Shown in pieces: positions 1-54,194 of a stretch of DNA of 54,194 bases. The stretch is taken from positions 1 through 54,194 of IMG/VR virus record IMGVR_UViG_3300005470_000003; one strand, given 5' to 3'. The DNA is from a virus. A program made the translations under genes and the position numbers. The number at the start of each line of letters is the position of its first letter. The first letter of the stretch is position 1. The notes beneath the pieces are model-generated. The model saw nothing but the letters and a program-made list of their open reading frames with translations, was not told the origin of the DNA and made no database searches.

Positions 1-50
1 AGTCCCTGATAATAAAGTATAAATGACTGGCGGCGGCGTGGAGGAAAGTC

Positions 51-119
51 ATGAAAATAATCAAGATTGATTCATGCGTTGATTGTCCGTATAGAAGCGT
101 CTGGGACGGTAGTCTGTGA
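51..119 (+). CDS. small Cys-containing ORF (22 aa), unrecognised
   Basis: A 22-residue reading frame starts at ATG 51 and ends at TGA 117-119. It follows a good ribosome site (GGAGG about 6 bases upstream). The product has a C-x2-C pair (SCVDCPY). The base composition here is more GC-rich than most of the window, as in the next gene. The short length makes this uncertain. Confidence 0.35.
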   Translation: MKIIKIDSCVDCPYRSVWDGSL

Positions 120-161
120 CAACCCGCCGTGGACGGATTACGGGAAGATTGGAGGTAGGAA

Positions 162-305
162 ATGACCGAGCTTAAGCCATGCCCATTTTGCGGCAGTCAT
201 GATGTTGAACACTATATGACGGGAGATTGCGGGTTTCCGTTTAATTTCGTGCGCTGCCGAGATTGTTCAGCTGAAAGGAATAAGAAATGGAAACAACCCC
301 ATTAA
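162..305 (+). CDS. Lar-like zinc-ribbon protein (47 aa)
   Basis: The product begins MTELKPCPFCGS and has a second Cys pair further on (RCRDC). This is the pattern of the restriction-alleviation (Lar) family of small phage zinc ribbons. In E. coli the Rac-prophage Lar protein modulates type I restriction; that role is not shown here. GGAGG lies 7 bases before ATG 162. The 3' end overlaps the start of the next gene at 287, so the two are probably translationally coupled. It is shorter than typical Lar proteins. Confidence 0.6.
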   Translation: MTELKPCPFCGSHDVEHYMTGDCGFPFNFVRCRDCSAERNKKWKQPH

Positions 306-622
306 ACGATCTTGAAATGTTTGAACTTTTGCAAGCCGCATACCCTGAAAAATTCCCGAATGATGACAATGAAACTTGGGATGCTGCACAGGAATTTGCA
401 GATCAGATTGAAGGTTACGACATGATTGCCGATCTGCTTGGTCGTGTTGTCATGCTCACAATGCCGATAAAAAGTATGCTTACTGACAAATATCATCACT
501 GCCTTGGAAAAATAGAAATCAAAAACGGAAATGCACTTATGATATCGGCAGTTAAAAGGGAAAGTGTTAATGTGTATAATGTTGGTTTAGTCGGTAGAGC
601 TGTGTTTGACAAACCACAATAA
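287..622 (+). CDS. hypothetical phage protein (111 aa)
   Basis: An acidic, soluble protein with no recognised motif. The start at ATG 287 lies inside the previous gene and follows an AAAGGAA ribosome site. The stop codon sits at the left edge of the first sigma-54 promoter repeat, so this gene ends the leftmost operon visible here. Confidence 0.6.
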   Translation: METTPLNDLEMFELLQAAYPEKFPNDDNETWDAAQEFADQIEGYDMIADLLGRVVMLTMPIKSMLTDKYHHCLGKIEIKNGNALMISAVKRESVNVYNVGLVGRAVFDKPQ

Positions 623-739
623 TGTGTTTCCAACAACATAATCATCATATATATCTTATTAAAAAATCTTTTCCCAACGGTATCTTCCAATTATATAATT
701 ATTTGGCACATATTTTGCATAATTATTTTGTAAATATAA
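616..739 (+). promoter_or_regulatory. sigma-54 promoter in 124-bp repeat, copy 1
   Basis: TGGCAC at 704-709, a 5-base spacer and TTGCA at 715-719 match the -24/-12 consensus of RpoN promoters, with GG and GC 12 bases apart. Transcription should start near 730, ahead of the gene at 762. The whole block, from ACAATAATGTG to TTTTGTAAAT, recurs almost unchanged at 4211 and 9103. The upstream part (616-650) is as conserved as the promoter and could bind an enhancer-binding activator. Confidence 0.75.
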
Positions 740-761
740 ACTCAAAAAGGAGATGTAAAAT

Positions 762-1040
762 ATGTATGAAACATTTAATGAGAAAACAGCATCAATAAAT
801 GATTGTATAATGTCAAAATTGGTTTCAACATTAAATGAGTTAGATGTAATAATAATGGTTGCTAATAGTAACAGTGACAGGATGATTGAATCTAAGTTTT
901 TTATGGACTTTCAAAATAGTTTATATGATGTAAAATTAAGATTAAATCAGTTATTGTCTGAAGTGTCAAAAGAAGAAATAGAAAATATCCCGATTCAATA
1001 TATTGATTTATTTCAAGATTTTAAGGATAAAAAATTTTAA
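762..1040 (+). CDS. hypothetical protein (92 aa)
   Basis: The first gene downstream of sigma-54 promoter copy 1, with an AAAGGAG ribosome site just before ATG 762. The product looks mostly helical, without Cys pairs or membrane segments. No family recognised. Confidence 0.6.
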   Translation: MYETFNEKTASINDCIMSKLVSTLNELDVIIMVANSNSDRMIESKFFMDFQNSLYDVKLRLNQLLSEVSKEEIENIPIQYIDLFQDFKDKKF

Positions 1041-1097
1041 ATACTATATTAATTTTTTTATTATAGATATAATATCTGAAATACGTTTGGGGGTAAA

Positions 1098-1376
1098 ATG
1101 GTAAAACTTGAGGATTGGAGTGTGACAGCTATTGGCGGACCATATACGGCACCAGAACTTTGGAGGGAGGCTTTATATGGTAAAGTATATGGACATCCAA
1201 AATTTAATAATGGAGATAAAGTGCGTACTTCTCCTATTGAAAAAGTGGATGGTCGTATGATTACTACGGCTTCTGGAACCATTTACAAAATTGGTAAAAT
1301 AAGCCCAATATATCGTAAATGGTTACGAAAAAATAGACCAAATTGGAACTGGCGTAAACCCATAATAATGCTATAA
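1098..1376 (+). CDS. hypothetical basic protein (92 aa)
   Basis: Start at ATG 1098 after TTTGGGGG. The sequence is Trp- and Tyr-rich with a basic C-terminal third (YRKWLRKNRPNWNWRKP). It could bind nucleic acid, but that is only an impression from composition. It probably belongs to the operon driven from the promoter at 704. Confidence 0.55.
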   Translation: MVKLEDWSVTAIGGPYTAPELWREALYGKVYGHPKFNNGDKVRTSPIEKVDGRMITTASGTIYKIGKISPIYRKWLRKNRPNWNWRKPIIML

Positions 1377-1404
1377 TAATTAATTTTTAATAGGGGATTT
1401 AAAT

Positions 1405-1662
1405 ATGTATAACATATATCAATCGGGTCCAAGGAAAGGACAACCAAAGACTCTTACAGATAGGGTTGTCAGGTTTATTGTAGAAGGAATTGGATTTATT
1501 GAGGTTCCATCAAGATCACGGTATCGCCAATTTGAAAATTGTGATAAACTTTGGTTTGTTGGTAAAGCCGGTTCTGTTAGGTCTGGTAAATGTTCCAGTA
1601 AGTCTGTTTCTATTACTGCTGGTGTTAAAAAGAAGATGGAAGAATGGGAGAAAACTTTATAA
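1405..1662 (+). CDS. hypothetical basic protein (85 aa)
   Basis: ATG 1405 follows a TAGGGGA ribosome site. The product is small and basic with a Ser/Lys-rich C-terminal half and no Cys pairs. Same operon as its neighbours. No family recognised. Confidence 0.55.
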   Translation: MYNIYQSGPRKGQPKTLTDRVVRFIVEGIGFIEVPSRSRYRQFENCDKLWFVGKAGSVRSGKCSSKSVSITAGVKKKMEEWEKTL

Positions 1663-1707
1663 TATGTGTTTTAGAATGATAAATAATGAGATCTGAGGGG
1701 ATTTAAA

Positions 1708-1917
1708 ATGAGTAGATTTCCTACTTTTGAAGAGCAATATAAGAAATTATCGCAAGAATATAGAGGATTGCGGAGAGAAGATTTGGAAAAAATGAATCCT
1801 TCTTATTCATGCGTACTATGTAAAGATTTCAAGAAATGCGGAGTTATTGGAAGGGCTTGTCCGGATGCTAGGAAGATGTCAGAAGATGAATTCTCACTCA
1901 TGTATAATTTCACATAA
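1708..1917 (+). CDS. hypothetical Cys-containing protein (69 aa)
   Basis: The product has four cysteines (CVLC, CGVIGRAC), a possible small metal site, after an acidic/basic helical N-terminus. A GAGGGGA ribosome site precedes ATG 1708. No family recognised. Confidence 0.55.
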   Translation: MSRFPTFEEQYKKLSQEYRGLRREDLEKMNPSYSCVLCKDFKKCGVIGRACPDARKMSEDEFSLMYNFT

Positions 1918-1953
1918 AATCATTTGTAAAAAGTTAAGTATTAGGGGTATATA

Positions 1954-2973
1954 ATGTCACGAGTAGATCGATTGATAAAAATGGGATTAATAAATCCACC
2001 TAAATTTTTAAAGAATACTGTTCAATACGAAGTGGTTACAGGGTCGATAGCATATGGGGTTAGTTCAGATAATTCCGATATAGATCTTTATGGGTTTTGT
2101 ATACCTAGTAAAGAGGTTGTCTTTCCTCATCTAGTCGGAGTTATTCAAGGATTTGATATAGAGTATGAGAAATTTGATCAATTTCAACAGCACCATGTTC
2201 AGGACAAAGAAGCAAGAAAAGATTATGATATAACCATTTTTAATATTGTCAAATATTTTAGGCTTTGTGCTGATGGTAATCCCAATATGGTTGATAGTCT
2301 GTTTGTGCCTAGAAGGTGTGTGCTTCATTCTACACGTATCGGTGAAATGGTTCGTGAAAATAGAAGGTTATTCTTATCTAAGAAATGTTGGAGTAAATTG
2401 AAAGGGTATTCTTATTCTCAGTTGGCAAAGATGAACAGTAAGAATAATCTTGGTGTGAAACTTAGGGCCATGGAAGATAAATTTGGATTGGATCATATTT
2501 CAACATATGAAGATTATAATTACACAAATCCAGATGAAAATTTTATAAATTATAAAAAGTTATTGAAGGAATTGAGTGAAACTCAGAGTACTAGACACCA
2601 AAAGATTAGGGAAATCGGATATGACGTAAAGTTTGCCTATCATGTGGTTAGATTGCTTAATCAGGCTGAGCAGATCCTCACAGAACATGATTTAGATTTG
2701 GAAACGAATAGAGAACAGCTTAAATCAATTCGTAGGGGTGATTGGACTAAAGAGCAGATTCAACAATATTTTGATAATAAGGAAAAACAATTAGAAAAAG
2801 TTTATCTTGAAAGCACTTTGAGGTATAAACCTGCTGTAGATGAAATAAAGGAATTGTTGGTTAAGTGCCTTGAGGAATATTACGGTTCAATCGATGAAGC
2901 CTTGAAGTGTAATTCTAAAGGAACAAGTTTCTTGATCAAAGATATTGAGGAAGTTCTAGCAAGATATAGCTGA
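1954..2973 (+). CDS. predicted nucleotidyltransferase, RlaP-like (339 aa)
   Basis: The N-terminus carries the polymerase-beta-type signature: G30-S31, then S41-D-I-D44 (GS-x9-SDID), which binds NTP and two metals. The length and the helical C-terminal half fit the RlaP family (RNA-ligase-associated nucleotidyltransferase, PF10127). That family is often encoded by phages, sometimes next to RNA ligases. The tRNA gene about 130 bp downstream would fit a role in RNA end modification or repair, but no ligase or kinase partner lies in this window. The substrate is unknown. Confidence 0.75.
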   Translation: MSRVDRLIKMGLINPPKFLKNTVQYEVVTGSIAYGVSSDNSDIDLYGFCIPSKEVVFPHLVGVIQGFDIEYEKFDQFQQHHVQDKEARKDYDITIFNIVKYFRLCADGNPNMVDSLFVPRRCVLHSTRIGEMVRENRRLFLSKKCWSKLKGYSYSQLAKMNSKNNLGVKLRAMEDKFGLDHISTYEDYNYTNPDENFINYKKLLKELSETQSTRHQKIREIGYDVKFAYHVVRLLNQAEQILTEHDLDLETNREQLKSIRRGDWTKEQIQQYFDNKEKQLEKVYLESTLRYKPAVDEIKELLVKCLEEYYGSIDEALKCNSKGTSFLIKDIEEVLARYS

Positions 2974-3100
2974 AATCTAATGTTTATAAGTAAATGGTAT
3001 GATTATTGTAAAAAAGATATGTTGTTGTGTGGTTATAATTACTAACATTAATTAACTTTTTAAATTTTGAATTCTTTTTTATAGATTTTTTAATAAAATA

Positions 3101-3188
3101 TCCCTGAGTAGCCGAATTGGTTTAGGCAGGAGACTTAAAATCTCCGATCATTATGATCATAAGGGTTCGAATCCCTTCTCAGGGACCA
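3101..3188 (+). tRNA. tRNA-Leu (anticodon UAA)
   Basis: The acceptor arm TCCCTGA (3101-3107) pairs with TCAGGGA (3179-3185), followed by an encoded CCA. The anticodon stem GGAGA/TCTCC encloses CTTAAAA, giving anticodon TAA. A long variable arm (GATCATTATGATC) and a T arm AGGG-TTCGAAT-CCCT complete a class II leucine tRNA. UUA is an expected favourite codon in so AT-rich a phage. Confidence 0.95.
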
Positions 3189-3207
3189 ATAATTGGGGTG
3201 ACATATA

Positions 3208-3438
3208 ATGGCATTAAGAATTGCAGCGTATTGTTATAATTGTAAAAGATCATTCGTTGATTTAGTTAGTTCGGATCATGCTGGACGACATTTATGCCCG
3301 GAATGTAAAAAATTAGAAGAAGATGCGAATTATAAAGTATATTTTGATAAGTTGGATTCTTTAACAATTGAAGAACGTCTTAGGAAAGTTGAGGAATGGA
3401 TTTATAATTATAAACCACATAGTAATGTAAGATTTTAA
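3208..3438 (+). CDS. small zinc-ribbon protein (76 aa)
   Basis: Two Cys pairs (CYNC near residues 9-12 and CPEC near 31-34) form a likely zinc ribbon, followed by an acidic helical tail. The gene begins 20 bp after the tRNA, with GGGGTGA before ATG 3208. Function unknown. Confidence 0.6.
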   Translation: MALRIAAYCYNCKRSFVDLVSSDHAGRHLCPECKKLEEDANYKVYFDKLDSLTIEERLRKVEEWIYNYKPHSNVRF

Positions 3439-3479
3439 TATAAATTATTGTTTTAGACAATTATTAAAAGGAAAATTTT

Positions 3480-3692
3480 ATGAAAATTATTATTAGTGAT
3501 AATGATGTCGTTTTTGAACCTGAGTATGATATAGATTGGTTTAGGCTGGGGCAAATGTCGAAAAATGGTACAATCTCTGTTAAATTTAATAATGAAAGAT
3601 TAAGCCCCAAATTGGATAAACATGCTAGAATTAATAAAGATTTATTGGTCGAGTGTTTGGCAGAGGGTATATTTAATAAAGTTAAAGATTAA
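3480..3692 (+). CDS. hypothetical protein (70 aa)
   Basis: A small soluble protein with AAAAGGAAA upstream of ATG 3480. No recognised motif. Confidence 0.5.
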   Translation: MKIIISDNDVVFEPEYDIDWFRLGQMSKNGTISVKFNNERLSPKLDKHARINKDLLVECLAEGIFNKVKD

Positions 3693-3709
3693 TGCTTGGA
3701 AATAATAAA

Positions 3710-3814
3710 ATGATATATTTAATGATTGTGGTTTTATTTATTTTGGTGATTTTGATAATAAATTCATTTAAGGGAATTGTTATTAGGGAGGGTTTTAAAT
3801 CTAAATCTGATTAA
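3710..3814 (+). CDS. small single-pass membrane peptide (34 aa)
   Basis: Reading frame from ATG 3710 to TAA 3812-3814. Residues 2-18 are almost entirely Ile/Leu/Val/Phe, a clear transmembrane helix, followed by a short charged tail. The ribosome site is weak, so expression is uncertain. Confidence 0.4.
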   Translation: MIYLMIVVLFILVILIINSFKGIVIREGFKSKSD

Positions 3815-3841
3815 ATGTCTATTTTTATATTGTTATGTTAA

Positions 3842-4189
3842 AGTAAATATAAAAGAAAGATTGTGGGCTGTATATTTTGGGGGCTTGTCATGATTGATAG
3901 TACTAATATGTTTACAGTCAAGAAAATAATTTACGATGATGGTGAATTTGCAGTATCTAAAGGATTGTGGGATGGGCGCAGTAGGCGCATAGGTGTTCGT
4001 TGGTATGAGGAAGATGGTATGGGTTTCCCTCAGACATATGGAAAACCCCAATGGCTGGTGTTACCAGCTAAATTTACCCCGTTTATCAATAAAATGTATA
4101 AGGAATTCAAATTAAATAAACGTATGAATGAATTCCTGGAATCAATTAAATAATTTTGTCTGGCCCACAATCTTTCTTTTATATTTACT
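3842..4189. repeat. 27-bp perfect inverted repeat flanking one gene
   Basis: The 27 bases at 3842-3868 are the exact reverse complement of 4163-4189. The 294-bp interior contains just the gene at 3890-4153. Such a repeat could be the ends of a small mobile or invertible cassette, or form a long hairpin in mRNA. No recombinase is encoded inside. Confidence 0.85.
3890..4153 (+). CDS. hypothetical protein in inverted-repeat cassette (87 aa)
   Basis: I chose ATG 3890 because TTTGGGGG sits 7 bases upstream; the in-frame ATG at 3863 has no ribosome site and lies inside the repeat arm. The product is basic and has several Trp residues. No family recognised. The gene and its ribosome site fill the interior of the 27-bp inverted repeat. 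Confidence 0.6.
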   Translation: MIDSTNMFTVKKIIYDDGEFAVSKGLWDGRSRRIGVRWYEEDGMGFPQTYGKPQWLVLPAKFTPFINKMYKEFKLNKRMNEFLESIK

Positions 4190-4210
4190 CTTTAATATGT
4201 TTGATAAACT

Positions 4211-4334
4211 ACAATAATGTGTTTCTAACAACATAATTATTATATATTTTTAACAAAAGGATTCTTTTCTGACGGTATAATCCATTTATATAATTATTTG
4301 GCACGTATTTTGCATAATTATTTTGTAAATATAA
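4211..4334 (+). promoter_or_regulatory. sigma-54 promoter in 124-bp repeat, copy 2
   Basis: TGGCAC at 4299-4304, spacer GTATT and TTGCA at 4310-4314. The flanks match copies 1 and 3, with scattered substitutions in the part between the upstream element and the -24 box. It should drive the gene at 4405 and those after it. Confidence 0.72.
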
Positions 4335-4404
4335 ATCCAAAAGACTGAGGAATTTAACACCTCATTAAATTGTTAATATATAAAAATTATCGAGGTTATT
4401 TATC

Positions 4405-4587
4405 ATGTCTAATACAGTTGAAAAATTGTCTAAATTTTATGAAGGTAAGGATGTATTGAAAGTTTATGATAACGGGAAGGCTGAAGAACTTGTAAAAATT
4501 TTAAAGAAAGATCATAAGAGTAAGAAAGGTGATTACATCATTGAGTTTGATGATCCAAGATATATTATTTCATATAAGCCAAAATAA
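4405..4587 (+). CDS. hypothetical protein (60 aa)
   Basis: A small Lys-rich soluble protein, the first gene after sigma-54 promoter copy 2. A TCGAGGTT ribosome site precedes ATG 4405. The leader contains GAGG...CCTC stretches that could pair. No family recognised. Confidence 0.5.
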   Translation: MSNTVEKLSKFYEGKDVLKVYDNGKAEELVKILKKDHKSKKGDYIIEFDDPRYIISYKPK

Positions 4588-4651
4588 TTCTAAAATTGGA
4601 TTAGATGGGTATTATTGTAAAATTATAAATAAGAAGAAAGGAGAAAAATTG

Positions 4652-4753
4652 ATGAAGAAGATATTTTCGAAATTGGGTTGTGGTGGGTGTTTTGTGGTTC
4701 CTTTTAGTGGATGTGCAATCCTGTTGATTATGGGGTTTTATTTTGTTTATTAA
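4652..4753 (+). CDS. small Gly/Cys-rich membrane protein (33 aa)
   Basis: Starts at ATG 4652 after AAAGGAG. A short basic N-terminus is followed by a Gly/Cys patch (GCGGC) and a hydrophobic helix (AILLIMGFYFVY). Its 3' end overlaps the next gene by 11 bp, so it is probably co-translated with the YidD-like protein. Confidence 0.5.
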   Translation: MKKIFSKLGCGGCFVVPFSGCAILLIMGFYFVY

Positions 4754-4949
4754 ATTAATTAAAGTTTGGCAGAGGTTTGGTTCCCCTACTTCAAAGGAAC
4801 TGAATCTCTGTCGATTTACGCCGTGTTGTTCAGAATACGCTATCGGGTGTTTTGAAAAATTCGGTGCAGTTAAAGGGTTATATTTATCTACAAAACGAAT
4901 TCTAAAGTGCAATCCTTTTTATTCAAAGGGCCATGATCCAGTTCCATAA
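4743..4949 (+). CDS. yidD: YidD-like membrane-insertion factor (68 aa)
   Basis: The product has the YidD family signature: CRFTPCCSEYAI in the middle, KG-x-YL-x-x-KRIL-x-CNP after it, and a GHDPVP ending. Bacterial YidD is a small membrane-associated protein, usually encoded in the rpmH-rnpA-yidD-yidC cluster, that helps insert inner-membrane proteins. Length is usual for the family. The start is TTG 4743, overlapping the preceding tiny membrane gene; there is no yidC or rnpA nearby. This is an unusual gene for a phage and may assist insertion of phage membrane proteins. Confidence 0.85.
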   Translation: MFIKLIKVWQRFGSPTSKELNLCRFTPCCSEYAIGCFEKFGAVKGLYLSTKRILKCNPFYSKGHDPVP

Positions 4950-4995
4950 TTTTAAATAATAATATAATTTTGTATTGCAAAATGGTTAAATCGAA

Positions 4996-5190
4996 ATGGA
5001 TGAAATTGCAGACATTATTTATGATAAAATAAAAAGTAAAAGAGAGCAATTACAAAATGCTAAAAATAATGATAATTTTGGCAAATGTATTTGGTTAGAA
5101 GGTCAAATTTTTGCACTAGAGAATATATATTTAGATTTAAGACATATTCAAGCAAAAGAAGGAGATGAGAATGACAGAAGCATACCATGA
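4996..5190 (+). CDS. hypothetical helical protein (64 aa)
   Basis: A short, charged, helical protein. The ribosome site before ATG 4996 is weak. The 3' end overlaps the next gene by about 20 bp, which supports translation as part of the operon. Confidence 0.5.
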   Translation: MDEIADIIYDKIKSKREQLQNAKNNDNFGKCIWLEGQIFALENIYLDLRHIQAKEGDENDRSIP

Positions 5191-5902
5191 AGAAGAATAC
5201 AAAGGGATAAAAATTGAAATTCACCCTTATGATGATGCGGAGTCACCTAGAAATTGGGATAATTTTGGGGTTATGAAATGTTTTCACACTAAATATAATC
5301 TTGGAGATGAAAAACGGTATAATACAGCGATTGATGAATTGAAGGATATTCTGACCGATAATGGAATCGAAATTTCAGATGTTCTAGAGGATAAATTAGA
5401 ATATGAATTTTCCCACAATGAAGCGGTCGATTATCTGATGGGTAAACTAGAGGAAATAGCAGTGGTTTTACCGCTATATCTTTATGATCATAGTGGGATT
5501 ACCATGAATACCGGTGGGTTAACTTGCTCCTGGGATAGTGGGCAGGTTGGTTTTATTTACGCCACAAAAGAACAAATCAGAAAAGAGTTTAATGTTAGAC
5601 ATGTAACAAAAAAAGTGCGGGAAAAAGCAATCAAACTTTTGAATGGGGAAGTTAAAACCTACGATCAATATCTGACAGGGGATGTATTGGGGTATGTTGT
5701 AAAAGATCCTGAAGGTTATGGTGAAGATTCTTGTTGGGGATTCTACGGCTTTGACTACTGCTTAGAAGAAGCTAAGGCTATTGCAAAACATATGTACAAG
5801 GAAAAATTGAAAGCTAAATGTATGGAAATTATTGAATCAGGCAAAAGGTCTTTAAAAGCTATGGATATTGATATAATATTAACTCATCCGAAAGACTTGT
5901 AA
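5171..5902 (+). CDS. conserved phage hypothetical protein (243 aa)
   Basis: I chose ATG 5171 rather than ATG 5165 because the AAGGAG ribosome site ends only about 2 bases before 5165 and is well placed for 5171. The acidic N-terminal part (YKGIKIEIHPYDDAESPR) and the Trp/Gly-rich centre look like a hypothetical family I have seen in other phages; the function is unknown to me. The last 15 residues (KAMDIDIILTHPKDL) are repeated exactly at the end of the gene at 6803, as part of a 57-bp DNA duplication. Confidence 0.7.
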   Translation: MTEAYHEEEYKGIKIEIHPYDDAESPRNWDNFGVMKCFHTKYNLGDEKRYNTAIDELKDILTDNGIEISDVLEDKLEYEFSHNEAVDYLMGKLEEIAVVLPLYLYDHSGITMNTGGLTCSWDSGQVGFIYATKEQIRKEFNVRHVTKKVREKAIKLLNGEVKTYDQYLTGDVLGYVVKDPEGYGEDSCWGFYGFDYCLEEAKAIAKHMYKEKLKAKCMEIIESGKRSLKAMDIDIILTHPKDL

Positions 5903-5910
5903 TATGGAAA
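5854..5910 (+). repeat. 57-bp direct repeat, copy 1
   Basis: The 57 bases here recur exactly at 6940-6996. Each copy covers the last codons of one gene and the ATG of the next, so two different operon joints share one sequence. This is a footprint of duplication or recombination. Confidence 0.9.
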
Positions 5911-6287
5911 TTAAAAAATCTGATGTAATAATGTGTGAATTTTATCCAAAATTTGAAGATGAAACCTATGTATGTTATGCTGGATCTGATATAAGTGGTG
6001 CTGATCTTATTGGAGCATGTACTGATATCTATTCGAAAACATGTCAATGGGCAAATCATGTTAGAAAAGACTTCTTGAACTATAAATCTGAACATGATAA
6101 AGGTGATGTTATTATGAAAGATTCTACTGATAGAACAATATATGAATATTGGGTAAATGATAAAGTTCCAAAATTAAAAAGTCTAATTGGTCTTTTTTTA
6201 TTGGATAATGCAAATCCAAATTTGTCAATTAAAGATGTTAGTCTTTTGATAGACGATATATATGATTTGATAATTGATGAACTATAA
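5904..6287 (+). CDS. hypothetical acidic protein (127 aa)
   Basis: ATG 5904 lies inside the 57-bp repeat, directly after the preceding stop, without its own ribosome site; coupled translation is likely. The protein is acidic and soluble. No family recognised. Confidence 0.55.
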   Translation: MEIKKSDVIMCEFYPKFEDETYVCYAGSDISGADLIGACTDIYSKTCQWANHVRKDFLNYKSEHDKGDVIMKDSTDRTIYEYWVNDKVPKLKSLIGLFLLDNANPNLSIKDVSLLIDDIYDLIIDEL

Positions 6288-6311
6288 TTATTGTTTAAAT
6301 GGGTGACAAAT

Positions 6312-6500
6312 ATGTATAATAAAAATTATAAGATCGATTATGTTGGTGATGGAGTATATGCTTTGTTTGACGGTTATGGTATATGGTTACATACTGATCA
6401 TCATGAACATCCAAAAAATCAAATATATATAGAGCCGGGTGTTTTAAAATCCTTAAATAACTTTGCAAAACGTATGGAGATTGAAAGTGATTATAAATAA
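6312..6500 (+). CDS. hypothetical protein (62 aa)
   Basis: Start set at ATG 6312 because GGGTGA lies just upstream; an in-frame TTG at 6291 has no site. The product is rich in His and aromatic residues (WLHTDHHEHPK). No family recognised. Confidence 0.5.
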   Translation: MYNKNYKIDYVGDGVYALFDGYGIWLHTDHHEHPKNQIYIEPGVLKSLNNFAKRMEIESDYK

Positions 6501-6569
6501 TATAATAAATACTTTTATTGGGAAAAATATAAAAAATTAAAAAGAGATGAGATCATAAAGGAAGGTGCA

Positions 6570-6683
6570 ATGCAATCTTGGTGTCATGGAGAACTACAAC
6601 CAATTAGAAATACAACTATCGGTTCAAAACCTTCTGATTTTTCTGTTGAACGGGATTTTTATAATCCAATGGAGGATAGATAA
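6570..6683 (+). CDS. small hypothetical ORF (37 aa)
   Basis: ATG 6570 follows AAGGAAGGT. The frame ends at TAA 6681-6683, one base before the next start. It may be a real small gene or the leader remnant of a larger one removed by the deletion that shortened the neighbour. Confidence 0.4.
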   Translation: MQSWCHGELQPIRNTTIGSKPSDFSVERDFYNPMEDR

Positions 6684-6684
6684 A

Positions 6685-6801
6685 ATGAGATTCCAAGAAG
6701 CGGACTACGCATGGCACGTCCATTTCTACTATGGATACGACCGCTGTTGCTTTAAGTACCACAGTTCTTATTACGTTTGGTCGGTTCGCGGAGGGAGGTA
6801 G
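6685..6801 (+). pseudogene. internally deleted DUF1566-like gene (38 aa left)
   Basis: The first residues (MRFQE) and the last 30 (YAWHVHF...GYD...YYV...VRGG) align with the beginning and end of the intact gene at 10403. The middle (about 80 residues, including the WRLPTIDELL motif) is gone. Even the leader (GGAGGATAGATAAAATG) is shared with 10403. The frame is open, so a shortened peptide could be made. Confidence 0.65.
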
Positions 6802-6802
6802 T

Positions 6803-6988
6803 ATGGTTTTAATAAATATGGAAATAGAAAAGGCTGATCCGATTATGTGTAGTGGGTATAAATCCATAGATAATTGCCATAATAAAGGAAAATATGATTC
6901 AAAAAGTATCAGTTGTAAAGAATGTACAGAGGATGCCATAAAAGCTATGGATATTGATATAATATTAACTCATCCGAAAGACTTGTAA
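6803..6988 (+). CDS. hypothetical Cys-containing protein (62 aa)
   Basis: ATG 6803 follows GGAGGGAGGT. Cys residues near the middle (CHNKGKY...CKEC) may bind metal. The last 15 residues are identical to the end of the gene at 5171 through the 57-bp repeat, so the reading frame is probably a chimera with a borrowed 3' end. Confidence 0.45.
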   Translation: MVLINMEIEKADPIMCSGYKSIDNCHNKGKYDSKSISCKECTEDAIKAMDIDIILTHPKDL

Positions 6989-6996
6989 TATGGAAA
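6940..6996 (+). repeat. 57-bp direct repeat, copy 2
   Basis: Exact second copy of 5854-5910. It joins the end of the gene at 6803 to the start of the gene at 6990. Confidence 0.9.
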
Positions 6997-7280
6997 AAAT
7001 TATTTGTAGAACAAATTTGGATTTATGGAATGAGGAATGGCCTACAGAACTTCCTAGAATTCCAATTGTTGGAGAAATAATTGAATCAAAAACTATACAT
7101 GGAGATTTTAGACTATCTTTGAAAGTTGTAGCAATTCGATGGAAATTTTTTAGTATATCTGGTAATGTCGGAGTTTATGTTCCAGAAATTGAGTTATATG
7201 ATTATAGACAAAGAAGCATTACGGAGTTTTATGAATGGTATGCTCCGTTAGTTGGAAAATCTGTCCAATATTTTATTTAG
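6990..7280 (+). CDS. hypothetical protein (96 aa)
   Basis: The first codons lie in the 57-bp repeat. The rest is unlike the gene following copy 1. A soluble, probably beta-rich protein with several Trp residues. No family recognised. Confidence 0.55.
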   Translation: MEKIICRTNLDLWNEEWPTELPRIPIVGEIIESKTIHGDFRLSLKVVAIRWKFFSISGNVGVYVPEIELYDYRQRSITEFYEWYAPLVGKSVQYFI

Positions 7281-7302
7281 CGAAAGGATAGATGGGGATT
7301 AA

Positions 7303-7515
7303 ATGGATAATTCAAAAGAGGCACTAAAAAATTGGGTAAGTGAGGTATTAAGAGAAGCAATCAAAGAAAGAGGAATGTCTATCGCGAGAGCGATTGAGCT
7401 TAGATTAGCAGCTAATCGTATAATTTCCCAGGGAGGGTGGAGGGGAGATATCTCCATATGTTGGAGAGATGAGTGCAAGGTAACTCACGAAGAAGTTTCA
7501 GATCTTTATTTATAA
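7303..7515 (+). CDS. hypothetical helical protein (70 aa)
   Basis: ATG 7303 follows a GATGGGGAT ribosome site. A helical, charged N-terminal half, then a Trp- and Cys-containing end. No family recognised. Confidence 0.5.
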   Translation: MDNSKEALKNWVSEVLREAIKERGMSIARAIELRLAANRIISQGGWRGDISICWRDECKVTHEEVSDLYL

Positions 7516-7526
7516 TGAGGTAAGAG

Positions 7527-7727
7527 ATGGGAAAAAAGTTTGAGGAATTATATTTAGTTAAATTCTCATATAAGAAATCAGATGGATTCTGGGAACAATC
7601 TAAAATTGAAGATGTATATGTGGAAGTAGAATACGGTATAAATGAAAAAAATAATCATAATAAAGCTAAGGAAATCATACAGAATAAATATAAAGGATGT
7701 AAAATTATTTCTGTTATATATGTGTAA
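7527..7727 (+). CDS. hypothetical protein (66 aa)
   Basis: A Lys-rich small protein with TGAGGT upstream of ATG 7527. Closely spaced (11 bp) after the previous gene. No family recognised. Confidence 0.5.
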   Translation: MGKKFEELYLVKFSYKKSDGFWEQSKIEDVYVEVEYGINEKNNHNKAKEIIQNKYKGCKIISVIYV

Positions 7728-7767
7728 TCATATAGTTGATAAATAATAGCATTGGGTAATAAATTAA

Positions 7768-7941
7768 ATGAAAGCACAAATTAAACAAACAATTATATTG
7801 GAGATGACGACTGAACAAGCCGAATGGCTCCAGACATTAATGCAAAATCCACTATCAAACGATCCAGACCCCGAGAACGAGGATCCAATAAATAGTCAAA
7901 ATAGGGCAGATATATGGCATGCCCTAAATGAACTTGTGTAG
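7768..7941 (+). CDS. small phage protein (57 aa), EAEWLQ type
   Basis: Starts at ATG 7768 and ends at TAG 7939-7941. The layout (a beta-strand, TTEQAEWLQTLMQNPL, an acidic Asp/Pro-rich linker, then RADIWHAL) resembles a small protein of unknown function that I recall from many phages. No good ribosome site is visible. Confidence 0.5.
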   Translation: MKAQIKQTIILEMTTEQAEWLQTLMQNPLSNDPDPENEDPINSQNRADIWHALNELV

Positions 7942-7951
7942 GAGAAATAAA

Positions 7952-8312
7952 ATGAGATTTAAAGAGAAGGAAGACTATTTTTTAGATGTCAAGATTGGAT
8001 TGGAGTGGTCTAAAAAAGAATTTTGGATATACTTCCTGGGATACCGCCATGAAACAAGCGGAGTTGTTTTCCTATAACCCAACGCTTCAACTTAATTGTT
8101 ATCTGATTGGAGAACATATGGATCTTATAGACAAGCGAATAATTGTAGAGGCACATAAAGACAGTTCCGGAAATTGGGTTAATTGGCATTTTCATTGCCC
8201 ATGTGAAACGGTTGATGAGCAGATTGAATGTCTATATTTTTTCCCTCTGCAAAAAGATCCGGGTACTTTTTTATGTGGCAATATGGATGGAGACATTTGC
8301 AGATGCAAATAA
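7952..8312 (+). pseudogene. frameshifted DUF1566-like gene
   Basis: From ATG 7952 the frame reads MRFKEKEDYFLDVKIGLEWS, parallel to the intact gene at 10403. Near 7991-8000 (an A-rich run) the frame shifts; the homology (NFGYTSWDTAMKQ) continues in the frame that is open to 8312. Beyond that, the C-terminal 90 residues do not resemble DUF1566, so the copy is also chimeric. Its leader matches those of the other two copies. Confidence 0.6.
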
Positions 8313-8413
8313 CTCACCGCAACGGGGGGCGATTGGTACCCATTGGAAGACGCGTCTACAGAATGTGAACATTATATTGAGCCAAGCTTTTGTGGGTCTA
8401 GAGAGGGGAAGAT

Positions 8414-8785
8414 ATGATAGAGCTAAAATCATGCCCTTTTTGCGGCTTTTCAGCATTCATCGAAGAAACAGATCTAGAATGGAAAGACCAATTCCCATAT
8501 CGGATTCTGTGCGGTAACGAAGATTGTGCTGGCAGTCACTCATGGGCCAGCACTGAAGAAGAGGCCATCACTGCTTGGAACACCCGCGCCGACGGTTGGA
8601 TCAGCGTCGAGGATCGGTTGCCCAAATTGCCAACTCGTACTTATGATTGGTTTTTGGTAGTGGTATCAGATGGTTTAGAGTCAGATATTACAATCGCAAC
8701 TTATTCAACCGAAACATCATGGTCTAGAACCAACATCACCCACTGGAGGCCTCTACCAAAACCACCCGACACCGGAAAGGAGTAG
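8414..8785 (+). CDS. Lar-like zinc ribbon fused to DUF551 (123 aa)
   Basis: The N-terminal half has the Lar pattern (LKSCPFCGFSA, then C-x4-C and a WNTRA ending). The C-terminal half has the DUF551 pattern (WISVEDRLPKLP ... THWRPLPKPP). Both are common in phages and prophages, and the fusion is a known architecture in my experience. A GAGGGGAAG site precedes ATG 8414. The region is clearly richer in G and C than its surroundings, suggesting recent acquisition. Confidence 0.75.
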   Translation: MIELKSCPFCGFSAFIEETDLEWKDQFPYRILCGNEDCAGSHSWASTEEEAITAWNTRADGWISVEDRLPKLPTRTYDWFLVVVSDGLESDITIATYSTETSWSRTNITHWRPLPKPPDTGKE

Positions 8786-8788
8786 GAT

Positions 8789-8992
8789 ATGAATGAACAG
8801 GAGTTTAAAAAAGCTGTGGAAGAAATAAAATGCTTGTGTTGTCTTTGCATAGATTTGAAAGCGTCTGTTCTGGAACATGGGGTGAAAGCTGTTGATGAGT
8901 ATGATGGCATGGTTTGTGGAGGAGTTGAAACCATAAAATGGTTAAGAGAGAAAGTGTTACATAAACCAGACACCAGGAATAAGACAACCTGA
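8789..8992 (+). CDS. hypothetical Cys-rich protein (67 aa)
   Basis: Starts 3 bp after the Lar-DUF551 gene, with AAAGGAG in that gene's end. Cysteines near residues 15-20 (CLCCLC) and 42. It shares the higher GC of the preceding gene and probably travelled with it. No family recognised. Confidence 0.5.
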   Translation: MNEQEFKKAVEEIKCLCCLCIDLKASVLEHGVKAVDEYDGMVCGGVETIKWLREKVLHKPDTRNKTT

Positions 8993-9102
8993 AGCAGGGG
9001 AGCGGGGTGGGGAATCTCGCCTGTCGGTGCAAAAATTATTATATATTTTTAACAGATGGGTGAATTTAAATTTTGTTTTATAAATAATGTGGTAGATTAA
9101 CC

Positions 9103-9226
9103 ACAATAATGTGTTTCCTACAATATAATCATTATATATATCTTATCAAAAAACCTTTTTCCAACGGTATCATCCAACTATATAATTATTTGGCACATAT
9201 TTTGCATAATTATTTTGTAAATGTAA
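9103..9226 (+). promoter_or_regulatory. sigma-54 promoter in 124-bp repeat, copy 3
   Basis: TGGCAC at 9191-9196, spacer of 5 and TTGCA at 9202-9206. The surrounding 124 bp match copies 1 and 2. Together with 9010-9102, in which I see nothing else, this fills the gap before the gene at 9253. Confidence 0.75.
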
Positions 9227-9252
9227 CCTAAAAATGTGTTAAGGGAGAAATT

Positions 9253-9456
9253 ATGGAAGATGAAATACGTAGAGTTGAATCGATTGTTGAGGCAGCGCGT
9301 GTAATTATTCAATCTAGGATCTTGGGTGAAAGTTTCGAGAGTACAATTGTTGATGAATTGGCCGAAGGTTTGGCCAGAGAGGGTCACGATTGGGCTGCAG
9401 GTATGGTAGAGGGATTCCTGGAAGCAGTCAGACCTGAAGATCCAGAGGATTACTAA
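9253..9456 (+). CDS. hypothetical acidic helical protein (67 aa)
   Basis: First gene after sigma-54 promoter copy 3, with AAGGGAG before ATG 9253. Acidic and mostly helical. No family recognised. Confidence 0.55.
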   Translation: MEDEIRRVESIVEAARVIIQSRILGESFESTIVDELAEGLAREGHDWAAGMVEGFLEAVRPEDPEDY

Positions 9457-9561
9457 GTGGACTTTGTACCTTTCTATGATTATATTTGGCCGAGATATAT
9501 AATTAATGTTGTATTTTTTTAATTCTTATAGTTATAAAAAATAAAATCAAATGGTGAAAAT

Positions 9562-9723
9562 ATGAAATTAATATGTTGTAAATGTTCTGAACTAATAAAA
9601 GAGTATGGAACTAATAATTTAGTATCTCATGGTATATGTATTAAATGTGCTGTTAAATCATTTATGAAAAGAGATATATGGAAGTTTAATTATGAAATAT
9701 TGAAATTGTGGAATAGGGGGTAA
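9562..9723 (+). CDS. small zinc-ribbon protein (53 aa)
   Basis: Frame from ATG 9562 to TAA 9721-9723. Two Cys pairs (CCKC near residues 5-8 and CIKC near 27-30) suggest a zinc ribbon with a basic, aromatic tail. A TGGTGA site lies upstream. Confidence 0.5.
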   Translation: MKLICCKCSELIKEYGTNNLVSHGICIKCAVKSFMKRDIWKFNYEILKLWNRG

Positions 9724-9724
9724 T

Positions 9725-9883
9725 ATGAACATATATATTTTAACAGATAATGAAAAGGTATTGAGATGTTCTACCAATATGGAAAAGTTACAATCTCTTG
9801 CCAATTTATACAACGAGATTTCCGAGTTAGACAAAGATGATCGTGAATTTCAAGTAACTCAATGTATGTTAGAAGATGCCTAA
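9725..9883 (+). CDS. hypothetical protein (52 aa)
   Basis: ATG 9725 begins 1 base after the previous stop, with GGGGG in the previous gene's end. The product is small, acidic and soluble. No family recognised. Confidence 0.5.
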   Translation: MNIYILTDNEKVLRCSTNMEKLQSLANLYNEISELDKDDREFQVTQCMLEDA

Positions 9884-9941
9884 ATCTTGCAACAGTTAAT
9901 TTGTTTTGAAATAAAGATAATAAAATGAAAGGATATTTACA

Positions 9942-10184
9942 ATGCATCTAGCATTTACACGGTGTGAAGGTCCAACTTCTTTTAAAATGGATTTTGGTGA
10001 TTATGAAATTTCTATTGCATTTGATACAAATCATGTTGTGAAAGGTAATTTTCCGATGTGTTCCTTGTGTGTGTTTAAAGGAACCGAAAATGTTACATCT
10101 GATTTTTTCACAGGACAGAATGAAAGATATCATGCAACTGAGGAAGATATTGTAAAAGTGATTAATCAATTAGCGTATATTTAG
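9942..10184 (+). CDS. hypothetical protein (80 aa)
   Basis: ATG 9942 follows GAAAGGAT. Soluble, beta-rich sequence with three Cys residues. No family recognised. Confidence 0.55.
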   Translation: MHLAFTRCEGPTSFKMDFGDYEISIAFDTNHVVKGNFPMCSLCVFKGTENVTSDFFTGQNERYHATEEDIVKVINQLAYI

Positions 10185-10201
10185 TGAAAAGAGGACATAA
10201 A

Positions 10202-10387
10202 ATGATATTTGAACCAGTACATGCAATAGAGAAAGATAGAGCTATTATGTTAATAGATAAACCCGTACTATTTGCAAATCGGAAAGAAGGATTGGGTGCA
10301 TATGGAAAGCTCGTAGGATGGGACAAACATGGGCGATTCATTGTAAAACCCGATCATACAAAAATACTGCACATTGTATATGGATAG
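10202..10387 (+). CDS. hypothetical protein (61 aa)
   Basis: Start set at ATG 10202 because GAGGA lies just upstream; an earlier GTG at 10184 overlaps the previous stop. A small, probably beta-rich protein. No family recognised. Confidence 0.5.
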   Translation: MIFEPVHAIEKDRAIMLIDKPVLFANRKEGLGAYGKLVGWDKHGRFIVKPDHTKILHIVYG

Positions 10388-10402
10388 TGGAGGATAGGTA
10401 AA

Positions 10403-10753
10403 ATGAAATTCCAAGAAAGACCAGATTGTTACCTGGATATAAAGACCGGACTGGAATGGTCCAAAGAGAACTTTGGGCCTATGTCTTGGGATGAAGCCAT
10501 GAAGCAATTTGACGATTCTGACGGCTGGAGACTGCCTACGATTGATGAACTACTTACGTTGGTAGACCATGATGGATATAAACCAGCCACAGAATTACCT
10601 GGCATGGTGTCGTCCTATTACTGGTCGTCTACTACCCATGCCGACTATACCAACTACGCCTGGCTCGTCTATTTCAGCAATGGCTACGACAACCACGACT
10701 ATAAGTTCTTCCATTATTATGTCCGGGCCGTTCGTGGCGGAAAGGAGAAATAA
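10403..10753 (+). CDS. DUF1566 (Lcl-like) domain protein (116 aa)
   Basis: The intact member of three related genes. Residues 8-22 (YLDIKTGLEWS), WRLPTIDELLTL in the middle, YYWSSTTHADYTNYAW and the end YYVRAVRGG are the hallmarks of DUF1566/Lcl domains, which are thought to adopt a C-type-lectin-like fold. The C-terminal 30 residues are rich in Asn, Tyr, Asp and His. Leader GGAGGATAGGTAAAATG is shared with the broken copy at 6685. Possibly a surface or ligand-binding protein; some relatives are targets of diversity-generating retroelements, but no reverse transcriptase or template repeat is in this window. Confidence 0.75.
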   Translation: MKFQERPDCYLDIKTGLEWSKENFGPMSWDEAMKQFDDSDGWRLPTIDELLTLVDHDGYKPATELPGMVSSYYWSSTTHADYTNYAWLVYFSNGYDNHDYKFFHYYVRAVRGGKEK

Positions 10754-10805
10754 AATTTTAATAGGTGTATAGAGGACCATCATTATTTAGGAGAATATAA
10801 AAACA

Positions 10806-11207
10806 ATGTCACCAAAACCCTTTGGTCTTAAAACCCATTATCATATCAAGAAGCGTTTTGCAAAAAAATTAATACAAAAAAAAGGTAGAAATCTTTGGAA
10901 TAGATATAAACAATTCCATAATTATACTGGATTGGTTAATGGATGTACAGGCTTAAATTTTCTGCCTATAGAAATAAATCCTATCTATTGGTATTCTAAA
11001 GACGGTAAGAAATCCTATTTAATGGATATCGAATTAGTGGGAAAGAAAAACTCCTGTAGTTTTTATCATTGTGGCATTGATAAACCAAAAACGTTACAAG
11101 AGTGTCAAGACTTTTTGAATAAAATTGCAAATGGTCCTGATGATAAATGGGATTTTAAAGAGAGGTATGGTAAAATTGAATTGGATACAAACGGATGTGA
11201 AAGATAA
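10806..11207 (+). CDS. hypothetical basic protein (133 aa)
   Basis: ATG 10806 after TTAGGAG. The first 40 residues are strongly basic, then a more hydrophobic middle with Trp/Tyr. No family recognised. Confidence 0.6.
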   Translation: MSPKPFGLKTHYHIKKRFAKKLIQKKGRNLWNRYKQFHNYTGLVNGCTGLNFLPIEINPIYWYSKDGKKSYLMDIELVGKKNSCSFYHCGIDKPKTLQECQDFLNKIANGPDDKWDFKERYGKIELDTNGCER

Positions 11208-11275
11208 AAGCACACAGAACTTTTGCAATGAAGAACATTCACAACAGTTCTATTAAGGAGAGGAAAGGAGATGAA

Positions 11276-11428
11276 ATGGATATACAGGTAGATTTTAATC
11301 TGCCCAATGTCTATATATGGAAAATAATGGAATGGAAATCGCAACAACCGGACAAAAATGAAGGTTTCCATTACATTTTCATACCAACTAAAAATATGAT
11401 GACGAAGGCTATCGATATTATCGTTTAA
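11276..11428 (+). CDS. hypothetical protein (50 aa)
   Basis: Start moved to ATG 11276, which follows an excellent AAAGGAGAT site; the earlier ATG 11228 has none. Small soluble protein. No family recognised. Confidence 0.45.
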   Translation: MDIQVDFNLPNVYIWKIMEWKSQQPDKNEGFHYIFIPTKNMMTKAIDIIV

Positions 11429-11494
11429 TTATTGAATCCGCTGCTGGTGTACAACACATTGTACATGATCATATGTTGTTATGAAAGGAAAATT

Positions 11495-12208
11495 ATGATA
11501 TTTGTTTGTGGTGATACTCATGGATACGAAGATATAGATAAGTTATCCTCCAAAAATTGGCCTGAAGGAAAACTTCTTACCAAAGACGATTACTTAATTA
11601 TTCTTGGGGATACTGGCTTAGTTTGGGATACAAAATCTTCTCCAAGAGAAAAGAGGTTGCTTGAGTGGTATAATAAAAAACCATGGACCACTTTATTTAT
11701 AGATGGTAATCATGAAAATTTTTATCGTTTATTTTCCAATGAATTTGGCAATGTTTCGAAATTTGGATCAACAGCCAAACAAATATCCGATTCCATTTTT
11801 TATTTAAAAAGAGGAAACATATATAGAATAGACTATAAAAGAATCTTTGCATTTGGCGGTGGAGAATCCATCGATAAAGAAAGACGATTAACATATGTTA
11901 GTTGGTGGCCTCAAGAAATTCCTAGTTATGGGGAAATCGACAAAGCTATTGAACAATTGAAAAGGTATAATAATGATGTTGATATAATCCTTACACATTC
12001 CTGCTCAAGTCTTGCATTTGGGATGTTAACGCAAAGAGCTGACATAGGATATAAAAGGGATGCCGAACTGGGACTACGATCCTTCTTTGATTGGATAGAA
12101 AGAAATGTGAAATATAAACAATGGCATTTCGGTCATTATCATGATGATTTTAAATTAGATTACAAACATTTTTTACATTTTGAGAATAGACCAATGCAAA
12201 TCACATAG
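11495..12208 (+). CDS. metallophosphoesterase, calcineurin-like (237 aa)
   Basis: All five motifs of the family are present: GDTHG (residues 6-10), LGDTG, DGNHEN, a THS His and GHYHD near the C-terminus. These residues bind two metal ions and hydrolyse phosphomonoesters or diesters. I chose ATG 11495 (MIFVCGDTHG) because GAAAGGAAAA lies upstream and family members begin this way; the longer frame from 11432 adds 21 unrelated residues. The substrate could be a nucleotide, RNA or protein phosphate. Confidence 0.85.
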   Translation: MIFVCGDTHGYEDIDKLSSKNWPEGKLLTKDDYLIILGDTGLVWDTKSSPREKRLLEWYNKKPWTTLFIDGNHENFYRLFSNEFGNVSKFGSTAKQISDSIFYLKRGNIYRIDYKRIFAFGGGESIDKERRLTYVSWWPQEIPSYGEIDKAIEQLKRYNNDVDIILTHSCSSLAFGMLTQRADIGYKRDAELGLRSFFDWIERNVKYKQWHFGHYHDDFKLDYKHFLHFENRPMQIT

Positions 12209-12227
12209 AAAATTTTGGTGATATACT

Positions 12228-12461
12228 ATGGAAAATTTAAATCCGACTGATCTAAGAAATAAAATAGGCAGTCTTCCAGTAAGGATGGACGATCCTTCCG
12301 GTGATAATGTTGGAATTGCTTTAGCATCTTATTTTTCAGATTTACCCGATTGTCCAACTGACGATATTAATGATGAAACAGGATGGAGTCAGTGGGTTAT
12401 GAATAAAACTGATGATGTTTTGGATAGGATTGTAGATCACTTTTTAAGTAGATTAAAATGA
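12228..12461 (+). CDS. hypothetical acidic protein (77 aa)
   Basis: TTTTGGTGA precedes ATG 12228. Acidic, with a Trp pair. The stop overlaps the next start by ATGA, so the two genes are coupled. No family recognised. Confidence 0.5.
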   Translation: MENLNPTDLRNKIGSLPVRMDDPSGDNVGIALASYFSDLPDCPTDDINDETGWSQWVMNKTDDVLDRIVDHFLSRLK

Positions 12462-12550
12462 AAGAATGGATTGTGTATATAGCAAATTATAATGGTTTAA
12501 CCAGAAAAAACTGGTTTAAAGTTATTATACATGTTATAAATAGTTGCTAA
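12458..12550 (+). CDS. small hypothetical ORF (30 aa)
   Basis: Overlaps the previous gene by 4 bp (ATGA) and ends 12 bp before the purB-like gene. Basic/aromatic peptide. Within it, TTAACCAG and CTGGTTTAA form a short perfect inverted repeat. Low confidence because of its size. Confidence 0.35.
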   Translation: MKEWIVYIANYNGLTRKNWFKVIIHVINSC

Positions 12551-12562
12551 GGGGTAAATAAT

Positions 12563-13873
12563 ATGATAGATAGATATTCTAAGGATAGTAAAATAAAAGA
12601 AATTTTCAGTGATGAAAGTAAGTATAAATATTGGCTTAAAATAGAGAAATCATTATTTAAGGTTCTTAGAAATAATGGTGTGATTACTAATGATTGTTAT
12701 AAAGCATTAAATGAAATTGACGATCTGTCCTTAGATAAAATAATTGAAAAGGAAAAATTGGTAAAGCACGATGTAATTGCTTTCATAGAGTATATTTCGG
12801 AGATATCTAATAATGAGTGTGTTTCTAGATTTATACATTATGGTCTTACGTCATCTGATGTTGTGGATACTGCTCTATCATTACAAATAATTGATTCTTC
12901 CAAGATTTTAATTGATGAATTTGATAAACTGCGTGTTTCATTGATGAATTTTATTTATAATACTTATGATATAAAAACTGTTGGCAGAACACATGGTCAG
13001 CATGCCTCAATTACTTCATTTGGTTTGAAGTTTTCAAAAATGTTGAAGGTTTTAGAAGTTAATTTTGGTAATTTTATTAATTCAGTTTCTTCTCTAAAAA
13101 ATTGTTGTAATATGTCTGGTCCTGTTGGTGATTTTTCGAGTTTACACAAATCAATGTCATGTGAAATATGTGATGAATTGAGTTTAAAAGTTGATCTTTC
13201 GTCTACTCAAATAATTGACAGGAGTTTTTATGCAAATGTTTTTACTTCATTGGCAATATTTATTTCTACTATTGAAAGAATATCAGTTAATTTACGTAAT
13301 TTAAGTAGAACTGAAATAGGTGAAGTATATGAGGGTTTTAGCCATGGTCAAAAGGGTTCATCTTCAATGCCGCATAAGAAGAACCCGATTGGTCTTGAAA
13401 ATATATCTGGTTTATCTAGGATAGTAAGATCAAATATGATGGCTTTTATGGAAAATATAATTTTATGGGATGAGAGAGATATAAGTCATTCATCCGTTGA
13501 AAGAATTCTAGTTCCAGATACATTTATATTATCCGAATATATTATTAAAAGATTTTCTTCAATAATCAATAGTCTTGTAGTTAATTTAGATAGAATAAGT
13601 GATAATTATAAAATTTCTAGAAATTCAAATTTTTCAGATCTAATATTGTCTAGTCTTGTATTGGCTGGTATGAATAGAAAACAGGCTTATGAGGAAATAC
13701 AGAAATGTGCATTTTCAAGTGGTGATTTTATAAATAATGTTTTGTCTAGTTCTGTTTTTTCGGAATATATAACAAATGATGATGTCAAAAGAATCCTTGA
13801 TTTTAATCCCAATAAATATTTAAAACTTATAAATGAGATTTTATTAAATGAAGAAAGTAATAATAAGTTGTAA
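12563..13873 (+). CDS. purB: adenylosuccinate lyase (436 aa)
   Basis: The lyase-superfamily signature GSSSMPHKKNP lies at residues 265-275, with TSSDVVDTA (96-104) and GRTHGQHA (141-148) giving the other catalytic segments. PurB releases fumarate from adenylosuccinate and from SAICAR in purine synthesis. Length fits bacterial PurB. AAGGGG precedes ATG 12563. Codon use is as AT-rich as the rest, so it is well adapted to this genome. In a phage it may boost AMP supply; it would also serve a PurZ-type pathway to modified adenine, but no purZ is in this window. Confidence 0.92.
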   Translation: MIDRYSKDSKIKEIFSDESKYKYWLKIEKSLFKVLRNNGVITNDCYKALNEIDDLSLDKIIEKEKLVKHDVIAFIEYISEISNNECVSRFIHYGLTSSDVVDTALSLQIIDSSKILIDEFDKLRVSLMNFIYNTYDIKTVGRTHGQHASITSFGLKFSKMLKVLEVNFGNFINSVSSLKNCCNMSGPVGDFSSLHKSMSCEICDELSLKVDLSSTQIIDRSFYANVFTSLAIFISTIERISVNLRNLSRTEIGEVYEGFSHGQKGSSSMPHKKNPIGLENISGLSRIVRSNMMAFMENIILWDERDISHSSVERILVPDTFILSEYIIKRFSSIINSLVVNLDRISDNYKISRNSNFSDLILSSLVLAGMNRKQAYEEIQKCAFSSGDFINNVLSSSVFSEYITNDDVKRILDFNPNKYLKLINEILLNEESNNKL

Positions 13874-14045
13874 TCATGCTATAGTTTTTAATTCTTGTGG
13901 TAAATGTCCAAAATCATTGTATACCGATGATGGTTTATTGTGTACTATAACAAGAAATATCATATATGATCCAAATTTTATCAATAAATCATGCAGACTA
14001 AAAACCTTCAAAAAACAATTCGATCTTATCATAGATTATATTTAA
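13848..14045 (+). CDS. hypothetical Cys-rich protein (65 aa)
   Basis: Starts inside the last 26 bp of the purB-like gene. Five cysteines (C8, and CGKC, then two more) may form a metal site. No clear ribosome site, so the start is uncertain. Confidence 0.45.
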   Translation: MKKVIISCNHAIVFNSCGKCPKSLYTDDGLLCTITRNIIYDPNFINKSCRLKTFKKQFDLIIDYI

Positions 14046-14062
14046 TAATAAAATCATATGAA

Positions 14063-14121
14063 TTGTGTCCCTTATGCCTTTTTTATAAAAGTGTAATTTT
14101 TAATGTTCTTGGGGGACACAA
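14063..14121 (+). promoter_or_regulatory. 9-bp stem covering a ribosome site
   Basis: TTGTGTCCC (14063-14071) is the exact reverse complement of GGGACACAA (14113-14121). The right arm contains part of the GGGGG ribosome site and the first base of ATG 14121. In mRNA this would hide the start of the next gene, so translation may depend on opening the stem. Confidence 0.45.
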
Positions 14122-14564
14122 TGGAAGAACAAGGTAATGAGGTTTTTAGTAAGGCATTAGACTTAATCAAAAATAACGGTGTGGGGTTCAATGCTTTAAA
14201 GGCAAAAGGTCTTGGTTTAAATTTGGTATTATTAGCTTTAGCCGAGGTACAAAGTAAGAGGATATGTAATCTTTCTAATGTCATACTTTTACTTGAGAAC
14301 AAAGTTTTTGATCAGGATTCGATGAAAAATCTTGATGGTAGCGAAGCTATTGGACATTATACTATGGCTTCTAAAGCCCTTGAGAATGCTTCCAATTATG
14401 TTAAGCAAATAACGAATTTTACCGATTGGGAATTGTTGGAATCACAATTAACTACTGTAACTGAAGATGACGATTCTGATGTAAAAGTATCAGAAGCAGC
14501 AAAATTTTTCTTGAAGAAGGTTGCTAAATTAAATTTGTCTAGTGGCGTAGATGGCATTATATAA
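14121..14564 (+). CDS. helical protein, possible terminase small subunit (147 aa)
   Basis: Start set at ATG 14121 after TTGGGGG; the in-frame ATG 14103 would place the site inside the gene. The product is nearly all helical with an acidic stretch (EDDDSD). Size and position, three genes before the terminase large subunit, would suit a small terminase, but I see no diagnostic motif. Confidence 0.5.
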   Translation: MEEQGNEVFSKALDLIKNNGVGFNALKAKGLGLNLVLLALAEVQSKRICNLSNVILLLENKVFDQDSMKNLDGSEAIGHYTMASKALENASNYVKQITNFTDWELLESQLTTVTEDDDSDVKVSEAAKFFLKKVAKLNLSSGVDGII

Positions 14565-14608
14565 TTTAAATAGAAAAGAGTTGATAGTAGTTTATTTTTG
14601 GAGTAGTT

Positions 14609-15154
14609 ATGAGAATCAATGCTAGATCGGTAATTAAAATCTGTGAAGAGTTGAATTTAAATAATAAAAATTCTAAAAGTTGTGGTATTCTGCCATTATA
14701 TGAAGACAATTTGTTTGTTTATCATCATACTTCTTATCCTGCTGCTTTAAACATTTGTTTGATTGATAAATTACTTGTCGGTAAGACTGGTTTTATTTCA
14801 TTTACTACTAATAAAAATCTTCATTTACAGGGGACTGTAGGATTTAGTGGACATGGGGTTTATTTTCAGGTTTTTCGGAAAAAGTTGGAAAATGATTATA
14901 AATTAGAATCATATAAATATCATTCGTTGGATATTAAGGTCAATGATGAATCTGAAGTTCGGATTGAAACTAATAAAATTAATAAGTTTTTATCATATGT
15001 AAAAAGTATAAATTTAATCAAAACTTATTATCCGTCTCCAACAGATGTTGACTCAAGATTATTGTATCGATTCATGAAAATAGAAGAACCTACTTTTGAT
15101 GAGTATATTAAATTTTTACAAAAGTGTATAACTAAACCAATAAACATTGTGTGA
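14609..15154 (+). CDS. tagged protein with ART-like core (181 aa)
   Basis: Begins MRINARSVIKICEEL, a variant of the shared N-terminal tag. The body has a YHHTS motif near residue 39 followed by FISFTTNKN, then a conserved EVRIE near 113-117. This order, His/Thr-Ser, then Ser/Thr-rich strand, then Glu, is what ADP-ribosyltransferase-like folds show, and it resembles a family of phage proteins I recall. Weaker than the ART calls at 41816 and 47428. Possibly a head-packaged effector. Confidence 0.5.
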   Translation: MRINARSVIKICEELNLNNKNSKSCGILPLYEDNLFVYHHTSYPAALNICLIDKLLVGKTGFISFTTNKNLHLQGTVGFSGHGVYFQVFRKKLENDYKLESYKYHSLDIKVNDESEVRIETNKINKFLSYVKSINLIKTYYPSPTDVDSRLLYRFMKIEEPTFDEYIKFLQKCITKPINIV

Positions 15155-15262
15155 TTTATAACATAATTATAAAAATCTTTAGATAAGTTATGAGAAATTG
15201 ACAAGAAAACCTAGTGGGCTCGCCATGAGGATGAATTGGCAAAATAATTTAAAAAATACTTA

Positions 15263-15346
15263 TATAGAAGTAATGTCTATGAACTTATGAAATCAAATAA
15301 ATTTGATTTTTTGAAATATAAATACAAAATAAATAGTGGAGTTTAA
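15263..15346 (+). pseudogene. C-terminal remnant of a duplicate of the next gene
   Basis: Translated in one frame it reads YRSNVYELMKSNKFDFLKYK and ends at TAA 15344-15346. The gene at 15349 contains YRSNIDELIKSNKFNFLKDK near its end. The rest of the duplicate is missing, so an older tandem copy was deleted. The upstream 15155-15262 holds nothing recognisable. Confidence 0.7.
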
Positions 15347-15348
15347 TT

Positions 15349-15780
15349 GTGTCTAGAGCAAATGGATTGATGGGTGTTTTGGAGAAGATGCTCGATAAGG
15401 TTTATTATATTAAGGGAAAGGAGAAACATATATGGGCAGATCCTATTTCTTCTGAATTTCTTGATGCAGCTAGTGAAGGAACATTTAAAGCAATAAGGTT
15501 TGTTGCCAACAGTAAAGATAAATCACTTCATATATGGCATTATCTTGGATTCCATGAGACTATATGGAATATACTTACAGGTAAAAAACTTGATTATGAT
15601 GATAAATCTTTACTAAATGGAGTAATGCTTAAAGAGGGTGGTAAATGGGTAGTTACTGCTGTATCAGAATTGTCATGGTATAGGAGTAACATAGACGAAT
15701 TGATAAAATCTAATAAATTTAATTTTTTGAAAGACAAATACAAGATAGAGTTCGATTTTGATCAAATCAAGGTAAGTTAA
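15349..15780 (+). CDS. tagged phage protein (143 aa)
   Basis: GTG start; begins MSRANGLMGVLEKM, a form of the shared tag. The body (DP-x-SSEFLDA ... IRFVANSKDKSLHIWHYLGFHE) is related in pattern to the second half of the gene at 30379 (NPSKSDYKAL ... IRFTAYNKTKTVYAW). I recall this family from other phages but not with a function. Likely a virion-associated protein, by the tag. Confidence 0.6.
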   Translation: MSRANGLMGVLEKMLDKVYYIKGKEKHIWADPISSEFLDAASEGTFKAIRFVANSKDKSLHIWHYLGFHETIWNILTGKKLDYDDKSLLNGVMLKEGGKWVVTAVSELSWYRSNIDELIKSNKFNFLKDKYKIEFDFDQIKVS

Positions 15781-15850
15781 CATTTAGCCACGCATTGAAG
15801 CCTCTATGTACAAGGAAGACCCAAAAGAAATCCTTCCAGATATTATTTGA

Positions 15851-17698
15851 TTGGATAATGAGATGTTAGATCAAGTTGATTTGATAGAAACTTCAGACCA
15901 GTATATAAGACAGATGGTTGATTCATATGGATACAAAAATACTATGTTATCACTTGCCAAACTGTCTGGATATTCAGATATCCCACCTACAATAACTGAA
16001 TTTATAGATACAACCCATTATCTAAAACATTCATTGTGGAATGAGATGAAAGATGAGTCCACGATATTCCCATTGTGGAGAAATGCTTTAAAAGAAGTTT
16101 ATCCAAATCCTTTATATTCTCCATATAGGGAAGTAATATCAACTGGATCTATTGGGGGTGGAAAGACTACATTCTCAAAAATAGGCCTTTTATATGATAT
16201 AACAACTATGATGTTTTTAGAGTGCCCGCAATTCTATTATGGGCTTACTAAAGCTACTAAGTTAATATTTGCAGTTTATTCATCTACACTTAGTTTGGCA
16301 AAAGGTGTTTTATTCGATGAGCTTTATGAATGGATTAAGAGTTCACCATATCTTAGTGATAAAATAAATATTTTTGATAATAAGAAATATGCAAATTATA
16401 CACTTTTCAAATCAAATATAGATATAAAAGAAGGTTCTAAATTTACTCATACTCTTGGTCAGGCAGTAACAGGTGGTTTATTGAGTGAGTTGAATTTTCA
16501 GAATTCGTGGAATTCCCAGGCTTATAACAATTATACTTCAGTAAAAAGAAGAATTAAATCTAGATTTTTGAATGACATACCTGGCCGTATGTGGTTGGAT
16601 TCTTCTAAATCGGATTCAACATCATTTCTTGAGGGTCATATAAGAAAAGTTTCAAGTGACCCTGAAGTTATAATATATGATAATGCATTATGGGAAGCAA
16701 AACCGCATGAATATAAATCAAATAAAACTTTTAAAGTATTTGTTGGCGATTCTTATAGAGATCCAATTATAATCGAGAAACCATCTCAAATTATTGGGTT
16801 GGATGAGTCTAAAATAATTGACGTACCTGAAAAGCATTATACTGATTTTTCTGATGATATATTTAGTTCTTTACAGGATATTGCCGGTGTAAGTACATCA
16901 GCTATTCACAAGTTTATACCGTCAGTTGAAAAAATAGAGGAATCGCTTATTAGAGTAAATCCGATATATCGTGAAGTTATTCAGACTGATTTTTATGATC
17001 AAAATGACACTTTAATTAGTTATGTTGACTTTCGTAAAATAAAATATTTAGATAAAGTAAGGTTTTTACATATCGATTTAGGTTTGAGGAACGATTTGGC
17101 CGGTATATGCTCTACTGGCATAATTGGTTTTGTTTCATCTAATGATTCACAATCTCTAAAATATCCAATATATTTTACTGATTTCATAATGGCTATTCAG
17201 GCAAAACCAGGCCAGGATATACCAATATATAAAATAAAATCATTAATTACTGATCTTAGAAGTAGAGGTCTTAAAATTGTTAAAGTTACTGCTGATGGTT
17301 ATCAGTCTGAGAATCTTAAACAGGATATGTGGATGCTCGGTATAAAGTCTGAGATTATATCGGTTGATAAAAACAAAGCACCATATGAAACTTTTAAGAA
17401 TGCTATATTGGAAGGAAGATATAATGGGGTAAAACATGAAATACTATCTAATGAATTGAAAGATTTATTGGATACGGGTAAAAAGATAGATCATCCGCAA
17501 TTCAGGAGTAATAGTGAAAAACGTGAGAATGGTAGTAAGGATTGTTCTGATGCGGTTTGTGGTTCCGTATATTCAGCATTTATGAGTATGAATGAGTATT
17601 ATGGCTCTAGTTATGATATGGTTTCTGGTGATTTTGTAAAAGAAATTAGAACTAGTAGTGAGAATAATCTATATGAATCAATAGCTATGGGGGCTTAG
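15851..17698 (+). CDS. terminase large subunit (615 aa)
   Basis: The ATPase that drives DNA into the prohead, with a nuclease domain that cuts the concatemer. Walker A is STGSIGGGKTT (residues 97-107); a Walker-B-like hydrophobic stretch is followed by SELN near 215. The C-terminal half has an RNase-H-like nuclease start (FLHIDLGLRNDLAG) and later acidic residues (KVTADGYQS; DCSDAV). The start is TTG 15851 directly after a stop codon, or ATG 15863; neither has a strong ribosome site. Confidence 0.9.
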   Translation: MDNEMLDQVDLIETSDQYIRQMVDSYGYKNTMLSLAKLSGYSDIPPTITEFIDTTHYLKHSLWNEMKDESTIFPLWRNALKEVYPNPLYSPYREVISTGSIGGGKTTFSKIGLLYDITTMMFLECPQFYYGLTKATKLIFAVYSSTLSLAKGVLFDELYEWIKSSPYLSDKINIFDNKKYANYTLFKSNIDIKEGSKFTHTLGQAVTGGLLSELNFQNSWNSQAYNNYTSVKRRIKSRFLNDIPGRMWLDSSKSDSTSFLEGHIRKVSSDPEVIIYDNALWEAKPHEYKSNKTFKVFVGDSYRDPIIIEKPSQIIGLDESKIIDVPEKHYTDFSDDIFSSLQDIAGVSTSAIHKFIPSVEKIEESLIRVNPIYREVIQTDFYDQNDTLISYVDFRKIKYLDKVRFLHIDLGLRNDLAGICSTGIIGFVSSNDSQSLKYPIYFTDFIMAIQAKPGQDIPIYKIKSLITDLRSRGLKIVKVTADGYQSENLKQDMWMLGIKSEIISVDKNKAPYETFKNAILEGRYNGVKHEILSNELKDLLDTGKKIDHPQFRSNSEKRENGSKDCSDAVCGSVYSAFMSMNEYYGSSYDMVSGDFVKEIRTSSENNLYESIAMGA

Positions 17699-17699
17699 T

Positions 17700-18545
17700 A
17701 TGTCTAGATCTACAGATATAATTAATTCAATTTTGGAAGTTTCTGACATCTCGGAAGATGAAAAGACTTTATTGAGATTAGGTATAAAGAAATTTAAAAA
17801 GAATGATGATGGTTCTTTTGATGTAAATGGTATTGTCGATATATCAAATAAGGGACTTACTGAAATTCCGGTTAAGTTTAGAAATATTAAACATGGGTTC
17901 ATTTGTAATAAAAATAAGCTTACTTCCCTTAAAAATTCACCGGTAAAGGTAGGTGGTTATTTTATATGTAGTAGCAATAAATTGACTTCACTTTCTGGTG
18001 GACCCGAATCAGTTAAAGGTTATTTTGATTGTGATAATAATGAACTTAAATCTTTAGATGGTTGCCCAAAATTTGTTGGAGATGATTTTAATTGTAACCA
18101 TAATAAGTTAACTTCTCTTTCAGGTTCACCGAATAAAATTAATGGTGGATTTTATTGCAATGGTAATAAACTAAAATCATTGGAAGGTTGTCCATCTGAT
18201 ATAGCAGAGAATTTTTTTTGCAGGAATAATGATTTGATCTCTTTGAAAGGATCACCCAAGAAAATTGGTGATTCTTTTGATTGTAGTAATAACAAACTAA
18301 AATCATTGGAAGGTGGTCCGACTAATATAGGTAAAAATTATAAATGTTCTGATAATGAATTAACTTCCTTGAAGGGGGCACCAGAATCCATTAATGGCTC
18401 TTTTTCTTGTGACGGTAATAAATTAACTTCTTTGAAAGGCGCACCCAATAGTGTTAAGGATTATTTTAATTGTAGTTTTAATCCTGGGAAGTTTACACAT
18501 GAGGATGTTGAAGAATTTGTAAGAACTAAGGATGCAGTAACATAA
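17700..18545 (+). CDS. tagged leucine-rich-repeat-like protein (281 aa)
   Basis: Starts 1 bp after the terminase stop. The tag MSRSTDIINSILEV is followed by an acidic linker and then about ten repeats of some 20-22 residues, each with N-x-L-x-S-L-x-G-x-P and an F-x-C strand. This Cys-containing repeat type occurs in phage and giant-virus proteins and should form a solenoid that binds partners. No enzyme domain is visible. Confidence 0.75.
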   Translation: MSRSTDIINSILEVSDISEDEKTLLRLGIKKFKKNDDGSFDVNGIVDISNKGLTEIPVKFRNIKHGFICNKNKLTSLKNSPVKVGGYFICSSNKLTSLSGGPESVKGYFDCDNNELKSLDGCPKFVGDDFNCNHNKLTSLSGSPNKINGGFYCNGNKLKSLEGCPSDIAENFFCRNNDLISLKGSPKKIGDSFDCSNNKLKSLEGGPTNIGKNYKCSDNELTSLKGAPESINGSFSCDGNKLTSLKGAPNSVKDYFNCSFNPGKFTHEDVEEFVRTKDAVT

Positions 18546-18576
18546 TAATCAATATATTAATTTTGTAATTCTTTTT

Positions 18577-18624
18577 ATTGAAGGTATTTTTTTCCTACAA
18601 TTTTTGCGGGCCGATTCCCTCCCT
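18577..18624 (+). repeat. 48-bp repeat, copy 1
   Basis: Matches 32595-32642 with one base different. It holds an A/T-rich left part and GCGGGCCGATTCCCTCCCT on the right. The second copy begins 6 bp after the stop of the first IscB gene, so this may be a solo right end of a lost IscB-type element, or an unrelated regulatory sequence. Confidence 0.8.
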
Positions 18625-18662
18625 CCTCTATGGTTAGTTAAAAATTGGGATTTTTTTTAATT

Positions 18663-18776
18663 ATGGATACTCATACTAATAAAGTTAAGGTTTTGTTGAT
18701 TGAAAAAGATAAAAAAGACAAGGATGAGAAATCTAAAGTTGGGGTAGTAACCAAGGAGGAAAATAAAAATGAGTGA
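18663..18776 (+). CDS. small Lys-rich ORF (37 aa)
   Basis: Frame from ATG 18663 to TGA 18774-18776, overlapping the next gene by 8 bp. Highly charged (KDKKDKDEK). No clear ribosome site; may be only a coupled leader. Confidence 0.35.
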   Translation: MDTHTNKVKVLLIEKDKKDKDEKSKVGVVTKEENKNE

Positions 18777-19251
18777 AGCTACTGATATTTTAAATAAATT
18801 GGATGAAAAGACTGTAGTGACTTTACAGAACTTGGTTAACGGGGCTGAATTAGTTCAACCAGGAATTAAATCCAAATCACAAAATGTCAAGGTAGATCTA
18901 AAAAGTCAAAATGAGTGGAAGGGTACTAAAAGTATTATATTTGTTGGTGAAGGGGAGAAGGATTATAAACCAAAGGTAAGATTTTATGGTGTTTCAGGAA
19001 AGCCAAATACAAAGAGAACTTCAGTCAGGGTTGATTGTAATTGTTCTTCTTATTACTTTTATTTCTCAATGGCCAATTTTAAGGCCGGGGCACATGAAGG
19101 TCCTAAAGATAAAGTTTATGTCCCTGTTCCAGATGATCAAAGAAAAAGAAAACCTGGTCCGCCAAAGAATCCTGATTCTATACCTGGTTTGTGCAAACAT
19201 TTGTATAGATTTGTCAATAATTTGATTGATTCGGGTTACGTTGACGATTGA
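18769..19251 (+). CDS. tagged SWIM-like zinc protein (160 aa)
   Basis: The tag MSEATDILNKLDEK comes first. The C-terminal half has C-x-C (VDCNCSSYYFYFS) and later CKHLYRFV, a C-x-C...C-x-H arrangement as in SWIM zinc sites, separated by a basic Pro-rich loop (RKRKPGPPKNP). I recall similar proteins in large phages, of unknown role. AAGGAGG lies upstream of ATG 18769, the strongest site in this area. Confidence 0.6.
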   Translation: MSEATDILNKLDEKTVVTLQNLVNGAELVQPGIKSKSQNVKVDLKSQNEWKGTKSIIFVGEGEKDYKPKVRFYGVSGKPNTKRTSVRVDCNCSSYYFYFSMANFKAGAHEGPKDKVYVPVPDDQRKRKPGPPKNPDSIPGLCKHLYRFVNNLIDSGYVDD

Positions 19252-19264
19252 ATTGGAATATCAT

Positions 19265-19492
19265 ATGAATGCAAAAAAGATAATAGACGAATTGAGCGAG
19301 TCTTGGGTTGGCAATGTATTAATCCCAACTTTACAGGATATAGCCGATTCCGGTGGTAATGTCTTAACTAGGGCTAAAGCAATGGATGCATTAGATGCTT
19401 ACAATGACAAAACATCAAAAAGTGTATATAAGTGGCTTGATTCTATAGATGATAAAGATTATTACAAATTTTATCACATGTGGCTAAAGTAA
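19265..19492 (+). CDS. tagged small helical protein (75 aa)
   Basis: ATG 19265 gives the tag MNAKKIIDELSESW; the longer frame from 19226 only adds residues that overlap the previous gene. The remainder is helical and acidic (two short helical repeats). No enzyme motif. Confidence 0.55.
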   Translation: MNAKKIIDELSESWVGNVLIPTLQDIADSGGNVLTRAKAMDALDAYNDKTSKSVYKWLDSIDDKDYYKFYHMWLK

Positions 19493-19524
19493 TGATGTAT
19501 AAATAAACTGTTTTTGATAATCAT

Positions 19525-20520
19525 GTGGTTTATTTAGTCTCATTCCCTAGAAGTGGTAGAAATTGGTTGTGTCTTTTACTGGATGTTTACAATGGTGGAC
19601 CTGTTTTCAATAACCGTTTAAATAATCCTGAAAATCCAGATGTATTAATGGATTTCAAAGGAAGATATGATCACGACCATAAAGCAAATAAAAATATTCC
19701 TGGTAGAATTTTGTATTTATATAGAAATCCAGTTGATGTAATATTTTCCATGTTAAATTATATGAATGTTTGGGTTAAACAAGATAAACTATTGACTAAT
19801 ACTGAACAACGTGTAGTAGCTTGGTCAAATAGATGGAAAAATCATATGAATAAATGGTATTATAATACACCTGATTCTTGTTCAGATAAATGCATTATTT
19901 CTTATGAAGATTTAGTTACCGATCCAACTGTTTGTAATTTTATTTGGCCGATTGATAAACCAGATTTAGAAGCCATTTCTAAAGGTGTATCAGAAAATTT
20001 AAAAATATCATTAGAGCAAGCAATTAATTATGTCTCATTGCGTTTACCCGATAGATGGGAACAGTTGAATGATAAGAATTTTAAAGATAAATCCGAAAAT
20101 AAAGCTATATTTTTATCTGTTGGTGATCATTATTCAGCATATATTAGGAAAAAAAATATAGATTTAATTGTAAATGATTCTTTTGTTAAAAAATATGCAT
20201 TAGATATAGTCAAAAATGTTGATGATTCAATGTTATTATCAATATTGAATTTGATTGGGGATTTTAATAATAGATTTGGTGCATCTATAAAAAGAAATCA
20301 CCTTGATAATTTTATTCGGAATGCATTTAATAATAAATTATATTCTGTTCTTGAACCATTTGTTAATTCTAAAGATTATTGGGTTCTTTCTGATGATGCT
20401 AAAAAATTGATAAAAAATTTTGGTGATTATATTGATATTGATTTACCTAAGAAATTTACTACATCATTTTGGATAGATATTTTCACCAAGGAAATGGAAA
20501 ATGATTTCATGTTTGATTAA
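19525..20520 (+). CDS. sulfotransferase-like protein (331 aa)
   Basis: VSFPRSGRNWL at residues 5-15 is the 5'-phosphosulfate loop that binds the donor PAPS, and RILYLYRNPVDVIFSMLNY is the 3'-phosphate-binding segment. Sulfotransferases move a sulfuryl group from PAPS to a hydroxyl or amine. The last ~130 residues are unlike the family and may hold the acceptor specificity. The start is GTG 19525. An APS kinase gene, which makes PAPS, lies at 49975 in the same genome. The acceptor (cell-surface glycan, small molecule or protein) is unknown. Confidence 0.75.
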   Translation: MVYLVSFPRSGRNWLCLLLDVYNGGPVFNNRLNNPENPDVLMDFKGRYDHDHKANKNIPGRILYLYRNPVDVIFSMLNYMNVWVKQDKLLTNTEQRVVAWSNRWKNHMNKWYYNTPDSCSDKCIISYEDLVTDPTVCNFIWPIDKPDLEAISKGVSENLKISLEQAINYVSLRLPDRWEQLNDKNFKDKSENKAIFLSVGDHYSAYIRKKNIDLIVNDSFVKKYALDIVKNVDDSMLLSILNLIGDFNNRFGASIKRNHLDNFIRNAFNNKLYSVLEPFVNSKDYWVLSDDAKKLIKNFGDYIDIDLPKKFTTSFWIDIFTKEMENDFMFD

Positions 20521-20601
20521 AATTTATTATTTAATTACTATATTTTTTTATTCTTTAATTTATCGGTTCTATAATGAAATAGAATTCAAGTTGGGGGCTT
20601 T

Positions 20602-20802
20602 ATGGCAAATAGTAATCATTCAATTGAGAGTATGCTCGATAGATTAAAAAAAGAGTTAAAATTAATTAGGTCATCCAAAAAAATAAATAATATTTTAATC
20701 GGTTATTGTGCTGGTATGTCAGAAGATGAAATTTGTCATGCCTATGGTATTCTCAACGATCAGGTTGTGGAAATTTTAGATATGTATACTCAATATCTGT
20801 GA
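20602..20802 (+). CDS. hypothetical helix-turn-helix-like protein (66 aa)
   Basis: GGGGGCTTT precedes ATG 20602. The C-terminal half (GMSEDEICHAYGI-x-x-x-VVEIL) could be a helix-turn-helix, which would fit a small regulator, but the match is weak. Confidence 0.45.
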   Translation: MANSNHSIESMLDRLKKELKLIRSSKKINNILIGYCAGMSEDEICHAYGILNDQVVEILDMYTQYL

Positions 20803-20889
20803 TTTAAGTCTAATATTGTTAATTGTCACATAGGGATGTAAATTTATTGGTTTTTGTATATTTCAATTTTTAATTGCAATGGGGGTGTA

Positions 20890-21699
20890 ATGAACAAGGA
20901 TCTTATTAAAAGAGGAATTGAGAAAATAGGAGCCAATGTGGTCTTTACAAATTTGTCTCCCTTTCGTCGTGGAGAATTGGATTTCGATATTGATGTTGTC
21001 AGTGATAAAAAAGGTTCATTCTTTTCTTTTGGCGTTATAGATGAAAGCATTTTCGATGGTTTTACCGTTTTGGACATTAATCCGAAAGATCGCCATCTTC
21101 TTCTTATGAAAAAACGTCCTGTTCTTTCACGTGATGGAAAGAATGTTGTAGATGTATTGAAAGATCGTTTGCTTCTCGGTCATGATGAAAGGGATTGGTT
21201 TTGTGCTGCTGTTCCTGGAAATGTTTCTACTGTTCAACAAGCAAAGGATTCGCTTCGTCCTGATGTTGCCACCAAAAGCATTAAGAAGAGAGGAAAGCTG
21301 AAAAATCGTAATAAGAGGAGGAATAAAGGATTCATTCGACAAGGTGAATGGTTTTTTATTCCAGTCGATCTAGATATTGATGATAGTATTATCCATACAA
21401 ATGAACCTATTGTACGACAAGGTGGTGGCAAACCCCATATTGTTGAGGAAATTGTTCGTAGTGGAGGTAAATCTGTTTATGTTAACGGTGATCGTAAGAT
21501 CACTACTATTGAATATGATAAACTTCCTACTAGTAGTAAATTTATGTGGAGTCAAAGAGTTGAAGATGCTAAAGTGTATGGAAGGGGTGCTGTTCGTCAT
21601 CCCGATCATAAGACCGTTATGCTTAATAAATGGCACGAAATTGTGCCAAATACAGAAGATAAAACTACTATTCGTAGTAATCTTTCCTTCCTTGATTAA
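20890..21699 (+). CDS. conserved hypothetical protein (269 aa)
   Basis: ATG 20890 follows ATGGGGG; the frame from 20854 adds a Cys/Phe-rich leader with no ribosome site. The protein contains RHLLLMKKRP, GHDERDWFCAAVP, an RRNKGFIRQGEWFFIP segment and RHPDHKTVML. This set of motifs is one I recall from hypothetical proteins in bacterial and phage genomes, without a known role. The codon use is a little less A/T-biased than its neighbours. Confidence 0.6.
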   Translation: MNKDLIKRGIEKIGANVVFTNLSPFRRGELDFDIDVVSDKKGSFFSFGVIDESIFDGFTVLDINPKDRHLLLMKKRPVLSRDGKNVVDVLKDRLLLGHDERDWFCAAVPGNVSTVQQAKDSLRPDVATKSIKKRGKLKNRNKRRNKGFIRQGEWFFIPVDLDIDDSIIHTNEPIVRQGGGKPHIVEEIVRSGGKSVYVNGDRKITTIEYDKLPTSSKFMWSQRVEDAKVYGRGAVRHPDHKTVMLNKWHEIVPNTEDKTTIRSNLSFLD

Positions 21700-21727
21700 C
21701 TTAGTGAATAATAATATGTAATGGGTT

Positions 21728-21909
21728 GATAGTGGTTCCTTATCAAAATAAACGTTTTGGTGAAACTGTTTATTATTGTTCATCTACATCTATTGATATA
21801 TATCAAGGATGTCATTCTCCTACTGATATGAATGGACTTTTACAATAGATGGAACAGCAAAAGGAACTGACAAATCCTGGCAACAACAATTGAAAGATTT
21901 TGGTATGAT
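21728..21909 (+). pseudogene. probable frameshifted gene remnant
   Basis: One frame reads VPYQNKRFGETVYYCSS... to a stop at 21847-21849. Another frame in the same stretch reads WTFTIDGTAKGTDKSWQQQL up to the stop at 21909-21911. Together they look like one small beta-rich protein broken by a frameshift. No family recognised. Confidence 0.3.
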
Positions 21910-22338
21910 ATGATGCAAACTGCAAAACAAATAATAGATTTGTTTGAATCTTTTAAGGTTCCTGAGTACCATAAGATTCTATACAGGAATTCTAATTTTA
22001 AAATTGGTTCTGATGAGATCCTGATGCTTCATACATCTCCCAAAAAGAATTTGAAGTCTATAGTAAAGTCAGGTTTACGAGCAGGTACAGGTAAACCAGG
22101 TTCCGTTGGTTCCGCAGGTTCTACGGATCTATGGGCATGGAGTAATCCTCAGGAAGTAGTCAATGCTATAAAGTCGGGTAAGGAAATTGTAGTTATTTTT
22201 GCGGCTAAAGACGCAAGTGTTGTACGTCTTCCCAATACAAAAGCTTCCTTCATTAAAAAGGGAAGCATACCATCCGATAAGATTAGTTTTATTACAATTC
22301 CCAGAATAGGTGTGCAATGCGAACCGCACAAGAAATAA
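21910..22338 (+). CDS. tagged ART-like protein (142 aa)
   Basis: The tag MQTAKQIIDLFESF precedes a segment LMLHTSPKKNLKSIVKSGLRAGTG, the typical His-x-Ser/Thr strand, helix and KSGL turn of ART/PARP-type folds. IVVIFAAKD and FIKKGSIPSDKISFI would be the later strands. The catalytic Glu cannot be assigned with confidence. Start ATG 21910 or 21913. The end overlaps the next tagged gene by 22 bp. Confidence 0.55.
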   Translation: MMQTAKQIIDLFESFKVPEYHKILYRNSNFKIGSDEILMLHTSPKKNLKSIVKSGLRAGTGKPGSVGSAGSTDLWAWSNPQEVVNAIKSGKEIVVIFAAKDASVVRLPNTKASFIKKGSIPSDKISFITIPRIGVQCEPHKK

Positions 22339-22922
22339 TAAATTTGTTTGAAGTTAAAATAGAACCATGTAGTATTAGTCCCAGGGGTTATTATACTGGT
22401 AAACCTTTGGAAAAAGGTGGAACTAGTATTCAAGGTAAAGCAGCCCATGGTGTCAGGTGGTTGTTTGGTAAAGGGTATATCGAATCGACCGATAAAGTGT
22501 TAGATTATGGGGCTGGTAAATATGGACGAAATGGCTTGTATCTAAGGGAACAAGGTTGTCAAGTATTTTGTTATGATCCTTTTAATGGTAAGTCAAACGC
22601 GGATGGTTGGAATGGGGTTTCCACAACCCCCCCAAAAACTCGGTTCGATATAGCCTTTACTTCCTTTGTACTTAATGTAGTCCCTTTGAAGGTAGAAAAA
22701 GATATTATTAGGGAAGTAAGTTCATTATCTAAGAAGTCATTTCATATTACAAGGAACACAGACATTTTTGATTCTGTTAAGAAAGCCTTGTTAAGGAGGG
22801 ATAAATTAGTAGGGGAATTTTTCACAAAGAATTTTGCTACTGGTTTTGAAAAGGACGCCTATGAGAATAACACATTAGATGATGAAACCATCATGGAGTT
22901 TTGTCTTTTAATGGTATTATGA
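22317..22922 (+). CDS. tagged SAM-dependent methyltransferase (201 aa)
   Basis: The tag MRTAQEIINLFEVK is followed by a class I methyltransferase core: KVLDYGAGKYGRN is the SAM-binding glycine loop, VFCYDPFNG the acidic end of strand 2, and FDIAFTSFVLNVV the motif IV region. It has no DPPY, so the target is more likely protein, RNA or a small molecule than DNA base amines. If the tag works as proposed, the enzyme is carried into the cell with the DNA. Confidence 0.75.
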   Translation: MRTAQEIINLFEVKIEPCSISPRGYYTGKPLEKGGTSIQGKAAHGVRWLFGKGYIESTDKVLDYGAGKYGRNGLYLREQGCQVFCYDPFNGKSNADGWNGVSTTPPKTRFDIAFTSFVLNVVPLKVEKDIIREVSSLSKKSFHITRNTDIFDSVKKALLRRDKLVGEFFTKNFATGFEKDAYENNTLDDETIMEFCLLMVL

Positions 22923-23059
22923 TTTATAAATACGAAGGATGTACTATTTGGAGTAGTTGTTTTGGAGTAAGTACTTTAACAAAAAATTTGGTGTTAAATA
23001 TATGTCCATATTTTAAATTTAATGGCAGACCTTGCTGTATGAGAAAGGAAGAGAAATGA
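22919..23059 (+). CDS. small Cys-rich ORF (46 aa)
   Basis: Overlaps the methyltransferase stop by ATGA. Six cysteines in 46 residues, ending in a short basic tail. Its end overlaps the following tag-only ORF. No family recognised. Confidence 0.4.
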   Translation: MIYKYEGCTIWSSCFGVSTLTKNLVLNICPYFKFNGRPCCMRKEEK

Positions 23060-23321
23060 TAACAGCTAATGATGTTATAGAATCCATTTCAACTTCCAAA
23101 TACAAGTATGATAAGTAAACCGTAGCAAATATGGCTTGGTTATCTTTCCTAGTGTATCCTTATCATGGGGAATAGATCCAAAAGATATTTTAATTGATGT
23201 TAATTATGTAGCAAACAAGAACAATTACCGGTCTGGTGAGTTAAAGTTTTATAATGAATATGAGATTGTAACAAGACCTATGAAGGGAAAAGCTAAGATT
23301 GTGATGGTGTATGAACCATGA
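23056..23321 (+). pseudogene. tagged gene broken in two, ART-like C-terminus
   Basis: ATG 23056 begins a 20-residue frame MITANDVIESISTSKYKYDK with the tag, which stops at 23116-23118. A different frame is then open to 23321 and encodes VIFPSVSLSWGIDPKDIL ... NEYEIVTRP. This second part resembles the last strands, with the E-x-E-like Glu, of the ART-like family seen at 14609. The middle of the gene is missing or frameshifted. Confidence 0.5.
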
Positions 23322-23782
23322 AAATTTTCAATATAGGGATCAATAATTATTATCATACAGCATCAATTCATTTGAAAGAAATTCCTATTGGACTTTATTA
23401 TTTAAGTAATTTTGTAATGTGGATTTGTGATAAAGTTCCGGATGTTCCATTTCCAAAATTTATTCCTTGGAAAAGTCCAGAAGGTTGGATGTCCATGAGT
23501 GAATGGTTTGGAGATACACAACAATGGTTTCATGCTAATATATGCACACCAATGTTTTATTTTTCAAGTAAACATACTAAATCAGTTATAATTCCATTGC
23601 CCTATGAATATTTGAAGGAGTTGTTCCCGGATTATTTTTCAGATGATTCAGATTGGGATGACGAAGATATTTATTATAGGGAACTGACTAGAGAATTATC
23701 TATAATAAATACTAACGCGTTTAAACAACTTCAAAAGAAATTGGATTATAAATATGTTAAGCAGGTTTGTGATAATCAATAG
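23318..23782 (+). CDS. hypothetical protein (154 aa)
   Basis: Overlaps the preceding frame by ATGA. Trp- and aromatic-rich, with an acidic C-terminal part (DDSDWDDED). Not tagged. No family recognised. Confidence 0.5.
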   Translation: MKIFNIGINNYYHTASIHLKEIPIGLYYLSNFVMWICDKVPDVPFPKFIPWKSPEGWMSMSEWFGDTQQWFHANICTPMFYFSSKHTKSVIIPLPYEYLKELFPDYFSDDSDWDDEDIYYRELTRELSIINTNAFKQLQKKLDYKYVKQVCDNQ

Positions 23783-23795
23783 GTGAAATAATAAA

Positions 23796-25277
23796 ATGAC
23801 AAACGCAAATGAAATAATTGATATATTTGAAAAAGTTTATGGTAAACTGGCTACCGTGTATACCAGGCGTAGACGTGACTTAACCCTCAAGAAAATAGAA
23901 CAGGAAGGATTTCGTGCTGGATCTGGTGCCATGTATGGTAAAGCTATTTATACCTGTTACGATTTCAGATCTCAACAACGTGAAGGAATGATAGAATCTT
24001 ATGGTCCATATATTGTTAAGTCTAAAGTAAATTTGGATAAGTTTTTTATTTGTGATCCGTGGGCTGCTAAAAAGGTGTATGGGAAGAAATATTATACATT
24101 GAGTGATCAAGCTGAGTATATATTGGGAAAGGATCTTTCAGAGGATGATTTTTTAGAACTTGTTGATTTGGAAAGCATGATAAAATCTGAAAAGGGTGGA
24201 TACACTTCTGAGGTGGCATTAAAACTTTCTCATTCTAAATTTAAAAAGATATGTAGGGGTTTAGTTTTTACTGGTAGACATGATGGTAGAGTGGCGGTTG
24301 TATATAACCAAGAAGCCATCACACCTATATCATATACTTACGCTCCTGAAGAATCATTTAAGTTAAAAGAAAATGAAATGGAATGGATTAGTGTAAAGAA
24401 TAAAGCATTAATAGCTAAAGCACTATCCATTCAGTTGGATGACATACAAAAGGCTACAAGTACTGAATTTCAACCTACTGAAGAGGTAGTCCAAAGTTTT
24501 ATAAAACGTAAAACTATGCTTCAAGACGTTGCTGAAGAAGTGATTATTTTTCTGGAAGGGTCAGATGATTATGTTATTACAGTAGGATATGGTGATTTGG
24601 TTTATAAAATTGTAAGTGAATTCATAGAAGAATATATCCGTACTCATTCTCGTACTGATAAGTTGAAAGAAGTCAAATGGACTAAAAAGACAGGTTGGCT
24701 TGAATTTGATTTATCAGCTTGGTATCCTAATTTGAAATCTATTAGGGGTAGACTTGATAATTACCATCCTGATATTTCAGCTGTATTTGATAACGAAAAG
24801 AAACTTGAGAATTTAGTAAACGGACCATGGCAGAATGTTTTGTTTCACGAATTCGAATATGGTTCTGGAAGTTATCATTCCGGTGCTTTCGATATCAGAC
24901 CTAAGTTTGGAACTAAAGGAAAAAAGTGGATAACGGATGTTCAGAAAGTTACGATTAGGCCATCCATTATTAAGTTGAGACCGTTGGTGAATAAATTTTT
25001 AAAGTCTTATAAGTATAATCCAAATCATTTTAAATTTGACCTACAGGCACGGTATCCTGAGGATGAATTTACTAAAATCGTAGTGAATGGTCTGAAAGAT
25101 TACTTTATAAAGTCTAATCAGGATGAAATTAAGGATTGTTGGAAGCTAAGTCCTTTTGCTATTAACGGTTTGGCTAGAATTCTAAATTTCTTATCATATG
25201 AATATGAAAAGGAGTTATCACCAGAAGTAATGGTGGATGTCATTAAGCAGACTTGGGACAATGCCCATCCTAAATAA
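23796..25277 (+). CDS. tagged PARP/ART-like protein (493 aa)
   Basis: The tag MTNANEIIDIFEKV precedes TVYTRRRRDLTLKKIEQEGFRAGSG and then MYGKAIYTCYDF. The latter resembles the G-x-G-(Y/F)-GK-x-IY strand of PARP-type ADP-ribosyltransferases. Residues from about 200 on form a second, larger part with no assignment; it contains HEFEYGSGSYHSG near 365, which I do not accept as a metalloprotease site. AGGTGA precedes ATG 23796. The size and tag parallel T4 Alt, a head-packaged ADP-ribosyltransferase of 682 residues. Confidence 0.6.
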   Translation: MTNANEIIDIFEKVYGKLATVYTRRRRDLTLKKIEQEGFRAGSGAMYGKAIYTCYDFRSQQREGMIESYGPYIVKSKVNLDKFFICDPWAAKKVYGKKYYTLSDQAEYILGKDLSEDDFLELVDLESMIKSEKGGYTSEVALKLSHSKFKKICRGLVFTGRHDGRVAVVYNQEAITPISYTYAPEESFKLKENEMEWISVKNKALIAKALSIQLDDIQKATSTEFQPTEEVVQSFIKRKTMLQDVAEEVIIFLEGSDDYVITVGYGDLVYKIVSEFIEEYIRTHSRTDKLKEVKWTKKTGWLEFDLSAWYPNLKSIRGRLDNYHPDISAVFDNEKKLENLVNGPWQNVLFHEFEYGSGSYHSGAFDIRPKFGTKGKKWITDVQKVTIRPSIIKLRPLVNKFLKSYKYNPNHFKFDLQARYPEDEFTKIVVNGLKDYFIKSNQDEIKDCWKLSPFAINGLARILNFLSYEYEKELSPEVMVDVIKQTWDNAHPK

Positions 25278-25305
25278 TTTATGAATAGAACAATTGGTGA
25301 TAACA

Positions 25306-25458
25306 ATGAAAGCAAAACAAATAGTTAAGGATTTATGGGAAGCATCTTATCCAGATAACATTGGATTTGAGGAAATGGTGAAATTTTATACTGCGGCTTC
25401 CAATAAACAGATAAAAGAAATAGAGATTGATGATTTCATAAGGAATTATAATGGATGA
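25306..25458 (+). CDS. tagged small protein (50 aa)
   Basis: Begins MKAKQIVKDLWEASY, a variant of the tag, after a TTGGTGA site. The rest is acidic and helical. Overlaps the next ORF by 8 bp. Confidence 0.5.
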   Translation: MKAKQIVKDLWEASYPDNIGFEEMVKFYTAASNKQIKEIEIDDFIRNYNG

Positions 25459-25609
25459 TAATATAAATAGTTTTGATCTATTAATTCATGCTGGTCTCAC
25501 TAAGACTGAAGCCATTAGTTTTAATCGTGTTGTAAACGATAATTTGCAAAATGATACTATAAATTTTTATTGTGAATTTGATAGTGAAAATGATATAGAT
25601 ATTGATTGA
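25451..25609 (+). CDS. small acidic ORF (52 aa)
   Basis: Frame from ATG 25451, overlapping the previous gene. Acidic tail (DSENDIDID). Not tagged. No family recognised. Confidence 0.4.
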   Translation: MDDNINSFDLLIHAGLTKTEAISFNRVVNDNLQNDTINFYCEFDSENDIDID

Positions 25610-25631
25610 TATTTTGAAATGAGGTGAAATT

Positions 25632-25769
25632 ATGATGAATGCAAGAAAAATAATAAATATTATTGATGAGGTCGATGATGTAATTAAAAAAGAAATCGTT
25701 AGCTCTTTTTCAGTTGATAAAGATATAGATAAACATGATGATAAAGATAATAAAAATGGTGACAATTGA
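25632..25769 (+). CDS. tagged small charged protein (45 aa)
   Basis: Begins MMNARKIINIIDEVDD after GAGGTGA. The body is a string of Asp/Lys (DKDIDKHDDKDNKN), so beyond the tag there is little that could fold. It shows the tag on an almost empty carrier. Confidence 0.5.
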   Translation: MMNARKIINIIDEVDDVIKKEIVSSFSVDKDIDKHDDKDNKNGDN

Positions 25770-25797
25770 TTTAAAATTTTTTGAAAGGAGCTTTTAG

Positions 25798-25920
25798 TTG
25801 GCCAAACGTAAAAAATTAACATTGGAAATGAAGAAGGAATTAAGGAAGCAAGGAATTTGTTGGAAATGTGGCGAGAAATTGAATTCCAAGAAACACTTAG
25901 TGTGCGATAACTGCAAATAA
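25798..25920 (+). CDS. small zinc-ribbon protein (40 aa)
   Basis: TTG start 25798 after GAAAGGAG. A basic N-terminus, then CWKCGEKL and CDNCK: two C-x2-C knuckles of a minimal zinc ribbon. May bind nucleic acid. Confidence 0.55.
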   Translation: MAKRKKLTLEMKKELRKQGICWKCGEKLNSKKHLVCDNCK

Positions 25921-25938
25921 ATTGAGGATTAAAAATGT

Positions 25939-25973
25939 ACCTCTAATGTAAAATCAAATTTAGATTAAGAGGT
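25939..25973 (+). promoter_or_regulatory. possible hairpin over ribosome site
   Basis: ACCTCTAAT at 25939-25947 can pair with ATTAAGAGGT at 25964-25973, with one bulged A. The right arm is the ribosome site for ATG 25980, the first gene of the PAS cluster. It could reduce translation of the cluster until opened. Confidence 0.35.
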
Positions 25974-25979
25974 TTTATC

Positions 25980-26186
25980 ATGAATAGCGAATTTGATAAA
26001 TGGAGTAAAGATGCACTTACCATTATGAAAAATTTTAATGAAGAGAATAGTAAAGAGCATGAGAATATTATAAATATTATTAATTTATTGAGAAAATCTT
26101 TGAATAAAACTAATACTATTGTATTAATTTTTGGTGCTCTTATGATTTGTCTTATTTTATATGAAATTTATGAATTGTTTGGATAA
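25980..26186 (+). CDS. single-pass membrane protein (68 aa)
   Basis: First gene of a four-gene cluster that ends with the receiver gene at 28579. A charged helical N-terminal half is followed by one transmembrane helix (TIVLIFGALMICLILY near residues 45-62). AGAGGT lies before ATG 25980. It might act as a membrane anchor or small partner of the PAS protein. Confidence 0.6.
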   Translation: MNSEFDKWSKDALTIMKNFNEENSKEHENIINIINLLRKSLNKTNTIVLIFGALMICLILYEIYELFG

Positions 26187-26189
26187 TAA

Positions 26190-26501
26190 ATGCCTGGTGA
26201 CTTAAAAACTATAACAGCTTTACTTACTAGAACAACAGAGAGATTACAGAGGGAGGAAGAAAGAGATAACCCTGATATGAGGAATGTTCTTTTTTCCATA
26301 TCTACTGTAACTACTGCTGCTATTGGTATGGCATCTTCAATAGAAGATTTATATAAAAAATTATTCGATTTAGAGAAATCCCATGATAAAAGACTCTTAG
26401 ATTTATCGAAAAAAATTATTTATTTATCTGCTGTTATATCTATCGGTGGTGGTTCCATAGTATTAATTGGAAAATATCTAATGGGTGTGGTGTTCAAATG
26501 A
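26190..26501 (+). CDS. membrane protein with coiled region (103 aa)
   Basis: Starts 3 bp after the previous gene and overlaps the PAS gene by ATGA. Two hydrophobic segments: residues 35-50 (weak) and 78-98 (strong, with a GGGS turn), separated by a charged helix. Translation coupling suggests a fixed ratio with the PAS protein. Confidence 0.6.
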   Translation: MPGDLKTITALLTRTTERLQREEERDNPDMRNVLFSISTVTTAAIGMASSIEDLYKKLFDLEKSHDKRLLDLSKKIIYLSAVISIGGGSIVLIGKYLMGVVFK

Positions 26502-28582
26502 AATTCTTTGACAACATTATTCAAAAATTTTTAATAGACCCCCTTTTTACGGAAATAAGGGATGGAGTTGAGCTATCAGGCTATGATAGTAAGCAAAAAT
26601 ATTTACAAGATAAAATAGATATTTTAGAACACAATCGAGATCAATTAATCTCAATGGCTAAAAAGATCGAAATATTAACAGATAAATTAGCCCTTAATAA
26701 AAATGATCTGCATTTTAGTGAACAGAAATACAAGGATCTTGTTGAACATAGTAAAGATATTATATTTTTGTTAAATGAGGATTGTTCGTTTTCTTATGTT
26801 TCTCCTGCATTATTAGACATATGTGGGTATGATCCTGAAGATTTGATTGGTAAACATCTACCAAAAGATTGGATTTCCAAAAAAGATTACAAAAATCTAA
26901 CACATAAATTACAATTATTAAGTAGTCGGGAATTGGATTATATTGTATTTGAATCTGAATTTAAATGTAAAGATGAGAAGATAATCTATATAGAATTGAC
27001 TGCGTTTTCCATTATTTCTAATATATTAAAGGGAATACAGGGAATTGTTAGAGATACTACTGAACAGAAGAACTATGAAAGGAAAATCTTAGATAATGAA
27101 ATTTTTTTAAATTCAATCATTAATAACATTCCGATACCTGTTTTTTTTAAAGATAATAATGGATATTACAATCTTACAAATAAAGCATTTGAAGATTTTG
27201 TTGGAAAGTCTAAAGAAGAATTACTAAAATGTACTCCTTATGATATTACAGAAGAAAAATTCGCTCAAATATATCATAAAGTAGATATGGAATTACTACA
27301 AGGACTTAAATACAAGAAATTTACAACACAATTTCAACATATATATGGGCAGTTATCTGATATAATTGTACATAGAGCTTCCCTTTGTAATACAGAAGGA
27401 GATTTTATTGGAAGTATTGGTGCAATACAGGATATCACAGAGTTGAAACAGATTGAATTAGCCCTTAGAGAAAGTGAAGAGAAATATAGAACATTGGTTG
27501 AAAATCTTCCTATTCCTATTTACAGGGTTACTCCTGGTCCGATAGGTAAATTTATTCATGTTAACGAAGCTCTCTGTAAATTATTTAGTCTTTCTAAGGA
27601 AGAATTACTAGAAACAAAAATTTGTAATTTTTATAAAGATCCAGATAGAAGAAAGGATTTTTCAGATACTTTAATAGAAAAGGGATGTGTTACTAATTTT
27701 GAAGAAGAATTAGTTTTACCAAATGGGTCAATGGTTAATGTTGTCATAAGTGCCCGAGCTATACAGGACAATGATCAAGTATACTTTGATTGTAGTTTAT
27801 TAGATGTAACTAGGGAATGTAGAATAAGGCAAAGATATAAACATTTATTTGATAATATGCTAGATGCGGTAGCAATATACAAGGTTGAAAATGATCAGTT
27901 TATTTTTGTAGATATAAATCAGACTGGTGAGAATTGGGATAATATTAAAAAAGAAGATATTATAGGTAGGGAAGTATCTGAAGTTTTCCCCGGTGTAGAA
28001 CAATTTGGGTTATTACCAGTATTACAAAAAGTATGGGAAACTGGTATACCAGAAAAGTTGGAAACCTCTCTTTATGATGATGGTAAGTATTGTGGGTGGA
28101 GAGAAAATATAGTTTATAAACTTCCACACCAGGAAATAGTGGCTATCTATTCTGATGAAACAGAACGAATGACAGCTCTACTTAAATTACAAAAAAATAA
28201 TCAAATATTAGAGAGTATTTTGGAAAGTCAAACTGATTGTATTGCTAGGTGTGATCTAAATAGAAAAATATTATATGCTAATAAAGCTTATTTAAGATTT
28301 TTCTGTGGAACAGAAGAAATGTCAAATGACTGTAGATGTTTACAAGATTTTTTAAATAGTGTATATCCTGAAGATTTACAAAAAGTTGAAAAAACCATGG
28401 AACAGTTGTTAAGGATTATACCACATCATCAAACCCTAGATTGTAGAGCTTTAGATCATAAAGGAAACGTAAAGTTTTTTCATTGGGAAGCTTATGGTAT
28501 ATTGGATGACAAAGGTAATGTAATAGAGATACAAGGGATAGGTAGAGACATATTAGACCAAGTGAGGAAGAGAATAAAATGA
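26498..28582 (+). CDS. multi-PAS sensor protein without kinase domain (694 aa)
   Basis: Five PAS/PAC units in a row, at about residues 75-193, 200-318, 323-437, 445-560 and 570-690. Typical motifs are FSYVSPALLDICGY-x-PEDLIGK, the E-x-KYR-x-LVE linkers and G-x-x-RDIT/V-type PAC ends. A helical N-terminal 70 residues comes first. There is no histidine-kinase, HATPase, GGDEF or EAL domain after the last PAC, unlike most bacterial multi-PAS proteins. It overlaps the receiver gene by 4 bp, so it may work with a host kinase or act through protein contact. Confidence 0.88.
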   Translation: MKFFDNIIQKFLIDPLFTEIRDGVELSGYDSKQKYLQDKIDILEHNRDQLISMAKKIEILTDKLALNKNDLHFSEQKYKDLVEHSKDIIFLLNEDCSFSYVSPALLDICGYDPEDLIGKHLPKDWISKKDYKNLTHKLQLLSSRELDYIVFESEFKCKDEKIIYIELTAFSIISNILKGIQGIVRDTTEQKNYERKILDNEIFLNSIINNIPIPVFFKDNNGYYNLTNKAFEDFVGKSKEELLKCTPYDITEEKFAQIYHKVDMELLQGLKYKKFTTQFQHIYGQLSDIIVHRASLCNTEGDFIGSIGAIQDITELKQIELALRESEEKYRTLVENLPIPIYRVTPGPIGKFIHVNEALCKLFSLSKEELLETKICNFYKDPDRRKDFSDTLIEKGCVTNFEEELVLPNGSMVNVVISARAIQDNDQVYFDCSLLDVTRECRIRQRYKHLFDNMLDAVAIYKVENDQFIFVDINQTGENWDNIKKEDIIGREVSEVFPGVEQFGLLPVLQKVWETGIPEKLETSLYDDGKYCGWRENIVYKLPHQEIVAIYSDETERMTALLKLQKNNQILESILESQTDCIARCDLNRKILYANKAYLRFFCGTEEMSNDCRCLQDFLNSVYPEDLQKVEKTMEQLLRIIPHHQTLDCRALDHKGNVKFFHWEAYGILDDKGNVIEIQGIGRDILDQVRKRIK

Positions 28583-28968
28583 ATAAAGTTTTAGTGGTAG
28601 ACGATGAACAACAATTATTAGATATTATCAAACAAATGTTGGAAAAACTTGGATATAAGGTATATACTGCTTTAACAGCTACACAAGCTTTAAAATTATG
28701 GAAAGAACACAATATAGGGATAATTCTATCTGATTTACAATTAAATACCGATATGGATGGGTTAAGTCTCTGTTCAAGAATTAGATCAGAAGATTTAAAA
28801 ACCATCATGATTGCTATAACAGGACTTATTGAACATTATACTCTAGATTTATGTTTAACTGTAGGTTTTAGAGATGTATTACCAAAACCGATCAGATTTG
28901 AAGATTTACGATCTACAATGGAATGTGCTATGATTCAAAGAGAAAGATGGGAATTGTTAAATTATTAA
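28579..28968 (+). CDS. CheY-like response-regulator receiver (129 aa)
   Basis: A single receiver domain. The acidic pair is D8-D9 (VVDDE), the phosphorylated Asp is D52 (LSDLQ), the switch Thr is T81 (AITG) and the Lys is K103 (LPKP). All catalytic residues are kept, so it should accept phosphate. No output domain follows, only a short helical tail. With the kinase-less PAS protein it could divert phosphate from host kinases. Confidence 0.9.
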   Translation: MNKVLVVDDEQQLLDIIKQMLEKLGYKVYTALTATQALKLWKEHNIGIILSDLQLNTDMDGLSLCSRIRSEDLKTIMIAITGLIEHYTLDLCLTVGFRDVLPKPIRFEDLRSTMECAMIQRERWELLNY

Positions 28969-28987
28969 TATTTAATGGAGATAAAAA

Positions 28988-29275
28988 ATGAGAACAACAA
29001 ATTGGATGAACCGTTTGCAGGGTTTGAACGAATCTTATTATCGTCAGGATAGTGAAGTCGATGAAAAATCTATAAATATAATTGATGAATCAGTTAAATC
29101 AATTGATATAATTAAAGAATTGATAGATACTTCTTGGGGCGGGGATAATGAATCGCAAGGGAAAGCAGTTCAATTGTTAAAAGGCTTAGCCTTTTCTGAT
29201 GAGGAGTCATCAAATAAATTTATGTCAGCTCTTGATAAATTTACGTCTGAACTGAATGCCGACGATTTTGTTTAG
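28988..29275 (+). CDS. small acidic protein, possible tag variant (95 aa)
   Basis: ATG 28988 after AATGGAG. The beginning MRTTNWMNRLQGLNES is not a classic tag but ends with the L-x-E seen in the tags. The rest is helical and acidic. Its stop codon TAG forms part of the GTCGATAACCCC repeat. Confidence 0.5.
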   Translation: MRTTNWMNRLQGLNESYYRQDSEVDEKSINIIDESVKSIDIIKELIDTSWGGDNESQGKAVQLLKGLAFSDEESSNKFMSALDKFTSELNADDFV

Positions 29276-29300
29276 TCGATAACCCCATACCTAAGGGTAA
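29275..29300 (+). repeat. GTCGATAACCCC repeat, copy A
   Basis: Reads GTCGATAACCCCATACC then TAAGGGTA. Four other copies occur (31117, 34440 inverted, 45002 shortened, 49942). Here the AAGGGT lies 9 bases before ATG 29306 and could act as the ribosome site. Confidence 0.75.
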
Positions 29301-29305
29301 TAATT

Positions 29306-29614
29306 ATGCAAGGAATTTATGATAGTTACATTGAATTTTGTCCTGAAGCCGGTGGAACGTGTTTGGGTCCTATATGTGCTGCTTTTAAATCAACAATTCA
29401 TTTGGGTTTAGATGGATCTATATTGATTAGACAGATGGGTTATGAATTACAAACACCAACACCAGTCATGTTGTCTATTGATATTGCTATATGTAATAAA
29501 TATAATAAATTGATAGGAGAGGATTCAGCTAATCTGTATTATAATTTCTTGCAGGATATGGGTATAATTAAAAACATAAGGTTTTTATCGATTGGAGAAG
29601 AAGAAGATGAGTAG
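29306..29614 (+). CDS. hypothetical protein (102 aa)
   Basis: Soluble protein with three Cys near the N-terminus (CPEAGGTCLGPIC). Its end overlaps the following tagged gene by 8 bp. No family recognised. Confidence 0.5.
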   Translation: MQGIYDSYIEFCPEAGGTCLGPICAAFKSTIHLGLDGSILIRQMGYELQTPTPVMLSIDIAICNKYNKLIGEDSANLYYNFLQDMGIIKNIRFLSIGEEEDE

Positions 29615-30329
29615 AGCGATTGATTTGATTAATTTATTGAATGAAGTTGGAACTGGTGGAGATGGACAGGAAGCCGGTAAACTTGAAATTGCTAAAATTT
29701 CCATGCAACAAGCTATCGATTTTATGGATAATAAGAAGTTTGATTGGAAAGAATTAATACCTGACTTTGAAAAAAATTTTAAAATAGCACAAGATAGAGC
29801 TAAAAAGGGTTGGACTAAACGTGAGGAAATGCCGGTTATAGAAGACGAAGATGTCCGTAAATTACAAGCTCGTTTAAGAAAGGGTAATTTGGATATTAAT
29901 AAACCATTTGCTGATGATACAAATCCAAAGAATCCTTTTCCACAAGGTTTGAGTGGTTTCGAGGCTGCTGAGTTTCTTGAACGTGGATTGAAGGATGGCA
30001 GTATTAAGGATGATCAAATAGATGTTGACATTAGTACAGCAATTATAAAAGATTTGACACCAATACAAAAACAAATTTACTTTGATATAGCAATTGGAAA
30101 TACCATTAAGTTTGGCTTGAAATCAAGTATTGATTTCGTATCAAATAAATCATTTTTCATTCTTAGTAAAGATAAGAGAATCATTGATGGGCACCACAGA
30201 TTTTTAACCGGTATGTTGATTAATCCGGATATGAAAATTAATGCGCTTGTTATTGATTTACCAATTAAAAAATTGTTGCCATTAACTATTTCATATTCAG
30301 ATGCCTTAGGACATAAACGAAACAAATAA
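29607..30329 (+). CDS. tagged ParB/Srx-like protein (240 aa)
   Basis: I chose ATG 29607, which gives the tag MSRAIDLINLLNEV; the frame from 29592 only adds MEKKK. The C-terminal third has RIIDGHHRFLTGMLINPD, the DG-x-HR motif of ParB-like/sulfiredoxin-fold domains, followed by INALVIDLP. Such domains bind or cut nucleic acid or use ATP/CTP in other systems. A DNA-acting protein with a head tag would be delivered with the genome. Confidence 0.7.
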   Translation: MSRAIDLINLLNEVGTGGDGQEAGKLEIAKISMQQAIDFMDNKKFDWKELIPDFEKNFKIAQDRAKKGWTKREEMPVIEDEDVRKLQARLRKGNLDINKPFADDTNPKNPFPQGLSGFEAAEFLERGLKDGSIKDDQIDVDISTAIIKDLTPIQKQIYFDIAIGNTIKFGLKSSIDFVSNKSFFILSKDKRIIDGHHRFLTGMLINPDMKINALVIDLPIKKLLPLTISYSDALGHKRNK

Positions 30330-30378
30330 TAATTAATATTCAATTTCATCAATTATAAAACTAAAGGCAGGTATAATA

Positions 30379-31053
30379 ATGTCAGATAAAGTCAGTTTTA
30401 ATATTGTGTCTTATTCTTCTGATGGAGAAGTAATAGCCATTATAGATGGAATGAAATACTCATATCATGGTGTTGGTCCTGGAGAAGTCGATTATATTAA
30501 TAAACTTGCAAAAAAATCCCCAGGTAATGCATTAAACTATTTAAAAAAATCGGCCACTAGTTTCGATAAAATAGAAGAATCCGAGATGAGTAAAGCAGCA
30601 TATATCATAAAAAATTTGAATACACTTTCTGAAGAATATTTTGAACGAATTAAATCTACTGTACCGGGTAAAGGTAATATCGAGATTTTCAAGAATCCGA
30701 GTAAATCTGATTATAAGGCATTGGGCAGTATAATCCGATTTACAGCTTATAACAAAACAAAAACAGTTTATGCATGGATTTATGATCAAGCCCATCATAA
30801 TGATGTTTCCAGGGCTGTAGGTATTAAACATTCATATAACGATCCTGATTTACTTACAGGTGGGGCTGAATGGAAAAATGGTAAGTACATTTTCAGTTCA
30901 TCAGATTTTTTGAAAGATTTTAAACGTATGATATCCTCAGAATCAGAATATCTTGGTGCTTTATTGTCAAACGATTGGTCATGGGCTGATAAATACATTT
31001 TAGTTACACCAATAATAAACAAACTAAAAGAATATTTTGAACAGTATAAATAA
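30379..31053 (+). CDS. two-part protein with internal tag (224 aa)
   Basis: Residues 1-69 hold a DGMKYSYHGV-x-P motif recalling KTSC-type small domains. At residue 70 (ATG 30586) a full tag, MSKAAYIIKNLNTLSEE, begins. The rest (IFKNPSKSDYKAL ... IRFTAYNKTKTVYAW) belongs to the same pattern as the gene at 15349. So this is either a fusion of a small gene with a tagged gene or a frame with two starts. TTAAAGGCAGG lies upstream of 30379. Confidence 0.55.
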   Translation: MSDKVSFNIVSYSSDGEVIAIIDGMKYSYHGVGPGEVDYINKLAKKSPGNALNYLKKSATSFDKIEESEMSKAAYIIKNLNTLSEEYFERIKSTVPGKGNIEIFKNPSKSDYKALGSIIRFTAYNKTKTVYAWIYDQAHHNDVSRAVGIKHSYNDPDLLTGGAEWKNGKYIFSSSDFLKDFKRMISSESEYLGALLSNDWSWADKYILVTPIINKLKEYFEQYK

Positions 31054-31071
31054 TAATTTGGAATAAGAAAA

Positions 31072-31152
31072 ATGACAAGAGCGAATGAAATCTTGAATAA
31101 AATCGATTTTAATCACGTCGATAACCCCATACCCAAGGGTAGGAATTTTTAA
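31072..31152 (+). CDS. tag-only micro-ORF (26 aa)
   Basis: Starts with the tag MTRANEILNKIDF, then reads into the GTCGATAACCCC repeat, ending NHVDNPIPKGRNF. Probably the 5' end of a tagged gene whose remainder was replaced by the repeat and the IscB element next to it. Confidence 0.4.
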   Translation: MTRANEILNKIDFNHVDNPIPKGRNF

Positions 31153-31170
31153 TAATTCTAGTTATCGACC
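31117..31170 (+). repeat. GTCGATAACCCC repeat, copy B, with inverted end
   Basis: GTCGATAACCCCATACC at 31117-31133 continues with CAAGGGTAGG. About 35 bases on, GTTATCGAC (31161-31169) is the reverse complement of its first nine bases, so this copy can form a hairpin. It lies at the left of the first IscB RNA. An inverted copy (C) is at 34440-34456. Confidence 0.75.
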
Positions 31171-31204
31171 AGATTAAGAAAGTTATTTTTTTTTAACTTT
31201 CTAC

Positions 31205-31370
31205 GTGTATTTAGTTATGATACCTACAAATGCGTGCCAGTTTGTAGCCCTATCGTTAAGCATCATGAAAACATGGTTGGGGACATGGTGAAGGTGTTTA
31301 GCATGACAAGCTTTATACACATTATCGAGGCAAACATTACAGCCGAAAGGCTAGAAGGAGTTTTAAAACC
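31205..31370 (+). ncRNA. HEARO/omega-RNA-like RNA of IscB 1
   Basis: The 165 bp before the IscB frame contain a 7-bp stem CTACAAA/TTTGTAG (31224-31230 with 31241-31247), a GC-containing core (ATGGTTGGGGACATGG) and a final hairpin AGCC-GAAA-GGCT (31341-31352) 18 bases from the start codon. Position and ending match the RNAs known upstream of IscB (HEARO RNA, omega RNA). The guide would be the ~16-20 bases at the 5' end. Exact ends cannot be set by eye. Confidence 0.7.
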
Positions 31371-31445
31371 ATGAACAATCATGTGTTTGTGTTGGATACA
31401 AATAAAAAGTCATAATATCCATTTACAATTATTTTAAAAATTGCT

Positions 31446-32588
31446 ATGCCAGAAGCTGTAGTAAAAGCATTAATTACTAAAATTGATCCAGGTAGTAAAT
31501 ATACCGGTATAGTACTTGTAGATAATAATGATCGTGTATTGTTTGCTGCTGAAATAGAGCATAGAGGATTATTCATTAAAAATAAATTGGATAGCCGTAG
31601 AGTTCTTAGAAGGGGTAGAAGAGGTAGAAATACCAGATATAGACAACCAAGGTTTTTAAATAGGACAAGACCTGATGGTTGGCTACCTCCAAGTTTACAA
31701 CATAGACTTCTAACAACTATGACATGGATAGATAAGTTTAGAAGGTATGCTGAAATCTCAAAGTTAGCTGTAGAACGTGTAAAATTTGATATGCAAAAAA
31801 TGCAAAATCCAGGAATTTCTGGTGTTGAATATCAACAAGGAACCTTAGCCGGTTATGAAATGCGTGAATATTTGCTTGAAAAATGGAATCGTACATGCGC
31901 ATATTGTGGTAAACAAGATATTCCATTAGAGATAGAACATATTCATCCAAAATCGAAAGGAGGTTCTAACAGAATTAGTAATTTGACATTGGCATGCCGT
32001 TCATGTAATGAGAAAAAAGGTAATATGTTAATTGAAGAATTCCTTAAAAATAAACCTGATGTTTTGAAGATAATTTTAGCACAAGCAAAGGCACCGTTGA
32101 AAGATGCCGCTGCTGTAAATGCTACTAGAAATATGTTATTTAAAAAATTATTGAATACTGGATTATTAGTGGAAACTGGTACAGGTGCACAGACAAAATT
32201 TAATCGCATTGGGTTAAAATTACCGAAAGAACATTGGATTGATGCAGCATGTGTTGGAGATTCTGGATGTAATGTTAAGGTTGATTCAAATTTAAAGCCA
32301 TTGAAGATTAAAGCAACTGGACACGGAAATAGAAGGATGTGTAGTACTAATAAATACGGATTTCCTATTCAACATAGGACAAATAAAAAGTTTCATTTCG
32401 GTTTTCAAACAGGAGATATAGTCAAAGCTGTAGTAACAAAAGGAAAAAATATAGGGATACATATTGGCAAGGTTATGTGTCGTGCCAAAGGTAATTTTGA
32501 TGTTCAAACATTAAAAGGTAAAATAGGTGCTTCTTATAAAAATTGTAGTATTTTGAGTAGAAAGGATGGGTATATCTATAACACCTAA
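31446..32588 (+). CDS. iscB: IscB RNA-guided nuclease, PLMP domain disrupted (380 aa)
   Basis: RuvC-I is KIDPGSKYTG (D14), a basic bridge helix RRVLRRGRRGRNTRYRQ follows, RuvC-II has LAVERVKFD (E110), and the HNH domain lies between CAYC (151-154) and CRSC, with H165. RuvC-III is HWIDAAC (H263, D266). All catalytic residues are present. The normal start would be ATG 31371 (MNNHVFVLDTNKKS), but TAA at 31413 stops it. The PLMP segment of about 25 residues is deleted, and the same frame resumes with YPFTII. ATG 31446 has no ribosome site, so expression is doubtful. Confidence 0.85.
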   Translation: MPEAVVKALITKIDPGSKYTGIVLVDNNDRVLFAAEIEHRGLFIKNKLDSRRVLRRGRRGRNTRYRQPRFLNRTRPDGWLPPSLQHRLLTTMTWIDKFRRYAEISKLAVERVKFDMQKMQNPGISGVEYQQGTLAGYEMREYLLEKWNRTCAYCGKQDIPLEIEHIHPKSKGGSNRISNLTLACRSCNEKKGNMLIEEFLKNKPDVLKIILAQAKAPLKDAAAVNATRNMLFKKLLNTGLLVETGTGAQTKFNRIGLKLPKEHWIDAACVGDSGCNVKVDSNLKPLKIKATGHGNRRMCSTNKYGFPIQHRTNKKFHFGFQTGDIVKAVVTKGKNIGIHIGKVMCRAKGNFDVQTLKGKIGASYKNCSILSRKDGYIYNT

Positions 32589-32594
32589 TTAGAG

Positions 32595-32642
32595 ATTGAA
32601 GGTATTTTTTTCCTATAATTTTTGCGGGCCGATTCCCTCCCT
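32595..32642 (+). repeat. 48-bp repeat, copy 2
   Basis: Differs from 18577-18624 at one base (CCTATAA for CCTACAA). Its place 6 bp after the IscB stop suggests the right end of the IscB element. Confidence 0.8.
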
Positions 32643-32665
32643 GTCTAAAGCCTTGTGGAAAAGGT

Positions 32666-32902
32666 ATGGCTATTTTAACATCTGATAATCCTATGGGCAA
32701 AAAATCATCACCAGAAGAAAACAATAAAGATATAGCAGAAAGGATGGGCAGTAAGGATCATATCATATCCGCTGGATTTGTTAAATTTAATTCTATTGGA
32801 GATAAAGTAAAAGCAAGTTGTTATGGACAATCTACTTCTTTAGGTAAGTTCAGTCATCCTATGGATTCTGATTGGTTAACCATTTATATGGATAACTTTT
32901 AA
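32666..32902 (+). CDS. hypothetical protein, copy A of tandem pair (78 aa)
   Basis: GAAAAGGT precedes ATG 32666. The C-terminal part (GFVKFNSIGDKVKASCYGQSTSLG) is repeated in a broken second copy at 33235. No family recognised. It could also be the 3' end of a gene cut by the IscB element. Confidence 0.5.
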   Translation: MAILTSDNPMGKKSSPEENNKDIAERMGSKDHIISAGFVKFNSIGDKVKASCYGQSTSLGKFSHPMDSDWLTIYMDNF

Positions 32903-32918
32903 ATTGAGGAGCAGAAAA

Positions 32919-33200
32919 ATGAATAGAGCTCAGAAAATAATTGAGTCATTAATTATATCAGAAGGTCTAAAACCAGTTGATAAGAAAGTTGTAGACGATT
33001 TCTATAGTGAAAAAGAAAATCACAAAGGTAAACTTCTTGATACAGATGGCAAGACGCTTGAAAAGATGGGTTTGGGTAGACAACAAATTGCCAAGTGGGA
33101 AAATGATAAGATAGTCATTACAGCTAAACAGGATGTTAAATCTACTGAAAGTATTCTTACATATATGAGAAAATTGATACCTAAAAACAATTTTGCTTAG
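32919..33200 (+). CDS. tagged hypothetical protein (93 aa)
   Basis: ATG 32919 (GAGGAG upstream) starts the tag MNRAQKIIESLIISEG; the TTG at 32904 only adds five residues. The rest is a charged, mixed helix/strand domain. No enzyme motif. Confidence 0.55.
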   Translation: MNRAQKIIESLIISEGLKPVDKKVVDDFYSEKENHKGKLLDTDGKTLEKMGLGRQQIAKWENDKIVITAKQDVKSTESILTYMRKLIPKNNFA

Positions 33201-33234
33201 GAGAATCTTAATTAATGGTGAGTTTAAGTACATC

Positions 33235-33474
33235 ATGATAGATAACACAGGACCAATGGGTAGTACAGAAGGAATTATAATTTTTCCAGTATGAGAAAAT
33301 CATAAGGATGTTGTTAAGAAGTTAGGCAGTAAGGAACATGTAGTATCAGTTGGATTTGTAAAATTCAGTTCTGTTGATGGAGAGATAAAACCAAGATGTT
33401 ATGGGCAATTCACTTCTTTAGGAATAGCTAGTCAGCCCAAAGATTCTGATTGGTTAATTAATTACATCAAATAA
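33235..33474 (+). pseudogene. broken copy B of the 32666 gene
   Basis: In one frame MIDNTGPMGSTEGIIIFPV ends at TGA 33292-33294, and the same frame goes on as ENHKDVVKKLGSKEHVVSVG ... CYGQFTSLG ... DSDWL, matching the gene at 32666. TGA is a normal stop elsewhere in the window, so I take this as a nonsense mutation and not recoding. Confidence 0.65.
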
Positions 33475-33483
33475 GGGATAACA

Positions 33484-33954
33484 ATGAAAGTAAAGTACTA
33501 TTGTGGTCTTTATAAAACTGCTGATTTTGATGAGCCTGATAAATGCTGTCAGGAAGGTACTATTAATGTAGATGAAGATGCTTGGAAAAAAGGTTTGGTA
33601 TCTTATCCTTGCCCATCATGTGGACTTATAATGATTCAAGGAAGAAATCATTTCCAACCTATAGGTAGAAATTTAAAGTTAGTTGACTTTATGGAGCCCA
33701 AAGAAAAAACAGAATACTCAGTAGATGATGAGAAGGAAGTTCCAGTAATTTCCAGTAAGTGTATGGCAAAGGTTATAGGCTTTTTACTCAAAGAAAATGA
33801 AGGGATGATGGTTGAATTAGATGATTCTTTTTTACGGGGTAAATATGTAGTCCATAAGGGAGATGGTCAAATCCACATCAATGAATTTAATCAGGACCAG
33901 GAAAAGATTGAATTCTTAGATGGAGGTAAGTTGTGGTTAAAGCAAAAGAGGTAG
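33484..33954 (+). CDS. hypothetical protein with Cys motifs (156 aa)
   Basis: ATG 33484 after AAGGGATA. N-terminal cysteines (CGLY, CC, CPSCG) may form a zinc site; the C-terminal half looks beta-rich. Overlaps the following tagged ORF. No family recognised. Confidence 0.5.
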   Translation: MKVKYYCGLYKTADFDEPDKCCQEGTINVDEDAWKKGLVSYPCPSCGLIMIQGRNHFQPIGRNLKLVDFMEPKEKTEYSVDDEKEVPVISSKCMAKVIGFLLKENEGMMVELDDSFLRGKYVVHKGDGQIHINEFNQDQEKIEFLDGGKLWLKQKR

Positions 33955-34052
33955 TTGGATTATTTGAAGATTTTGTTGATAAACTATTTCTTAAATTTGA
34001 GGAGTTAATTAATACTTCTTTTCATATGGGTCACAATCACAAGTCTGACTGA
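33933..34052 (+). CDS. tagged small protein, GTG start (39 aa)
   Basis: A strong TGGAGGT site lies 7 bases before GTG 33933. The product begins (M)VKAKEVVGLFEDF, a tag, followed by a helix and a His-rich end (HMGHNHKSD). Confidence 0.5.
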   Translation: MVKAKEVVGLFEDFVDKLFLKFEELINTSFHMGHNHKSD

Positions 34053-34109
34053 GGTTAAACGTCTCTTCAATTACTAGATTCACTAAAAAAATCTAAAAGA
34101 GATTTAGTA

Positions 34110-34196
34110 ATGAAAGCAAATGAAATCATAGAAAGTATTGAATCTATATTGGAGGAATTAAAATGTCCAAAGCTAAAAATATTATTAACAAAATGA
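34110..34196 (+). CDS. tag-only micro-ORF (28 aa)
   Basis: MKANEIIESIESILEEL is a clear tag, and the frame ends 15 residues later, inside the next tagged gene. The TTGGAGG that serves the next gene lies within it. Probably a duplicated tag left by recombination. Confidence 0.4.
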   Translation: MKANEIIESIESILEELKCPKLKILLTK

Positions 34197-34426
34197 ATGA
34201 ACAATATGATGAGGATTTTTTAGAGACTCTTAAAGGGGACTTTGAAGATCTATTAGATCAAATTGATGAATTAGATAGATTGAGATTAAATATCGAAGTT
34301 GGTATAGATGGGTTGAATTTAACAAATGGTAAAATTGGTAAAACCTTTAGTAAAGCCAATGACATGTTTGATAAAACTGTAAAAGAATATAAAAATCTCC
34401 AAAAAATGGTAAATAACATTAAATAA
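34163..34426 (+). CDS. tagged coiled-coil protein (87 aa)
   Basis: TTGGAGGAA precedes ATG 34163. The tag MSKAKNIINKMNEQ comes first, then an acidic heptad-like stretch (LLDQIDELDRLRL) predicted as coiled coil. No enzyme motif. Confidence 0.55.
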   Translation: MSKAKNIINKMNEQYDEDFLETLKGDFEDLLDQIDELDRLRLNIEVGIDGLNLTNGKIGKTFSKANDMFDKTVKEYKNLQKMVNNIK

Positions 34427-34439
34427 GTAACAAATCATA

Positions 34440-34456
34440 GGTATGGGGTTATCGAC
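34440..34456 (-). repeat. GTCGATAACCCC repeat, copy C (inverted)
   Basis: GGTATGGGGTTATCGAC is the exact reverse complement of the first 17 bases of copies A and B. With copy B it brackets a 3.3-kb segment containing the first IscB gene. Confidence 0.8.
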
Positions 34457-34572
34457 CCATAAGTTATTTTAAATTTCTAAAAGTTTTCTGGTCTAATAGA
34501 ATCAAATTCATAAACAACTACACCATTAATCTCTATTGGGTAAATTGTTAGGAATCATAAAGGGTGCCTATT

Positions 34573-35154
34573 ATGAAAGCTAGTAATATAATTGAACTGT
34601 TAGATAATCCGATGTATGAGATGGCCGATACAAATTGGGTTATTGAACCCGGTAATACCCCAAAGAAAATTAAAAAAGCTTATAAACTTTTTAAACTTAA
34701 AAATGGTGGTTTATATCCGTTGTTTATTGGTAAAAATAAAGAGACACCAATGAATATTTGGTTAATCGCAGATTTTATTCCGACTAAGGGATATGCCGAA
34801 AGACCTGGGTGGCATTCTGGTATTTTACCGATAGCCCCTCATTTACGTAGAAAAAGTACTGGAAAGATTAATTCAAACAGAGTCTGGGCTGAAGTTTCAG
34901 TTTCTGCTGATAAGGATTGGAGTAAAGATCCAGAAATGACAAAGAACGGTATTACTGGTAAAGTACCGAAGGATGGTTACTATAAGTTCAAGACTAATAA
35001 AATGCAGGGCGGTGCTTGGATAATTTCTGGAGCTTTAAAGGTTAATAAAGTTCTTAGTGATTTTGAAGTTTCTAAAATTTTGTCAAAGGCTGGCTACCCA
35101 AAATCAGAAATAGAAAATGAAATGCATGATCCTGAATTTAACGGAAGAATATAA
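34573..35154 (+). CDS. tagged conserved hypothetical protein (193 aa)
   Basis: ATG 34573 gives the tag MKASNIIELLDNPMYE; the GTG at 34564 adds only three residues. The body runs YKLFKLKNGGLYPLF, PMNIWLIADF, ERPGWHSGILPIAPHL, VWAEVSV and GGAWIISGALKV. I recall this RPGWH pattern from hypothetical proteins in phages and prophages. Function unknown; the Trp/His motif may be an active site. Confidence 0.6.
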   Translation: MKASNIIELLDNPMYEMADTNWVIEPGNTPKKIKKAYKLFKLKNGGLYPLFIGKNKETPMNIWLIADFIPTKGYAERPGWHSGILPIAPHLRRKSTGKINSNRVWAEVSVSADKDWSKDPEMTKNGITGKVPKDGYYKFKTNKMQGGAWIISGALKVNKVLSDFEVSKILSKAGYPKSEIENEMHDPEFNGRI

Positions 35155-35195
35155 TTTTTTTTTATAATAATTTATGAATCGGGGGTTAATATCAT

Positions 35196-35387
35196 ATGAA
35201 AGCAAAAAAATTTTTGGACAGCGTTAATGAGGGTTACAAGGTTGATGATATAAAAGATTTTTTCAGAAAGGTTAAAGATCCATCCCTTTATAGTTTTTTT
35301 GCTGAATTTCAAAAATCTGTAGAAAGTGAATGCGGTGAAATGATTCCAACTGAAATATTAGTTAAATCTTTGAAAAAAATTATGTAA
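35196..35387 (+). CDS. tagged small protein (63 aa)
   Basis: Begins MKAKKFLDSVNEGY after a TCGGGGG site. The rest is helical. No motif. Confidence 0.55.
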   Translation: MKAKKFLDSVNEGYKVDDIKDFFRKVKDPSLYSFFAEFQKSVESECGEMIPTEILVKSLKKIM

Positions 35388-35425
35388 TTAATTTATTATT
35401 GTGACCCAAAATTCTATTATTTAAC

Positions 35426-35481
35426 AGTAATTTATTTTAGGGGGTTGTAAGATTGTGAAATTTGACAATCTATAAATTACT
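35426..35481 (+). ncRNA. nested intergenic hairpin
   Basis: Outer stem AGTAATTTA/TAAATTACT (35426-35434 with 35473-35481) and inner stem AGATTGT/ACAATCT (35450-35456 with 35465-35471) are perfect. The GGGGG between them looks like a ribosome site without a following gene. It could be a leader element for the gene at 35520, or a terminator without a clear U-tract. Confidence 0.4.
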
Positions 35482-35519
35482 ATTAAAATATTTTAAACAA
35501 ATATGTAAAGGGTTTATCG

Positions 35520-35714
35520 ATGGAATGGAAAGTTTCTGAAAATGTTAGTAATGCAGTTAATGATTATAAAACAATAGTGGCTGATAATAATCAAGAATTA
35601 GATACTAAAGTTAATAAACTTTTGAAGGATGGGTGGCAACCTTATGGTAAGTTGATTGTTATTATGTTTAACAATTGTCCTACATTTTTTCAAACCATGG
35701 TTCAGTATACATAG
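35520..35714 (+). CDS. DUF1737-like protein (64 aa)
   Basis: The pattern YKTIVADNNQELDTKVNKLLKDGWQPYG ... FFQTMVQY fits the small DUF1737 domain (Tyr-start, V-N-x-L-L-x-x-GW-x-P-x-G, ending F-x-Q-x-M). Function unknown. Confidence 0.65.
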   Translation: MEWKVSENVSNAVNDYKTIVADNNQELDTKVNKLLKDGWQPYGKLIVIMFNNCPTFFQTMVQYT

Positions 35715-35723
35715 GTGAAATAA

Positions 35724-35819
35724 ATGTCTAATTTTTTGCTTTTATTTTTTGCAGCTTTTGGTCCTGTAATTATATTTGTAATAATTGCGCTTGCTTGTAA
35801 AAATAGTAAATTTTATTAG
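35724..35819 (+). CDS. small membrane peptide (31 aa)
   Basis: ATG 35724 follows TAGGTGA. Residues 3-24 are hydrophobic, one transmembrane helix, then a short basic tail. Too short to assign. Confidence 0.45.
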   Translation: MSNFLLLFFAAFGPVIIFVIIALACKNSKFY

Positions 35820-35886
35820 GTATAGACTGTTAAAGTTATAGATTTAAAAGATATTTATTAACATTTATACGGGCGGTGTATTTAAA

Positions 35887-36720
35887 ATGAAATGTTTTTA
35901 TCATTCTGCTGATCTCGATGGAAAATGTAGCGGTGCCATAGTAAAACAGGTTTATCCTGAATGTGAAATGATTGGTATCAATTATGGTGAAGAGTTTCCT
36001 TGGGGTGATTTGGTGTTAAATGAAACTGTTTTTATGGTTGATTTTTCACTCCAACCATTTTCTGATATGTTTAGATTGAATGAAATAACTAATTTAGTAT
36101 GGATTGATCATCACATTTCTGCAATTGAAGAAGCAAATAAAAATAATTTTTTTGCATATCGTCAAATTTTAGTTAATGATATGGCAGCGTGTGAAAGTGT
36201 TTGGAACTATTTCTATTCATCTATACCCATCCCAAAAGTAGTTCATTTGTTAGGTAGATACGATGTATGGGATTTAATTGATGGTACTTTGGAACTACAG
36301 AATGGTATGCGCCTAAATGATACAAGTCCCGAAAATCAGAAATTTTGGGGGAATTTATTTTCCAATGATGTAGCTGTAGATGATTTAATACAGACCGGTG
36401 CAATTCTTTTAAAGAAACAAAATATTGATAATGAATTACATGCTAAATCGTGTGCTTTTGAAACTGAACTGGATGGTTTGAAAGTAATAGCTATGAATAC
36501 AAATTTTCTTAGTTCAATAGCTTTTAAATCTGTTTGGGATTCAGATAAATATGATGCAATGTTAGCTTTTATTTTTCGTAAGAAATTTTGGTCAGTTTCT
36601 TTATACACAGATAAAGATGGAATAGATGTTAGTAAGGTATGTAAAGCTAGGGGCGGTGGTGGACATAAGCAAGCTGCTGGGTTTCAATGTAATGAATTGC
36701 CTTTTTTAAAAAATCAATAA
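35887..36720 (+). CDS. DHH-family phosphoesterase (277 aa)
   Basis: Motifs in order: HSADLDGKCSGA (6-17), MVDFSL, WIDHH (the DHH signature) and, in the C-terminal DHHA1-type part, GGGGHKQAAGF. The family hydrolyses short oligonucleotides, pAp and cyclic dinucleotides with Mn. It might recycle nucleotides or remove host signalling nucleotides; the sequence alone does not choose. Not tagged. The leader ends with GGGCGGTG. Confidence 0.82.
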   Translation: MKCFYHSADLDGKCSGAIVKQVYPECEMIGINYGEEFPWGDLVLNETVFMVDFSLQPFSDMFRLNEITNLVWIDHHISAIEEANKNNFFAYRQILVNDMAACESVWNYFYSSIPIPKVVHLLGRYDVWDLIDGTLELQNGMRLNDTSPENQKFWGNLFSNDVAVDDLIQTGAILLKKQNIDNELHAKSCAFETELDGLKVIAMNTNFLSSIAFKSVWDSDKYDAMLAFIFRKKFWSVSLYTDKDGIDVSKVCKARGGGGHKQAAGFQCNELPFLKNQ

Positions 36721-36737
36721 ATTTAGGGGAATTTTAA

Positions 36738-37055
36738 ATGTCTAAAGCTAATGAACTTATACACAAATTATCAGATAAAAATGAAGCTAATTCATCTAAT
36801 GATGAGGCATGGAAGATAATGGCCTCTTTGGAACTTAAAGTTATTGAAATTACTGATGGGGACTGGAAAAAAGCTGATAATATTTATAACGATTGGAAAA
36901 AGGTATATAACATTATTTTTGAGCAAATTTCAAAACTTACAAACAAGTTTAAAGATAAAGATAAAGCAAGACAAATCTTAGATGTACTTATTGATAAGGG
37001 ACATAAAGCTTTAAAGAGAGCTTCATTGGCCATTGTTAATGATAAAAATTTATAA
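36738..37055 (+). CDS. tagged helical protein (105 aa)
   Basis: TAGGGGA before ATG 36738. The tag MSKANELIHKLSDKNE is followed by helical, Lys/Asp-rich sequence. Overlaps nothing essential of the next gene. No motif. Confidence 0.55.
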   Translation: MSKANELIHKLSDKNEANSSNDEAWKIMASLELKVIEITDGDWKKADNIYNDWKKVYNIIFEQISKLTNKFKDKDKARQILDVLIDKGHKALKRASLAIVNDKNL

Positions 37056-37071
37056 TTCAGGTGATGATCTT

Positions 37072-37563
37072 ATGTCTGATATTTTAATTGATGCAGTTAG
37101 GTTTTTAAATGATAAGACAAATGATATTGATCATAATTTATCGGTATCTAAAATATTATATAACATGAAATGTGATGATAATGATGCTGTAGTATCTGGA
37201 ATTTTACATAATATTTTAGATTTTGGTGTTTCCATACAGAATGTTGAGAATAATTTTGGTATGGTAGTTGCTGCAATAGTAGAACAAATATCTGAGGATA
37301 AGAATCTAACATGGAGTGAACGTAAACATGATTTCTTTATTATGGCTGAAAATGCACCGAGTTTTATAAAAAGTATTGTTTTAGCTGATTGTTACGATCA
37401 TGTAAAACGAATTGTTTTTGATAATTCTATTAATAATAATACGGAGGATTTGATTTGGTATTATGACAATATGCTTAGTTCTTTAAAACCTAAGTCCAAT
37501 TACAAAGTCGGCTATAAAATTTATTATCGAAAATTTAAAGATATTGTTAGATGTTTTAAATAA
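37072..37563 (+). CDS. HD (RelA/SpoT hydrolase-like) protein (163 aa)
   Basis: ATG 37072 after CAGGTGAT. The order H (DHNLSVSKIL), LHNILDFG, FGMVVAAIVEQISEDK, W-x-ERK and VLADCYDHV follows that of SpoT/MESH1-type (p)ppGpp hydrolases. In the HD pair the Asp is replaced by Asn (LHN for LHD), and the usual ED after it is LD. Metal binding may therefore be weakened or lost. It could be a degenerate hydrolase or an alarmone-binding protein. Confidence 0.65.
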   Translation: MSDILIDAVRFLNDKTNDIDHNLSVSKILYNMKCDDNDAVVSGILHNILDFGVSIQNVENNFGMVVAAIVEQISEDKNLTWSERKHDFFIMAENAPSFIKSIVLADCYDHVKRIVFDNSINNNTEDLIWYYDNMLSSLKPKSNYKVGYKIYYRKFKDIVRCFK

Positions 37564-37598
37564 ATTGTATAATAAAATTTTTTATTTATGGGGGTATG

Positions 37599-37784
37599 AT
37601 GGACTACGATAAAATTAGAGTTGTTTTGCCAGTAATGTATTTGATGGAAAATTGTAGTAGTTGGCATGGATTTTGTACTGCCGAGGGCTTGAGTGATGAT
37701 TTTATAAAGGAACTTTCATCAAGACCTGATGGAAAATATTCTGGTTCAATTAAGAATTTAAGAATTTTCGGAATACTTAAATAA
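37599..37784 (+). CDS. hypothetical protein (61 aa)
   Basis: ATG 37599 chosen over 37596 for better spacing from GGGGG. Small soluble protein with two Cys. No family recognised. Confidence 0.5.
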   Translation: MDYDKIRVVLPVMYLMENCSSWHGFCTAEGLSDDFIKELSSRPDGKYSGSIKNLRIFGILK

Positions 37785-37789
37785 TTATT

Positions 37790-38053
37790 ATGGATTGTAA
37801 AGATAGAAAGCATTTAAATAATGATAAGCTAATGTCAATGGATGATTGGAATGTTAGTGTTTCAGGTAAGACTTTATTATCTATCTGGGATTTTATTAAA
37901 TCACCTAAACAATTTATCAATAATTTTTCGGAACGCAATAAAAAACATTATGAATATGTATATGAATGTGGGTGTATTGCTAAGGATGGTCCTAGTAGTC
38001 CACATTATTGTCCAGATCATCCTTGGATGGTTATAACCAAAGTTGAAAAATGA
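37790..38053 (+). CDS. hypothetical Cys/His protein (87 aa)
   Basis: C-terminal CGCIAKDGPSSPHYCPDHP looks like a zinc site (two Cys, then C-x2-H). No good ribosome site before ATG 37790, but the spacing is only 5 bp from the previous gene. Confidence 0.5.
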   Translation: MDCKDRKHLNNDKLMSMDDWNVSVSGKTLLSIWDFIKSPKQFINNFSERNKKHYEYVYECGCIAKDGPSSPHYCPDHPWMVITKVEK

Positions 38054-38136
38054 AAGGATATTAGATATTTATTTTATTTGATACAGTTGAAATTATTGAG
38101 GTTTTGAATCAATCAATGTTGGAGGATTAAAAAGTT

Positions 38137-38532
38137 ATGATTAAAAAAAAGTATGAGCAGTTTATTGTTTCATTATTTGTAGTTGCCATGTTATCGGTTT
38201 TTGTTACAGGGTGTCAGACTTCACCCGATGTTCAACCATCCTCACCAGTTAAAATTGCATATGCTACCATTAAATCATCAGCTATTGCTTATGATGCTGT
38301 TATGTTGGCTCTTGGTGATATGGATAAACAGGGTAAACTTAAACCAGAGCAAAAAACTCAAGTTCTTAAATATGGCAATGAATTTTGGAGAGCATATCAT
38401 ACTGCAGTTGATGCTCTTTTTGTTTATAAACAGTCCGGTAATGGTGAGTTAAATCTTGAATCAGCTTTGATTACTTTGACTGAAGTATTATCTTCTTTTT
38501 TAGAATATTCTTCTAAAATTACGGAGGTTTGA
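38137..38532 (+). CDS. lipoprotein (131 aa)
   Basis: A basic start (MIKKKYEQ), a hydrophobic stretch and a lipobox FVTGC (Cys at residue 26) mark it for lipid attachment. The mature part is helical. It is followed at once by a small hydrophobic protein, and a holin-like gene lies further on. An outer-membrane spanin role is possible but not supported by a motif. Confidence 0.7.
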   Translation: MIKKKYEQFIVSLFVVAMLSVFVTGCQTSPDVQPSSPVKIAYATIKSSAIAYDAVMLALGDMDKQGKLKPEQKTQVLKYGNEFWRAYHTAVDALFVYKQSGNGELNLESALITLTEVLSSFLEYSSKITEV

Positions 38533-38536
38533 AAAA

Positions 38537-38701
38537 ATGAACTTAGAATTTTTATTGGCTGTTGGCGCTCTTGTTCTCAAGTATGGTGTTGGTGCTGCTG
38601 TTGAAATCATTAAAACATGGAATACTCAAGGTGAACCTACATTAGAAGATATTGAAGCTCTGAAAGAAATGGTTCCACCACCTGATTCATATTTTAAATA
38701 A
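38537..38701 (+). CDS. small hydrophobic-N-terminal protein (54 aa)
   Basis: ATG 38537 just after the lipoprotein stop, with ACGGAGG in that gene's end. One weak hydrophobic helix (residues 3-24), then an acidic tail ending DSYFK. Likely works with the lipoprotein. I recall similar small proteins in phages without a proven function. Confidence 0.5.
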   Translation: MNLEFLLAVGALVLKYGVGAAVEIIKTWNTQGEPTLEDIEALKEMVPPPDSYFK

Positions 38702-38781
38702 TGGAATTTTTTATTTAAATAATTAAGATCGTGTATCTGATAGATTTTTTAGATTTAATTCTATTATTGATTAGGAGAATT

Positions 38782-39372
38782 ATGACTAGAGCTAGACAAA
38801 TTTTAAAGGAATTAAATGAGTCCAGTCTTTCAAGAGTTTGGAATCATGTAACTAAACATGATTCAGGTACTATCTCTGCTTTTCGATATGCTAAAGATTG
38901 TGGTGATGGTGAAGTATTTTCTAAGAAAGAAAATAAAGATCGTAATGCTGTCTTAAAAGCAAAGTTATTAAATGTTGGATATGGGGTAACTCCAGTAAAA
39001 GGTATTTATATTGAAAATTACAAATCTAATAATGAAATTGAGGTTTCCGAAAATAGTTTTATTGTAGTAGATTTAAAAGATACAGGAAATCTTAAAGAAG
39101 CTCTTATTAAATTCGGAAATGAATTTGAACAGGATAGTATTACTTATTCAAAAGCTAATGGGGATTATTTCCTAATAGGGACTAATGATTGTCCTAAGTC
39201 TTATCCGGGATTTAAAAAGGAAGTGAAGTTGGGAGGTCCCATGTTTGGAAAGAAGGGGATTTTTTATTCTAAAGTTAATGGGAGACCTTTTGTTTTTGAA
39301 AGTATTAATTCTAATGTAATATCATTAGTTGATTTATCTATTTCTGAGATTAGATCAATTAAGCAGTTATAG
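38782..39372 (+). CDS. tagged conserved phage protein (196 aa)
   Basis: ATG 38782 after TTAGGAG starts the tag MTRARQILKELNESS. The body has DSGTISAFR, ENKDRNAVLKAKLL, YGVTPVKGIYIENY, FEQDSITY, LIGTNDCP and a GRPFVFE end. I recall this family in T4-like and other phages as an uncharacterised protein. Strong conservation suggests an enzyme, but which is unknown. Confidence 0.65.
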   Translation: MTRARQILKELNESSLSRVWNHVTKHDSGTISAFRYAKDCGDGEVFSKKENKDRNAVLKAKLLNVGYGVTPVKGIYIENYKSNNEIEVSENSFIVVDLKDTGNLKEALIKFGNEFEQDSITYSKANGDYFLIGTNDCPKSYPGFKKEVKLGGPMFGKKGIFYSKVNGRPFVFESINSNVISLVDLSISEIRSIKQL

Positions 39373-39465
39373 AGAATCGCCAAGAAAACCCCCACATACT
39401 TGCATCTATTTTAGATGAAATAGCAAAAGCCTGTAAGAAAATAATTTTTAAATTAGGAAAACAAA

Positions 39466-39801
39466 GTGTACGAATATAAGGCAAGAGTGGTTAGAATTGT
39501 TGATGCTGACACATTTGATGTTTTAGTTGATCTTGGATTTGATTTAAGTTTTAAGATTAGAATTAGAATAAATGATTATGATGCTCCCGAAATTTGGCGT
39601 CCAAGAAATCAATCTGAAGCAGAGCATGGAGATAAAGCTACAGCACAGGCAAATAAACTTGTTTGGCAAAAAGATATAACTATTAGGACTTATAAATTAG
39701 GGATTTATGGTAGATACACTGCCGATGTGATACTACCAGATGGAAGAAGTTATTCTACTTTAATGAAGGAGCTTGGATTTGAAAAATCTGAGAATTATTA
39801 A
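39466..39801 (+). CDS. Snase-like (thermonuclease) protein (111 aa)
   Basis: VVRIVDADTFDVLVDLGF and FKIRIRINDYDAPE carry the Asp, Arg and Glu of the staphylococcal-nuclease site, and GRYTADVILPDGRS the second Arg. This fold cuts DNA or RNA with Ca. Start is GTG 39466 with weak GGAAAA upstream. No signal peptide, so intracellular. The stop overlaps the start of the next tagged gene by one base. Confidence 0.8.
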   Translation: MYEYKARVVRIVDADTFDVLVDLGFDLSFKIRIRINDYDAPEIWRPRNQSEAEHGDKATAQANKLVWQKDITIRTYKLGIYGRYTADVILPDGRSYSTLMKELGFEKSENY

Positions 39802-40067
39802 TGAAAGCTATTGATATATTACAGATGTTCGAAAAGAAATTTGAAATTGGTGAAGGAACTGTTGTAATTATTAATCCAAAAATTTCTGGATCTGATGGTG
39901 GTGTTGGTATAGTTAAAGATCCTAGAGATGGGAAATTTATGATTGTGAAAAATTTTAAAACTATGAAAACTCATTCTTTTGCTGGTTCTGATATTAGGCA
40001 TTTAGATGATCCAAGGGCAGATGAGTGGATCACACCGGAAATAGAGAAGATTTTGAACAAGATGTAA
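39801..40067 (+). CDS. tagged protein (88 aa)
   Basis: ATG 39801 shares its A with the previous TAA. The tag MKAIDILQMFEKK precedes a small beta-rich, KOW-like strand pattern (GEGTVVIINPKISGSDGGVG). The C-terminus (WITPEIEKILNKM) has a remnant duplicate at 40179. Confidence 0.6.
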   Translation: MKAIDILQMFEKKFEIGEGTVVIINPKISGSDGGVGIVKDPRDGKFMIVKNFKTMKTHSFAGSDIRHLDDPRADEWITPEIEKILNKM

Positions 40068-40084
40068 ATTATTTACTTTCCCAA

Positions 40085-40165
40085 TTTTTATGATGGCAGT
40101 CATGAAACCCTGTCCATGGTCAATGGTTGAATTGACTCACACACTACTTATGTGCATGGGTGATG
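40085..40165 (+). ncRNA. structured RNA family, copy 1 (partial)
   Basis: Shares TCATGAAA-x-CCTGTCCATG and CACACACTACTTATG with copy 2. The hairpin GTCAAT-GGTTGA-ATTGAC (40119-40136) has a perfect stem whose sequence differs from the other copies while the loop is kept. The 3' half, with the closing GTAGTGT and U-tract, is missing. Confidence 0.6.
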
Positions 40166-40178
40166 TATCCATTTTTTT

Positions 40179-40232
40179 GATTATTCAAAGGCCGGTGAGC
40201 AAATCACACCCGATGTAGAGAATATTCTATAG
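40179..40232 (+). pseudogene. C-terminal remnant of a duplicate of 39801
   Basis: Reads DYSKAGEQITPDVENIL then stop, against ADEWITPEIEKIL in the gene at 39801. It replaces the 3' part of the structured RNA copy before it. Confidence 0.5.
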
Positions 40233-40241
40233 GGCAATGTA

Positions 40242-40670
40242 ATGGAAATTAAACAAAAATTAATTCATGAAAAATCATTGAGTTCGAAAAATTCTAGTGA
40301 ATCCAGAGTTCTTAAAATGTTAGCTATGCAATCACTTAAGATACCATCCAACATCAATGATAAAATTATAAAATGGACTGGTGAACGTAATAAGAATTGT
40401 TATATGTTATCAGGACGTTTTGGACTCGATAATGATGATTGGGAAGTTTGTCACGGAATTATAAATCCACCGATAGGACCATATAGTAATACTGATTATG
40501 ATCATGCTTGGTGTGAAAAAAGTAATGTGGTGTATGAATCTGTTTTTAATAAATTTTTTGAAAAGAAAGATTATTATGATGTATACATTCCAATGGATGT
40601 TAAACGTTACAAAGGTAATTCGTTAAGACGTATAATTTTAAAGAATGAAACATGGGGTCCATGGAAATGA
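40242..40670 (+). CDS. protein with Cys-His hydrolase-like pattern (142 aa)
   Basis: A possible Cys-His active site: NCYMLSGRFG near the centre and DHAWCEKSNVVYES after it, which recalls small phage and bacterial proteins with a C...HAW...D arrangement (transglutaminase-like). Not enough for a firm call. The start is ATG 40242 with GGGCAATG upstream. Not tagged at the N-terminus. Confidence 0.5.
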   Translation: MEIKQKLIHEKSLSSKNSSESRVLKMLAMQSLKIPSNINDKIIKWTGERNKNCYMLSGRFGLDNDDWEVCHGIINPPIGPYSNTDYDHAWCEKSNVVYESVFNKFFEKKDYYDVYIPMDVKRYKGNSLRRIILKNETWGPWK

Positions 40671-40807
40671 AGGATAGATTTAAGGAAAAATCAAAGAAGC
40701 ATATTAAGGTTGATTCTGGTACATTGAATAGTATTATGGAAAGTACAAAAAGTAAAGCTAGTAAATTAATTACAATTCTAGAGTCTGTTGTTAAGAAAAC
40801 AAATTAA
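40667..40807 (+). CDS. small protein with internal tag-like segment (46 aa)
   Basis: Overlaps the previous stop by ATGA. The second half reads KSKASKLITILESVV, which matches the tag pattern but begins at residue 28. An internal ATG (residue 24) could give a nearly standard tag. Confidence 0.45.
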   Translation: MKDRFKEKSKKHIKVDSGTLNSIMESTKSKASKLITILESVVKKTN

Positions 40808-40859
40808 ATAATATCATCTTTGGTGGGTTCTGTATTTAGGGCTGATCTCCACCATGGGC

Positions 40860-41010
40860 GCTGCTGCGTTTTTCGGTTTTTGTGGCAGCAAATCATGAAA
40901 TCCTGTCCATGACTCAATGTTTGAATTGGGCCACACACTACTTATGCGCAGGATAGTATACCTCCTTTCTTTGACTGCAAAATAGAGTTGGGTAGTGTCT
41001 CTTTTTTTAT
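40860..41010 (+). ncRNA. structured RNA family, copy 2 (full)
   Basis: Three stems: GCTGC/GCAGC (40860-40864 with 40885-40889), CTCAAT-GTTTGA-ATTGGG (40913-40930) and a long-range ACACTAC/GTAGTGT (40935-40941 with 40992-40998) followed by CTCTTTTTTTA. The last looks like an intrinsic terminator. Inside the long loop, 40960-40970 reads ACCTCCTTTCT, identical to an anti-Shine-Dalgarno sequence. It lies directly before the tagged membrane gene at 41034. Confidence 0.65.
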
Positions 41011-41033
41011 TATCAAATAATGGTGAATATAAT

Positions 41034-41627
41034 ATGACTAAGGCTACTGATATTATTGATTTATATGTGGGGCTTGAATTAGATGAAGCCTTTTATCGAG
41101 GTTTACAAATACTTGAATCTTATGATTTAACAGATCAATGTGAGACTGCAAATCAAGAGAAGACAGATGAAGCGTTTGGGGTGGTAGCAATACTCGGGCT
41201 AGTTATGGCTATGCCTAGTTTTGTTAAGTTGGTTGCCAAGGCGTTTGGTTGGATTTATAAAAAGATTGTTAAGTTATTTACGAAAAAAGATATAGATTCA
41301 CCTGAATTCATAGATAAGATTATTATTTTTGCAGAAAAATGGCATGATAAATACATTATTGTCCTTGAAAAGATTTTGAAAATAGCTGGTGTGTTTAAGG
41401 CAGCTAAATTAGAAGATCATGAGAAACAAAAGATGGCTGCTGAGGTCTTATTTTATATAATTGTGTTCGGTATGGCTGTCTATAGTGGTGTTGGAGCCAC
41501 TAAAGCAATAATTACTGCCATTCAGAATAGTAGTGCAGCACACAGTAAGATCGCGGTCATAGAAAGTGTATTAACTGGATTGAAATCCAAGGAGGTAAAG
41601 ACATTTATACAAAACATAAGTGCTTAA
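41034..41627 (+). CDS. tagged membrane protein (197 aa)
   Basis: ATG 41034 after ATGGTGA gives the tag MTKATDIIDLYVGLELDEAF. Two hydrophobic helices follow: GVVAILGLVMAMPSFVKLV (about 53-72) and EVLFYIIVFGMAVYSGVG (about 137-155), with a basic region between. A packaged membrane-active protein might take part in DNA entry; that is inference. Confidence 0.65.
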   Translation: MTKATDIIDLYVGLELDEAFYRGLQILESYDLTDQCETANQEKTDEAFGVVAILGLVMAMPSFVKLVAKAFGWIYKKIVKLFTKKDIDSPEFIDKIIIFAEKWHDKYIIVLEKILKIAGVFKAAKLEDHEKQKMAAEVLFYIIVFGMAVYSGVGATKAIITAIQNSSAAHSKIAVIESVLTGLKSKEVKTFIQNISA

Positions 41628-41815
41628 GTTGTAACTGTTAATATCTATAATTATTATTTTGTTTTTATAAACTATATTAATCGTTTAAATAATATGAATT
41701 ATGTCTTTAATACCTTTTATGTAAAAAGTAATTTTATTATCAGCTACTGTAGGAACTATATTAGTTCATTGTAAGGGTAGATAATTCTAGACGATAAATA
41801 TTCATTGGATTGATC
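41628..41815. other. intergenic region without clear feature
   Basis: About 190 bp of A/T-rich DNA between two tagged genes. A stretch near 41695 resembles the leader at 14058 (TGAATT-x-TGTC...CTTTT). I see no gene, terminator or promoter I could defend. Confidence 0.4.
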
Positions 41816-42703
41816 ATGTTGATAAAAGCAAATGACATAATTTCACTATTCGAATCAAAAGAATTGATGTATCACGGAACATCATCCAAGTTTTTAGATA
41901 GTATCATAAAGAACGGTCTTTTATTTAAAGAGGATGGAAGGGTTTGGGGTACTAAACAGGTTTCAACTCATTTGAATGATCTTGAATCTTATCATGGAAC
42001 TTATTTTACACTGAATTTTATGACTGCATATAGTGCATCTGGTCAAGCACATCGTAAATTTGGTGGAAATCGTTTAATTATAATTGCCAATATTGAGACC
42101 AGGACCCCGCAAGTAGTTGCAGATGAAGATGATGTCAAGAATAAAATTACCATTTTTTCAAAAGATTATAAAATTTACCCTGAAAGCGATACACTTAAAG
42201 TTGACATATTGAAATATGATAGTCTTGATTATGAAAGAAGTTGGGAAGAATTTAAATCAAGTGTAACTTATGGTAGATTGGGTTTTCCAAAGAAGTTGGA
42301 TTTATTATTTCCATTATATAAAGACTTATTGCTTGCTAAATTGTTATGGGAATTGTCATTTCATGATGTTGAAAAAGTTACTGGAATAAGTTACGATTTA
42401 AAACAGCTGCATAAAAAATATGATTTTAAAAATGCAAGGAGTAACTTTAGGAGTTTGTTTGATAAATTTTTGAAAAAGTTAAATTTTTTAGCAAGCCCGC
42501 CTCCTACTGGTCGTTTCATGCATTCAGTGAGGATGACAGATCCTGTTGGTTTCAAAGGGAAAAACAGAATTGTATATATTGTTGAAAATACTGACGATAA
42601 AAAATACATATGGACTGAAAGATATAATAAAAGTGGTGTTGCAAAGGAAATGTTTTTGAAAAATATAAAAACAAGTTTGTCTAAAAACGCTACAATTATC
42701 TAA
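41816..42703 (+). CDS. tagged ADP-ribosyltransferase-like protein (295 aa)
   Basis: The tag MLIKANDIISLFESK is followed at once by ELMYHGTSSKFLDSIIKNGL, the His-Gly-Thr-Ser NAD-binding strand of the HYE/PARP-type ART fold. YHGTYFTLNFMTAYSAS is the second (Tyr) motif and NRLIIIANIETRTPQVVADED the third-strand region. T4 Alt is a head-packaged ART injected to modify host RNA polymerase, which this may parallel. The target is unknown. Confidence 0.75.
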   Translation: MLIKANDIISLFESKELMYHGTSSKFLDSIIKNGLLFKEDGRVWGTKQVSTHLNDLESYHGTYFTLNFMTAYSASGQAHRKFGGNRLIIIANIETRTPQVVADEDDVKNKITIFSKDYKIYPESDTLKVDILKYDSLDYERSWEEFKSSVTYGRLGFPKKLDLLFPLYKDLLLAKLLWELSFHDVEKVTGISYDLKQLHKKYDFKNARSNFRSLFDKFLKKLNFLASPPPTGRFMHSVRMTDPVGFKGKNRIVYIVENTDDKKYIWTERYNKSGVAKEMFLKNIKTSLSKNATII

Positions 42704-42727
42704 TTTTGTTTATTTTTTTGGTGTAAT

Positions 42728-43405
42728 ATGACTATTGCAAGAGATATTTTAAGAATCATAGAAGATAGATGGGGTACCAATTTTTCAGGTGACGACACTG
42801 GAAATTGGGAATCAAAATTAATATTATCAAACGATTGGACAATGACTTGTGGACTTTCATTAAAAAATGATAGGAAAAATTATTCAGTTGAAGGTGCAAC
42901 AGAGGATCATCCTGGTTTTAGAAAAGCTCTTGATGAAATTGTTAAAAAATATCCATATATAAAAGATTATCTTATATCTTTTGATGGGCCATATATTAAA
43001 ATATCTGATGTATTAAAGCGTAAGAAATTTTCTTGGAAAGATATTACACTGTATCATGGAACGGCCTCAGCCTTTTTGGATTCTATAAAAAAGAATGGGT
43101 TGAGTCCAAGGTCTGTTACTAATCAAAATGCCGGGTATGGTTCATTTGTTGGGGCTAAAAGTGGTAATAAAGATGCCATATATCTCACAACACAAATTGG
43201 AATGGCTAAATTTGCTGGTTTAGAAGTTTCAAGTAAAACAAATTCAGATAGGATAATATTATCGGTAAATGGAAAAGATCTCAATCCAAAGCTTTTGATT
43301 CCAGATGAAGATAGTAGAAAACAAACACCAGAAGATAGTTTATTTAAAATTGGATCGGTTGGGTATCTAGGGATTATTCCGTTTAGTCAGTTGTCAAGGT
43401 CTTAA
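42728..43405 (+). CDS. tagged ADP-ribosyltransferase-like protein (225 aa)
   Basis: The tag MTIARDILRIIEDRW comes first, then about 85 residues without assignment, then ITLYHGTASAFLDSIKKNGLSPR, YGSFVGAKSGNKDAIYLTT and RIILSVNGKDLNP: the H, Y and strand-3 segments of an ART/Tpt1-like fold. The end (SVGYLGIIPFSQL) is typical of the last strand. A fragment of the same 5' end recurs at 45053. Confidence 0.72.
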   Translation: MTIARDILRIIEDRWGTNFSGDDTGNWESKLILSNDWTMTCGLSLKNDRKNYSVEGATEDHPGFRKALDEIVKKYPYIKDYLISFDGPYIKISDVLKRKKFSWKDITLYHGTASAFLDSIKKNGLSPRSVTNQNAGYGSFVGAKSGNKDAIYLTTQIGMAKFAGLEVSSKTNSDRIILSVNGKDLNPKLLIPDEDSRKQTPEDSLFKIGSVGYLGIIPFSQLSRS

Positions 43406-43409
43406 TACC

Positions 43410-43622
43410 TTGGTTTGTTAGGTGACTAACAACGATTAAAAGAGCTGATTAGTCTAAGTCTTAATTGACTACGTTATCTTAGAATATATAGGTACTTCAG
43501 AATGCCTCCCAAGTTCTGAACACTACGGATGATAGTTAAACAGAGTTCAAAGACTCGGTGCTATTATTAAAAACCTAAGAATAACATTGACGATGGGAAT
43601 CAACTCCGAAAGGAGATTTATA
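43410..43622 (+). ncRNA. HEARO/omega-RNA-like RNA of IscB 2
   Basis: The 210 bp before the IscB start hold a GTTAG-GTGA-CTAAC hairpin (43417-43430), a core with CCTCCCAAGTTCTGAAC ... AGAGTTCAAAGACTCGG pairing, and the final hairpin CTCC-GAAA-GGAG (43604-43615) 7 bases before ATG 43623. The final stem differs in sequence from that of the first IscB RNA (AGCC/GGCT) while the GAAA loop is kept. The hairpin overlaps the ribosome site. Confidence 0.75.
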
Positions 43623-44813
43623 ATGAATCCAAAAGTATTTGTTTTGGCAGAAGATGGGACACCATTGATGCCTACAACTGCATCAAGGGCTAGACGAAAA
43701 TTGAGGGATGGTCAAGCTAAAGTTGTGAAAAGAGAACCTTTCACAATTCAATTGCTTTACAAATCAGGAATGGAGATTCAACCAATTAAGTTGGGGATTG
43801 ATTCGGGCTATCAAAATATAGGTTTTTCCGCAACAACAGAAAAAGATGAATTAATATCCGGTGAAGTTAAGTTGGATAATGGAATGTCAAAGAGAATCCA
43901 AGACAAAGCCATATATCGTAGGAATCGCAGGAATAGACTTAGATACAGACAATCAAGATTTGATAATAGAACACAAAAAGAAAATTGGTTGCCACCATCA
44001 ATTCAAAGAAGATTTGATACTAATATTAGTCTTATTAACAAATTGAGATCAATACTTCCTATTTCTGAGATTATTGTTGAGGCAGGTAGTTTTGATATTC
44101 AAAAGTTACAAAATCCTGAAATTGAAAGTAAACAATATCAACAAGGTGAAATGTATGGTTATGCAAATCTAAAATCTTATCTTTTGACAAGAGAAAAAAG
44201 TTTATGTCAATTGTGTGGTAAAGTTCACAAAAAGTGGCAGATGCATCATATTATTCCAAGGTCTAAAGGTGGAACAAATAGACCAAAGAATTTTGCATTG
44301 TTGGGCGATAAATGTCATGATAAATTGCATAAACAAAATTTATATCACAAATTAAAAAAGAATAGACAATTTAAAGGATCTACTTTCATGTCTATCATTA
44401 GAAAGAGATTCTATGATTTCGGATATAACGTAGTTTATGGTTATCAGACCTTTGTGGATCGCAATAAATTGAGTTTATCTAAGAGTCATGCAAATGATGC
44501 CTTTGTAATATCAGGTGGTATAAATCAAAATAGAGTAAATATGTTCATAGTAACTCAAAAAAGAAAAAATAATAGATGTCTGCAAATTAATAGAAAGTCG
44601 GGAATTTTGATTCGTAGAAAGAGATATAGTATTCGACCAAAAGATTTAGTTAAATATTCAGGTAAGATGTTTGAAGTGATAGGGATTATTAGTAGGGGAT
44701 TAAGTGTTGGTCTGACGGATGGAATTAAAAAGATTTATAAATCACCATCAAAATTGGATGATTGGATCTTTCATAGAAAGACATTGATTTGGAGAAACTG
44801 TATAGGTCAATAA
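43623..44813 (+). CDS. iscB: IscB RNA-guided nuclease, intact (396 aa)
   Basis: An ancestor-type relative of Cas9. The PLMP domain is present (residues 1-50, with T-PLMP-T at 13-18). RuvC-I is KLGIDSG (D60), the bridge helix YRRNRRNRLRYRQSRF, RuvC-II IIVEAGSFD (E153), the HNH domain runs from CQLC (195-198) through MHHIIPRSKGG (H208-H209), and RuvC-III is SHANDA (H289, D292). All catalytic residues are kept. I start at ATG 43623 (not 43587) because the RNA hairpin and GGAG lie just upstream. No TnpA transposase is beside it. Confidence 0.92.
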   Translation: MNPKVFVLAEDGTPLMPTTASRARRKLRDGQAKVVKREPFTIQLLYKSGMEIQPIKLGIDSGYQNIGFSATTEKDELISGEVKLDNGMSKRIQDKAIYRRNRRNRLRYRQSRFDNRTQKENWLPPSIQRRFDTNISLINKLRSILPISEIIVEAGSFDIQKLQNPEIESKQYQQGEMYGYANLKSYLLTREKSLCQLCGKVHKKWQMHHIIPRSKGGTNRPKNFALLGDKCHDKLHKQNLYHKLKKNRQFKGSTFMSIIRKRFYDFGYNVVYGYQTFVDRNKLSLSKSHANDAFVISGGINQNRVNMFIVTQKRKNNRCLQINRKSGILIRRKRYSIRPKDLVKYSGKMFEVIGIISRGLSVGLTDGIKKIYKSPSKLDDWIFHRKTLIWRNCIGQ

Positions 44814-44815
44814 TA

Positions 44816-45013
44816 ATGATAGGTGAGAAGGCAACTATTTGTTTATGTCCAAAATGTAATTGTAAACACAAATATAAGATTTATTGGGTTGGCAACGGCA
44901 TTCCTCGTGTCTATTGTAAAATTTGTAGGGCAATAATTTCAAGAAGAATATTTATGGAATCATATAAAGTCAGCAACGGTTCAAATTCATCACAACGTTT
45001 AGTCGATACCTAA
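44816..45013 (+). CDS. zinc-ribbon protein next to IscB 2 (65 aa)
   Basis: Starts 2 bp after the IscB stop. CLCPKCNC and YCKIC give two metal knuckles separated by a basic WVGNGIPR loop. The tight spacing suggests it is expressed with IscB. Its last codons lie in a shortened GTCGAT repeat. Confidence 0.6.
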   Translation: MIGEKATICLCPKCNCKHKYKIYWVGNGIPRVYCKICRAIISRRIFMESYKVSNGSNSSQRLVDT

Positions 45014-45038
45014 TGGTATGAATTTTTAATAATTTAGA
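45002..45038 (+). repeat. GTCGAT repeat, copy E (shortened)
   Basis: Reads GTCGAT-ACCTAATGGTATG then AATTTTTAATAATT. It lacks the AACCCCAT of the other copies but shares the AATTTTTAATAATT tail with copy B, which lies beside the first IscB RNA. Copies near both IscB genes hint at a link. Confidence 0.55.
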
Positions 45039-45052
45039 ATTGGTGCCATAAT

Positions 45053-45100
45053 ATGACTATTGCAAGAGACATTTTTAAAAATTATAGAAGATGGAGGTAA
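45053..45100 (+). pseudogene. 5' fragment of the 42728 gene
   Basis: MTIARDIFKNYRRWR, then stop. At the DNA level it matches the first ~45 bases of the tagged gene at 42728 with a one-base shift. A leftover of tag duplication. Confidence 0.55.
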
Positions 45101-45105
45101 TTATT

Positions 45106-46028
45106 ATGAGTAAGGCTAGTATGATATTGGAAATTCTTGAACCAAAAGATCCTAGTAAAATTTCTTATTCTCTAATCTTGATGAAAAGTCAGAATTGATT
45201 TTGAAGACTTTTTATCATAAAAATCCTGAAAAATATAAGTTTAATCTTTTTCATATATATGATCTCGATTTAAGAGAATCTTTAGCAAAAATTGTTGGAT
45301 TGGATATTGACTGGGATTATGATCAACATGAAGTTAATAAATCTCTTACTTTTTTTGCTAATAAATTTTATGAATTTTCAGAATCTAATGAATATTTAAT
45401 CAGCAGGGGGGTTACTGAAGATCAAATTAATAGATTTAAGTTAGGCAATGTTTCGGGATTTTTCAATCATTTGGAAAAAAATGTTGATCTTTATGATTTT
45501 AATGAAGTCTCAAAAAGTTTAATGAGATTTTATATATGTTCCATGCAAGAAGTATCCAGCCTCTATGGTCCTACTGAAATGGTTACTATTCCAAATTTTA
45601 ATGTTGATTGTTTAGGAATAGTAGGTAGAGTTGTTGGTTATACTGATAAATATAAGATAGATAGGAACATTCATAAATTTTCGAATACCAATCAACTGAC
45701 TTATCTTTTAGGGGAAGATGTTCTTGATGATTATGATTGGGTTTATCTTGTAGAAGGGGTATTTGATCTTCTTGCTATGGATAGAATTGGAATAAAGAAT
45801 GTAGTTACAGCTTCTGCAACATCACTTTCTAATATGCATGTGAAAAAATTAATGGGAAAAGGGGTAATTGCTATATTTGATAATGATTTAGGCGGATACC
45901 ATGGAATTGAAAGATTAAAAAATCAGGATATTGATTTAATTGATGGTGTTCAAATTGATTTTGCTAAAGATATAGACGAGGCTGATCCAAATCAATTATA
46001 TAATTGGGTTACAAGCATGTTTCTTTAA
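45106..46028 (+). pseudogene. tagged TOPRIM (DnaG-like) gene, frameshifted
   Basis: From ATG 45106 (TGGAGGT upstream) the frame gives the tag MSKASMILEILEPKDPSK and ends at 45196-45198. The frame one base earlier is open from 45159 and runs to 46028: a domain with VYLVEGVFDLLAMDRIG (TOPRIM Glu), VVTASATSLS and VIAIFDNDLGGYHG (TOPRIM Asp-x-Asp), as in DnaG-type primases. A single-base change near 45160-45173 would join them. If not frameshifted, translation would need a TTG start at 45195. Confidence 0.65.
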
Positions 46029-46156
46029 GGCACTATAATAATTAGTAAATAATGTTAATTGTTTGTGTGTTCTAGTGTGTAGTTTCGAAAGCAAAATAGC
46101 ACCAGGTTCAAATTTATTTCAACGTTTAGATAATAATTGATATTTTTTAAGTTTAT

Positions 46157-46300
46157 CTCATCATTGCCTTTTTCGCATTTTAGGCAATGAGTAATTATGT
46201 CTATCCAAGTCTGATGTTTGAATCAGAACAAACACTACTATTGCATAGAGTACTACCTCCTTTGTTGGGATTATTGAGGGTTGGGTAGTGTCCCTCTTTT
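46157..46300 (+). ncRNA. structured RNA family, copy 3 (full)
   Basis: Stems: CATTGCC/GGCAATG (46162-46168 with 46183-46189), TCTGAT-GTTTGA-ATCAGA (46210-46227) and ACACTAC/GTAGTGT (46232-46238 with 46285-46291), followed by CCCTCTTTTTA. ACCTCCTTT recurs at 46255-46263. The stems differ from copy 2 in sequence but keep pairing. It fills most of the 318-bp gap 46029-46346; I see nothing else in that gap apart from a TTCAAATT...CAACGTTTAG stretch like the one at 44980. Confidence 0.65.
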
Positions 46301-46346
46301 TATATGTTGTAATTTTTACTAAAATTTATTAATGGTGATCATAATT

Positions 46347-46511
46347 ATGAATGTATTGATATGGCTTCTTGATTTTTTTGGTATTTTTAAAACTGTAAAT
46401 GTAAAGAACGATATAGATAAATATGCTGCTGCCTATGTTATATTTTTAGTCTCAGTCATATTTCTCGGGTCTCTGATTGTTTTATCATTTGTTAAACACT
46501 TTTTTAATTAG
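46347..46511 (+). CDS. small membrane protein (54 aa)
   Basis: ATG 46347 after ATGGTGAT. Two hydrophobic stretches (residues 2-14 and 29-49), the second a clear transmembrane helix. It directly follows structured RNA copy 3. Confidence 0.5.
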   Translation: MNVLIWLLDFFGIFKTVNVKNDIDKYAAAYVIFLVSVIFLGSLIVLSFVKHFFN

Positions 46512-46522
46512 TAGGGGTCACA

Positions 46523-47086
46523 ATGCCAACACCAACAATAGAAAAAGTCGCTGATGTGTGCGATATAGATAAAGAAGAAGTTGAAAACTTATGGTCTAAA
46601 GCTAAAATCATTGCTAAGAATAATGGAGTTGAAAAATATTCATATGTTATGGGCGTTTTTAAGAAACTGATTGGTGATGATTGTATAAAAAAATTAGATT
46701 GGGAGAAAAGTGAAAGCAAAGCTGAAGAAATCTTGGAATTGCTTGAAAGAACAGTTAATTCAGAATTGTTGCTAGAACGGTTTGATTCTGATCTAGGTAA
46801 TTTTTATGCATCAGATGTTGGTACTATAAATTTCCAGATACATCCACGAGAATCGTCTGCTGAGGTCGATGTTTTTTCATTTGTTTATAAGGCTAATAAT
46901 AAAGATACTTATAGATTATTTTATGATGATTTTAAAGACATATATGCTGTTGCTAAGGGTAGATGGGAAAAGGAAGCAGAAGAATTAGCAAAGGCTGTTA
47001 AAATAGCTCAAGACGCTTTGGTATTGAAATTTCAAGGTGAGTTGCAAGCAGAAGTAGATAAATTAGATAAGAAGTATAATGGATAA
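46523..47086 (+). CDS. phage protein with internal tag (187 aa)
   Basis: The N-terminal 55 residues (PTPTIEKVADVCDIDKEEVE ... YSYVMGVFKKLIG) form a module I recall from virion proteins of large phages. After it comes ESKAEEILELLERTV (residues 65-79), which matches the tag but is internal. The rest is a charged alpha/beta domain ending in a coiled coil. Confidence 0.55.
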   Translation: MPTPTIEKVADVCDIDKEEVENLWSKAKIIAKNNGVEKYSYVMGVFKKLIGDDCIKKLDWEKSESKAEEILELLERTVNSELLLERFDSDLGNFYASDVGTINFQIHPRESSAEVDVFSFVYKANNKDTYRLFYDDFKDIYAVAKGRWEKEAEELAKAVKIAQDALVLKFQGELQAEVDKLDKKYNG

Positions 47087-47089
47087 CAA

Positions 47090-47422
47090 ATGGGAAAAGC
47101 TACGAATATATTAGAGGGTTATGGTGATAATTATAGTGTTAGTCTTTCTGCTACTGGTAGTTGGCAAATCAGTTTAAAAATACCTACAAAGACTACTGAT
47201 ATGATTCATTTTAGGGATATTGTTGACGGTATTTCAAAAGATAAACAGGATGATATGCTTGATGAGTTAGATGATAGTATGAAGAAATTAGAAAAGAGAG
47301 CCGATAAAGATATAAAAGAATTGTCTGATGCAGTTGAAATAATGCTCGAATCTGTAGCCATTAAATATTCCGACGTTGTTAAAGATCTGGTTTCAGAATA
47401 TAGAAAGAAGTACGGGGCATAG
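47090..47422 (+). CDS. tagged protein (110 aa)
   Basis: Starts 3 bp after the previous gene. The tag MGKATNILEGYG is shortened. A beta segment (SVSLSATGSWQISLKIP) precedes a long charged helix. The middle resembles the end of the previous protein in layout; no enzyme motif. Confidence 0.55.
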   Translation: MGKATNILEGYGDNYSVSLSATGSWQISLKIPTKTTDMIHFRDIVDGISKDKQDDMLDELDDSMKKLEKRADKDIKELSDAVEIMLESVAIKYSDVVKDLVSEYRKKYGA

Positions 47423-47427
47423 CAAAT

Positions 47428-48570
47428 ATGATTAAACTAACGGAAAGTAATGATTATAAAGTTGTTAAAGTGAAGCCAATTACTTCTGCTGAAAAGAAAG
47501 CCTTGCAAAAATTACAAGGTATGTTTGAAGTAGTATATGAATTTTTTTCAGAAAAGAATAAAACTAAAGCAGGGTATTTTCTGTTTAAACAAAATATAGC
47601 CCAATACTTAAAATTGCCATTTGCTAAACCATTGGTTTCAATTATATCAAATATAGATAAAGAACTTGAAAGTATTCAAGGAGCCAGAAAAGATTTAGAT
47701 AAAACAAATAAACAATTTAATGCCAAGGTGGATAAGTTTATAGGTTTAGTTAAGAAGCAGGACATCAATGGTTTTATAAAGATGTCAAAGGAAATGGCAT
47801 CTATTAATAAGTCCATTCAAAAGGCCCTAACTAGTACAGAAGGAACAGTTAAGGAGATTAGGAATCCTTTCAAGAAAGAAAGTAATTGGTTATTTCAAGC
47901 TACCGGTATTTTGAAAAACTTTGATTTAGTTGATATGAAGAAAATCATTGATATTGACCTTTCAAAGTTCAAGTTTAGTTATTTGAACTTTCCATCAAAG
48001 CATCTCAATGATTTCGAATACCTTGTTATATTTGCTCAGAAGTTAAGGGATAGTGATGAGGAAGTAGGGATAGATCAAGAAGATTTTCATAGATTTACAG
48101 ATTTTTTATATCAAGCTAAGGGAGATTGGCAAGAGTTAAGAAATATGGTTGATGATTATCTTCATAGAAACAATAAAAACCTAATACCAAAAATTATTGC
48201 GAAATTAGATGAATTTGATGAATTAAAATTAGCTAATGATAATCAGAAGAAAAAGCTTAAATACTTATACCGTGGTGTGGGTGGTGAAGGTGAATATCAG
48301 TCTAAAAAAGCTATCGATAAGATTTTAAAAGAAGAAAAGAAACGTAAAATTGTTTCTACATCTAAATTTAAAGATTCTGCTGAAAATTTTGCTATGCATA
48401 AAGGACATTTAATGGGTAGTCGTAACAATGATTGGGGTCTTTTGATAACTTATAAGGTTAATCCAAATTCTATTATTCTTGATACCGAAATTTTTGGTTC
48501 AATATTTGGTGAGTCAGAGGTTTTGATTGATACTTCAAAAGCTAAAGTTGACAATTATGAGGTTGTATGA
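47428..48570 (+). CDS. R-S-E ADP-ribosyltransferase (380 aa)
   Basis: The C-terminal 120 residues have all three motifs of arginine-type mono-ADP-ribosyltransferases, in order: Arg in YLYRGVGG (about residue 278), STS in KIVSTSKF (about 310) and E-x-E in GESEVLI (about 362-364). T4 Alt and ModA are of this class. The first ~260 residues are helical, perhaps for packaging or targeting. The N-terminus (MIKLTESNDY) lacks the full tag but keeps L-x-E. Likely modifies a host protein. Confidence 0.8.
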   Translation: MIKLTESNDYKVVKVKPITSAEKKALQKLQGMFEVVYEFFSEKNKTKAGYFLFKQNIAQYLKLPFAKPLVSIISNIDKELESIQGARKDLDKTNKQFNAKVDKFIGLVKKQDINGFIKMSKEMASINKSIQKALTSTEGTVKEIRNPFKKESNWLFQATGILKNFDLVDMKKIIDIDLSKFKFSYLNFPSKHLNDFEYLVIFAQKLRDSDEEVGIDQEDFHRFTDFLYQAKGDWQELRNMVDDYLHRNNKNLIPKIIAKLDEFDELKLANDNQKKKLKYLYRGVGGEGEYQSKKAIDKILKEEKKRKIVSTSKFKDSAENFAMHKGHLMGSRNNDWGLLITYKVNPNSIILDTEIFGSIFGESEVLIDTSKAKVDNYEVV

Positions 48571-48627
48571 ATCGAGAAATTTTGATGTAATTACAAGAAA
48601 ATTAATTTATCATAAAACGGTAAAGTC

Positions 48628-49587
48628 ATGAAAGCTTTAAAACTTATAAATATAATAAATGAACTTTCGTATCGTGTAGAAAATATACCAAAACTGTTTA
48701 GGGTTGTTCTAACTTTAGAAGATGCTGTAAAAGATTTGAAAAAACAGGAATTGAATGGTGTTACCGGAATTTCAGATACTAAGGAAATTGTGATGTCTTT
48801 CCTTGGTGTGGCAAGAGATACAGTATTAATTATGCCAGCCAAGGAAACTGAAAAAATGAACAAGTTGTCTCGCATAATGTATGATAATCCACATTATCTT
48901 CTGCAAGATAATATGTATGCCTTAATGAGAATTTGGGACCGAACTCCTAGATCGATGGATGGAGTCATATTTAATATTTTTGAGTATGTTGTAGCATATT
49001 GGAAGGAAAGTCATAATCATGAAGAATTAGTTTATCCGGCACAATATTTTGCCTGGTGGCAAGCATTAGCTAATGTTTATTATGAGAAGGCTAAAAAGAT
49101 CAATAACATTGATGATCTCACTAAATGGGCCATAAAAACAACAAAAAATGAATTAGTTAAAGAGTATAGACATTATGCTGAAGAGATTGCTAAACTTTCA
49201 TACAAAGAAATGAGAGATTCTATTTGGAATGGGCTATTAAGAGTAAAGAAGATTTATGGTTCTGAAGGTGAGTGGGTAATAAAAGATAAGATTTTAAAAA
49301 TTCCAAATGGTTCTACTTTGTTGGTTTTGAAGTATCCTGCATCAACTTGGAAATATAGTATAATGGATTTCATGACTAATCTTAGGGCTGGTAAATTAAA
49401 AGAATTTAGCAAAGATTTACCTGATGATGAAATTAATGATGCCTATAGTGATTATATATGGAAACATTCGCCTCAATTAAAGTTGGTTAAAGATAATAAA
49501 TTAGATAAATTATATAAAGTTATTTTCTTGAATGCACAGGAATTTGATGGAATTAAAAAACGATTTTTTTCCAAAAAATACAGTTGA
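48628..49587 (+). CDS. tagged protein, unknown function (319 aa)
   Basis: The tag MKALKLINIINELSY begins a large, mostly helical protein with several Trp/Tyr-rich segments. Near its end, A- and T-runs (49553-49582) could hide a frameshift: the next frame continues with IYDYYRIYNYWDKMCDEIPD, which looks like a natural extension. No enzyme motif recognised. Confidence 0.6.
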   Translation: MKALKLINIINELSYRVENIPKLFRVVLTLEDAVKDLKKQELNGVTGISDTKEIVMSFLGVARDTVLIMPAKETEKMNKLSRIMYDNPHYLLQDNMYALMRIWDRTPRSMDGVIFNIFEYVVAYWKESHNHEELVYPAQYFAWWQALANVYYEKAKKINNIDDLTKWAIKTTKNELVKEYRHYAEEIAKLSYKEMRDSIWNGLLRVKKIYGSEGEWVIKDKILKIPNGSTLLVLKYPASTWKYSIMDFMTNLRAGKLKEFSKDLPDDEINDAYSDYIWKHSPQLKLVKDNKLDKLYKVIFLNAQEFDGIKKRFFSKKYS

Positions 49588-49723
49588 TAATAAAGATTTA
49601 ACAATTTACGATTATTACAGAATCTACAATTATTGGGATAAAATGTGTGATGAAATTCCTGATTTAAAGAAATTGAAAATCAAGGATTTTTTGAAATTTA
49701 AAAAGGAATTGAAGGGGGCTAAA

Positions 49724-49933
49724 ATGAAATCTGGTTGGAGAACTACTGAATTTTGGACTTCTGTTGGTACTTCTATTGTTGGAATATTGGTTGTATTGGG
49801 GTGGATTACACCTGATTTTCAACAAGATATGCCAGGGTTAATTGAGAAGTTGACTGGTGGCGTAATATCTATTGTTTCAGTGGTTTCTTACATCTGGAGC
49901 AGAACTAAGGTAAAATCATCCAATAAAGTTTAA
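49724..49933 (+). CDS. holin-like membrane protein (69 aa)
   Basis: ATG 49724 follows GAAGGGGG, so I prefer it to the much longer frame from 49532. MKSGWRTTEFWTSV, a transmembrane helix (VGILVVLGWITP), and a second (GGVISIVSVVSYIW) with a basic end fit small phage holins, which permeabilise the inner membrane at lysis. No endolysin is in the window. Confidence 0.6.
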   Translation: MKSGWRTTEFWTSVGTSIVGILVVLGWITPDFQQDMPGLIEKLTGGVISIVSVVSYIWSRTKVKSSNKV

Positions 49934-49941
49934 TAATCTTG

Positions 49942-49964
49942 GTCGATAACCCCCATACCTAAGG
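49942..49964 (+). repeat. GTCGATAACCCC repeat, copy D
   Basis: As copy A but with one more C in the C-run. It lies 10 bases before ATG 49975, and its AAGGA may be the ribosome site of the APS kinase gene. Confidence 0.7.
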
Positions 49965-49974
49965 AAAATTTGAA

Positions 49975-50409
49975 ATGGTAATTTGGATAACTGGTAAAGC
50001 CGGTGCTGGAAAAACCTTTTTAGCTAAAAATTTAAAAAGTCAATTAAATAATATAAATTATCCGTGTTTAATAATTGATGGTGATGAATTACGTAAAATT
50101 GTTGATTATGGATATTCACACGAAGGTCGTTATAAAAATGTAATGTTTGCCTCAAAACTAGCAGGTATGTCTGAAGAACAGGGAATTATTGCTATAATTT
50201 CAATGGTTTCACCTATAAAAGAACATAGATTTGAGGCAAGACAATTATTTAAGAATTCTGAATTGATACATGTTTTGGGTGGAAAATTGTGGGAAGGGTC
50301 TGTTTATGATGAACCCGATGAAGATGAGGCAAGTTTTATCTATGATTGGAGAAACAAAACTGTCGTCAGGAATTCTTTCTCATGGGTTGGAAATTTTCTA
50401 AAATTCTAG
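49975..50409 (+). CDS. cysC: adenylylsulfate (APS) kinase (144 aa)
   Basis: P-loop ITGKAGAGKTFLAKNL (residues 5-20), LIIDGDELR (33-41), GYSHEGRYKNV, and a SMVSPIKEHRFEAR segment equal to the ISPY/R motif of APS kinases. The enzyme phosphorylates APS to PAPS, the universal sulfuryl donor. It is shorter than bacterial CysC (about 200), with an abbreviated C-terminal end. A sulfotransferase-like gene is at 19525. No ATP sulfurylase is seen, so APS would come from the host. Confidence 0.82.
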   Translation: MVIWITGKAGAGKTFLAKNLKSQLNNINYPCLIIDGDELRKIVDYGYSHEGRYKNVMFASKLAGMSEEQGIIAIISMVSPIKEHRFEARQLFKNSELIHVLGGKLWEGSVYDEPDEDEASFIYDWRNKTVVRNSFSWVGNFLKF

Positions 50410-50424
50410 ACATAGGGTGATGAT

Positions 50425-50601
50425 GTGATATTATATAGCAATGTGCCTACAATTACAGACGGTAATGTTCAGAAAGTTTTAGTTGATGATTTCAATGGCA
50501 GCGTTCTGCTTTCCGACATATTAAAAGAAATGAAGAAAATGAATCTGCATATGTCCATAGTAAATGATATGAGTATAGAAAATACGGAAGTGGAGGTATA
50601 A
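50425..50601 (+). CDS. small virion-region protein (58 aa)
   Basis: GTG start 50425 after TAGGGTGA. Short, beta-rich then helical, ending 1 bp before the next gene. The position next to virion genes suggests a structural role. Confidence 0.5.
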   Translation: MILYSNVPTITDGNVQKVLVDDFNGSVLLSDILKEMKKMNLHMSIVNDMSIENTEVEV

Positions 50602-50602
50602 T

Positions 50603-50881
50603 ATGCCAGATATGATTAAAGGTGGTGGAGCAAGAAGTTATCTTGCAATAGTTAATTCAAAAGGTAGATTATTAACTAGAGCTACAATTGTTGAACAAAG
50701 GTTAAAAGCAGCTATAGATGGGGATTATTATGAAGCAACATCTGGAGCTTTAACACTTACGGATGCAAATGAAATGTGGCCTTTGTATTTATTGAATTCT
50801 GACCAGAATAAAAGAGTGATAGTAATTGATAGGTTATTTTTTGATTGCTGGGAAAGTACAGGAGGTTCTAACTGCTTATGA
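50603..50881 (+). pseudogene. virion protein cut at its 3' end (92 aa left)
   Basis: SKGRLLTRATIVEQ, YYEATSGALTLTDANEMWPLYLLNSD and IDRLFFDCWESTGG resemble a family of phage structural proteins that I recall as clearly longer. Here it ends just after STGG, where the IS607-like element begins, so I take it as interrupted. GGAGGT precedes ATG 50603. Confidence 0.5.
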
Positions 50882-50918
50882 AAATCCAACAAAATCAAAA
50901 GAAATCGGTTAAAATCAC

Positions 50919-50947
50919 TTGCTTTTTAACCCAAAATGTAGTATATT
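50919..50947 (+). promoter_or_regulatory. sigma-70-type promoter of the IS607-like element
   Basis: TTGCTT at 50919-50924 and TATATT at 50942-50947 are separated by 17 bases, close to the -35/-10 consensus. It lies 14 bases before ATG 50961, leaving a very short leader with GGAG. Confidence 0.55.
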
Positions 50948-50960
50948 AAAGGAGTGAAAT

Positions 50961-51119
50961 ATGAAAGTCATAAAGGTAACGAAAGAGTATTTTCAGACAG
51001 AGGACGAGAAGGTTTATTTCTTCGAGCCTTTGGAAAAAGAAATATCCGTCGAAGATATGCAGAAGATTGTGGACACAAACAAAAAATTAGTTAAGGAGTT
51101 GAAAGATGAAAATAAGTAG
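50961..51119 (+). CDS. small charged protein in IS607-like element (52 aa)
   Basis: AAAGGAG precedes ATG 50961. Strongly charged and helical; overlaps the methyltransferase start by 14 bp. No family recognised. Confidence 0.5.
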   Translation: MKVIKVTKEYFQTEDEKVYFFEPLEKEISVEDMQKIVDTNKKLVKELKDENK

Positions 51120-51597
51120 AGTTTGGTCAATGCCGTCTATCTGGACATTTGGCATGAAGCCTGTCGGAAAGTTGTTTTCTGAATATGGTGTTGGTGTGGG
51201 ATGGGTTGACCCCTTTGCAGGCGAAAAAAGTCCTGCGGAACACAGAAACGACATAGAAGGTCGGGGAAATCCAAGCCAATTAGACGCATTGGAATTTCTG
51301 AAAACTCTACCAGATAACAATTTTGGGGGTGTTTTATTTGACCCCCCTTACTCGACTGAACAGTGCCTACGAAGATACACACCAAAACACAACGGAACAG
51401 CGGGAAGAGCAGAGTATTGGGCAAAATGTAAAGATGAAATTTCCCGAATCCTTAAAAACGGTGGTTTGTGTATTAGTTTTTGTTGGGACAGTGTGGGTAT
51501 TGGAGCAAACAGGGGCTTTGAAATAGAAGAAATTTTACTTATTTGTCATGGGGCTTGCCATAACGACACTATTGTTACGGTAGATAGGAAGAAATGA
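51106..51597 (+). CDS. DPPY DNA methyltransferase-like protein (163 aa)
   Basis: LFDPPYS near residue 80 is the catalytic motif IV of adenine-N6/cytosine-N4 DNA methyltransferases. WVDPFAG earlier resembles motif I, and LKNGGLCISFCWDSVG the later strands. It is short and lacks an obvious target-recognition domain. It overlaps the recombinase gene by 4 bp (ATGA). May protect or mark the element. Confidence 0.7.
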   Translation: MKISRVWSMPSIWTFGMKPVGKLFSEYGVGVGWVDPFAGEKSPAEHRNDIEGRGNPSQLDALEFLKTLPDNNFGGVLFDPPYSTEQCLRRYTPKHNGTAGRAEYWAKCKDEISRILKNGGLCISFCWDSVGIGANRGFEIEEILLICHGACHNDTIVTVDRKK

Positions 51598-52211
51598 AAA
51601 TCTATAAAATCACAGAAGCAAGCGAATATCTTGGGGTGTCAATCAACACGCTCAAGACGCTTGCCAACAATGGAAAGATAAAATCTTTCAAGACTACTGG
51701 TGAGCATAGGCGTTTCCGTCAGGAAGACTTAGACGCTTATATGGGAATCGAGAAAGAGAAGCAAGAAAAGGTTACGGTGATTTATGCAAGATGTTCAACC
51801 GCAAAGCAGAAAGAAAACCTTGAACGGCAAAAAGACAGGTTGAGAAAACACGCCGAAGCCAAAGGGTACAAATATGTTTTGATTGATGAGATTGCCAGCG
51901 GGATAAACGAGAAACGGAACGGCATACACAAGTTAATCAAGATGTGCTTTGAAGGCAAAGTTGAACGGGTACTGATTGAATACAAAGACAGGCTTGCTCG
52001 ATTCGGTTATGAATATCTTGACGCTATTTTCTCTAATCTGGAAATCACAGTTGAAATAATGGAAGTGAAAGACAAAAAATATGAAGAAGAACTGGCAGAG
52101 GATATTATGAAAATTCTCACCTGTTATTCGGCTCGTTATTACGGAGCAAGAGGTGGTAGAAAGAAGAAAAACAAGGCTGAAAATGAGCCAGTCGAATCTA
52201 ATGGAATTTAA
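51594..52211 (+). CDS. tnpA: IS607-family serine recombinase TnpA (205 aa)
   Basis: A MerR-like helix-turn-helix at the N-terminus (YKITEASEYLGVSINTLK ... RRFRQEDLDAYMG) and then the resolvase domain: VIYARCSTAKQKENLERQ holds the catalytic Ser, DEIASGINEKRNG and YKDRLARFGYEYL the rest of the active site. This N-terminal DNA-binding order is typical of IS607 transposases. Length is usual, so it looks intact. Confidence 0.88.
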   Translation: MKIYKITEASEYLGVSINTLKTLANNGKIKSFKTTGEHRRFRQEDLDAYMGIEKEKQEKVTVIYARCSTAKQKENLERQKDRLRKHAEAKGYKYVLIDEIASGINEKRNGIHKLIKMCFEGKVERVLIEYKDRLARFGYEYLDAIFSNLEITVEIMEVKDKKYEEELAEDIMKILTCYSARYYGARGGRKKKNKAENEPVESNGI

Positions 52212-52301
52212 AAAGGAAATGTCATTGACTGTAAATGATAATTTATCTGGGCTATTGGTATTAAAAGTCGGAGCAGGTTCAAAAATAGAGACTAGACGAT
52301 A

Positions 52302-53366
52302 ATGCAATTTATACATGGACAAAATATACCTTTCACTTTACAATTGATAAAATCAGATAATACTTACGATGAAGATGCTTCTGTTACCTATGATATTTAT
52401 TCATCAGATTTATCAGAGGTTTATTTTGAAGGTATTGAGGTTCAATGGAATGAAACATTACAGGCATATTATGATCTTTTAGAATGTGATTCTGTTGGTG
52501 TTTTATTACCAGGAAATTATATAATCAAATGGACTATCTCTAACACACTTTTCTTTCCTTCTACTATGGTGGAAAATTTTAGTATTGTAGAAACCTCAAA
52601 TTCAGGAAATCCAGTTGATTTATCTGGTATAAATACAAAATTAGATAATATACAAACAGACTTGGATAATCCAGATCAATATAAAGCGGATGTTAGTGGA
52701 TTAGCTTTAGCAGGGGAATATAATATCAGATTAGCTACCATCCAAGCTGACTTGGATGATGTGTCACAATATCAAACTGATATTTCTGATTTAGTTACAG
52801 CTGTAAAATTAGAAACAGAACTCGCAATTTTAGAACAAAATATCATAGGGTCAGAATCAACTGGAAATAATTTACAATCGTTATCAGAACAAATTGGAGC
52901 TGTTGCTGGTAGTGTATGGGATCAATCAATAGATGAACATAATGAGGCTAGATCATTTGGGGAATTGGTACAAAATGTTCAAATTGATATGAAACGAGCG
53001 TTAGGTTTAATGCATGAAAATATTTTTATTGATTTACCTACTTATGATACTGACAGTAATTTGGTAGGTGCTAGGGTTCGTATTTATTCTAATCCAGAAT
53101 CAGTGGGAACAACAGCGAATATTATTGGTACATATACTATTACATCGGAATCAACGGGACCTGGTAAATTCGATACTTGGAAGCAAGTTGGTACAATAGG
53201 GGAGTCCAGTGCATTTGAAAGAACTCCTCTCGAAGCAGACGATATTTCGTTTAATCCTACTGATACCATAGAAGCTAATACAATCCAAGAGGCAATAGAG
53301 GAAATGTGGACTGAATTATATAATGAAATTGGAGAAGCAGGAGATGTAGATGGAGGGGAGTGGTAG
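52302..53366 (+). CDS. virion/tail structural protein (354 aa)
   Basis: A beta-rich N-terminal domain (VTYDIYSSDLSEVYFEG ... LLPGNYIIKW) of the kind found in phage tail or neck proteins, then helical linkers with N-I-Q-x-D-L repeats, then another beta domain (ARVRIYSNPESVGT). The adjoining fibre gene supports a structural role. No exact family named. Confidence 0.6.
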   Translation: MQFIHGQNIPFTLQLIKSDNTYDEDASVTYDIYSSDLSEVYFEGIEVQWNETLQAYYDLLECDSVGVLLPGNYIIKWTISNTLFFPSTMVENFSIVETSNSGNPVDLSGINTKLDNIQTDLDNPDQYKADVSGLALAGEYNIRLATIQADLDDVSQYQTDISDLVTAVKLETELAILEQNIIGSESTGNNLQSLSEQIGAVAGSVWDQSIDEHNEARSFGELVQNVQIDMKRALGLMHENIFIDLPTYDTDSNLVGARVRIYSNPESVGTTANIIGTYTITSESTGPGKFDTWKQVGTIGESSAFERTPLEADDISFNPTDTIEANTIQEAIEEMWTELYNEIGEAGDVDGGEW

Positions 53367-54194
53367 ATGTCTAATAAAATTCAAGTAAAACGGGGAGTGG
53401 TAGCATCGCTTCCAACTTTAGATAGTGGCGAATTTGGTTTTTGCACCGATACTCAACAAGTATTTATAGGCACAAATGCAACAAATTATGAAGTATTAAT
53501 GAAACATGCGTTTAATGCTACTTCATTTTTATATGCTACTTCTGATAATACTCCAGAAAACAAAACTCCTGCGGAAGTATTAAGTATTTTATCGGGTCAA
53601 GCTAATGCATCGTTTAGTTTAAATAATCAAAAATTAACTTCGGTATTAGACCCCACATCTTCACAAGATGCTGCTACAAAAGCTTATGTTGATAGTGTAG
53701 CTCAAGGTTTAAATGTCCATACAGCAGTAGCATGTGCCTCTACTGAAAATGTCACTTTATCAGGTGAACAAACTATAGATGGGATTTTAACATCCACTAG
53801 TCGTATATTGTTAAAAGATCAAACAGATGCTTCTGAAAATGGTCTATACGTTACAGCGAGTGGGGCATGGGCTAGAGCATCTGATATGGATGCTAATGAT
53901 GAAGTAGCCAGTTCTTTTGTTTTTGTAACGGGTGGTACTGTAAACAGTAATACAGGTTGGGTATGTACTAATGAACCTGAGACTGTGGCAATTGGAACTG
54001 ATAATATTGTTTGGAGTCAATTTAGTGATGCAGGTTACATTGACGCTGGAACCGGACTCATTAAATCTGGTAATCAACTTTCTGTAAATGCGGAGTTAGC
54101 TGCAATATCGGGATTAACTAGTGCTGCTAATAAAATTCCATATTTTACTGGTTCTGAAACAGCTGGATTACTGGATTTAGTAACAAGTGTTGGA
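53367..54194 (+). CDS. tail-fibre-like protein, partial (276 aa to window end)
   Basis: The N-terminus MSNKIQVKRGVVASLPTL and GEFGFCTDTQQVFIGT form the small strand domain shared by many phage fibre and tropism proteins. LDPTSSQDAATKAYVDS is the common repeat that precedes fibre shafts. The rest is Ser/Thr/Ala/Gly-rich. The frame is open at 54194, so the gene continues beyond the window. Start overlaps no other gene; it follows 0 bp after the previous stop. Confidence 0.75.
   Translation, partial: MSNKIQVKRGVVASLPTLDSGEFGFCTDTQQVFIGTNATNYEVLMKHAFNATSFLYATSDNTPENKTPAEVLSILSGQANASFSLNNQKLTSVLDPTSSQDAATKAYVDSVAQGLNVHTAVACASTENVTLSGEQTIDGILTSTSRILLKDQTDASENGLYVTASGAWARASDMDANDEVASSFVFVTGGTVNSNTGWVCTNEPETVAIGTDNIVWSQFSDAGYIDAGTGLIKSGNQLSVNAELAAISGLTSAANKIPYFTGSETAGLLDLVTSVG

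What the first reader, a model, noticed from the sequence alone, without database searches (positions are those of the whole stretch)
40085..46300. Unnamed structured RNA family, three copies, with an anti-Shine-Dalgarno-like core
Seen: the second hairpin is GTCAAT-GGTTGA-ATTGAC, CTCAAT-GTTTGA-ATTGGG and TCTGAT-GTTTGA-ATCAGA in the three copies: changed stems, kept pairing, kept loop. The first hairpin also covaries (GCTGC/GCAGC against CATTGCC/GGCAATG). Both full copies have long-range ACACTAC/GTAGTGT then a U-run, and ACCTCCTTT, the sequence of the 16S rRNA 3' tail. Inference: a regulatory leader with terminator, or an RNA that competes with or mimics the anti-SD. It precedes membrane-protein genes at 41034 and 46347.
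Basis: partly seen in the sequence, partly recalled or inferred. Interest (0 to 1): 0.82.

Follow-up and report, generated by a model that had tools for sequence, protein, structure and literature searches.

The report
New phage RNA family, Shine-Dalgarno-complementary seed
A large uncultured bacteriophage carries two intact copies and one broken copy of a previously undescribed ~145-base structured RNA whose stems change sequence but keep pairing, and which holds a copy of the ribosome's mRNA-recognition tail, so it may be a small RNA that regulates translation.

Summary
Copies B (40860-41008) and C (46161-46301) are full-length; copy A (about 40095-40174) is a relic cut at its 3' end by a 52-nt fragment of a neighbouring gene. 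A covariance model built from B alone finds C (E 7e-15) and A (E 3e-9) and nothing else in the window. Sixteen of 30 helix positions show changes on both sides with pairing kept; by the pair-counting tool, 14 of 29, exceeding all 500 shuffles. G-U pairs put the RNA on the + strand. The structure is larger than reported: P1, a P2/P2b helix enclosing P3, a 3' hairpin P4 before the U-run, and a possible 8-bp pseudoknot ACACUACU/GGGUAGUGU. UACCUCCUUU, conserved and outside every covarying helix, matches the 16S 3' tail over 9 nt.

No Rfam family matches. No homologue was found by pattern in IMG/VR or GTDB, by BLAST in phage or plasmid records, or by covariance model in about 100 virus records. The family is so far confined to this contig.

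Best reading: a trans-acting phage sRNA with an anti-Shine-Dalgarno seed, exposed when the pseudoknot forms (about 0.42). Main rival: a cis attenuator leader (about 0.33). Existence of the RNA is near certain; function is untested.

The parts
40860..41008 (+). Copy B, full-length RNA (P1 to end of U-run)
40860..40889 (+). B: P1 hairpin, 9 bp, 12-nt U-rich loop
   Evidence: 7 of 9 pairs compensatory against copy C
40900..40954 (+). B: P2 (40900-40906/40948-40954) and P2b (40908-40910/40944-40946) enclosing P3
   Evidence: 3 + 1 compensatory pairs among A, B, C; C.C or C.U mismatch kept between P2 and P2b
40913..40930 (+). B: P3 hairpin, 6 bp, loop GUUUGA
   Evidence: 4 of 6 pairs compensatory among three copies
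40935..40942 (+). B: ACACUACU, 5' strand of proposed pseudoknot, on the 3' side of the internal loop
   Evidence: invariant in A, B, C; complementary to 40991-40998
40959..40968 (+). B: UACCUCCUUU anti-Shine-Dalgarno-like seed
   Evidence: 11-nt match to a 16S 3' tail in B, 9 nt in C
40984..41002 (+). B: P4 3' hairpin AGAG/CUCU, loop UUGGGUAGUGU, directly before the U-run (41002-41008)
   Evidence: one compensatory pair against C; weak alone, -1.6 kcal/mol
40991..40998 (+). B: GGUAGUGU (within GGGUAGUGU), 3' strand of proposed pseudoknot
46161..46301 (+). Copy C, full-length RNA
   Evidence: R1 match 76.3 bits, E 7.4e-15
46161..46190 (+). C: P1 hairpin, 9 bp, 12-nt U-rich loop
46200..46249 (+). 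C: P2 (46200-46204/46245-46249) and P2b (46206-46208/46241-46243)
46210..46227 (+). C: P3 hairpin, loop GUUUGA
46232..46239 (+). C: ACACUACU, 5' strand of proposed pseudoknot
46254..46263 (+). C: UACCUCCUUU anti-Shine-Dalgarno-like seed
46276..46301 (+). C: P4 hairpin GAGGG/CCCUC (46276-46280/46292-46296), loop UUGGGUAGUGU holding the 3' pseudoknot strand (46284-46291), then the U-run 46297-46301
   Evidence: -7.3 kcal/mol alone
40095..40174 (+). Copy A, relic: P2, P2b, P3 and ACACUACU kept; 5' strand of P1, seed and P4 lost
   Evidence: R1 match 50 bits, E 3.4e-9; pairs
40175..40226 (+). Fragment homologous to the 3' end of gene 39801-40067, truncating copy A
   Evidence: 52-nt ungapped alignment, score 39 against a maximum of 27 in 500 shuffles; reads GEQITPDVENIL against DEWITPEIEKIL
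41034..41627 (+). ORF downstream of copy B, 197 aa, N-terminal MTKATDIIDLY tag, hydrophobic stretches by eye
   Evidence: no family
46347..46508 (+). ORF downstream of copy C, 53 aa, hydrophobic by eye, no N-terminal tag
   Evidence: no family

Best explanation
A phage-encoded non-coding RNA family of about 145 nt, present here as two intact paralogues and one relic. Shown: conserved secondary structure on the + strand (P1; P2/P2b enclosing P3; 3' hairpin P4 then U-run) and a conserved UACCUCCUUU outside the covarying helices. Inferred: each copy ends at its own intrinsic terminator and acts in trans as a small RNA. ACACUACU in the P2-P3 internal loop pairs with the P4 loop (GGGUAGUGU); this pseudoknot stabilises the 3' end and frees UACCUCCUUU, which base-pairs with Shine-Dalgarno sequences (AAAGGAGG-like) of target mRNAs, of host or phage, and blocks translation initiation. 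When the pseudoknot is open, GGGUAGUGU pairs locally with the seed and masks it.
For: Compensatory changes in every helix, and G-U pairs that would be A.C mismatches on the other strand. UACCUCCUUU with following UU and G is kept between B and C while flanking spacers diverge, and matches the 16S tail by 9 nt (0.5% of random 147-nt window pieces contain such a match). Holding the pseudoknot strands out of other pairing frees the seed in B (unpaired probability 0.69-0.98) from burial of most of its bases; in C the release is partial. The pseudoknot helix is worth -10.4 to -10.9 kcal/mol, and its bulge/loop complementarity has p 0.008-0.04 by letter shuffling. The genes downstream of B and C are not convincingly related (E 0.003 over 31 residues), as expected if the RNA itself is the product. 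Known sRNAs show the same pattern of conserved unpaired anti-SD with variable stems: alpha-r14/NfeR1 (PMC10746234) and csRNAs (PMC3091779). Phage phiKZ makes a ~100-nt intergenic ncRNA ending in a possible terminator hairpin (PMC8545117).
Against: No transcript data, no promoter conserved upstream of P1, and no validated target. Both pseudoknot strands are invariant, so it has no covariation support. Plain folding buries most of the seed. Both intact copies lie shortly upstream of an ORF, as a leader would. The anti-SD match is short and was noticed after the fact. No homologue outside this contig.
Confidence: 0.42

Rival explanations
1. Cis-acting attenuator leader: the P1/P2/P3 domain senses a ligand, protein or transcription speed and sets whether the pseudoknot plus P4 (terminator) or the alternative local hairpin forms, controlling read-through into the gene just downstream.
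For: The U-run ends 25 nt (B) and 45 nt (C) before the next start codon. Two mutually exclusive pairings for GGGUAGUGU. Copy A is followed by the tail of a paralogue of gene 39801, as if the RNA had preceded such a gene before a deletion. No conserved promoter upstream.
Against: Both alternative folds end next to the U-run, so neither is clearly an antiterminator. The longer local hairpin of C is not kept in B beyond UACCU/GGGUA (folds). Downstream genes are not convincingly related. In a tightly packed co-directional phage genome any intergenic RNA sits in front of a gene. Does not explain the identity of the seed with the 16S tail; the downstream start regions carry GGUGA, not AAAGGAGG.
Confidence: 0.33
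2. Protein- or ribosome-binding decoy: the RNA mimics the 3' end of 16S rRNA to titrate a factor that recognises that end (ribosomal protein, rRNA-processing or translation factor) rather than to pair with mRNAs.
For: 9-11 nt identity with the 16S 3' tail; compact folded RNA with an independent 3' end.
Against: Similarity is limited to the linear tail; no Rfam SSU rRNA match even at E up to 5, so helix 45 is not mimicked.
Confidence: 0.1
3. An ordinary bulky terminator or intergenic element spread by segmental duplication, with no regulatory role.
For: Copy A is a decayed relic; paralogous repeats are common in this genome.
Against: A plain terminator does not need P1-P3 kept by compensatory changes, nor a conserved 10-nt block outside helices.
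Confidence: 0.1

Closest known systems
alpha-r14 / 'cuckoo' sRNAs (NfeR1 of Sinorhizobium meliloti)
   Same: Anti-SD motif conserved in unpaired regions while stems differ strongly in sequence (PMC10746234).
   Different: Three hairpins each carrying CCUCCUCCC; chromosomal in alpha-proteobacteria. Here there is one ACCUCCUUU between helices, a possible pseudoknot, and a phage genome; no Rfam match.
csRNAs (CiaR-controlled sRNAs of streptococci)
   Same: Several paralogous copies per genome; unpaired region between stem-loops complementary to the Shine-Dalgarno sequence; 3' terminator (PMC3091779).
   Different: Defined by CiaR promoters and usually an anti-AUG next to the anti-SD; no long P2/P3 arm or pseudoknot described in the passages read.
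phiKZ intergenic ncRNA (between PHIKZ298 and PHIKZ297)
   Same: ~100-nt intergenic RNA of a giant phage, two stem-loops, the second a possible terminator (PMC8545117).
   Different: No sequence or anti-SD similarity tested or reported in the passages read; unrelated phage.
c4 antisense RNA of phages P1/P7
   Same: Phage RNA that blocks translation by pairing around a ribosome binding site (review PMC12197685).
   Different: Targets ant mRNA by specific complementarity; no generic anti-SD seed described in the passage read.
Riboswitch or attenuator leaders
   Same: Covarying sensor-like domain followed by terminator and start codon.
   Different: No Rfam riboswitch matches; no demonstrated ligand.

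Membership tests
Any Rfam 15 family | Covariance model score above gathering threshold | tested here: not met
   Only HEARO x2 and tRNA-Leu in the window; permissive scans of the copies gave only sub-threshold chance hits
Structured RNA with evolutionary support | Compensatory base changes in helices | tested here: met
   14 of 29 pairs, 0 of 500 shuffles as high; 16 of 30 by direct pairing
Anti-SD sRNA (alpha-r14 / csRNA-like) | Conserved anti-SD motif outside conserved helices | tested here: met
   UACCUCCUUU in B and C; exposed in B only when the pseudoknot is assumed, partly in C
Anti-SD sRNA (alpha-r14 / csRNA-like) | Independent transcript with its own promoter and terminator | tested here: inconclusive
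   U-run after P4 present, P4 weak in B; promoter-like sites no more frequent than in shuffles
alpha-r14 / cuckoo | CCUCCUCCC in three hairpin loops | tested here: not met
   Sequence of B and C
csRNA | CiaR-controlled promoter and anti-AUG near the anti-SD | not tested
   Host unknown; no Rfam match
Riboswitch / attenuator | Ligand-dependent switch controlling the downstream gene | not testable with these tools
   Competing pairings exist, function unknown
Intrinsic terminator | GC-rich hairpin directly before a U-run | tested here: inconclusive
   C: 5 bp GAGGG/CCCUC, -7.3 kcal/mol; B: 4 bp, -1.6 kcal/mol; P4 of neither copy is listed by the consensus scan, whose loop limit is 8 nt

The most novel reading that the evidence does not exclude
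A pseudoknot-gated phage regulatory RNA: pairing between an internal loop and the loop of its 3' hairpin switches a 16S-tail mimic between hidden and exposed states, letting the phage dampen translation of strong-Shine-Dalgarno (host) mRNAs at a chosen stage, with several paralogues per genome.
Probability: 0.15. Interest if true: 0.8.

Novelty: new variant of a known kind. Interest (0 to 1): 0.55.

Why it matters
Few structured RNAs of virulent phages have a known function. This one has unusually clear covariation from only three sequences, an explicit secondary structure, a testable seed and a testable switch. If it acts through the Shine-Dalgarno complement, it would be a direct RNA route by which a phage reshapes translation.

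Tried and rejected
GTDB pattern scan: six unrelated hits. BLAST in phage and plasmid records: only weak partial matches. Covariance models R1 and R2 over about 100 virus records, mostly with a related terminase: nothing convincing; the best outside matches (E 0.2-0.6 in Vibrio phage 1.031.O) lack the core motif and have many unpaired helix positions. Protein-guided searches with the 41034 product and the window's terminase alone: nothing.

Leader-peptide attenuation rejected: the short ORFs after the conserved AUG differ (MKSCP in B, MSIQV in C, read). Minus-strand RNA rejected: six or more G-U pairs would be mismatches. The longer local hairpin of C as the conserved structure rejected: the next three outward pairs are mismatched in B (read from the folds). 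Copy A as a functional third member rejected: it has lost the seed, P4 and the P1 5' strand. Mimicry of 16S helix 45 is not supported by the Rfam scans.

Full report
What is there. The window is a 54,194-base IMG/VR virus record. Its terminase is 43% identical to that of Rhizobium phage RHph_TM30 and 59% to that of a 20-kb metagenomic contig; the genes around the finding are on the + strand. The finding covers three related intergenic stretches. A covariance model made from copy B alone (R1) scores copy C at 76.3 bits (E 7.4e-15) and copy A at 50 bits (E 3.4e-9); the next match in the window has E 0.69. So this record holds exactly three detectable copies.

Structure. Direct pairing without fitting gives these helices. 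P1: 9 bp with a 12-nt U-rich loop in B and C, 7 of 9 positions compensatory. P2: 3 compensatory positions, followed by a kept C.C or C.U mismatch. P2b: CAU/AUG in A and B, CAA/UUG in C. P3: 6 bp with loop GUUUGA or GGUUGA, 4 compensatory positions. P4: AGAG/CUCU against GAGGG/CCCUC, 1 compensatory position, directly before the U-run. In all, 16 of 30 positions are compensatory. On the structure-fitted alignment A11 the counting tool gives 14 of 29, with 0 of 500 shuffles as high, and pairing falls from 98.6% to 25-45% when partners are slid. A11 leans towards the B structure and the sequences are paralogues, but the hand pairing needs no gaps in P1, P2b or P3. G-U pairs in P1, P2, P3 and the pseudoknot set the RNA on the + strand. 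Free energy alone is uninformative.

Conserved single-stranded parts. ACACUACU is invariant in all three copies, and GGGUAGUGU in B and C; they can form 8 pairs joining the P2-P3 internal loop to the P4 loop. Being invariant, they give no covariation. Bulge/loop complementarity has p 0.008 (B) and 0.04 (C) by letter shuffling, and the helix is worth -10.4 to -10.9 kcal/mol. UACCUCCUUU, followed by a kept UU and G, is conserved while the flanking spacers differ. It matches the 16S tail by 11 nt in B and 9 nt in C; 0.5% of random 147-nt pieces of the window contain a 9-nt match.

Two states. In unconstrained folding the seed is mostly paired with the 3' G-rich segment. With the pseudoknot strands held out, it becomes free in B (unpaired 0.69-0.98) and partly free in C. 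GGGUAGUGU thus has two possible partners. P4 is weak alone in B (-1.6 kcal/mol) and moderate in C (-7.3), so the pseudoknot may be needed for a stable 3' end.

Copy A. Its 3' half is replaced from 40175 by a 52-nt fragment of the end of gene 39801-40067 (score 39 against at most 27 in 500 shuffles). A deletion between duplicated units would leave this. It is a relic, not a third functional member.

Surroundings. B precedes ORF 41034 (197 aa, tagged N-terminus) and C precedes ORF 46347 (53 aa); neither has a family, and their similarity is marginal. The start regions after both copies carry GGUGA rather than a strong purine Shine-Dalgarno. Across 110 predicted genes GGUG is found upstream of 23 and GGAGG of 8. 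Perfect 9-nt complements of the seed on the + strand occur only inside coding sequences (31956, 41589), so no clear cis target is seen.

Relatives. None found (details and call numbers in the tried-and-rejected field). The window's own record appears to be excluded from the collection scans, since its own copies did not come back, so the negative results concern other records. Most scans used exact patterns and would miss diverged members.

Interpretation. The seed, its position outside helices and the variable stems are the pattern of anti-SD sRNAs such as alpha-r14/NfeR1 (PMC10746234) and csRNAs (PMC3091779). A phage ncRNA with a possible terminator hairpin is known in phiKZ (PMC8545117). 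I therefore rate a trans-acting anti-SD sRNA first (0.42) and a cis attenuator second (0.33). This is a functional analogy, not membership. The existence of a structured RNA family I hold at about 0.97.

Noticed in passing
601-747, 4196-4342, 9088-9234: Three 147-nt intergenic repeats (84-90% identical), each ending in TTGGCAC(A/G)TATTTTGCAT, which fits the sigma-54 -24/-12 promoter consensus; phage genes may be under sigma-54 control.
   Followed up: partly
about 20 ORFs, e.g. 21913, 22317, 23796, 36738, 39801, 41034, 42728, 47090: Many otherwise unrelated small proteins share an N-terminal motif like M-x-x-A-x-x-I-I-x-L-x-E, reminiscent of a capsid-targeting tag of injected internal proteins; several look like ADP-ribosyltransferases by eye (sub-threshold PARP match for 41816).
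   Followed up: partly
31117-32588 and 43386-44813: Two HEARO RNA plus RRXRR/HNH (IsrB-type) elements; HEARO 5'-end-like pieces (GTCGATAACCCCATACC..) also stand alone near 29275 and 49940, and a related one near 45000.
   Followed up: partly
18577-18624 and 32595-32642: 48-nt repeat, 98% identical; the second copy directly follows the stop of the first IsrB-type gene, so it may mark an element end or a former insertion site.
   Followed up: no
44979-45006 and 46106-46133: Repeated GGTTCAAATT.AT...CAACGTTTAG, resembling a tRNA T-arm, the second about 30 nt upstream of copy C.
   Followed up: no
45105-46028: A tagged N-terminus (MSKASMILEIL) is separated by a frame break from a Toprim/DNA-primase-like ORF; possibly a broken or frameshifted cargo primase.
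   Followed up: no

What the first reader, a model, noticed from the sequence alone, without database searches (positions are those of the whole stretch)
43410..45013. Complete phage-borne IscB with its omega RNA and a partner zinc ribbon
Seen: PLMP, RuvC I-III and HNH residues all kept, an upstream RNA with a CTCC-GAAA-GGAG hairpin that overlaps the ribosome site, and a zinc-ribbon gene 2 bp downstream. No TnpA is present. Known: IscB is an RNA-guided DNA nuclease of IS200/605-type elements. Without a transposase it may act as a homing nuclease or a weapon against competing phages. The hairpin over the ribosome site suggests IscB synthesis competes with RNA folding.
Basis: partly seen in the sequence, partly recalled or inferred. 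Interest (0 to 1): 0.78.

Follow-up and report, generated by a model that had tools for sequence, protein, structure and literature searches.

The report
Phage-borne IscB nuclease with guide RNA
A phage genome fragment carries an apparently intact IscB gene, a small RNA-guided DNA cutter related to Cas9, with its guide RNA placed to aim at the phage's own insertion site; this is a new member of a known family, most likely kept as a selfish homing gene, and the zinc-ribbon gene beside it looks like a neighbour rather than a partner.

Summary
The window holds a full HEARO/omega RNA (43386-43604, 109.9 bits) followed by a 396-aa IscB (43623-44813; NCBIfam guided_IscB 318 bits, cut-off 175). All catalytic RuvC and HNH residues are kept, but one HNH zinc cysteine is glycine at position 228, the only such case among 140 aligned IscBs. 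The guide should be the 16 nt before the RNA (43370-43385), which encode the last residues of an ADP-ribosyltransferase-like phage gene. No TnpA was found in the window, and the right end (RE) that most relatives carry is not detectable. The zinc ribbon is not a conserved partner: no relative lies beside about 155 IscBs. The hairpin over the ribosome site is real, and it recurs in 13 of 39 independent relatives against 3.5 expected, so it appears to be a family trait. Best reading: a TnpA-less IscB element retained by RNA-guided homing at one phage site. Phage-borne, TnpA-less IscBs are already published (PMC9755519). I found no empty site or target. The 54-kb fragment also holds a second, damaged IscB element and scattered element ends.

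The parts
42728..43405 (+). ADP-ribosyltransferase-like gene with capsid-targeting-like N-terminus; the element is inserted at its 3' end and supplies its last codons and stop
   Evidence: ORF; PHROG 13493 covers residues 98-221 of 225; weak NCBIfam match to RNA 2'-phosphotransferase
43370..43385 (+). predicted guide: GGGATTATTCCGTTTA, the 16 nt of left flank directly before the omega RNA
   Evidence: left end (LE) boundary from multi-copy relatives starts at GTCAA; 16-nt guide length is established knowledge of IscB
43386..43604 (+). HEARO / omega RNA, also the left end of the element
   Evidence: Rfam RF02033 model 1-211/211, 109.9 bits; fold z -2.9 for 43370-43650
43604..43615 (+). terminal hairpin CTCC-GAAA-GGAG covering the Shine-Dalgarno of IscB
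   Evidence: sequence, fold, recurrence in relatives
43623..44813 (+). IscB-2, 396 aa: PLMP, RuvC I-III, HNH with C228G, short C-terminal domain
   Evidence: Pfam RRXRR 2e-59 and HNH; NCBIfam guided_IscB; PDB OgeuIscB 9e-40; AF2 model pLDDT 79, Foldseek top hit 8csz 1.3e-27
44816..45013 (+). zinc-ribbon ORF, 65 aa (CPKC, CKIC); probably a flanking phage gene, not part of the IscB system
   Evidence: no family match; none beside other IscBs; single-sequence model shows strands 8-34 and a disordered C-terminus
45002..45034 (+). solo left-end-like sequence related to the left end of element 1
   Evidence: 45006-45034 is 90% identical to 31129-31157
31117..32642 (+). second IscB element (element 1): HEARO 31117-31340, IscB-1 31446-32588 with the PLMP region disrupted, right-end repeat 32595-32642
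   Evidence: Rfam 110.9 bits; RRXRR matched only from profile position 49; repeat

Best explanation
This is an IscB element that has lost its detectable right transposon end and has no TnpA nearby. It persists in the phage as an RNA-guided homing gene. The leader transcript gives an omega RNA whose 5' 16 nt copy the left flank, the 3' end of an ADP-ribosyltransferase-like gene. IscB binds it and cuts phage genomes whose copy of that site is uninterrupted, next to a TAM on the right; repair from an element-bearing genome copies the element in. The hairpin over the Shine-Dalgarno lowers IscB translation while the leader is folded, balancing guide RNA and protein. Shown: the RNA, the protein, the left boundary, no detectable TnpA or right end, the hairpin and its recurrence. 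Inferred: expression, the guide's use, the TAM, cutting, homing and translational control.
For: Complete HEARO RNA and IscB above curated cut-offs. Catalytic residues conserved; predicted fold matches solved IscB-omega RNA-DNA complexes. Multi-copy relatives define the left boundary exactly at the HEARO start, so the left flank is the guide. A right-end model built from 21 relatives finds ends in most of 50 other loci searched, usually beside the IscB stop, but none near 44813. TnpA-like ORFs occur in only 13 of 155 IscB loci, so TnpA-less IscB is the rule, as published (PMC9755519). The insertion leaves the ADP-ribosyltransferase domain complete. SD-covering hairpins: 13 of 39 clusters against 3.5 +/- 1.75 in shuffles, 0 of 2000 shuffles reaching 13.
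Against: No empty allele or related phage was found, so the guide-target relation is unproven for this element. C228G may weaken the HNH domain, leaving a nickase or a dead enzyme. A missing right end could equally mean decay; the second IscB in the same fragment is already damaged. No expression data. The right-end model may miss a divergent end.
Confidence: 0.55

Rival explanations
1. It is a decaying, passively carried IscB element. The right end is lost, one HNH zinc ligand is gone, and the reading frame survives only because the loss is recent.
For: C228G is unique among 140 aligned proteins; no right end detected; IscB-1 in the same fragment has lost its PLMP region and solo ends are scattered around.
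Against: The 396-aa frame is open with every catalytic residue kept, and the RNA scores far above its gathering threshold.
Confidence: 0.22
2. IscB and the zinc ribbon form a two-gene nuclease module: the zinc ribbon, translationally coupled to IscB, supplies DNA or RNA binding that the short IscB C-terminus lacks.
For: Only 2 nt separate the two genes; the ORF has two CxxC motifs and a predicted strand-rich core. L041 also has a small CxxC ORF overlapping its IscB stop.
Against: No homologue of this zinc ribbon beside any of about 155 IscBs or in IMG/VR or phage records. Elements usually end 0-100 nt from the IscB stop, and the following ATG starts an ORF of 40 aa or more in 24 of 44 cases against 28% for control ATGs. 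The short C-terminus is shared by relatives that lack such a gene.
Confidence: 0.1
3. It is an ordinary transposable IscB element moved in trans by a TnpA elsewhere in the phage or host, with a right end too divergent to recognise.
For: Only a 54-kb fragment is available; most relatives carry right ends but no adjacent TnpA, so trans mobilisation must occur in the family.
Against: The right-end model detects ends in most relatives but not here; no second copy of this element in the window.
Confidence: 0.13

Closest known systems
OgeuIscB and other characterised IscB-omega RNA nucleases (PDB 7xht, 8csz, 9k30)
   Same: PLMP, split RuvC, HNH, C-terminal TAM-interacting region, upstream omega RNA with 5' guide; top sequence and structure matches
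   Different: About 20% identity over the fold alignment; shorter (396 aa); one HNH zinc ligand replaced by Gly; activity untested
HEARO nucleases of viral contigs (PMC9755519)
   Same: HEARO RNA plus nuclease on likely phage DNA without TnpA; that paper reports few TnpA associations and over 16% viral or prophage-derived fragments
   Different: This element has no detectable right end and abuts a zinc-ribbon gene; the paper's text does not mention a ribosome-site hairpin
IscB elements L007/L033 (Chlamydiae) and L086/L087 (IMG/VR contigs)
   Same: Same fully supported clade; L086 is also inserted at the 3' end of a phage gene, whose stop lies in the left end
   Different: They keep a right end next to the IscB stop; L086 has His where this protein has Gly228

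Membership tests
IscB (NF040563, RNA-guided endonuclease) | Score above the curated family cut-off | tested here: met
   317.6 bits, cut-off 175
IscB (NF040563, RNA-guided endonuclease) | PLMP motif and RuvC I-III catalytic residues | tested here: met
   L15-M16-P17, D60, E153, H289, D292 aligned with 139 homologues
IscB (NF040563, RNA-guided endonuclease) | HNH domain with catalytic His/Asn and zinc ligands | tested here: inconclusive
   H209 and N223 kept, C195, C198 and C231 kept, C228 replaced by Gly
IscB (NF040563, RNA-guided endonuclease) | RNA-guided cleavage of DNA | not testable with these tools
   needs purified protein and RNA
HEARO / omega RNA (RF02033) | Covariance-model score above gathering threshold, full length | tested here: met
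   109.9 bits against 83, model 1-211
IS200/IS605-type transposable element | TnpA in the element or nearby | tested here: not met
   no TnpA-like ORF in 54 kb; the record is a fragment
IS200/IS605-type transposable element | Left end with hairpins | tested here: met
   HEARO start coincides with the left boundary of multi-copy relatives
IS200/IS605-type transposable element | Right end with hairpin and TAM | tested here: not met
   no match of the right-end model R1 near 44813, while most relatives match
Homing endonuclease gene | Cuts the allele that lacks the gene at the insertion site | tested here: inconclusive
   guide equals left flank by position, but no empty allele found

The most novel reading that the evidence does not exclude
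IscB-2 is a stand-alone RNA-guided homing gene of a phage: it has shed its transposon right end, sits fixed at the 3' end of a possibly virion-packaged ADP-ribosyltransferase gene, and controls its own synthesis through an omega RNA terminal hairpin that hides the ribosome site, a control shared by much of the IscB family.
Probability: 0.3. Interest if true: 0.62.

Novelty: new member of a known kind. Interest (0 to 1): 0.38.

Why it matters
IscB is the likely ancestor of Cas9, and what it does for phages without a transposase is an open question. This locus gives a concrete guide and insertion site to test for RNA-guided homing in phages. The recurrent hairpin over the IscB ribosome site is a simple, testable hint that guide RNA and nuclease synthesis are coupled across the family. 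Otherwise the locus is one more viral HEARO element of a kind already reported.

Tried and rejected
Searched for related phages by IscB, terminase, ADP-ribosyltransferase and zinc-ribbon proteins in IMG/VR: none; no near DNA match in phage records. Guide exact search in IMG/VR gave 8 scattered hits; only 16-22 nt align and the flanks do not, so I treat them as chance. A joined-flank empty-site pattern gave none, nor did one for relative L086. Guide matches elsewhere in the window: none better than chance. A right end after the zinc ribbon (AATTCATC at 44984) was considered and rejected: no hairpin, and the model gives no match there. The AATTTTTAATAATT stretch at 45019 was first taken for a third HEARO; it is only a left-end fragment, and Rfam finds no third HEARO. 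Zinc-ribbon structure search gave no confident match.

Full report
What is there. The window is a 54-kb linear IMG/VR virus record. Its terminase is 43% identical to that of Rhizobium phage RHph_TM39 and its relatives, and no close relative exists in the phage or IMG/VR collections searched. At 43386-43604 lies a full-length HEARO RNA (RF02033, 109.9 bits, threshold 83), the RNA known as omega RNA. The IscB gene follows at 43623-44813 (396 aa): NCBIfam guided_IscB 318 bits against a cut-off of 175, Pfam RRXRR 2e-59, PDB OgeuIscB 9e-40. An AlphaFold model from 40 window and locus sequences (pLDDT 79) has solved IscB-omega RNA-DNA complexes as its best matches (8csz, E 1.3e-27).

Residues. In an alignment of 140 IscB proteins (139 homologues plus this one), D60, E153, H209, N223, H289 and D292 agree with at least 136 of the 139. 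The exception to 'all kept' is position 228, one of four HNH zinc ligands: Cys in 134, His in 4, Gly only here. In the clade-mate L086 the motif reads LLHEKCH where this protein has LLGDKCH. Whether three ligands suffice is not testable here. The short C-terminus (no block of about 45 residues before RRKRY) is shared with L006, L010, L033 and L086, so it is not a truncation. A quick maximum-likelihood tree puts the protein in a fully supported clade with two Chlamydiae sequences (L007, L033) and two viral contigs (L086, L087).

Element boundaries. Comparing multi-copy relatives shows the left end of this family starts at GTCAA(C/T)TACCCC-hairpin, exactly the start of the HEARO model, with unrelated sequence upstream. 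So the left boundary here is 43386 and the guide is the 16 nt before it, GGGATTATTCCGTTTA (guide length from established IscB work). These nt encode GIIPF near the C-terminus of the gene 42728-43405, an ADP-ribosyltransferase-like protein; its PHROG domain match is complete to residue 221 of 225, and the element provides the last codons and stop. Relatives end in a right end of the form GC(A)ATTC[AC]TCCC-hairpin-GGGTTTCC-GC, a short AT-rich stretch, then most often ATGAA, 0-100 nt from the IscB stop. A covariance model of this right end, built from 21 relatives, finds it in most of 50 loci searched (some of them model members), usually at the expected place, but not near 44813. No TnpA-like ORF was found in the window; only 13 of 155 IscB loci have one within 3 kb, which agrees with published work (PMC9755519). 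The element therefore meets the left-end test but not the right-end or TnpA tests of a transposable element.

Zinc ribbon. The 65-aa ORF starts 2 nt after the IscB stop. It has no family match, no relative next to about 155 IscBs, none in IMG/VR and no credible one in phage records. In relatives, the ATG directly after the right end starts an ORF of at least 40 aa in 24 of 44 cases, against 28% for control ATGs: these elements often sit just upstream of a gene's start codon. The zinc-ribbon ATG has that geometry, so it is most likely the phage's next gene.

Hairpin over the ribosome site. CTCC-GAAA-GGAG (43604-43615) covers the Shine-Dalgarno, beyond the last position of the Rfam match. Among 56 relatives with a recognisable Shine-Dalgarno, 22 have a comparable hairpin, against 5.2 +/- 2.1 when the 20 nt upstream are shuffled. 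After clustering similar leaders it is 13 of 39 against 3.5 +/- 1.75, with none of 2000 shuffles reaching 13. The arms vary (CTCC/GGAG, CCTA/TAGG, CTTTAAC/GTTAAAG), as expected if pairing is selected. This test was designed after seeing the window hairpin, but the window itself was not counted. A literature search for IscB with 'ribosome binding site' and 'hairpin' found no paper. The mechanism, folding of the omega RNA limiting IscB translation, is inference.

Mechanism. Related nucleases act as homing or gene-drive devices: the guide records the insertion site, and cutting the empty site leads to copying of the element (reviewed in PMC12477157; shown for TnpB on plasmids in PMC11870625). Applied here, a phage carrying the element would cut co-infecting relatives whose ADP-ribosyltransferase gene is uninterrupted, and repair would spread the element. 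No empty allele was found: the guide has 8 exact hits in IMG/VR whose flanks do not match, and a joined-flank pattern has none. The homing step is therefore the most likely but unproven. A 'weapon' against competitors would look the same at sequence level.

Verdict. The finding is a genuine phage-borne IscB, a new member of a known kind. Its unusual points are the missing right end, the Gly228, the insertion at the 3' end of a possibly virion-packaged enzyme gene, and the recurrent ribosome-site hairpin. The partner zinc ribbon is not supported.

Noticed in passing
31117-32642: A second HEARO RNA (110.9 bits) with IscB-1, about 57% identical to viral IscBs. Its N-terminal PLMP region is disrupted: MNNHVFVLDTNKKS, a stop, then YPFTIILK in the same frame, so the listed ORF starts downstream at 31446.
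   Followed up: partly
18577-18624 and 32595-32642: A 48-bp repeat (98%) that is the downstream end of element 1 also occurs alone between two genes, and both copies break at the same base (CCCTCCCT).
   Followed up: partly
29275-29305, 34440-34456 (minus), 45002-45034: Solo copies of the first 17-41 nt of the element-1 left end. At 29275 and 45002 they sit at the 3' end of a gene and follow GTTTA, the same 5 nt that precede element 2 at 43386.
   Followed up: partly
15187-15243 (minus): A solo IscB right-end-like sequence found with the right-end model (22.2 bits, E 0.0006), with no HEARO or IscB nearby.
   Followed up: partly
17700-49600: At least 18 plus-strand ORFs of varied function share an N-terminus of the type M(S/T)xAxxIIxxLxE, against 1 of 54 minus-strand ORFs. 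It looks like a capsid-targeting sequence with a prohead-protease site, on ADP-ribosyltransferase-like and other cargo proteins.
   Followed up: partly
45040-45095 and 42718-42769: The 5' end of the ADP-ribosyltransferase-like gene (start codon and capsid-targeting-like codons) is duplicated downstream of the zinc ribbon as a decayed remnant (86% over 56 bp).
   Followed up: no
45105-46028: A DnaG/Toprim-like primase gene seems to be frameshifted after its capsid-targeting-like start (MSKASMILEILEPKDP...), by mutation or assembly error.
   Followed up: no
32716-32889 and 33294-33467: Tandem paralogous genes (72-75% DNA identity) flank element 1 on the right; the second copy has an in-frame stop.
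   Followed up: no
IscB relatives, 3 kb loci: The right flank of IscB elements most often begins ATGAA or ATAAA, and over half of such ATGs start an ORF, so these elements tend to insert just upstream of start codons.
   Followed up: partly
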